NCBI GenBank assembly: GCA_944383355.1
Contig: CALWPF010000019.1
Coordinates: forward strand, 1-33,237
Origin: an uncultured Clostridia bacterium
Lineage (GTDB): Bacteria > Bacillota > Clostridia > Christensenellales > UBA1242
Reading direction: 5' to 3'
Length of the DNA stretch: 33,237 bases
Part shown: piece after piece, positions 1-33,237 of the stretch
Layout of the letters: each line of letters starts with the position of its first letter
Position numbering within the stretch: position 1 is the first letter of the stretch
The notes under the pieces: model-generated
Told to the model about the DNA's origin: nothing
Seen by the model: only the letters and a program-made list of their open reading frames with translations
Databases searched by the model: none
Translations under genes and position numbers: made by a program

Positions 1-123
1 GGGACGCTCTGAGTTATAGTAAAATACAGGATAAAAATCCTCTTTTTTTTTTAATTTACTATTAAAAACAAAACTATTTATATATTCAATATTGGCGTTA
101 TCATACCGTTGAAATTTCTTCAT
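1..123 (-). CDS. 5' end of an unrecognised protein, runs off the left edge
   Basis: An open frame starts with ATG at 123 and stays open to base 1, giving 41 codons (MKKFQRYDNANIEY... to ...FYYNSERP). An AAAAGGA ribosome binding site lies about nine bases before the ATG. A good promoter (TTGAAA, 17 bp, TAATAT) lies about 30 bp further upstream, so the start is well supported although only the N-terminus is visible. The peptide is hydrophilic, rich in Lys, Asn and Tyr, with no signal peptide or membrane segment. No family can be recognised from so little sequence. It lies downstream of tRNA-Thr on the same strand but is separated from it by a strong terminator, so it is probably transcribed independently. 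Confidence 0.6.
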   Translation of the reverse strand, partial: MKKFQRYDNANIEYINSFVFNSKLKKKEDFYPVFYYNSERP

Positions 124-153
124 ACAATATATTCCTTTTTATGTGGTTAAACA

Positions 154-182
154 ATATTAGCACATCTGTATAAATATTTCAA
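154..182 (-). promoter_or_regulatory. Sigma-A-type promoter for the left-edge gene
   Basis: On the minus strand, -35 TTGAAA (177-182) and -10 TAATAT (154-159) are separated by 17 bp. A TG dinucleotide one base before the -10 makes it an extended -10. Transcription would begin near 147, giving a short leader before the ATG at 123. Confidence 0.6.
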
Positions 183-268
183 TACCCCGCCTATTATTTA
201 TTAATAGAATGGATAGTTTTTAAGACCCATAAGTATATATCATGAATTTAATTTAAATTTAAAACAAA

Positions 269-313
269 AAAGCCCTTTATTTTGGGCGGAAAATCCCCAA
301 AATAAAGAGCTTT
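269..313 (-). terminator. Rho-independent terminator of tRNA-Thr
   Basis: On the minus strand a long stem (about 18 bp; core CTTTATTTTGGG pairing with CCCAAAATAAAG) with a short loop is followed by TTTTTTGTTTT. It begins just after the encoded CCA of the tRNA and separates it from the next gene. Confidence 0.9.
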
Positions 314-318
314 AAGTC

Positions 319-394
319 TGGAGCTGATGACGGGACTTGAACCCGTGACCTCTGCCTTACCAAGGCAGTGCTCTACCGGCTGAGCCACATCAGC
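319..394 (-). tRNA. trnT: tRNA-Thr, anticodon GGU
   Basis: The minus strand gives a complete cloverleaf. The acceptor arms are GCTGATG and CATCAGC with discriminator T, followed by a genomically encoded CCA (319-321). The anticodon stem CTGCC/GGCAG encloses the loop TTGGTAA, so the anticodon is GGT, which reads ACC and ACU threonine codons. The T arm is ACGGG-TTCAAGT-CCCGT. The total is 76 nt including CCA, normal for a class I tRNA. It is a single-gene unit closed by the terminator at 269-313. No convincing sigma-A promoter was found just upstream. Confidence 0.97.
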
Positions 395-1025
395 GAGATA
401 ATAGTTCCTCGCTAAAAATAAATGCCTATATTAGTCTATAATGTCCTACAATTTGGCAAAGAACTAATCTATTAGGATTTGTCTGCTACTAATATACGTA
501 TAAACAATACAGCGTAGCAAGACTGGACTTTGAACAATCCTCGTAAATTAGATTCAAAAAAATCTAACAATATCATTATATATTTTTTGAGATTATGTGT
601 CAATAGAAAAAGGAATTATTTTTGATAACATAAGTTGAGAATAGTAAACTAGAAAGAAAATTTATTCACATGCGAGTCAAGTACTAAAAATTGCACAGAT
701 ATTATAAATTGATTTAAAATCAAAATATATATAACTCAGCACACAATGATGCAGGGCAATAATTTAACATTAGCCATTTTATCTAGTCTAAAAAGATGTT
801 TGGATAAATTAACTGTTTTACTCAATATATTAGTTTGCTAAAATTTTTATTTGTGGTTTAGTTAATTAGCTCAATCAATAAAAAATATATCAATATAGTT
901 GCAAAAAATTGCTGGTATGTGTGCATTTTTGAGATTATATCACAATAAATATTGATTTTACAAAAATGACCACAATGTACATTTAATAATGTAATTGCCC
1001 AATTAGGCAATATGTCATTTTTTAG
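395..1025. other. Gene-free AT-rich stretch
   Basis: About 630 bp between the tRNA and the acyltransferase promoter. No supported coding frame was found on either strand. Two small inverted repeats are visible: TTAGATT/AATCTAA at 548-567, and ATTGCC/GGCAAT at 994-1011 just before the -35 of the next gene. Nothing else could be assigned. Confidence 0.5.
994..1011. promoter_or_regulatory. Palindrome upstream of the acyltransferase promoter
   Basis: Inverted repeat ATTGCC-caatta-GGCAAT, 14 bp before the -35 box. It could be an operator. A run of six T (1018-1023) follows six bases later, so it could instead end a short plus-strand transcript. The sequence does not decide between these. Confidence 0.35.
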
Positions 1026-1054
1026 TTGAGAAATAAACTGCTATTGTTTATAAT
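1026..1054 (+). promoter_or_regulatory. Sigma-A promoter of the acyltransferase gene
   Basis: TTGAGA (1026-1031), 17 bp, perfect TATAAT (1049-1054). The TTG that could be read as the first codon of the open frame is this -35 element, so translation must start downstream. Expected transcription start is about 1061. Confidence 0.75.
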
Positions 1055-1085
1055 GTACATAAAAATACAAAAGGCAGGAAAAAAC

Positions 1086-1788
1086 TTGGGAAATAAAAGG
1101 AAACCCTTTTTTAGATTTGTAAAAGGAATTTTAAAAATTTTTAAACGAAAACCAACAGTGATAAATGAAAATGATTCACTAGACGATGGTGCAATATATC
1201 TTAGTAATCATAGTGCAGCTAGTGGTCCACTAATACATGAATTATATTTTCCCAAAAGCCACTAGGTTTTGGGGAACATACGAGATGTGTGGTAATCTAA
1301 AGAACCAATGGAAATATCTTAGTAATATTTATTATCCAAACAAAAAGCATTTACCAAAATGGTTATCTAAAATTGTTGCTACTATTGTGGCGCCATTTAC
1401 GCATGGATTTTATCGAGGAATACAGATATTACCTACCTACCCGGATAGCAGATTGCGTACTACATTAAAGCAGAGTTTTGAGGAGCTTGATAATAACCGT
1501 AGTATAATTATATTCCCTGAGAATTCTTCAGACGGATATCACGATGTACTAAAACAGTATTATGCTGGTTTTTTTGTACTGGCTAGACAATATTATAAAC
1601 ATACTGGCAAAAACTTGAAAATATGCAATATGTACTATTGTAGAAAAAAGAACACGCTATATATCAAAAAAGCGACTACATATCTGGACCTAGTTAGTTT
1701 AGGTAAAACTGACAAAGAAATTGCAGATATGATGAAAGAGCAAGCAAACGAGATGTATGATAAAATTTGCAAAGATGATAACAAGTAA
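1086..1788 (+). pseudogene. PlsC-like acyltransferase, frame split by a +1 shift
   Basis: Two overlapping frames join into one 1-acylglycerol-phosphate acyltransferase-like protein of about 233 aa, the usual size. Such enzymes transfer an acyl chain to lysophosphatidate at the membrane. The first frame carries the NHSAASGP block (variant of NHxxxxD; residues 41-48) and stops at TAG 1263. The second continues from LYFPK into ATRFWGTYEM and carries IIIFPENSS, the variant of the FPEGTRS block. The join needs one skipped base within TTTTCCCAAAA (1247-1257), so it is a homopolymer indel: a real mutation, a sequencing error, or less likely translational slippage at CCC. I place the start at TTG 1086, six bases after AGGCAGGA (1072-1079), because the upstream TTG at 1026 is the -35 box. 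Confidence 0.7.
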
Positions 1789-1813
1789 AAATTTGGATTA
1801 ATTTTTTTATATT

Positions 1814-1846
1814 AAAAAAGCAAATTACTCAAAAGTTTGCTTTTTT
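1814..1846. terminator. Bidirectional terminator between convergent genes
   Basis: AAAAAAGCAAA (1814-1824) pairs with TTTGCTTTTTT (1836-1846) around an 11-nt loop. The arms supply a U-run in both directions, so it can end both the acyltransferase transcript and the convergent hypothetical gene at 1965-2639. Confidence 0.8.
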
Positions 1847-1964
1847 ATTTTTAAATACATCTACACCAATTATCTAGGGATAAACAATATAATTAACATT
1901 ATTTAGAGTTAGTTTAATATAAAGTAAAAATACTTATAGCCAAATACAACTTGTCATATATATT

Positions 1965-2639
1965 TTATTTGCTCAAATATAATATCTCCTTTGCCCAGCC
2001 CCATAGATACATATCTATCGTCTTATAATCGTATTGCTCCTCAGCGAAAAAATATTTTATAAAATCGTCTAATACATTTTTGAATTCTACATAATCTTTT
2101 TTATCCCAATAATCATTATTAATTTTGTCAGTAAAATTGTATTTTTTGTTGATATAATACAACATCTGTTTTACATATTTATCATATATAGGAAAAGCCT
2201 TTGGGTTGTGTCGACTACAATATTTGCTAGCAAAGCTAATAACATTTTTGTACTCGTATCTCGTGGAGCGTACACGCATTATTTTAGTTATAATATCCAA
2301 ATTACCAGCCTTTACATTTTTATCAAACTCATTATCGGGATTTAGGATATTTGATACCATATCACTTTTCCCTTCTTTTATATTGGTGGAATAGCATTTA
2401 TCCAACATTGTACATTTGAGCCACACTATATCATATTTGGTAATATTGTCTGCATTCATAGTATCATTTAGTTGATATTTATCAAATAGTTTATTTAGCA
2501 TCTCTTCTTGCAGTTTGTATTCCATCATATATATTTTTTGCTCCCAACTACCCACATAATATTGCAAATTTTTTACTGATGGTTTTTTAGTTTTATCATT
2601 AATATAAATATCCGCTAATTTTTTTGTAATATCGTACAT
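1965..2639 (-). CDS. Conserved hypothetical protein with FASKYCSxHNP and PIYDKYV motifs
   Basis: A soluble 224-aa protein, rich in Lys, Asn and Tyr, with no signal peptide or membrane segment. The start is ATG with GAGG five bases upstream and an extended -10 (TGCTATAAT) further upstream. Three blocks look like conserved sites: SFASKYCSRHNP (135-146), PIYDKYV (150-156) and a C-terminal IDMYLWGWAKEI (208-219). From memory, bacterial hypothetical proteins share this order (a Ser-Lys-Tyr-Cys block, then PIYD, then a LW box near the end), but I cannot name a family or an activity. A PIYD-type block also occurs in some helix-hairpin-helix DNA glycosylase relatives; that link is a guess. It is a single-gene unit, convergent with the acyltransferase. 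Confidence 0.8.
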   Translation of the reverse strand: MYDITKKLADIYINDKTKKPSVKNLQYYVGSWEQKIYMMEYKLQEEMLNKLFDKYQLNDTMNADNITKYDIVWLKCTMLDKCYSTNIKEGKSDMVSNILNPDNEFDKNVKAGNLDIITKIMRVRSTRYEYKNVISFASKYCSRHNPKAFPIYDKYVKQMLYYINKKYNFTDKINNDYWDKKDYVEFKNVLDDFIKYFFAEEQYDYKTIDMYLWGWAKEILYLSK

Positions 2640-2661
2640 AATAACCTCAAAATTTTTTATA

Positions 2662-2670
2662 ATTATAGCA
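2662..2670 (-). promoter_or_regulatory. Extended -10 promoter of the 1965-2639 gene
   Basis: On the minus strand TGC-TATAAT (2662-2670) lies about 22 bp before the ATG at 2639. The -35 region is poor, as is usual for extended -10 promoters. Confidence 0.45.
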
Positions 2671-2811
2671 AAATAAATTATATTTACCTCGCATTATTGT
2701 AGTGATTAATTTGATATCATAAAATTAATTTTATAAAAGTCTTTATTGGGACTTAACACAAATTAAGTATTAAAATTATATTTTTAATAACTTGGGTTGG
2801 GTACTAAAAAT

Positions 2812-2844
2812 AAAAACTTTATCTAGAGTGTAGATAAAGTTTTT
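2812..2844. terminator. Terminator of the proS operon
   Basis: A 14-bp perfect stem (AAAAACTTTATCTA with TAGATAAAGTTTTT) and a 5-nt loop, followed on the minus strand by TATTTTTAG. It lies 29 bp after the stop of the dehydrogenase gene. Confidence 0.85.
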
Positions 2845-2873
2845 TAAATTACATTACTATCCCCAATAATCAA

Positions 2874-3932
2874 CTATTCATCACTTATAATCTTATTTTC
2901 CCTAGTACATGGAGGTAGTCCTAACATTCTACGAGTAGCATTGTAGAGCTCCAATCTATTCTCAGAGTCCAAAACATATTTACTAGGCATCTGAGGCTTA
3001 CTATCTTTGTAATACACTACACGCACAGGGAGCTTTGGGGCGTTGATGAGGTACATTACCGTACTAATACCCTCCTCTATTGATACAGCATTAATATTAC
3101 GCCAATCATTGAGCCAGCGCCTAAAGCCTGTTGTGCCTTTGGTAGTCAATGGTGTCAAAACCTTGCCTGGATTCACAGCAAAAGTCTTGACGTTTTCCTC
3201 ATCTAGATGCCTATAGTCAAACTCCAGCGCAAACATCAAGTCAGCCAATTTTGTTTGCTCATACAGTTTACTTGCCTTACTACGCTTTGGCTCACGGATA
3301 GCACGCCAATCCAACTGTAATTTGCGTGCCTTGTCATCTGTCATAAATATTATCCTACCATCGACACTCTTGCGAATATATGGATACAATAACTCAGTCA
3401 GCAAACACGCTGACAAATAATTGGTAGCCCATTGTACCTCATGTCCCTCATACGTCATTTGAATATCTTGCGTCATTACCCCTGCGTTGAGATACAATAC
3501 ATCAATATGCTCATAACCTAGTTTTTGCATTTTTTGCTCAATATCCTCTACCAAGGCTCTCACTTGAGCCATAATTGATAGGTCTGCCACCAAAAAATGT
3601 AAATCTAGCTCAGGGTATTTTTGTCTCAATTGTAGCATTATATCTCTACACAATTGTGGCCTACGCCCTACTGCAATTACACAGCAATCTCCCTGGGCTA
3701 CCAAACGCTTTGTAACCTCTAGTCCCATACCACTAGTAGCACCAGTGATGATTACTAATTTTTTTGTAGGTTTGGTGACAGCAGTTTCCTTTGATGCAAC
3801 CTTTTTGTCAGTTGTGGACTTTTTTGGTCTACCACGAGTAGCCTTTACAGTTTTTGATGTGTTTGATTTTGGAGCGCTAGCACTCTTTGACTTACTAGTA
3901 GTCTTTGATTTTTCCTCCAACTCTTTAGCCAT
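2874..3932 (-). CDS. Short-chain dehydrogenase with AT-hook-like N-terminal tail
   Basis: A 352-aa protein. Residues 57-300 form an SDR Rossmann domain: TGATSGMG (63-70, dinucleotide binding), NAG (149-151) and catalytic Y224-x3-K228 (YEQTK), with the NPG turn at 254-256. The overall pattern resembles retinol-dehydrogenase/WWOX-type SDRs that reduce or oxidise lipophilic carbonyls with NAD(P). The usual catalytic serine position reads MTDD (197-200), so Ser may be replaced by Thr or Asp. Residues 1-56 are a Lys/Ser/Thr/Ala-rich disordered tail with RGRPKK at 33-38, matching the AT-hook core (RGRP) of proteins that bind the minor groove of AT-rich DNA; such a tail is not part of normal SDRs. 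AGGAGG lies six bases before the ATG. It is the last gene of the proS operon, 50 bp after the repeat protein. Substrate unknown. Confidence 0.85.
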   Translation of the reverse strand: MAKELEEKSKTTSKSKSASAPKSNTSKTVKATRGRPKKSTTDKKVASKETAVTKPTKKLVIITGATSGMGLEVTKRLVAQGDCCVIAVGRRPQLCRDIMLQLRQKYPELDLHFLVADLSIMAQVRALVEDIEQKMQKLGYEHIDVLYLNAGVMTQDIQMTYEGHEVQWATNYLSACLLTELLYPYIRKSVDGRIIFMTDDKARKLQLDWRAIREPKRSKASKLYEQTKLADLMFALEFDYRHLDEENVKTFAVNPGKVLTPLTTKGTTGFRRWLNDWRNINAVSIEEGISTVMYLINAPKLPVRVVYYKDSKPQMPSKYVLDSENRLELYNATRRMLGLPPCTRENKIISDE

Positions 3933-3982
3933 AGTATTCCTCCTATTTTCTCCCTAACTATTAGTATTTTGGACTTTCTAGA

Positions 3983-6661
3983 TTATGGACTATAAGCATC
4001 TATTACAGTTTGTAGAGTGATACCCTCCCAATCTGTTACTTGGGTACCCTCTGGACAATCCAACAAACCTGCTCTAATAAAATCTGCTATATCTATTGTC
4101 GCAAAATTTACATTACTAAATGCGTCACCAATATTGTTGATTGACACACTCAAGTCTACTCCCTCCAAGGCTAGCACTCCACTGGTAGGTGTACCTACCA
4201 CATCAGCTAGGGTCATATTGGTAATTGCATCTTGCAACCCACCTACAGTCAAATTTTGATTGCTCTCCTTGGTCAATAATTTATACAATACGGTGTCTTT
4301 GTCCATTGTACTTGTGTCAAAAATACTGGTTAACTTAATACTATTTACCACGCTAGTAATCTTTGTACTGATATCACCAGTACCAAATAAATCACTCAAA
4401 GTGAGTTGACCTAGCACATCGCTAGCCAAACCAGATGCAGACCCTTTGCCTATAAATTGTAGCAAAGTTGTGTTGCTAGTAGCCAATTTATCATAAATCT
4501 TTTGCCCTGGATTGGTACCAAACAAGTCAGCTACTGTGAGGTCACTAATGAGTGTAATCAATTGATTGCTATCATCATTATTTAATAATGAACCTAATGT
4601 TACATCGGTAGCACCTTTTAGTGCGTTTTGGAATGCTGTACCAGCATCACCATTGAGCAATTGATTTACGTTAATGCCAGCTATTACCTTGGTTAACCCA
4701 GTAGGATTGTCTATGCCCAATAATGTAGCCAAAGTATTTTGATTACTGTCACCACACAATGCTTGCATAATAGCGCTCTCAGCATCGGCAAATAATTGCC
4801 CTACTTGAATATTACTAATGAGAGTAATCATTGCATTATCTGGAGTAAAGTCCAAAAATTGTGCTAGAGTCACTGTAGATGAATTTATTGCGTTACTGAT
4901 AGCATTAGGATTATCGAGTAACTCTTGAATGGATATATCTCCAATAATAGCAAATATACCCTCATTACTGCCACACAATTCACCAATGGTACCAAACTCT
5001 GCAATTATAGTATTCAAAGCATTAGGGTCATCAAATATCTCGCCTAGTGATATATCAGCCAGTCTATACAATTGACTCAGTTGATTACTTGCCCCTACTA
5101 TATCTTGAATACTCAGTGCGTCAAATCTAGTATCAAAGTCACTAGCTGTAGCAGTAGCCAATACGCTCAAATATCCACCAACAGCATTGATGTTGTCTGT
5201 CCCTAATAATTGAGATATGCTCATACCTGCATTGCTTTGTAATAATTGTGGTATCGTCATCTCTTGTTGTGCGGTACTGAGACTGGTATTTGCTAATTGG
5301 CTAGCTGTCAGTATTTGATTAATCTTTAATCCTTTTACACTTTGTGCAAATTGACTAATAGGTGTATCCTCTAAAGAAGCAAACTCTGGATTGTTTACAA
5401 AAAAGTTTTCGTCAACTATACCAGACAATGTCACTAAGTCACCTAGCATCATAGAGTCTAGCTTTGCATTGATTGTGGTATCTGCATCACGAATGAGGTC
5501 GGTAACCTTGATATCTCCAAGTGCGCTAATATTCATCTCCGACATATCAACTAAATCATTTATCGTTAGATTTGGATATCCCTCGGCGCTATCTATGAGG
5601 TTAAGTATAGCAGTCATTGGGTCATCGCCCAATAACATATCAATATCCATATTCCTCACTGCATAGAGTAATTTGTCACTAGTCGTGCTACTACTTGTAA
5701 TGCTAGTAGGTACATCTATGATTTGAGAAAGTGGCACAGTCTGTATATAATCTACCATACTAGATAACTTTGTTGCGCCAAACTCTGCCGTCTGAGTAAA
5801 GGCAAAATCGGATAAGTCAACTACTTGTGTCAAAAATTTGCCGTCCAAATTGTCCAAGATATCATCGATGCTAACAGATGTCAGTAACAAACCACGAATC
5901 CCAGCATACACATCGGTCTCACCAGTTACTGGATCTGGTATAAACTCTTGTAAACCTAGTGCATCTACTACATTTTGAATGGTAAGATTGTCACTGCCAT
6001 AGTACTCTACCAACACATCTTGTGCCTGGGATATTGTGAGGCTAGACAAATCTTTGTACACAGGTTGCTCTAGTGTACCTACATTGTATATTGCATCTAC
6101 CAATGCTGGGTATCCCATTTCTTGGATAGTTGTCTGCATATCCAGAGTGGTCAATATCTCACCTACGGTCGTGTTGTCATAAAACACTGGCAAGATAGCA
6201 TCAACAAACGCATCAAGGTTGTTTACAGCATCCATCAACTCTATATCTTTTACCACAACTGTTGCATTATTAAACTGTACACTTGCGTCATATAGATAAG
6301 TTATACTAATGTCAGTACCTGGGATTTTTTGAGGTAAATCTATGCCCAGTTTGCTCTCAACCTCACTAATCTTCATATGTACATAATTATCTTTTGTCTC
6401 CAAGGCTAGTGAAATTAATTCACCAAAAGATTTATTGCGAATATCACCGTCTATTGGCAACTCAGTACCGAGTATTTTCTCTATTTGTGCTAAGTTCATA
6501 CCAAACCATAGGTACGCACCTGTACCACCAAATACGATTACAAAGAATAGTAAGCAACAGAAAAAACCTGTAAAAAATGTACCGCAACCACCCTTTTTCT
6601 TGGTAATCACTCTTACATTATTACCATCTTTGTCTCTTGCCACTTCTTCCTTTTTGGACAT
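3983..6661 (-). CDS. Membrane-anchored extracellular repeat protein
   Basis: 892 aa. A short charged cytoplasmic N-terminus (about residues 1-27, ending KKKGGCG) is followed by one membrane segment (about 28-54, rich in Phe, Gly, Cys). All the rest is predicted outside the cell (type II orientation by the positive-inside rule). The ectodomain is a string of degenerate 25-45-residue units around motifs such as LTVADLFG, VNQLLNG, ISIQELLD and LTLSDLFG, suggesting an all-alpha solenoid. It is acidic, Asn/Thr/Asp-rich, nearly free of Cys, with no sortase motif, catalytic site or known adhesin domain recognised. The start is ATG at 6661 with a weak GGGGG(T) site. The gene is 36 bp after proS and 50 bp before the dehydrogenase, with no promoter or terminator in either gap, so the three are probably co-transcribed. 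Function unknown. Confidence 0.85.
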   Translation of the reverse strand: MSKKEEVARDKDGNNVRVITKKKGGCGTFFTGFFCCLLFFVIVFGGTGAYLWFGMNLAQIEKILGTELPIDGDIRNKSFGELISLALETKDNYVHMKISEVESKLGIDLPQKIPGTDISITYLYDASVQFNNATVVVKDIELMDAVNNLDAFVDAILPVFYDNTTVGEILTTLDMQTTIQEMGYPALVDAIYNVGTLEQPVYKDLSSLTISQAQDVLVEYYGSDNLTIQNVVDALGLQEFIPDPVTGETDVYAGIRGLLLTSVSIDDILDNLDGKFLTQVVDLSDFAFTQTAEFGATKLSSMVDYIQTVPLSQIIDVPTSITSSSTTSDKLLYAVRNMDIDMLLGDDPMTAILNLIDSAEGYPNLTINDLVDMSEMNISALGDIKVTDLIRDADTTINAKLDSMMLGDLVTLSGIVDENFFVNNPEFASLEDTPISQFAQSVKGLKINQILTASQLANTSLSTAQQEMTIPQLLQSNAGMSISQLLGTDNINAVGGYLSVLATATASDFDTRFDALSIQDIVGASNQLSQLYRLADISLGEIFDDPNALNTIIAEFGTIGELCGSNEGIFAIIGDISIQELLDNPNAISNAINSSTVTLAQFLDFTPDNAMITLISNIQVGQLFADAESAIMQALCGDSNQNTLATLLGIDNPTGLTKVIAGINVNQLLNGDAGTAFQNALKGATDVTLGSLLNNDDSNQLITLISDLTVADLFGTNPGQKIYDKLATSNTTLLQFIGKGSASGLASDVLGQLTLSDLFGTGDISTKITSVVNSIKLTSIFDTSTMDKDTVLYKLLTKESNQNLTVGGLQDAITNMTLADVVGTPTSGVLALEGVDLSVSINNIGDAFSNVNFATIDIADFIRAGLLDCPEGTQVTDWEGITLQTVIDAYSP

Positions 6662-6697
6662 ATATTAACCCCCATTTTTTACATTACTTGACTATGA

Positions 6698-8428
6698 TTA
6701 TAGCGTTTTGTCTGGATAATTTTGTACAAATTCAAATACATCACGGACTGCCATAACTTTTGAAAAGTCAAATAACTTACTACTTACCTCTACTGGTCGC
6801 TCTAATATGTCTAGCGTAGAGTTTGCAAAATCTCTACCTACAATCACTCTAAACGGTGCTCCCAGCAAATCTGCATCTGCAAATTGCACACCACTAGATA
6901 CTTTCCTCTCGTCCAACAACACATCAATCCCTGCGTTGCGGAATAAATCATGCAAGGTCTTGCCTGCCTGCAACATATCATTATTTTTTGTGTTTGTTAT
7001 GCAAATATGCACCTTAAATGGTGCCACCTCATATGGCCAAATTGGTCCTCGCTCATCATGATTTACCTCTATGATTGATGCTACACATCTAGTCACTCCC
7101 AATCCATAGCACCCCATAGTAGGCGTACAAGCAACTCCCTCTGCATTTAGATAAGTCATATTCATAGGCTTTGTATATTTTTTGCCCAGTTGGAAAATAT
7201 TACCTATCTCTACACCTTTGCTCAGCGAAATCTCGCCCTTGCCACAAGAGCATATATCGCCAACCTTTACCTTACGTATATCTACAAAATCAGGCGTATA
7301 ATCTAGGTCTCTAGCATAGTCAAAACCTGTCAAGTGTACACCTTTGCGATTGGCACCTATCCACAAATTGTGCTCCTCTCTCAAGCTCTCATCAAATATC
7401 ACTATATATTCCTTGCATTCACGCATCAAGCCAATAGGTCCCACAGAACCTGCATGCATCTTGAGCAAAAACTCTGGAGTGGCCTCATACAACTCACTCT
7501 GCACAATCTTTTGTAACTTGCATTCCTCGATATCATAATCTCCACGCACAAAAGCGATAACATGCCTACCATCTTGGAGTCTATATATAACAGCCTTGGC
7601 AAAGTACTCTGGTGAACCACCACACAAGTCACAAACATCTTGGACAGTATGACAATCAGTAGTAGTCAACTCTTTTAGCTCAGTAGGTTGCCTACCTGTA
7701 GGGTGGACCTTGGATACAGCCACCTCACTATTGGCATAATAGTTACAGTGAGAGCAATGTGCTATGATATCCTCTCCAGCTGGGCACAATAATGTAAACT
7801 CATGAGCAATCTTGCCACCCATCATACCATTATCACCAGCAACGCATACAGCCTCACCTAACCCCATACGTGCATACATACGAAAATACGCAGATTTTAC
7901 CCTTTCGTAATATTGCTCCAAGTCCTCAGTACTAGTATGAAAGGAATAAGCATCTTTCATTATAAACTCACGCAAGCGTATTAACCCATTCCTAGGTCTA
8001 GGCTCATCACGAAACTTTGTCTGAAACTGATACATACAAAAAGGATACTGAGTATAACTAGTAGCAGACGCCCTAGCAGCATCTACACAAGGCTCCTCAT
8101 GGGTCATACCTAGCACTAGTGGTCTATCAGCACGGTCAACAAAACGAAACATCTCACTACCTACACTAGTATATCTACCTGACTCGTCCCACAACTCCTT
8201 TGGCATAATGTTGGGGAACAAGACCTCTTGTCCATCAATCTTATTCATCTCCTCTCGCACAATATTCTCTATATTTTGCACTACCTTGAGTGCAGGAGTC
8301 ATGAGTGAATACACACCGTTGGTAACATGGCGAATATACCCACCTCTAATCAAAAACTCATGTGATACGAGCGAGCAATCTGCTGGCTTTTCCTTGAATC
8401 TCTCACCCACGAGTTTACTCATCAACAT
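6698..8428 (-). CDS. proS: Prolyl-tRNA synthetase, bacterial type with editing insertion
   Basis: A 576-aa class II aminoacyl-tRNA synthetase that charges tRNA-Pro with proline in the cytoplasm. Visible landmarks: motif 1 region (about 40-76), THEE (109-112), motif 2 with FRDE (139-142) and GLIRLREFIMKDAYSF (148-163), and motif 3 GCYGLGVTR (from about 439), then the anticodon-binding domain. Between motifs 2 and 3 is the long insertion (about 190-400) typical of bacterial ProRS, which hydrolyses mischarged Ala-tRNA-Pro. It contains Cys pairs (HCSHC, CDLC, CSCG) that may bind zinc. Length is normal for the family (about 565-575 aa). AAAGGAG lies about 10 bases before the first ATG; a second ATG two codons later is possible. 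First gene of a three-gene operon with a strong promoter. Confidence 0.97.
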   Translation of the reverse strand: MLMSKLVGERFKEKPADCSLVSHEFLIRGGYIRHVTNGVYSLMTPALKVVQNIENIVREEMNKIDGQEVLFPNIMPKELWDESGRYTSVGSEMFRFVDRADRPLVLGMTHEEPCVDAARASATSYTQYPFCMYQFQTKFRDEPRPRNGLIRLREFIMKDAYSFHTSTEDLEQYYERVKSAYFRMYARMGLGEAVCVAGDNGMMGGKIAHEFTLLCPAGEDIIAHCSHCNYYANSEVAVSKVHPTGRQPTELKELTTTDCHTVQDVCDLCGGSPEYFAKAVIYRLQDGRHVIAFVRGDYDIEECKLQKIVQSELYEATPEFLLKMHAGSVGPIGLMRECKEYIVIFDESLREEHNLWIGANRKGVHLTGFDYARDLDYTPDFVDIRKVKVGDICSCGKGEISLSKGVEIGNIFQLGKKYTKPMNMTYLNAEGVACTPTMGCYGLGVTRCVASIIEVNHDERGPIWPYEVAPFKVHICITNTKNNDMLQAGKTLHDLFRNAGIDVLLDERKVSSGVQFADADLLGAPFRVIVGRDFANSTLDILERPVEVSSKLFDFSKVMAVRDVFEFVQNYPDKTL

Positions 8429-8460
8429 AATTAATTTTCTCCTTTTGTAAAACTATCTAC

Positions 8461-8489
8461 ATTATTGCATTTTGACTACTTTTTGTCAA
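8461..8489 (-). promoter_or_regulatory. Sigma-A promoter of the proS operon
   Basis: On the minus strand, perfect -35 TTGACA (8484-8489), 17 bp, -10 AATAAT (8461-8466). Transcription starts near 8455, about 27 bp before the proS ATG. The leader is too short for a T-box element. Confidence 0.8.
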
Positions 8490-8672
8490 TTATATTAAAA
8501 TATAATATATGTCTAAATATGGTGATTGGTGGCTAAAATTTTATGGAAAAAATATAAATATAAAATAAATATTTTGTAAACAAGTTTTTTACATATTTTT
8601 AGTGAACTGACAACTATTTTTTAACAGACAAAACAATTGAAACTCGTTTATTCACAAACATTCACCGATTGC

Positions 8673-8703
8673 TTGACTTTTGTAACAAAAAAATTGTTAT
8701 AAT
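8673..8703 (+). promoter_or_regulatory. Probable promoter of the MFS-like gene
   Basis: TTGACT (8673-8678) and perfect TATAAT (8698-8703) with a long 19-bp spacer, 32 bp before the ATG. It is divergent from the proS promoter in a 300-bp AT-rich intergenic region (8429-8735) in which nothing else was found. Confidence 0.5.
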
Positions 8704-8735
8704 TAAGTCATAAAGTAATACTTAAAGGTATAATG

Positions 8736-9935
8736 ATGAAGTCAATCAATCCTATATTTTTACACAATTTTTTGAATGGTATAGCGGAGAGTATTGTAAA
8801 AGTATTTGTACCCGTATTAATACTACAACATATGGGTAGCATCGAATGGGCTCTGGCATACATTATTATATTTTATCTGTCCAATATGCTACTGGGATTA
8901 GCACTAAACAAACTGATTTTGCGCTATAATATGCTAGCATTGATTATTCATATTTTATTATATGTGCTAGTGCCGATACTCATTGCTTGTTGCGAATTTA
9001 GTATTCCATTAGTAATAATACTGGGTATATTATCTGGTTTTGGACAATGTCTATATTATACACCTATAGAGAACCTTTACACATACACCAATGACAATGT
9101 AAATATGGCAAAATTTGATGCATTTTGCGCCATCGGTTACTTTATATTTAGCCTAGTTTCTGCATACATCTTGGGCTCCACATTGGCTGATTCGCTACTA
9201 TGGGTATGTATGGCAGCTACCATTGTATATATTTGCAGTCTAATACCTCTAATAATAAAAAAAGAACAAAGGCAATCTTACAAAAAAATAAAAATCAACA
9301 AATATCCAAAAACAAAATTTTACAAATTGTATATATTCTTTTGGTTTTTTTCTGGAGCAGGATACGCTGTATCCTCTATGGTAATACCAGTTTATATGTA
9401 TGACATTAGTCCATCAATAGAATTGGTAGGAATAGTATTAGGCGCCACTTTCCTAATACAAATAGGTCTAGATTATTTGTGTAGGTGGCTAAGGTTGCGA
9501 AATATGCAAGTTTTGTCTATAGCAATATACTTTATCCTATTTGTCGCATCGGTAGCCATGATAAGTATATGGCATAGTGATATAATGTTAGTAATTGCAA
9601 GCACTCTTTGTGGACTATCTTATATATTCTCTTACATCACAATGCAGGGCGATTACCTAGACCAAATAAAAAAAGATAATTGTGCGCCTATAGGAGTTTT
9701 GTACAAGAATATTTCAGTATTAATAATGCGAATGGTTGTAGTTGCTTTGTATTTTATTATCCCATCATTTTTGACTATATTCATAGGGGCAGCAGTTTGT
9801 ACGCTAATAACATTAATTATTACCATTTTATTAATCAGGACAAGGAAACAAGAAAGCGCAAAAAGTTTGCCTCAAACAGAAACAAGAGAAGACGATTCAA
9901 ACATTTCCTCATCACCAGTGGAAGAAACAAAGTAA
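8736..9935 (+). CDS. MFS-like multi-spanning membrane transporter
   Basis: About 399 aa, almost entirely hydrophobic, with about 11-12 predicted membrane helices. A basic cytoplasmic loop near the middle (around 176-195: KKEQRQSYKKIKINKYPK) fits the two-half layout of the major facilitator superfamily. The C-terminal 30 residues are a hydrophilic Glu/Ser-rich tail. No substrate-specific motif is recognised and the MFS motif A (GxxxDRxGRR) is not obvious, so this is a divergent member. The start is the second of two adjacent ATGs, with AAAGG (8724-8728) at normal spacing. It is a single-gene unit with its own promoter and terminator, divergent from proS. The substrate cannot be inferred. Confidence 0.75.
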   Translation: MKSINPIFLHNFLNGIAESIVKVFVPVLILQHMGSIEWALAYIIIFYLSNMLLGLALNKLILRYNMLALIIHILLYVLVPILIACCEFSIPLVIILGILSGFGQCLYYTPIENLYTYTNDNVNMAKFDAFCAIGYFIFSLVSAYILGSTLADSLLWVCMAATIVYICSLIPLIIKKEQRQSYKKIKINKYPKTKFYKLYIFFWFFSGAGYAVSSMVIPVYMYDISPSIELVGIVLGATFLIQIGLDYLCRWLRLRNMQVLSIAIYFILFVASVAMISIWHSDIMLVIASTLCGLSYIFSYITMQGDYLDQIKKDNCAPIGVLYKNISVLIMRMVVVALYFIIPSFLTIFIGAAVCTLITLIITILLIRTRKQESAKSLPQTETREDDSNISSSPVEETK

Positions 9936-9963
9936 AAAGTCCAATTAAATTTTTGGACTTTTT
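9934..9963 (+). terminator. Terminator of the MFS-like gene
   Basis: AAAAAGTCCAA (9934-9944) pairs with TTGGACTTTTT (9953-9963) around an 8-nt loop; it begins at the stop codon and ends in a U-run. Confidence 0.85.
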
Positions 9964-10132
9964 ATTAATTTTTAATAAGTTGTTTTGGCTACTTTTACAG
10001 CAATAAATATAACATACAAATTAATGCATTTATGACAAAAAAATATCAGTTTTAATTAATGTAAAAATTCAAAAAATATAAACTTGAAAAATCTATCTTT
10101 TTACATTTAAAAACATCAATTATTAGTCTTGT

Positions 10133-10630
10133 TTACTCACCTACTGCTTTGTCCAAATTATTTTGTTCGCCTCCATCTATATCGCAAAAAGAGTCGTCAT
10201 TAAAAAATATAAATGGAGACATATCCAATGCGTTGAGGATAGTTATCAATGATAAAAAATCTGCATCACAATATTTTGTACTATCCATACATTTTGTAGT
10301 TGCAGAGATAATATCAAGAATAGTCGCCTCTGGCAAGTCCACAACCTCACTATCGACTCTCATAAAACCAAGCATCGGCTCAGGCACAATTGTAAATTTC
10401 TTTTCCTCTGCATATTGCTCTAGTACATACTGCAAGACTATACTACGTCTAACCTCTATACAATCTGCAACACGGAATACAAAGTTTATAGCTTGCTCTA
10501 ATTGGGCATTATTTAAAATACTTTTGTATACAAATTGGAGATTGTTTTCTAGTAAAAATTTATCCGGAGTCAGCCCTCTAACTCTCAGTATATTATCCAA
10601 TCTATTGGCAAATTTTTTATTTATACTCAT
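10133..10630 (-). CDS. Small hypothetical protein, possible XRE/HTH-like regulator
   Basis: The frame is open from 10669, but the best start is ATG at 10630 (MSINKKFANRLD...), which has AGGGA five to six bases upstream; the upstream ATG has no site. This gives 165 aa, soluble. The N-terminal 60 residues (NRLDNILRVRGLTPDKFLLENNL... and later NFVFRVADCIEVRRSIVLQY) have the spacing of a small helix-turn-helix domain of the Cro/CI type, but the match is loose. The acidic C-terminus ends in FFNDDSFCDIDGGEQNN. A frame of 175 codons lies almost exactly antisense; I prefer the minus strand because it has the ribosome binding site and a more globular composition. Function unresolved. Confidence 0.6.
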   Translation of the reverse strand: MSINKKFANRLDNILRVRGLTPDKFLLENNLQFVYKSILNNAQLEQAINFVFRVADCIEVRRSIVLQYVLEQYAEEKKFTIVPEPMLGFMRVDSEVVDLPEATILDIISATTKCMDSTKYCDADFLSLITILNALDMSPFIFFNDDSFCDIDGGEQNNLDKAVGE

Positions 10631-10800
10631 ATTTATCCCTAGTTGTTTTGATTGTTCAAATTTTATCATATTGTAAAAAATTTAACTATACTTTTTGTAA
10701 TAAATAAACAGGACACCGACTACATTGTAAATAAATTTGTCGCAAATTGTCGAATTTTTATTAATCTATACTACAAAATTAAAGCACTTTATAAAACAAA

Positions 10801-10834
10801 AAAATACTTTGATTTTACAAAATCAGAGTATTTT
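10801..10834 (-). terminator. Terminator of the 10887-11534 gene
   Basis: A 16-bp stem (AAAATACTTTGATTTT with AAAATCAGAGTATTTT, one wobble pair) with a tiny loop, followed on the minus strand by TTTGTTTT. Confidence 0.75.
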
Positions 10835-10886
10835 CTTACAAAAAATCAATAGAAAGTAGCAAAAATTAACTACATACTAACAAAAT

Positions 10887-11534
10887 TTACGAAAAGCTAC
10901 GAGTAGGTGCTGAGCTGTCCTCACTATGCGCAATACTCTGTGAAGTGCTATTTTGTTGACGAGCGCTAGAGAGAGCGTCTTGATACTCTTTGATAACCTC
11001 AGCCTCTATAGAATCTGCAGGTGCGTCCATAGACAACTCCTCCAATACTTTGCTCACATGCTCATTGTACGCTGGTACTTTACCAAAAATCTCTATTAAT
11101 CCTACATTACACTCTCTCAAGTAGCTACAAGCAACTTCACTAGGTGAATACAATCGCTCATCACTATATGATGTAGCAAAAACTTGCATCATACCCCTAG
11201 TACCTAGTTTACTCTTAATATTATTTTTGAGCAACTTTACAGCAGTAACAGCAGAGGTCTTACCCTCCTTAACACCAATTGACTCCAAAAATTGACTACT
11301 AGACAACCTGCCAAATTCCAACTCAAACTTTCTCTCTTGACCAGCAAGTGAATTGAGGTGAGCATCAAATATTTTTATATTGTTACCAGTAGGTCCTGGC
11401 TTGCCACCAAACATAAGCGGATTCCTCACCATAACAATCTTGTCGCCATCATTATATTCCAAATCTAGAGGAACATAACCATTGAGCACACTCCACACCT
11501 CATTGTGTGCAGCTACCTCAGACCTTCTTTGCAT
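10887..11534 (-). CDS. Unrecognised soluble protein
   Basis: 215 aa with no signal peptide or membrane segment. The first 190 residues look globular (VPLDLEYNDGDKIVMVRNPLMFGGKPG early; LGTRGMMQVFATSYSDERLY centrally; VIKEYQDAL before the tail). The last 30 residues are a Ser/Gln/Thr low-complexity tail. No known domain or catalytic motif is recognised. The start is supported by GTGAGGTT about nine bases upstream of the ATG and by an almost ideal promoter at 11575-11603. It is monocistronic, closed by the terminator at 10801-10834, and divergent from yabP. Being next to sporulation genes does not by itself assign it to that process. Confidence 0.75.
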   Translation of the reverse strand: MQRRSEVAAHNEVWSVLNGYVPLDLEYNDGDKIVMVRNPLMFGGKPGPTGNNIKIFDAHLNSLAGQERKFELEFGRLSSSQFLESIGVKEGKTSAVTAVKLLKNNIKSKLGTRGMMQVFATSYSDERLYSPSEVACSYLRECNVGLIEIFGKVPAYNEHVSKVLEELSMDAPADSIEAEVIKEYQDALSSARQQNSTSQSIAHSEDSSAPTRSFS

Positions 11535-11574
11535 ATTTATAACCTCACTAATTATTAATTTTTTTTACGAGAAT

Positions 11575-11603
11575 ATTGTAACACAAATACTGGTGTTTGT
11601 AAA
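11575..11603 (-). promoter_or_regulatory. Sigma-A promoter of the 10887-11534 gene
   Basis: On the minus strand, -35 TTTACA (11598-11603), 17 bp, -10 TACAAT (11575-11580). Confidence 0.75.
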
Positions 11604-11727
11604 TACTTTTTGTTCAAATTTAAGAGTGCCTAAATAAACACAAAATTAAAATTTATTTACAATTAATTATTTTATATATATTAAAAATTAATTTTTTTTA
11701 TTGTGTAATTTGTATATAGTTTTTACT

Positions 11728-11735
11728 CATATAAT
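11728..11735 (+). promoter_or_regulatory. -10 element before yabP, similar to a sigma-E box
   Basis: CATATAAT, 24 bp before the yabP start. It contains TATAAT but has no sigma-A -35 at 17 bp. It matches the mother-cell sigma-E -10 (CATACAnT) at all but one defined base; no clear ATA-type -35 was seen. Sigma-E control would fit, since yabP is expressed during sporulation in Bacillus. Confidence 0.35.
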
Positions 11736-11759
11736 ATAAAAAAATAAAAGGTAATTATT

Positions 11760-12062
11760 ATGAGCGAAAATAATATAGTAACAAAAAACAACAATTCACA
11801 AACAATGAGTAAAAACAGTAATCACAAAATATGTTTGGATAATAGACAAAACTTGATGGTATCAGGTGTAACCAGAGTAGATAATATCAATCCCAATATT
11901 GTAACCTGTAAAATAGGAGATACTCAGTTAACTATACAAGGAAGCGACCTATATATGGACAAATTGGACCTTTCCTCAGGAGTCATTGAGGTGAGCGGTA
12001 GAGTGGATAGTATACGCTATTCTGTGCAAAAACCTAGTCTTATCAAGAGGATATTTAAATAA
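11760..12062 (+). CDS. yabP: Sporulation protein YabP
   Basis: 100 aa. Residues 28-88 are a YabP/YqfC-family domain: NRQNLMVSGVTRVDNINP, then LTIQGSDLYMDKLDLSSG and IEVSGRVDSIRYS, the small beta-strand fold of this sporulation family. The first 25 residues are an Asn/Ser-rich linker. In Bacillus YabP is produced in the mother cell together with YabQ; its molecular role is poorly defined. AAAGG lies nine bases before the ATG. The stop overlaps the yabQ start (TAATG), so the two are translationally coupled, as in other spore formers. The divIC gene that often follows is absent here. Confidence 0.88.
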   Translation: MSENNIVTKNNNSQTMSKNSNHKICLDNRQNLMVSGVTRVDNINPNIVTCKIGDTQLTIQGSDLYMDKLDLSSGVIEVSGRVDSIRYSVQKPSLIKRIFK

Positions 12063-12553
12063 TGTTATTTGAGGCTATGGGGCAAGTGTGGATTTTTTTA
12101 TTACTAATATGGATAGGCATATTAATTGCAGGTATTGATGAAATAGGTAGATTTTGCTACTACATTATCAATCGCAAAATATCAAGTAATAAAAAACTCC
12201 CCAAACAAAAAAACACACACAAACTTGCAAAAACTACAAAAAATAAATCCACAAAAATGCAATTAAAGAATAAGCAACTAAGCAAACGGATATCAAAAGT
12301 TATTATAAGTATTATAGTGGATATAACTAGAGCGGTCTTTGTATGTTTTTCGTTTTACCTGGTAGTATATTTATTTAACTATGGCGAAGTTAGACTGTAT
12401 ACCATACTAGCATTTTTATTGGGTATATTCCTGGAGCGCTGGTTTGTAAATAAATTTTTGATAAACAAAAAAGATAGCACGGTAAATGAAAATAATTCAC
12501 AAACTAATATAAAAAACAACAAGCAATATACACACCCAGAGAGTGTAAAATAA
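12062..12553 (+). CDS. yabQ: Spore cortex protein YabQ
   Basis: 163 aa, integral membrane. Two hydrophobic stretches at the N-terminus (about 5-25 and a weaker one near 28-36) are followed by a strongly basic Lys/Thr loop (about 38-80). A second hydrophobic region (about 80-130) contains ITRAVFVCFSFYLVVYLFNYGEVR and LAFLLGIFLERW, then a polar tail. This topology and its place directly after yabP identify YabQ, required for spore cortex formation in Bacillus and located in the membrane around the forespore. The basic loop seems enlarged. The ATG overlaps the yabP stop by one base. A terminator starts at the stop codon, so the operon is only yabP-yabQ. Confidence 0.8.
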   Translation: MLFEAMGQVWIFLLLIWIGILIAGIDEIGRFCYYIINRKISSNKKLPKQKNTHKLAKTTKNKSTKMQLKNKQLSKRISKVIISIIVDITRAVFVCFSFYLVVYLFNYGEVRLYTILAFLLGIFLERWFVNKFLINKKDSTVNENNSQTNIKNNKQYTHPESVK

Positions 12554-12587
12554 ATAAGAGCTTTTGGCATGACTAAAGCTCTTATTT
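12552..12587 (+). terminator. Terminator of yabPQ
   Basis: A 13-bp perfect stem (AAATAAGAGCTTT, 12552-12564, with AAAGCTCTTATTT, 12575-12587), 10-nt loop, then GTTTTATT. It is near-symmetric and may also stop the convergent cvpA transcript. Confidence 0.8.
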
Positions 12588-12670
12588 GTTTTATTAAAAT
12601 CATAGATAAATTTTAATTTCTCATTTTTTATGGTTATGGTAAGGTCGTTACACAAATGTCTAACCTATCA

Positions 12671-13345
12671 TCACCCCGTAAAGAATGGTATTATGGTATT
12701 TTCTAATAACTCACTAGCCCATTTGTATACCTCATTGACGACTGGATTGAGCGCTTGCATATCCCCTATCCAATTCCCAAATGCCGGTATCATACCACCT
12801 AACAAATAGCATATGCCTAATACTACAAAGCAAAACAAGAATCCCTCAGCTGCACCTATTACAAAACCCAATACTCTATCAAGTCCATTGATAGCACGAT
12901 TTTTTGTAATTACATCAAACAACTTAGATAATAGGAAAATGATTAGTTTTATAATAATAAACAAGATCGCTACAGTGATAAGTATACCTATCAACTCACC
13001 TATAGCATTTGAAAATGCAGTAATAAACTCTGGAGAACTGATGCTACCATATACCTCAACATAGTCAGCACCAAGCAATAATTTTGCTAATTGGTCTAGC
13101 AAAAATGATAAACTATCACCTTGACAATATCCTGCAATGGTATCATACAAGGCAGAACCCAATGCAGAATTTAGCCCAAACCAACTCTCTAATAGTCCAT
13201 TGGCTGGCTTTGATAACCAAATAGACAAGACCAATGTGAGCAATGTACCACACAATGCCACAACGGACTGCAAAAAGCCCTTGTAACAACCTATGATAGC
13301 GGCAATTATCAAAATTACAAAAAATGCAATATCGATCCAAGGCAT
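12671..13345 (-). CDS. cvpA: CvpA-family membrane protein
   Basis: About 224 aa. The N-terminus MPWIDIAFFVILIIAAIIGCYKGF is the hallmark of CvpA (colicin V production) proteins: WID, a membrane helix, and a G-x-x-x-G-F turn before the second helix. Two further hydrophobic regions (about 100-130 and 150-175, separated by ITKNRAINGLDRVLGFVIGAAEG) complete the four-helix layout. The NRxxxxLDRxLG stretch after the third helix is also typical. In other bacteria CvpA affects envelope integrity and secretion; its exact role is unsettled. The frame is open from GTG 13363, but ATG 13345 matches family starts and has GGAGGT about 10 bases upstream. It has its own promoter and lies between sporulation genes on the other strand. 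Confidence 0.85.
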   Translation of the reverse strand: MPWIDIAFFVILIIAAIIGCYKGFLQSVVALCGTLLTLVLSIWLSKPANGLLESWFGLNSALGSALYDTIAGYCQGDSLSFLLDQLAKLLLGADYVEVYGSISSPEFITAFSNAIGELIGILITVAILFIIIKLIIFLLSKLFDVITKNRAINGLDRVLGFVIGAAEGFLFCFVVLGICYLLGGMIPAFGNWIGDMQALNPVVNEVYKWASELLENTIIPFFTG

Positions 13346-13376
13346 AGGTACGCCCACCTCCACTCATGTTGTAGAT

Positions 13377-13405
13377 ATTTTAGCATATAATAGGTATTTT
13401 GTCAT
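13377..13405 (-). promoter_or_regulatory. Promoter of cvpA
   Basis: On the minus strand, -35 ATGACA (13400-13405), 17 bp, -10 TAAAAT (13377-13382), with TG one base before the -10 (extended -10). Confidence 0.55.
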
Positions 13406-13544
13406 TAATTTTGTAAAATTTTTTGATGGTATGTCTAATATTGACAAAATTTGCAAGCTTGACACCATTATCACCAAAACTAAAGTATGCTAATACCATT
13501 ATAGACAATCTTCTTAATATTAATATACTTAGTGAGGACAAAAA

Positions 13545-14102
13545 GTGCGAGAATTTTTACGAATTTATGGATATGCCAATAATGCAATGCAACATATATC
13601 ACACAAGTTATCCAATATTTTTGGCACAAATGTGGAGAGCGTAGTATTTTTGTGTCTGGGTACAGATAGGGTTATATTTGATAGCTTAGGTTGTATGGTG
13701 GGGCAAATGCTAAAGTCAAACAATTTACCACATTATGTATATGGAGACCTCAACCATTGTATCACTGGCAAAAATGTGGGATTTGCAGTAGACTACATAC
13801 GCACTATGCACCCACATGCAATTTTGTGTGTAATTGATGCAATGGCCACTAGGGACCAAATACATTTAGATGAGGTAGTGATAGCCGACCAATACATTGG
13901 TTCGTTATCCAACGGCACAGAGATTAATGCGGATATTTTTGTATATGGCATTACAACTGTTTGCAATAAAAATATCAAATTGGGTGCAGGTACACGATTG
14001 TATGCTGTATACAAATTAGCACAAGTAATAGCACAATCAATAATGTTGGCAAGTAACCAACATTACCCACAAAATTTTGCATCACAAAAAAATAATATAT
14101 AA
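13545..14102 (+). CDS. yyaC: YyaC-family spore protein (GPR-like fold)
   Basis: 185 aa. It shows the YyaC/DUF1256 signature: VVFLCLGTDR (33-42), DSLGCMVG (46-53), YGDL (66-69), ILCVIDAMATRDQ (93-105) and the late ADIFVYGITTVCN block. YyaC is a small sporulation protein related in fold to germination protease GPR; in Bacillus it is made in the forespore. The start is GTG with GTGAGGA about seven bases upstream. The usual TGDALGP is changed to IFDSLGC, and the C-terminal 15 residues are a polar extra tail. No clear sigma-A promoter is visible, as expected for a sporulation sigma factor, but I could not place such boxes confidently. Divergent from cvpA. Confidence 0.85.
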   Translation: MREFLRIYGYANNAMQHISHKLSNIFGTNVESVVFLCLGTDRVIFDSLGCMVGQMLKSNNLPHYVYGDLNHCITGKNVGFAVDYIRTMHPHAILCVIDAMATRDQIHLDEVVIADQYIGSLSNGTEINADIFVYGITTVCNKNIKLGAGTRLYAVYKLAQVIAQSIMLASNQHYPQNFASQKNNI

Positions 14103-14328
14103 TTTTATTATTGTCCCCAATACGATATATATAAATTGTAAATTACAAAAAATAAATATTAAAACAGAAATACCTACTCTAAATTAATTAGCAAATTTAT
14201 AGCAGTTTCTACATGGGTATAATTTATCAAAGACTTATAAACTACCCCCTATTATTTGAATAAAAAATACTATATTTTTGTATCAGTAATAACCCAATTA
14301 AAAATTTTTATTTATTGGGCACACCAAC

Positions 14329-14360
14329 AAAAAGAGAGCGTAACAAATTGCTCTCTTTTT
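14329..14360 (-). terminator. Terminator of the 612-aa membrane protein gene
   Basis: An 11-bp perfect stem (AAAAAGAGAGC with GCTCTCTTTTT), 10-nt loop; on the minus strand the U-run continues as TTTTTGTT. A second hairpin (CCCAAT/ATTGGG, about 14293-14319) lies beside it and could serve yyaC, but it lacks a T-run. The rest of 14103-14328 shows no gene. Confidence 0.8.
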
Positions 14361-14378
14361 AATTATTTATAGAGTAAT

Positions 14379-16217
14379 TTACTGCAGTCCTCTAGACTTT
14401 GCCATATCCAAAATATTTACCTCTTCTGTATTAGCATCAGACTCTTGTTTTGGATTAGCCCTATGCTTGTTCTTTGCCATATTTACTATATCAATACTAT
14501 CTTGAGTAGGAGCATCACTGGTCGCATGGATACTATCGTCAACTATTTCATCTTTTTGAGTTTGAGCCTTTTCGTCTTGCTTTGGTGTGTCAAAACCACT
14601 CTTTCTCGCTCTTTCTTGCTCAGATATCTCGGTAGTAGATGTGTCTATACTTGAGCGCTTTAGATCCTCTTTTGACACTATGTTGATAGGAGGTTTTCCT
14701 TTTAGATCTTCCTCGGTTAGTCCTCGCTCCTCCATAGCACGCTCAAATCTCTCAAGGTCCTTGTAAGCCTTGTGTATTTGCAACTTGCGCACTACAAAAG
14801 TACCCAGTACAAAGCATAGCGCTGATGAACCATACATCATAGGAGCATAAGTTTCACCATAATCTTGATTCAATGTATCATTGTAATATGCCATAATTTG
14901 GTCTAGATAACCATTCATATCAAGCCAAGTAGCAATGTCTACCTCTTGACCATTTGCCAACCAGTCTTGGTAATTTGCTACATCGGTTTGGTAATTTATC
15001 AGGTCTTGCCCTGTCAATGTACCAGTATTATTAAAGTTTACTGAAAAATCATCGCCAATGCAATCAGCACCTCTATATTTATTCTCCATAACAGATGCAA
15101 AGATATAATCGTTGGTAGACATATTTTCTGCCATATCCAAGTATGGTCCAGTATAACCAAAATCTTGCAATACTTGCTCCATAGTCCAAGTATCAATATT
15201 ATCTCGGTACGAAAGCTCTGTCATACGGACTACAAGGTATTCCTCCCAAAAATTACCTGCTGTCTGGTCACTTGCTTGAGAGAGTGGATACAAGTTATAT
15301 ATAATAGATGGCAACTCTTGGAAACTTTGACCATACTCATTAGTCATATCTTGACATATTTGAGCCCTATATAAAGAAGCTTTATTTGCTGGTGAAAGTA
15401 TATCCAATCTATCTGGATTCATGCCAGCCTCTAGTAATTTAGCATCTAACTGTGCCTCAGTATACATACGAGATACATAATTACTGTTACTTGCTACCAA
15501 AAACAAAACATAATCATCAAATTGCTTTTGCAACTCAGCATAATCACCTGTCATACAGGTTTCATACAAATGTGCCAAATTCCCACGCAAGTCATTTGAG
15601 CTAATTTGGTACCCATACACAGATTCAAAAGCTTCATTATAAATCTGTCTAACCTGCGCATCAGTTAACTCTGTAGATTGATAATATTGCATCAAATTAT
15701 TTGTAGATAAATAATCATTGATATCTGCCCCAATAAACACACCAGATTCAACTTGGTTAAACATGTTTTGGAGATTCATAGCCTCTTCTACTCTACCATT
15801 TGACTTTAATTCTTGTATTAAATTTTCACGCCAAACATTACTATTAAATGTCATATTGTTTTCGGCAGCAAAACCAGCATACTCACGCTGTATCTGCTCA
15901 TAAAAGGCTTGCTTGTATTGCTCATCAGTAAACACTTTATCAAGACGCTGCTCTACTTGTTGATTTTTAAATAATGTCCAACCAATCCAGCTAGCCACCG
16001 CTGCTCCCGCACCTGCGGCTACCTGACTAACTTTTTGTAGTGTTGTTAGATTTTTACGTGCCTCTTTTTTTAATTCACGCTTATGCTTTTTTGCATCAGC
16101 TGCTTGACGCTTGCGCATAACCTCTACTGTTTGCTTTGCCAACCACTCATCTTCTTGTCTCTTGTAGTCCTCTTTTTCGGCTCTTTTTTGCTCTTTACGC
16201 TCTTTTCTAGATGCCAT
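14379..16217 (-). CDS. Unrecognised membrane protein with two predicted TM segments and a duplicated tail motif
   Basis: 612 aa. Residues 1-60 are a very basic and acidic helical region (KERKEQKRAEKEDYKRQEDE... KKHKRELKKEARK), likely a cytoplasmic coiled coil. One membrane segment follows (about 64-83, AAGAGAAVASWIGWTLF). The central 370 residues are acidic, rich in Tyr, Asn and Gln, and predicted extracellular. A second segment lies near 461-480 (GSSALCFVLGTFVV), then a polar cytoplasmic tail of 130 residues. The tail ends with two copies of a short motif, DIVNMAKNKHR (about 577-587) and NILDMAKSRGLQ (601-612). No family recognised. GGAAGGAG lies nine bases before the ATG and a near-ideal promoter is present. 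Co-directional with the giant gene upstream but with its own promoter and terminator. Confidence 0.8.
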   Translation of the reverse strand: MASRKERKEQKRAEKEDYKRQEDEWLAKQTVEVMRKRQAADAKKHKRELKKEARKNLTTLQKVSQVAAGAGAAVASWIGWTLFKNQQVEQRLDKVFTDEQYKQAFYEQIQREYAGFAAENNMTFNSNVWRENLIQELKSNGRVEEAMNLQNMFNQVESGVFIGADINDYLSTNNLMQYYQSTELTDAQVRQIYNEAFESVYGYQISSNDLRGNLAHLYETCMTGDYAELQKQFDDYVLFLVASNSNYVSRMYTEAQLDAKLLEAGMNPDRLDILSPANKASLYRAQICQDMTNEYGQSFQELPSIIYNLYPLSQASDQTAGNFWEEYLVVRMTELSYRDNIDTWTMEQVLQDFGYTGPYLDMAENMSTNDYIFASVMENKYRGADCIGDDFSVNFNNTGTLTGQDLINYQTDVANYQDWLANGQEVDIATWLDMNGYLDQIMAYYNDTLNQDYGETYAPMMYGSSALCFVLGTFVVRKLQIHKAYKDLERFERAMEERGLTEEDLKGKPPINIVSKEDLKRSSIDTSTTEISEQERARKSGFDTPKQDEKAQTQKDEIVDDSIHATSDAPTQDSIDIVNMAKNKHRANPKQESDANTEEVNILDMAKSRGLQ

Positions 16218-16251
16218 AGTAAATTACTCCTTCCAATTTTTTACTATGTAT

Positions 16252-16280
16252 ATTTTATCACAAAAATTCCCTATTGACAA
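16252..16280 (-). promoter_or_regulatory. Sigma-A promoter of the 612-aa protein gene
   Basis: On the minus strand, -35 TTGTCA (16275-16280), 17 bp, -10 TAAAAT (16252-16257), preceded by TG at the extended -10 position. It lies between the giant gene's stop and this gene's ATG. Confidence 0.7.
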
Positions 16281-16301
16281 TACTTAATTCCAAATTAAAG
16301 C

Positions 16302-16316
16302 AAGATTATCAATCTT
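16302..16316 (-). terminator. Weak hairpin after the giant gene
   Basis: AAGATT-GAT-AATCTT on the minus strand followed by GCTTTAATTT, 24 bp after the giant gene's stop. The stem is short and AT-only, so termination may be incomplete. Confidence 0.3.
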
Positions 16317-16339
16317 ATTAATTATCCCTTTTTAGTAGT

Positions 16340-18600
16340 TTAAACCAATGAAAAGTCATCACTACCAAAGCTATGTTCTAGACTAACACCACTTAGACTA
16401 GCGGTAACATTTAGTCTATTACTATAATCTATACTAAAATCAAAACTTGCTTTACCAAACCAAGGGAAGTTATCATTTACTAGGTCTGTACCATTACCCG
16501 TACCTGTTCCTGTAGCAGTTACTTGTCCGGCTATAACCAACCGAGTCAAATCATAATACGCATATCCAGCCATTACTGCGACTCCACCAGAGCTACCGTT
16601 AACTGTTAAGGTAAATGTACCAGATACATTACACGAAATATCTGCAATCATATATCCAGCTACACAGGCTATGTAACCTCCGCTTGCGGTTATTACTACA
16701 TTACCGCTCACAGTATTTGTACCAAGCATGAGGTTTTTGTTACCATCTCCGATAGCACCCAATTCACCTACCAATCCACCTAGCCTACTATCACCTGTTA
16801 TAGTTATACCATTTACACTTACATTGGTCATTTGGGTAGCTATACGACCTGCCAGTCCACCTACCCTAGAGCCACTAGCCTGTATGATTAGCCCCTCAGT
16901 ACTACAAGCATTGAGAGTACTGCTGATAGTCGCATCACCTACTATTCCACCAATATAATTTGCACCTACTATAGCACTATCACCTGTACCTGTCTCAAAG
17001 TTACCCCAGACATCTCTATAGTAAACTACATTGACGCTACTTATACTATCTATACTTGTTCCTGCTACTCCTCCCAAGTAGTCACTACCACTCAGGTATG
17101 CGAGGTTGACACTTATACTACTAATAGTACCATCATTTTGACCTGCAATACCACCTACATAATTACCACCTTGTACACTTACGCTATATGTACCGCCAGT
17201 AATACTACCTCTGTTGTGTCCTGTAGCTCCTCCGTGATAATTACTATTACCATATATATTACAAGATATCGAACAATTGGATATAGTTCCATTATTATAG
17301 CCAGCTATACCTCCAGTATATGTACCACCAGTAATATTAAACATTGTACTGATGTTAACATTGCTGATAGTACCACTGTTGTTACCTACTATACCACCAA
17401 TATTGCTAGAGCTACCTGTAATGGTTACATCACCCTTAATTTCTGGTGTACCGCTCAGTGTAACACTAGTAGGGTTATTACCAACCAAACCAACATTGGT
17501 AGATGCTCCTACATTTACACTAAATGCCCCAGCAATGCTAAAGCTATCTAAATCTAGATTAGCAGTACTCTCTCCTACAAATATACCTATATTGTTACCT
17601 GTACCAGAGATAGACACACTGGTTGCTGATACGGAATTTCCACTAACATTTGTACTAGCATTTTGACCTATTATTAGACCTACAGCATTTGACGTCTGTA
17701 TAGCAGATATCCCCATATTGCCACCAGCAAAAATATTATTTGACACCGTACCGCCAGAGCTATTTTGCCCTACAATACCACCGACATTAGTATTACCAGT
17801 GATAGTGCCAGCGCTTTGTGTAGATTGAGTTACAGACCCATTTGTATAGTTTTGACCAACTATTCCACCTATACTAGAGGTACCAGATACAGAGCCATTG
17901 TTGGTACAGTTTGTAACAGTACTTGCATTCCTACCTACTATACCACCAGCATAACTACCACCACGCACTGTTGCGCTGTTGGTTACACCACTAATATTAG
18001 CACCGCTATTATTGATGCCAGCTACTCCACCTACATATGTACCAGTGATGGTATAGCCACTAGATACACTGCCACCACTAATACTACCGCTATTGTAACC
18101 CACTAGTCCACCAGCATTACTACTAGTTACTGTAATGCTACCATTTCCGGTTAAGCTACAATCTACCATTTGTATAGCACTAGCCCACAATGATCCAGCG
18201 ATACCACCAGCATTTGATGTCGCAGTTATCTGCAAGTTATTAACTGTATTATTGGCAAAACTAGAAGTATCTCCAACCAACTCACTAAATCCTGCAATAC
18301 CACCTATGTACTGGCTACCAGTCAAGTTGATGTTGTCTACAGTACAGTTTTGAATTACATTATTATTAACACCCGCTATACCACCAATCCTGCTGGTTGA
18401 GCTAGAGTTGATAGTAATATTACTAGCCTTACAATGCATTATGTGACCTGTGCCATTACCATTAATACCGACCAATGCTCCATTGCCAGTACTGCCAGTC
18501 TCTGTCAGGCTAAGAGCGCCATTACCAATTACCTCAATATTGTGTAACATACCGTAATTTTGCGAACCTAGCACATTAGTAACACTTGTCCTAATGGTGA
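16340..18600 (-). repeat. Dense GLUG repeat array at the C-terminus of the giant protein
   Basis: About 750 codons with GGIVGQN, GGVAGIN, GGLVGYN and similar cores every 20-30 residues, each followed by a short turn such as SGGTVSN or NGTISN. In the DNA this shows as recurring antisense words such as ccacctac, ccaccaata and acctac(t)ataccacc. The copies are diverged at DNA level, so this is an old array, not a recent tandem duplication. Confidence 0.85.
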
Positions 18601-21600
18601 GTATAGTATCTGTAAATGTTCCGTCATATTCTACCCTCACACCACTATCTCCGCTCAATCTATAGTAGTCCACAAAACTAACCTCGCCAATCATGTCAAA
18701 TAGTGGCTTGTGTATATTGTCAAATATAACTGTATTGCCCTCTGGTACCATTAGGTATCCGTTTAGTGTATTTACAGTCCAGTCATAATCACCCATATCA
18801 TATATGATTTGACCTGTGCCATCTGGCTCCTTTGTGAGTAAGTAATAGCCGTCCTGTGCCATTCCATTGGTGAGATAATAAGCCAGTATCTCCTCATTTG
18901 GTATTTGTATAGGGTTACCCTCTACGCCTCCACCAGTATTGAGTATCCTACCATAGCTAATTATCAAATATGGCCAACCATAGTTGTACTCAACATCTTG
19001 AGCCCATAAGCCACTTGCCAACACCGCACTAGCAAATGCGTTATCAGTCTTCATTGTCTCATAATCTGTACCTATAGCATAGGTTTGATTACTTGCAGTT
19101 ATCCCCTCCAGTCCAGTATCGGTAGAATACACTGCCTCAACTTGACCAAACTGAGGAGATGCTGTAAGCACGCTCGGACTAACCTCATTTACATGTCCTA
19201 GTAACGGCTGAGTAGCTCCACTACTTGCCTGAGATGATATCATACCAGTACTGAGCAACTTAAATATCTCAACACAACTATTTGTATTACTATCAGCGTA
19301 ACCCAAGATACCACCTACATATGCTACTGCTGTCTGGCTAACGCCACGACTGAGAGTACCAGTAAATGACAAGTTAGCCAATTCGATACCACCAGTAACA
19401 TTATCTGTTTGACCTACTACACCACCTAGGTATGTGCTAGCATCACCTGATACAGTAATACTTGCGCCACCCCAACAGTTGTTTACAAAACCTTCGTTGT
19501 AACCTACTACACCACCAATTATCAAGTTAGCTCCTGAGTCGTTTGACTCAATTCTACCAGAGCCCTGTACACCAGTTGCGTAAATTACACAGGTCTCACC
19601 TAGGCTAGCTACAGCACCACCAAAGTAACTGTAAGAGTTGTAACTAGTCCTACATTGTACATTATTGAGATCAACATATAGACCAGTAATTGCACTAGGT
19701 GTACCATCTTCGCTAGGTACGACATCACCAAATACTCCATATCTAGTACTACTAATGCCACTGTACTCTACATTGATTACATTACCTGCACCGTTAAAGA
19801 ATCCAGTAAACATATACTCGCCTAGAGGTTTCTCACTGGTACCACCCAAGTCAATTACTATATTGCTAGTATTTAGCAAGTAATACAAGTAAGTACCATT
19901 ATTCTCTTGCATACGAATGTCGTTAAATTGCTCTGCTGTATCTATCAAAATTGGGTTTACCTTGGTACCCTCTGTAGCAAATAAACTATTAAATACATCA
20001 TACAATGTCTGGTACTCACTACCCATACTCTCAAAGAATTCCTCAAATTGTGTCAAGGTAACTTGATAAGCACCATTGGTATCCGTGATAGTATTGTTTA
20101 ATGCATAATTGTTGTTAATAGACGCTAATGAGTAATAGGTATCACAAGTAATCTCAGTACTTGCACCAGAGGTAGCTCTAATACCCGCATAAGCATTTGT
20201 CTCAGATAAATATGAGTTATTGAATATTGATACTAATGAATAATTTGACCTCAGTGTAGCATCGTTTGCCATACCAGAATTTTCGCTACCAAAACAACCA
20301 CCAACATAAGTATTTACATAACTCTCTACCACACTATTTTGGTTAAAGCTGTACAGGTAGATATTATATGCACTGACATTGTTGGCTACTCTTGTTGACA
20401 ATATCTCACCTGCCATACCACCAATGTTGTTTGTCATAATTGTTGCACTACCATTGCGCCTATCTACCTGGTTGGATAAATCAGCATATATACTACCGTC
20501 TACAAATACCATACTCACTGCATTACCAGTACCATTGTACAATTCTCCAGCAAATCCACCAATATTCAAGTTGTGGTAAATATCGTATGTACTTGCACCA
20601 TCTGACCATTCAACAGATTGAGTATCGGTATCATAGTTGGCAATCATTATATCCATATGGTTGATTACATTGCGTATTACGCTGTTGTAATTAATTGCAC
20701 CAAAACTACCACCAATATTTATATCCAGATAATTTGCAGTACCACTAGCGGTAGTTGCGTCATTTTGCTCTAGTGTAATAGTACCAGTACTAGCTACTCC
20801 AGAGACATTAGTCGCATATGCTCTACCTATAGCACCACCTACATAAATACTAGTCCCATCTACGCTTGATTGAGGAGTACTGTATGCTATCATAGCATCT
20901 TGTACTGTTGCATTTTGTAGAGTAGCACCACTGCCAGCATAACCTACTATACCACCTACAACTGTAGCTGTTGTATTAATATCGATATTACTCAAATGTA
21001 CATTGTTGATAAGAGTGCCTTCGCTATAACCTACCAAGCCACCAACATATGCAATAGCATCAGGGTTGAGCGATGTGGTATAACTAATGTCGGATAAATA
21101 CAAGTCATTTATCTCTCCACCCTTTGTATATCCAAATATACCTACTGTATGTGCTGTAATTCCATTTAAGTGTACATTGGATATTGTATATCCGTTACCA
21201 TTCAATACTCCACTAAATGGTTGGTTTTGTGAGCCAACTATAAAGTAAGGCATGTAATGAATCTCGCTATCATCACCTACATAACGCAAGTTGATACTAG
21301 CTCTCAAGTTGTAGGTCTTGTCAGGTCTCCAATACATTAGTATCAAATCATCTGCACTATCTATGTCAAATGATTCTGGCGCCTGCCTTTTCTCTATAAC
21401 TGGCGTACCATCTACATTGTATCCATTGATACTGTATTGGTCCCAAGAGCCATAGAAAGTATTTGGATTAGCTATCAAATATCCACGAGTAATAGTGATG
21501 TTTTCATCTCCTACTACCTCTGGAGCGATCTCGCCTGTCGCCAACTCAAAGTCATCTAATGATGTACTAGACCTGTATGCTCCCACATCGCTAAGTAATA

Positions 21601-24600
21601 TCGAATTACTTTGCACTGCGGTAGCGGTAGTAGCAATTTCACGATTCGTTATCTCACGGTTATAGTAATTAATCTGACTAATTTCCTTTACATGAGATGT
21701 AGACAAGTTTCTACTATCGCTCACCATACCGACTAGGCCACCTAGGTAACCTGTACCCTCACCATTACTACCTAGTAATGTGCTGTAGTATGAGTAATAC
21801 GATGCTGCCCAGTTGTTGTGTGCAACTGCAAAATCTATACTCAACAATTGATCTGGTAGACTCTGAATATTTACAAATGGGTTAGCTACCTCAATAGCAT
21901 CTACATTCCTACCAGCGTCCAAGATATTACTTGTAGTAACACTATCAATAGTGGATACTTGACCAATGAGACCACCTACACTTGCTGTAGTAGACCCTAC
22001 TACCGTACCAGTAGCATATACTGCCTTGATATCTCCACCAAAGCTAACACCGATGAGTCCACCTGCATTTTGAGCTGTGGTACTCATAACATATAGTGAG
22101 CTAGTAGAGTAACGAATAGTACCAGTCTGTCCAGCATTATAAGTAGCACCAAAGTTTAATCCTACCAAGCCACCTACACTAGCTATAGGATTGTTTGTCT
22201 CAAAGACATTTATAGCATTGGTAGATAATGCACCTGTACGAGCAGAGTTGATAGTATTTTGAAGAGCAGTGATATAGTGAGCACTACTATAAGTGATAGT
22301 ACCATTATTTTGCCCAACTAGACCACCTACAAAATTGTAACCTCTCAACCTTGTAGTCTGAGCAAATATAGCCTCGGCGTTTGTAAATATAGTATTACCA
22401 CCGATAAATCCTGCCACACCACCTACGCTACTACCTACTATTGTACCTTCTCCATCATAGGTCAAGTTAGTACTCAATATAGTATTATAATTGGATAAAT
22501 CTATAATATCGTTTGCGTTATATGGCTCTAGGTCTACTACACCAAATAAACCACCAGCATAAGACAACCTATTGATAGGATTGGATATAACATTTTTGCC
22601 CATCAATCTAATAATATCTCTGTTATACATCAACACTTGTATATCTTCTTGAGAATATGTAGCAGTTACAGCCAAGTCACTCTGGATATCATTTATCCTA
22701 GATTGACCAGTCACATAGCCGACAACACCACCTACTAGGTTACCACCTATCACACGACTGTCTTGGGCACCAGTCACAGTAATATTATAAATGTAACCAC
22801 CATTCACTGTACCTGCCAATGTACCTACAGTGTTGATTTGCCCAGCAGATACACCAACCAACTCTAGATTGAGGCTCTTTACACTACCATAGTATGACCT
22901 CAACGTACCACCTTGCTCAGTGACAGTATCTGTCACAATTGCCTTGAATAATCCAACACTAGTGATATTCTCTTGAGTAGTACCAGAGCCTATGCTCACA
23001 CTATTAAACCTATTTACTGTATCAGCATCAGTCAAATCCTCTGCACCTATATTGATACCGCTAATGGTAAAGCCATTACCCTCTAATATTCCAGCATAAG
23101 ATGTAGTAATTGTATCTAGGTTAGTATAACTATCCTCTAATCCTGTGAGGTCTATATCATCTACGATGCGTGCAGTAGTCCTGTTGACACTACCAGCATT
23201 ACTCAAGTTTTGATTAAACTCTGTAGCATCTCTAATAACTGTTGGGTTGTAGGTATAGCCTTTTGGATTACTACTGTCCAATACAAATCCAGTGTCAAGT
23301 GTATAGATATTATAAACATAGGTCACTACTCCATTGGCATCTGTAGTAGTAGCATCTCTATCAAGAGTCCAAGATACAAAGTTTGTAAGCAACTCTGCAC
23401 CAACCAATCTTGGTCCAAAGTAAATATATTGTCTACCTGATGTGTCAGTGTATGTAGATTTAAAGTAAACGTTGTTGTCGTTACCAAATACCCAAATACC
23501 CAAGAATTCTTGGTCAGCGTCTGTCACACCAGCACCTGTTCTACTAAAACTAAATGTATTCCAGGAGTCAAAATAAGCATCATTTGTATTATTAAATTGG
23601 TCTGCACTGAGTGCCTCTGCCTCCTCATATATGAGCGAACCAGAAGGATACCCAATGTCATAGTAATATGCGTTTGTGATAATACCCTGATTGTTGTTTG
23701 TAGTACTACTGAGTCCCATTGTACCTATAAAAGGTGTACCTGTACGGTTTGCAACAATCTCAGTAACACTAGTAGTATATGCTCGATTTATCACACCGTT
23801 GGCAGTGTTGATGAATACAAATCCACTGGCATTGGTACCGTTGTTGATAAATGTTGCGGAGTAACTATCAGTGATATTACCACTGTTACTAAATACAAAA
23901 CCACCTGCGTATATAGCGGACTCTATCCTCAACCCACGATTAGCGTTGTCCAATACAAATTGATTATAGCTATTCCTGGTACGATACGCACTACCAGCAT
24001 AACTACCATAGATTACAGCATTTTGATTGTTATATGCTACCAATCCAGCAGTAGCAGTATAATTCTCTAGATAAGCTGCAGCATTGTTTCTTATCACTGC
24101 AATATTCTCACCTTGAGTGATAGAACCATCTACATAACTACTAGCAATGACACCGTTGTTTTGAGCAACAAAACCTGCAACTATACCATCACCAGTAAGA
24201 CTAATATTTTGTACATGACTGTTGGTAATGTTACCATTATTTGTACCAACAAAACCTGCTATATTGTGTGTCTGGTTATTACCACGCCCACCAGCAATGG
24301 CTACTGTGTATCCAGCGACTCCACCTGTTGACTCTACACTACAGTTGGTGATAATACCATTATTTACACCAGCAAACAATCCAAAGTTGAGTGTAGAATA
24401 TGTCCCCTCTAGCGCCAAGCTGAGTCCTGAGCTAATACCCACGATTTGCACACGCAAGTTTTGGATAAGAGTATCTTGGGCTACTGTACCAAATACACCA
24501 TATGTAGTGATACTGGTATTCCTAGGATACAATTCATGTTGCATGATGAGGCTGTATCCATTACCATTGAGACTAGCAACATTGATATCCATAGGTGTCC

Positions 24601-27600
24601 ATAATCCATTTATATCTAGCTCGATATCATTCATCAATATGTAGTTTCGCCCTGCTTCCATATTCATAAATTCATCTATTGTATATACTGGTACAGGGTG
24701 GTCTACTGATGACTCTTGATAAAAGTTTACTCTAATCTCACTAGTCCAGTGGAATGTTGGGCTCACTCCAGAGTCAGCAGATGTGAGCGCAAATTGTCCA
24801 TTGATATAGGTAAAGTACAAATCTGCTTGGATATATGAGGTATTGCTGACTCTATTAGGAGAGATAGAATAGATACCAGTCTGGTCAGATACCTTAAATA
24901 AGAAGTTGTTATCTACAGTCACACCATCATTTGATGCCTCATCATATGTGATGCTCTGGTATGCGCCTGCAGAATTACGATAAGACCAAGTATTGTATAC
25001 ATTTGATTCTCTAATACCGTTGATTCTCTTGATAACATCTATCAAGCTATTTACAGCAGATGTATTAGCAGAGCTAATGGATACGCTATCAGGTATCACT
25101 AGATTACTTGCTGTTAAGTTTTGCAATAATACATTTTGAGGGAATATGGTCAAGTCATAATACTTATCTTTGATGTAATTTGCACTGAATGTACCATTGC
25201 TAACATTTTGAATAAAGTTTGATATATTATCTACAAAAAAGTCTACTACGACAAATGTCAATCTACGTATAACTGTACGATTATAACCATCTATATATGT
25301 CTGTGCACTAAAGGTCACTGTGAATTGTGAGCCAACATCTACATAAGGACTAATCTTGAGATAATACTCGCCATTGATATTGTGTAAAGTTACAAAACTT
25401 CTCAAACTCTGCTCAGTAGTCACTGGTGTACCATTATTCACAGAGAATAAACTACCATTCGCTCCACTGACTATCCCAAGAGATGTTGCTAGTCCAGTAT
25501 AAGAGCTATCAATGCTAAGATTTATCTTGTTTTGATTATTTTGCTTTGTAGTCTGCAACTCGCTCACCGTAGATACACCTGTACCTACAGCAATGTATGC
25601 CCTGTCTGTACCACTATTGTAGTGGTCAAAGGATACAGTAAACTCAGCTAGCAATCTCACCGTAACCTCTTGGGTATGAGTAGCAATGATAACATTGTCT
25701 TTGTATATATTAACCGTTATATAAAATACTGCCTGAGTAGTAATAGCACTAGCTATAATTGTACGCATATAATAAGTGCCGTTAAACTCTGGCGTACCAT
25801 CGCCATTATAGGTAGATGCCTTTGCCAATCTAATACCGTTAGGCACTATACTCACTCCACTTGAATAAGCATAATAACAATCAGTATCAGCATCATATAC
25901 CCTCTGCTCAAAACTAATTACATCATTTTGAGCACGATTACTCAATACCTCAATAAAATCATAACTAGCGTAACTAGGGTTCACTGTGACACGGAGTAGT
26001 CCGTATTCACCAGCTATGATGTTGTTTGTAGGCTCGTTACCTGCACCCTTTAGATAAATAGCATCTTCACTAGTAGTCTCCACATCACTAAAGTGCTCTA
26101 TAGTGAGTCCTGTAATAGGTTGAGGTGTCACTGTCACTAATATAGTCTTTGAATAAGTCCCTACTATGTTTTGATTGGACAAGTTGCAGTAATTAAATAC
26201 AAAAGTAAATGTCATATTAGTGCCAATGTTTTTGTATTGGTCTGTCATTTCTATCAAGAATGGATAATTGATATAACGAACATTATCTGTACTCTGTGTA
26301 CCAAACATTACACTAAATACACCTGTATCTATACGCACATTTTTAAATTTTGAGCCATCACTCTGTATACCTACTGTGTATTCGTATACTTTGTTGTCAT
26401 CAGTTTCGTCTGGCTGTGTACCTTGATAAATAGTCAATCCAACAAAACTATTGCGACTACCTACCACGCCATCAACCATCTCCATATCAAAATCATCTGT
26501 AGTAAGAGTGGCAATTATCTCAATATCGTCACCAGCATACATTGACATATTACCCGAATCAATATCTAGTCCTGTCACACCATTGTACACATCAATGTTA
26601 TAATCAAGTACAGCATTTGGATTCATAGCACTGTTGGTCTTACCAGAGTTAGCACCATCAGCATCATAACTAGAGCCTACATATAGGTCAATTTGCTCAC
26701 TCTTTAATGTACCAGTACTATCATAAAATTGTGCCTCCAAATATGGAATAATAGCAATCTTGGTCTTTTTATCAGCGTCTTCACTAGTCTTTTGGAGTGC
26801 TGTCAATGTAAATACAGAATTGTTGTAACTGAGTACATATTTATTTACGCCATCGCTGAGATCAATCCATTTGCTATCATTGATCAAAATACAAGCATTA
26901 CCGTTATCATCATACAAAGTGTTGCCATTTACAATAATGCGTACACCACCATGTACATCGGCAATTTCTCCATCACCTACAGTACCATATTGATAATATT
27001 TCACTGTAAATTGCACAGTATTGCCTTTTTGTATCTCAAAGGTCCCCTCGCTACTAATAGGTGTCAATTGATCATCAGGACTATAAATCCGTATATCATC
27101 AAAGCCTTGGACTACACAAATCTGTATAACATCGTACACATCAGTGTTTTGACTACTGTGGATATACAACATTGTAGTACCAGTACCTTGAATATAAATC
27201 ATATAGTCGAGTACTGTAGCACCTGATACCACCCTCAAAACCGAGTCATTTGTATTGACAATATATACTAGCAGTTGACTCAAATCAACCTCTGGGTCAG
27301 TTGATATACTAAATAGTCCATCGGTACCAAACAACTTGTAAGATGCACCCGTTTGATAACGAATAATGATATTTTTATTATAATCTACTCCACCGCTATT
27401 CACACCATTACCTAGGAATACTGATGCAAAATTTTGACCTGTAGTGTCATAGATGTTGTCATAAATACTCTGGCCATAGGCATTCGCTAATATGCTATTA
27501 GGAGTAACGACTAGGAACATTTCTCCATTTAGCAGTAGATATGGCATACCATAATTCCTGTCTCCAGTAGTATCTATACCCCAATCACCCACAGTGTTGT

Positions 27601-30600
27601 TGGAGCAATCAAAGCCCCAACTAATCCAATTAGCCTGACTGAGTGTATTGTCCTCATGTATTACACTGCTAAAGCCTGCTTGGTACGCACCATCGCTAGT
27701 AGGTAATCCAGTAGGCACCACTATAGCAAAAGCACTACCAATATTAACCGAGCTAGTCACGCCACTAGGTATTACCCAAGGCAAGTATTGAGATGCATAT
27801 GTAGTCAAGCCACTTACTTGGATAGCATTGTTTACTACGCAAGCATCAGTATAAACCTCATCAATATTTACCTGATTACCTGTCACGCCACCAGAGAGGC
27901 TACCAAATATAGTACCTGCTACAGCACCCATTTGACCATTGCTGATAACATAATTATTTAGTGCGATATTACCATGTGAGTATGCATAGTTGATGTCACA
28001 ATTTGTACCTAGGCTAGTAAAGTACCCCGCTATCAATCCAGCGACAGTACCACTCGCTCCAGCGCTGTCAGCAATATTGAGCTCTGTATAACTGTTACCT
28101 ATGAATGTCCTACCATTTACTAGACCTACAATACCACCTACATAAGATTTTACATCTGTACCATTACTATCACCACTGACTAGCAAATTTGGTCTAGTAG
28201 AGGTAAATGATATAGCATATCCAAAACTAATAATAGACTGTGCATTACTAGAGTACACTTGACCTACTACACCACCTATATTACCTATACCATAGATACC
28301 TATAGAATCGTCTTCGTTATTGAGTATTTGATAACCTACATTGTATATCAATGCGCCACCTTGCATCAATCCTACTATACCACCAAGATTACCATGACCA
28401 TAGATGACAACAGTACTCAATGTAGAATAATCCGCATTGGTATCATTGATGTTACCGAGGTTGTGCCCTACAATACCACCAATATTGATACTGTCATAAT
28501 CACGCAAAGTATGGTTACCTGTCACAGCTTGAGTAATAGTACCGCTAGCTCGACCACCCCATATAGTAGCACCTGACACATTTTGTCCTACCAGCATACC
28601 AACATTTGAGTCTACTTTACACTCCTGTATTGTGATGTTTGAGTTACTACTGAGGTCACGAATATACTGCGAACCTTGCTGTGTATCGTTATTTTTACCC
28701 AGCACAGCACCAAAGTTGAGTGAAACATTGCTAGTGGATATAATAGCATTCATGCTAGTAGTAATATTTATTAACTGTGTAGAATTTGTCCCAGTAGATT
28801 GAGTAGTTGTACCAATTACACCAAGGTTAATTGTACTATCTCCATTGTATCCACCAGTAGCATCTGACATATAGCTAAAGTTATCAATAGTGACATTAAC
28901 ATTTGAGACAATACCTCCACAGTTATTACCTACCAATGCACCAATATTGTACTCTCTAGCACTACCATCAGCAAACAACACATCATTGTGCCTTATTACA
29001 AAGTTTGTTATAATAAAGTTAACATAAGCTATTTGCGCACCATCACCAATATAATTGAATATACCAAAGTTTAATGGCACACTACCTCTCTCTGTATCAT
29101 CATAAGAGATACTCCACCCAAGGATAGTATTTACCTGAGGCGCCTGCGAATCACTAGGTATAGTCTCTAGTCCATTTACATTGTAGCCATTACTAAATAA
29201 TGTACCAGTAAATGGGTGGTCCATACTACCTATACCTGCCCAACTAGGGTTGGTACGACAATATGCAGACATATCTATACTATTCATCAATACAAAATTT
29301 TTGTCCAGACTCTCAGCATTCATCATTGCGACTACATCTTGAGCATCATACAATTCATATGGATTCTCAAGGCTACCATCAGCTACATAAATCTCTATAC
29401 GGCGTATTACTGAGTTGCTAGCTAGGTAGGATTTTGAATTGTAATCTACAATATTCTCTAGATATTCGTCCATTATATCTAGAGGTACGACTAGCAACAA
29501 CGCCCTACCAGCATTGAGAGCTTGTATCTCATACAAGCCAGTTTGCTCATTGAGAATCAATCTAGCAGTCTTACTACTGAGCGGATTGTTGTAATAATTC
29601 TCTCCACCTGCATCAATACGAGGCACTGGCACATAGTTGCCATTGCTATCTTCTTGCATATCAAATATTAGGTATCCTACCTCTGGCAATGTAGCATCAA
29701 GTGGTTGTACAGTTACATTGAGTGGGAATGTCTGCTCAGTATTATTTTGATTAAAGTTAGCAATCAATCTACTGCCTGTATTGCGTATGCGCACACCATT
29801 TTGACTACTCTCATCTATCAATATCCTAGTCACAGGAGTTTGTTGTCTAACTATTACCTTGATAGTGCGTATATGCGTCTGCTGATAATCACGCACAGTT
29901 ACAGATACATAAAACTCAGCATATGTAATATTACCTTGCAAGATACTGCTATCCCTATTGAGCTGAATAGTCATTCGAGAGCCTATTAATGGAGTGCTAT
30001 CAGTAGAAATATAAGTATTAGTACCATCGTACAATTGCCCCATACCACTGTAATATTCGTTGTATATACGCCATTCGGCAGTACTAGCATCGTGTGTAGT
30101 GTCCTCTGGTCCAGTGGTAACAGTTACCTCTGCCATAGCCTGCTCATTACTATATACACTACCATTATTATCACTATTGACAGACCACAACAACTCAACT
30201 GTATCAGTAGACAGTGTCACTGTAGTAATAGGCTTGTATACATTGATAGTAAAGTAATATTCGTACACATCAATGCGGTCCTGACCATCTGAGCCATACA
30301 CTCTATAGGATACTTGTAGTACAATCTCTGCTAATCCTGTAGACTGAGTCTCTAGTATAGCCTGCTCACCCGTGCTACTACTGAGGTCACGAATATTCGC
30401 TACATTAGTGTCATTACTTTGATATTTGACAGACACTATATCAGCATTACCAGGATACGCAGTATTATAAAAGTAAATTACGCTAGAATTGGTTACATAA
30501 ATATTTGATATTGACTGTTGTATACCATAGTTACCACAATCTACATCGGTATAATCTATCTGTCCAATACGAGAGGATTGCCCCGACATAATTGTGTCTA

Positions 30601-32353
30601 CCACATATCCCTCTAAACCATTAATGACCTCTACATCCATGATGTAGGTCACGCCTGTCTTTGAGGAGAATGTAATCTCAGTATCACCAACGCCCATCGC
30701 TGTTATTATAAATTGTCCAGGAGTATCACCAGCCACTACTGTAGCAATGCTGGTATCACTAGAAAACGCACCATCTATACCAGTCAATGAGGCATTTGTA
30801 GGCGTAACAGCTAGATTAACCACACGAGTACGTGCGCCCACGCTATTTAGTTGTAATATCAAACTATTGGAATCATCATCTAGTGTAGTACTAGGGTTAG
30901 CTACACTAATAGAGCGTATACCATACTCCATAGTAATCACTATATTTCGAGATACCTCAGCAAGTATTGGATTACCTAGCGTAGAGGTTGCGCTGACCTT
31001 TAGTATAATAGTACCGGTTACACCATTATTGACTAACTTTATATCTTCTCCACTATTCAATGTAATACCATTGTGGTCTAGATAAACAGGTGTATTGCTT
31101 GCACCAATATACCAAGATAGACCGTTCAGCAACTCAGCACCAGTAACAACACTGATGGTAAATTGTCCATACTCATAGTGATAAGGTGCCAGGACAATAT
31201 CTAGGTCAGTACCTATAGCATTGCGGTACTCATCATACACAGTGAGCGCATAATCTGTAGTACCGGATAGACCATTAATTACAATATTTTGAGGATACTC
31301 CACTGTCCTCACATCGAGTGGAATAGTCACAATCTCACTATTTGATATCCCCCTCACTGTTACATTGATATACAGAGTAGTGTCAGTAGCGTCATATCCA
31401 GTAATAGTAAACTCTCCAGCATCATTATCAATATCCAGCCCCAATTTGTTGTCTATAATGCCACTAGGGGCAGTAATGTCAAAGTCAATATCACTACCAC
31501 CCTCATTAACTATAGAATAACTCAATTGATTTGGATTAATAAGATATCCACCTATAACAGCAGGAGTACCATTGAGTATGAGCTCTACCTCATTAGTCTC
31601 TAGGTAAGTATTGGTATCGATATTGTAAATCTGTAGATTATCTGGATCTATTGGATAATAAGTCCGGATCGTAAATGTAACAGTTAGGTCTACATTATCT
31701 GGATCCTCAGTAGGATAACACCTGATAGTCAAATAATCTCCTGCAGGAGCAGACTCTATGTAGATAGTATCACCAGTCACATAGTCACCTACGCCTGTAA
31801 TTTCAAAGGTATACTCTGGCACAGTATAGCTAGCTGTACCAAAACTCAAAAAAGTATTTGGGTTCAATGTATAATTAACCCCTATAGGTATACCCATGCT
31901 GTTTATGTTGTTTACTACTGTAGCATGGCTAGGCGACATAATACAGCGCACTAGTACTGTATTTTTTATGGCAGAATTCTCAGTACAGCTAGCAGTCAAT
32001 GTGACATACACACTATCAGTAGTGGTATCTACTCCGTATATCTCCACAAAGTTTTGTCCATCTTGCTGATATGAGCGATTTACTATAACCTTGGTTGGGT
32101 CACTAGATACCCAATCAACAGTATCCACCATACCACCACTAAGTCCTGTAATCTCAGCGGATAATGTAGCGGTCCTAGTCTCAGGAGTAGACAAATCTAG
32201 CAAGATATACCTAGTCTCCCCCTCTACTGTCCAGTTTTCGCTATCTATTGTGATACTGACACCCTGGTATGGGTCACCACACGCAGCAAAGCCAAAAAGG
32301 CAACAACATAGTGCCACTACACATACTGATATTTTTTTAATTATATTTGCCAT
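16340..32353 (-). CDS. Giant surface lipoprotein with Ig-like and GLUG beta-helix repeats
   Basis: 5337 aa with no interruption. The N-terminus is a lipoprotein signal: KK, a hydrophobic core, then GFAAC at 21-25; Cys25 would be lipidated and tie the protein to the outer face of the membrane. Ig-like (BIG2-type) stretches fill about 30-960; the clearest, near 480-580, has LNSVGARTRVVNLAVTPTNA. Six modules of the type 'tidEF..m..g.nYiLmnDIeLd....G.l.GnGy.I' begin near 990, 2550, 3035, 3660, 4125 and 4475. They lead into or sit beside GLUG repeats (GGIVGxNxGxI, about 20-30 residues each), predicted beta-helix. A further Ig-like region fills about 1600-2540; the last 750 residues are almost pure GLUG. 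No LPxTG, enzyme or toxin domain seen. AGAGGT lies seven bases before the ATG. Such proteins are usually adhesins or surface-layer fibres; that role is inferred. Confidence 0.93.
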   Translation of the reverse strand: MANIIKKISVCVVALCCCLFGFAACGDPYQGVSITIDSENWTVEGETRYILLDLSTPETRTATLSAEITGLSGGMVDTVDWVSSDPTKVIVNRSYQQDGQNFVEIYGVDTTTDSVYVTLTASCTENSAIKNTVLVRCIMSPSHATVVNNINSMGIPIGVNYTLNPNTFLSFGTASYTVPEYTFEITGVGDYVTGDTIYIESAPAGDYLTIRCYPTEDPDNVDLTVTFTIRTYYPIDPDNLQIYNIDTNTYLETNEVELILNGTPAVIGGYLINPNQLSYSIVNEGGSDIDFDITAPSGIIDNKLGLDIDNDAGEFTITGYDATDTTLYINVTVRGISNSEIVTIPLDVRTVEYPQNIVINGLSGTTDYALTVYDEYRNAIGTDLDIVLAPYHYEYGQFTISVVTGAELLNGLSWYIGASNTPVYLDHNGITLNSGEDIKLVNNGVTGTIILKVSATSTLGNPILAEVSRNIVITMEYGIRSISVANPSTTLDDDSNSLILQLNSVGARTRVVNLAVTPTNASLTGIDGAFSSDTSIATVVAGDTPGQFIITAMGVGDTEITFSSKTGVTYIMDVEVINGLEGYVVDTIMSGQSSRIGQIDYTDVDCGNYGIQQSISNIYVTNSSVIYFYNTAYPGNADIVSVKYQSNDTNVANIRDLSSSTGEQAILETQSTGLAEIVLQVSYRVYGSDGQDRIDVYEYYFTINVYKPITTVTLSTDTVELLWSVNSDNNGSVYSNEQAMAEVTVTTGPEDTTHDASTAEWRIYNEYYSGMGQLYDGTNTYISTDSTPLIGSRMTIQLNRDSSILQGNITYAEFYVSVTVRDYQQTHIRTIKVIVRQQTPVTRILIDESSQNGVRIRNTGSRLIANFNQNNTEQTFPLNVTVQPLDATLPEVGYLIFDMQEDSNGNYVPVPRIDAGGENYYNNPLSSKTARLILNEQTGLYEIQALNAGRALLLVVPLDIMDEYLENIVDYNSKSYLASNSVIRRIEIYVADGSLENPYELYDAQDVVAMMNAESLDKNFVLMNSIDMSAYCRTNPSWAGIGSMDHPFTGTLFSNGYNVNGLETIPSDSQAPQVNTILGWSISYDDTERGSVPLNFGIFNYIGDGAQIAYVNFIITNFVIRHNDVLFADGSAREYNIGALVGNNCGGIVSNVNVTIDNFSYMSDATGGYNGDSTINLGVIGTTTQSTGTNSTQLINITTSMNAIISTSNVSLNFGAVLGKNNDTQQGSQYIRDLSSNSNITIQECKVDSNVGMLVGQNVSGATIWGGRASGTITQAVTGNHTLRDYDSINIGGIVGHNLGNINDTNADYSTLSTVVIYGHGNLGGIVGLMQGGALIYNVGYQILNNEDDSIGIYGIGNIGGVVGQVYSSNAQSIISFGYAISFTSTRPNLLVSGDSNGTDVKSYVGGIVGLVNGRTFIGNSYTELNIADSAGASGTVAGLIAGYFTSLGTNCDINYAYSHGNIALNNYVISNGQMGAVAGTIFGSLSGGVTGNQVNIDEVYTDACVVNNAIQVSGLTTYASQYLPWVIPSGVTSSVNIGSAFAIVVPTGLPTSDGAYQAGFSSVIHEDNTLSQANWISWGFDCSNNTVGDWGIDTTGDRNYGMPYLLLNGEMFLVVTPNSILANAYGQSIYDNIYDTTGQNFASVFLGNGVNSGGVDYNKNIIIRYQTGASYKLFGTDGLFSISTDPEVDLSQLLVYIVNTNDSVLRVVSGATVLDYMIYIQGTGTTMLYIHSSQNTDVYDVIQICVVQGFDDIRIYSPDDQLTPISSEGTFEIQKGNTVQFTVKYYQYGTVGDGEIADVHGGVRIIVNGNTLYDDNGNACILINDSKWIDLSDGVNKYVLSYNNSVFTLTALQKTSEDADKKTKIAIIPYLEAQFYDSTGTLKSEQIDLYVGSSYDADGANSGKTNSAMNPNAVLDYNIDVYNGVTGLDIDSGNMSMYAGDDIEIIATLTTDDFDMEMVDGVVGSRNSFVGLTIYQGTQPDETDDNKVYEYTVGIQSDGSKFKNVRIDTGVFSVMFGTQSTDNVRYINYPFLIEMTDQYKNIGTNMTFTFVFNYCNLSNQNIVGTYSKTILVTVTPQPITGLTIEHFSDVETTSEDAIYLKGAGNEPTNNIIAGEYGLLRVTVNPSYASYDFIEVLSNRAQNDVISFEQRVYDADTDCYYAYSSGVSIVPNGIRLAKASTYNGDGTPEFNGTYYMRTIIASAITTQAVFYITVNIYKDNVIIATHTQEVTVRLLAEFTVSFDHYNSGTDRAYIAVGTGVSTVSELQTTKQNNQNKINLSIDSSYTGLATSLGIVSGANGSLFSVNNGTPVTTEQSLRSFVTLHNINGEYYLKISPYVDVGSQFTVTFSAQTYIDGYNRTVIRRLTFVVVDFFVDNISNFIQNVSNGTFSANYIKDKYYDLTIFPQNVLLQNLTASNLVIPDSVSISSANTSAVNSLIDVIKRINGIRESNVYNTWSYRNSAGAYQSITYDEASNDGVTVDNNFLFKVSDQTGIYSISPNRVSNTSYIQADLYFTYINGQFALTSADSGVSPTFHWTSEIRVNFYQESSVDHPVPVYTIDEFMNMEAGRNYILMNDIELDINGLWTPMDINVASLNGNGYSLIMQHELYPRNTSITTYGVFGTVAQDTLIQNLRVQIVGISSGLSLALEGTYSTLNFGLFAGVNNGIITNCSVESTGGVAGYTVAIAGGRGNNQTHNIAGFVGTNNGNITNSHVQNISLTGDGIVAGFVAQNNGVIASSYVDGSITQGENIAVIRNNAAAYLENYTATAGLVAYNNQNAVIYGSYAGSAYRTRNSYNQFVLDNANRGLRIESAIYAGGFVFSNSGNITDSYSATFINNGTNASGFVFINTANGVINRAYTTSVTEIVANRTGTPFIGTMGLSSTTNNNQGIITNAYYYDIGYPSGSLIYEEAEALSADQFNNTNDAYFDSWNTFSFSRTGAGVTDADQEFLGIWVFGNDNNVYFKSTYTDTSGRQYIYFGPRLVGAELLTNFVSWTLDRDATTTDANGVVTYVYNIYTLDTGFVLDSSNPKGYTYNPTVIRDATEFNQNLSNAGSVNRTTARIVDDIDLTGLEDSYTNLDTITTSYAGILEGNGFTISGINIGAEDLTDADTVNRFNSVSIGSGTTQENITSVGLFKAIVTDTVTEQGGTLRSYYGSVKSLNLELVGVSAGQINTVGTLAGTVNGGYIYNITVTGAQDSRVIGGNLVGGVVGYVTGQSRINDIQSDLAVTATYSQEDIQVLMYNRDIIRLMGKNVISNPINRLSYAGGLFGVVDLEPYNANDIIDLSNYNTILSTNLTYDGEGTIVGSSVGGVAGFIGGNTIFTNAEAIFAQTTRLRGYNFVGGLVGQNNGTITYSSAHYITALQNTINSARTGALSTNAINVFETNNPIASVGGLVGLNFGATYNAGQTGTIRYSTSSLYVMSTTAQNAGGLIGVSFGGDIKAVYATGTVVGSTTASVGGLIGQVSTIDSVTTSNILDAGRNVDAIEVANPFVNIQSLPDQLLSIDFAVAHNNWAASYYSYYSTLLGSNGEGTGYLGGLVGMVSDSRNLSTSHVKEISQINYYNREITNREIATTATAVQSNSILLSDVGAYRSSTSLDDFELATGEIAPEVVGDENITITRGYLIANPNTFYGSWDQYSINGYNVDGTPVIEKRQAPESFDIDSADDLILMYWRPDKTYNLRASINLRYVGDDSEIHYMPYFIVGSQNQPFSGVLNGNGYTISNVHLNGITAHTVGIFGYTKGGEINDLYLSDISYTTSLNPDAIAYVGGLVGYSEGTLINNVHLSNIDINTTATVVGGIVGYAGSGATLQNATVQDAMIAYSTPQSSVDGTSIYVGGAIGRAYATNVSGVASTGTITLEQNDATTASGTANYLDINIGGSFGAINYNSVIRNVINHMDIMIANYDTDTQSVEWSDGASTYDIYHNLNIGGFAGELYNGTGNAVSMVFVDGSIYADLSNQVDRRNGSATIMTNNIGGMAGEILSTRVANNVSAYNIYLYSFNQNSVVESYVNTYVGGCFGSENSGMANDATLRSNYSLVSIFNNSYLSETNAYAGIRATSGASTEITCDTYYSLASINNNYALNNTITDTNGAYQVTLTQFEEFFESMGSEYQTLYDVFNSLFATEGTKVNPILIDTAEQFNDIRMQENNGTYLYYLLNTSNIVIDLGGTSEKPLGEYMFTGFFNGAGNVINVEYSGISSTRYGVFGDVVPSEDGTPSAITGLYVDLNNVQCRTSYNSYSYFGGAVASLGETCVIYATGVQGSGRIESNDSGANLIIGGVVGYNEGFVNNCWGGASITVSGDASTYLGGVVGQTDNVTGGIELANLSFTGTLSRGVSQTAVAYVGGILGYADSNTNSCVEIFKLLSTGMISSQASSGATQPLLGHVNEVSPSVLTASPQFGQVEAVYSTDTGLEGITASNQTYAIGTDYETMKTDNAFASAVLASGLWAQDVEYNYGWPYLIISYGRILNTGGGVEGNPIQIPNEEILAYYLTNGMAQDGYYLLTKEPDGTGQIIYDMGDYDWTVNTLNGYLMVPEGNTVIFDNIHKPLFDMIGEVSFVDYYRLSGDSGVRVEYDGTFTDTILTIRTSVTNVLGSQNYGMLHNIEVIGNGALSLTETGSTGNGALVGINGNGTGHIMHCKASNITINSSSTSRIGGIAGVNNNVIQNCTVDNINLTGSQYIGGIAGFSELVGDTSSFANNTVNNLQITATSNAGGIAGSLWASAIQMVDCSLTGNGSITVTSSNAGGLVGYNSGSISGGSVSSGYTITGTYVGGVAGINNSGANISGVTNSATVRGGSYAGGIVGRNASTVTNCTNNGSVSGTSSIGGIVGQNYTNGSVTQSTQSAGTITGNTNVGGIVGQNSSGGTVSNNIFAGGNMGISAIQTSNAVGLIIGQNASTNVSGNSVSATSVSISGTGNNIGIFVGESTANLDLDSFSIAGAFSVNVGASTNVGLVGNNPTSVTLSGTPEIKGDVTITGSSSNIGGIVGNNSGTISNVNISTMFNITGGTYTGGIAGYNNGTISNCSISCNIYGNSNYHGGATGHNRGSITGGTYSVSVQGGNYVGGIAGQNDGTISSISVNLAYLSGSDYLGGVAGTSIDSISSVNVVYYRDVWGNFETGTGDSAIVGANYIGGIVGDATISSTLNACSTEGLIIQASGSRVGGLAGRIATQMTNVSVNGITITGDSRLGGLVGELGAIGDGNKNLMLGTNTVSGNVVITASGGYIACVAGYMIADISCNVSGTFTLTVNGSSGGVAVMAGYAYYDLTRLVIAGQVTATGTGTGNGTDLVNDNFPWFGKASFDFSIDYSNRLNVTASLSGVSLEHSFGSDDFSLV

Positions 32354-32418
32354 AAAAATTACCTCTATTTTTATTGTTCTATATTTGTCAAAATTTATTA
32401 GATTTTGTCATTAAATAT

Positions 32419-32446
32419 TTTATAATATTTATCAAGCCAAAGTCAA
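32419..32446 (-). promoter_or_regulatory. Promoter of the giant lipoprotein gene
   Basis: On the minus strand, -35 TTGACT (32441-32446), 16 bp, -10 TATAAA (32419-32424), about 65 bp before the ATG. It begins immediately after the palindromic terminator, so transcription of the giant gene is insulated from dnaA. Confidence 0.6.
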
Positions 32447-32451
32447 ACAAA

Positions 32452-32475
32452 AAAGAGAGTATATATACTCTCTTT
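32452..32475 (-). terminator. Palindromic terminator before the giant gene
   Basis: A perfect 24-bp palindrome (half-site AAAGAGAGTATA), followed on the minus strand by TTTTTG after the stem. As the dnaA transcript already has its own terminator at 32784-32813, this second one implies another transcript starting between them. Confidence 0.7.
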
Positions 32476-32725
32476 GGATATTTTTTATAAATTAAACCAA
32501 ATGTAAAAAAGTGTACAAAAAGCTATAGATATTTTAGTAAAATAATTGCGAGTACACTTTACAAAAATTCCTAATTAAAAATACCAATTTTTGTGACAGT
32601 AAAAATTTACTTAACACCAGTAATTTTTGCAAAAAAAATGTAACCACAAAATACTCAAAAAATACTGACTTATTTTGTAATGATTTTATTTTTGTAATAT
32701 TCCATTTTTACAAATTTTTGCTATT
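32452..32725 (-). ncRNA. Candidate small RNA between dnaA and the giant gene
   Basis: The stretch between the two terminators has no coding frame longer than a dozen codons behind a plausible start. A promoter on the minus strand (TTTACT 32754-32759, 16 bp, TACTAT 32732-32737) would start a transcript of about 270 nt ending at the palindromic terminator. Inside is an inverted repeat, AAAGTGTAC (32508-32516) and GTACACTTT (32552-32560), with a 35-nt loop. No known RNA family is recognised. The region is very AT-rich, so chance promoters are common; it could instead be part of an unwinding region near the replication origin. No TTATCCACA-type DnaA box was found. Confidence 0.3.
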
Positions 32726-32783
32726 AAAAAAATAGTACAAATCAAACAAATTAAGTAAACAAAACAAGCCTAAATTCACAAAA

Positions 32784-32813
32784 AAACGCCAACTATTATT
32801 AGTCTTGGCGTTT
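32784..32813 (-). terminator. Terminator of dnaA
   Basis: AAACGCCAA (32784-32792) pairs with TTGGCGTTT (32805-32813) around a 12-nt loop, followed on the minus strand by TTTTTTGTG. It lies 67 bp after the dnaA stop. Confidence 0.85.
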
Positions 32814-32879
32814 AAAAGATTGTGTATTTTTTATAACCAAAGTGTATCATACTCATTCAAAACAAGGTAAAATACCCAC

Positions 32880-33237
32880 TTAATTTTGCAATGATGCTTT
32901 GATTTGTTTTGTAATCTCGTTTACCACTTTTTTTACAGGAGCATTAGCCTTGACTTGTTCCAAAATCTTGTCTCTAGCGTGGATAATCGTAGTGTGGTCT
33001 CTATTGAATACTTGACCAATAGCGGATAGCGGTATGGTGAGTAATGACCACATCAAATATATACAAATCTGTCTAGGCTCTACTATCTCCTTATTCCTCT
33101 TGCGCCCAACCAAATCATCACGAGGTATATCAAAATATTTACATACAGCATCTACAATTTTGTCTGGAGCCAGATTGCTTGCCTTTTTCTTTTCCTCCTC
33201 ACCCATTGTGAGCAACACCTCTTCCATTATCTCCCTA
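32880..33237 (-). CDS. dnaA: Chromosomal replication initiator DnaA, C-terminal part
   Basis: The frame continues past the right edge (the codons before the internal ATG at 33227 read REI and stay open), so only about the last 118 codons are visible. They contain all of domain IV, the DNA-binding domain that recognises DnaA boxes at oriC: APDKIVDAVCKYFDIPRDDLVGRKRNKEIVEPRQ, then the signature NRDHTTIIHARDKI of the helix-turn-helix. DnaA binds ATP and opens the origin; the AAA+ domain lies outside the window. It ends with its own terminator, and the next gene on the strand is the giant lipoprotein rather than dnaN. Confidence 0.96.
   Translation of the reverse strand, partial: REIMEEVLLTMGEEEKKKASNLAPDKIVDAVCKYFDIPRDDLVGRKRNKEIVEPRQICIYLMWSLLTIPLSAIGQVFNRDHTTIIHARDKILEQVKANAPVKKVVNEITKQIKASLQN

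Follow-up and report, generated by a model that had tools for sequence, protein, structure and literature searches.

The CarD protein of Myxococcus xanthus combines a folded bacterial domain with a disordered tail in which four AT-hooks of the RGRP type accompany an acidic segment (PMC4374960). The actinobacterial WhiB7 protein carries a single RGRP hook (PMC10245118), and AT-hooks can bind RNA too (PMC11354804). We describe here an SDR-like protein with an AT-hook-bearing tail, encoded in a stretch of 33,237 nucleotides from an uncultured Clostridia bacterium; this whole stretch is referred to as the window. The assembly of the source genome has a size of 1.23 Mb. The features of the locus are listed in Table 1. 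Almost half of the window is occupied by another gene, at 16340-32353 (-), which encodes a predicted secreted protein of 5337 aa with Ig-like and GLUG-type glycine repeats (recognized by eye).

Table 1. Positions of the SDR gene, its parts and the adjacent features in the window
Feature	Position	Strand	Evidence or remark
Intrinsic terminator, 14-bp hairpin and T run, 3' of SDR gene	2806..2847	-	Fold -12.9 kcal/mol, z -6.0
AT-hook-tailed SDR-like protein, 352 aa, ATG at 3932	2874..3932	-	ORF, Shine-Dalgarno, PF00106, AF2 model
SDR (retinol-dehydrogenase/LPOR-like) domain, about residues 57-342	2907..3764	-	PF00106, Foldseek, VIA-align
Y224-E-Q-T-K228, catalytic Tyr and Lys	3249..3263	-	Invariant in all aligned homologues
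Asp199 codon, catalytic Ser position	3336..3338	-	Alignment of 28 homologues
Disordered Lys/Ser/Thr-rich tail, residues 1-56	3765..3932	-	Composition, shuffle test, pLDDT
RGRPKK, AT-hook core, residues 33-38	3819..3836	-	Sequence; PF02178 13.9 bits; tandem hooks in 9 orthologues
Partner gene, 892-aa single-pass membrane protein, long helical ectodomain	3983..6661	-	Directly upstream of SDR gene

Tail, SDR domain and active site

The initial annotation described an SDR domain preceded by a Lys/Ser/Thr-rich tail with RGRPKK, and the reading frame, the Shine-Dalgarno sequence, the PF00106 match and the AlphaFold2 model all agree with this arrangement. A strong AGGAGG Shine-Dalgarno sequence with normal spacing lies 5' of the ATG at 3932 (AATAGGAGGAATACTATG), so the tail is translated. 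A Shine-Dalgarno-like site also precedes the first ATG in nearly all orthologues. The 56 residues of the tail include 14 Lys, 10 Thr, 9 Ser, 6 Ala, 3 Pro, 2 Arg and 1 Gly. Both Arg residues and the sole Gly fall in RGRPKK, and RGRP arose in 34 of 1,000,000 shuffles of the tail letters. The motif has the GRP core with basic flanks that defines AT-hook proteins (PF02178), although the score of the Pfam AT_hook profile for the window protein, 13.9 bits, is under the curated cut-off of 17.4. This single putative hook is made convincing by the orthologues described below. Residues 1-53 are disordered in the AlphaFold2 model (pLDDT <50; 11 sequences), and the SDR fold begins at residue 55.

PF00106 matched residues 58-265 (E 5e-22, 78.7 bits against a cut-off of 26.6), and the model matched SDRs in both Foldseek and VIA-align. 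The nearest solved folds were light-dependent protochlorophyllide oxidoreductases (LPORs; 7jk9, VIA-align Z 29.2, with an LPOR match of 275 residues at 2.7 A) together with 3rd5, a mycobacterial SDR, the remaining SDRs scoring at Z about 23. Among NCBIfam models the protein was nearest to the PRK06197/PRK05854 oxidoreductase group, far below their cut-offs, and it did not reach the cut-off of the LPOR equivalog TIGR01289 (52.6 vs 331.35).

Among the classical SDR elements, the TGxxxGxG motif (TGATSGMG), N171, Y224 and K228 are present in the window protein, and the catalytic Ser is not. The suspicion that this Ser was changed proved right: the alignment puts Asp199 at its position, with Tyr224 and Lys228 kept. 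The spacing of 25 residues between D199 and Tyr224, counted on the alignment, equals that between Ser and Tyr in the closest tail-less homologue. Tyr224, Lys228 and Asn171 are invariant across the alignment of 28 homologues, in which the 17 tail-less relatives all have Ser at the catalytic position. The 11 proteins of the tail-bearing clade have Ser (three), Asn (three), Arg (two), Lys (two) or, in the window protein, Asp in this column. The loss of Ser is by itself no proof of lost catalysis; catalysis may be altered instead, as the cofactor motif is intact along with Tyr, Lys and Asn.

Orthologues, gene pair and AT-hooks in the bacterial family

The search of 309 family genomes, three of which belong to the genus of the window and nine to its sister genus g41, revealed 10 orthologues, nine in g41 and one in the window's genus (genome G002). 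When about 85,000 species were scanned, the same MAGs came up again, several of them from ruminants judging by their titles, and beyond these there were only ordinary alphaproteobacterial SDRs. A single clade (100/100) on a long stem (0.93) comprises the eleven tail-bearing proteins; it is sister to tail-less SDRs with the catalytic Ser. No relatives were found in viral contigs, the plasmid matches listed were all ordinary SDRs with identities of at most 35%, and neither the SDR nor its partner had a PADLOC match; viral and plasmid origins and a defence function were rejected. Genome G323 contains a second SDR-like sequence (28% identity; L123:17192-17863), which is separated from the AT-hook SDR by about 16 kb.

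All nine g41 orthologues (482-629 aa) open, at the extreme N-terminus, with 4-6 tandem GRP-core hooks, almost all of which match (K/R)-P-RGRP-(R/K). They continue with an acidic linker of 142-256 aa, in which a PAKH motif is invariant, and then with the SDR domain. Seven of these proteins scored above the curated Pfam AT_hook cut-off (whole proteins, 20.9-42.9 bits). The HMGA-like combination of several hooks with an acidic disordered segment was thus found in 9/9 sister-genus orthologues, whereas the window protein has one hook and no acidic segment. The expected conservation of RGRP in relatives held for 10 of the 11 clade proteins, the window protein included, and failed in the G002 orthologue, which has a Lys/Thr/Ala-rich, histone-H1-like tail instead.

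Within one gene, 2.35 of the 4 synonymous core codons differ on average between hooks. The hook peptide is therefore kept by selection at the protein level, and this divergence led us to reject the idea that the hooks stem from a recent expansion of DNA repeats. In the SDR core, dN of the closest pair was 0.10 compared with dS of 1.6, the other pairs being saturated in dS. The core is under purifying selection and the protein is therefore maintained; a decaying pseudogene was rejected on the basis of this low dN relative to dS and a frame that is open in 11 genomes.

The partner gene lies directly upstream of the SDR gene in 11/11 loci. Its product has one transmembrane segment at residues 24-55 and a long helical ectodomain (AF2); it had no Pfam match, and a PDB fold search with the AF2 model, whose pTM was only 0.35, gave no match. 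As the partner gene is present without the SDR gene in genome G042, the SDR is the optional member of the pair. In eight of the nine g41 genomes, mnmE, parA, parB or dnaA was found within the same fetched region, the ninth contig being only 8 kb long; for the SDR gene of the window, the distance to the C-terminal part of dnaA is about 29 kb. An origin-proximal position of the gene pair in g41 is thus suggestive, although synteny inherited within one genus may explain it.

The AT-hooks of the window's genome were surveyed by profile and pattern searches. One extra pattern match (G000:C8:49857) was discarded because it is not in frame with the Lys-rich tail in which it lies. Whole-genome scans detected at least one hook above the cut-off in 12/12 genomes of both genera; in the window's genus, this hook sits on another protein than the SDR. 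PF02178 matched at E 0.02 or better in 181 of the 309 family genomes compared with none of 14 control genomes, and at E 0.05, in a sample of 99 relatives, in 31/59 family members compared with 4/40 members of the order's other families. Many of the hits inspected were one membrane/coiled-coil protein with up to 11 C-terminal hooks; forms with 5-11 such hooks occur in many genera (L052, L054, L055, L063, L072 and others). The same protein has a hook-free Lys/Ser/Thr tail in the window's genome (G000:C8:47558 onward; L182, L197) and acidic tails in g41, and it is possibly a general membrane-nucleoid tether. In this family, AT-hook and H1-like tails seem able to replace one another. This agrees with the tail of the G002 orthologue and supports the view that the tail binds nucleic acid. 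The window's genome also encodes two further membrane proteins with two C-terminal AT-hooks each at G000:C2:44262-44369 (L047) and G000:C5:7317-7424 (L049), with hooks such as PRGRPKGSKNK and RGRGRPAGSKNK; the L047 protein has relatives with a C-terminal hook in G001 and G002. An N-terminal RGRPKK with a Lys-rich tail was seen on a radical-SAM methylthiotransferase-like protein (RimO-like, by eye) of genome G023 (L080, contig C3). Almost every genome of the family, that of the window included, encodes HU, so the AT-hook proteins are no substitute for it. Judging by the family-wide arrays on membrane coiled-coil proteins, AT-hooks may be a general chromosome-binding module in these small-genome gut Clostridia; we found no description of such a module in these bacteria in the literature.

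Possible roles of the protein

On balance, we lean towards a nucleoid-bound, NADP(H)-binding derivative of a retinol-dehydrogenase-like SDR that is not a standard Ser-Tyr-Lys oxidoreductase. The sequences themselves show the tail and its hooks and how far these are conserved, that Ser was lost, that the SDR core is under purifying selection, that the two genes are paired and that they lie close to the origin in the sister genus; DNA binding, NADP(H) binding, oligomerization and an association with the membrane partner are predicted. Because the relatives carry 4-6 hooks in a row, the protein is probably located on the chromosome and is probably not an ordinary enzyme. DNA binding would be the natural reading of such hooks by analogy with CarD and WhiB7, and nucleoid binding of the window protein itself can fairly be inferred. 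The SDR core with its kept NADP(H) pocket may serve as a folded, probably oligomeric scaffold or as an NADP(H)-responsive module. Oligomers would multiply the hooks and might thereby bridge DNA, and the predicted two-gene operon with a single-pass membrane protein may place the SDR protein near the membrane. A redox-sensing role, as proposed in the initial annotation, is possible for the window protein. The nucleoid reading is weakened by the single sub-cut-off hook in the window and by the absence of any hook from G002 of the same genus; the intact Tyr, Lys, Asn and glycine motif and the Ser kept in 3/11 clade members count against a protein that is no longer an enzyme. If the preferred reading is correct, this SDR, in which the catalytic Ser drifts, would clearly exemplify the recruitment of an enzyme fold to the nucleoid, and it allows NADP(H)-dependent DNA binding to be tested directly.

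It is possible, though less likely, that the protein is a still-active oxidoreductase which uses Tyr and Lys without Ser and is parked on the nucleoid by its tail. LPOR-like or dihydropteridine-reductase-like SDRs use Tyr-Lys without Ser. The kept Tyr224, Lys228, Asn171 and TGATSGMG, the strong purifying selection, the LPOR as the nearest fold (Z 29.2) and the three clade members that retain Ser would all suit such an enzyme. However, the Ser column accepts Asn, Arg, Lys and Asp, bulky and charged residues among them, which is unlike a conserved active site, and the gene pair has no metabolic neighbours.

A more far-reaching form of the preferred nucleoid-bound derivative, in which the SDR has become an origin-proximal protein of the nucleoid that responds to NADP(H) and together with its membrane partner ties the chromosome to the membrane, seems doubtful to us. 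We consider it unlikely that the protein is an RNA-associated SDR whose cationic tail has RNA, ribosomes or another polyanion as its target and not DNA. RNA binding by AT-hooks is known (PMC11354804), and RGRP-type hooks are present in the N-terminal part of a protein of a related genome (L064) that was recognized by eye as the RNA-binding factor Rho; on the other hand, the sister-genus hooks are canonical K/R-P-RGRP-R/K, which like those of HMGA and CarD have the proximal Pro and are accompanied by an acidic segment, and the genomic position is near the origin. A low-complexity tail that merely raises solubility or charge, with no specific binding, would agree with the single hook in the window, its absence from G002 and the Lys-rich tails of other proteins in these genomes, but is highly improbable in view of the 4-6 canonical hooks with divergent synonymous codons kept in nine species.

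Comparison with described systems

The LPOR and retinol-dehydrogenase-like SDRs are the closest to the window protein in both fold and profile matches and have the same cofactor and Tyr/Lys motifs. We know of no AT-hook tail in these enzymes. No paper on an AT-hook in a bacterial SDR was found in our literature search, and the papers containing both terms concern plants or animals according to their titles. The Lys-rich tails of histone H1 and HupB resemble in composition the G002 tail (KKVATPKTTKTVKTKQPAKVVKKA) as well as the surroundings of the hook in the window protein, but the globular H1 or HU domain is absent here.

The likeness to WhiB7 consists in one RGRP hook on a small protein with a redox-type cofactor domain (PMC10245118). 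However, WhiB7 has an Fe-S cluster and contacts a sigma factor, neither of which is indicated for the window protein. The fusion of a folded bacterial domain with an HMGA-like tail is rare, CarD being the one case that we found. The sister-genus orthologues share the design of CarD in reversed order, their hooks being N-terminal, and the window protein differs from it in its single hook and the absence of an acidic segment. The folded domain of CarD is the RNA-polymerase-interacting CarD_CdnL domain, whereas here an SDR occupies its place.
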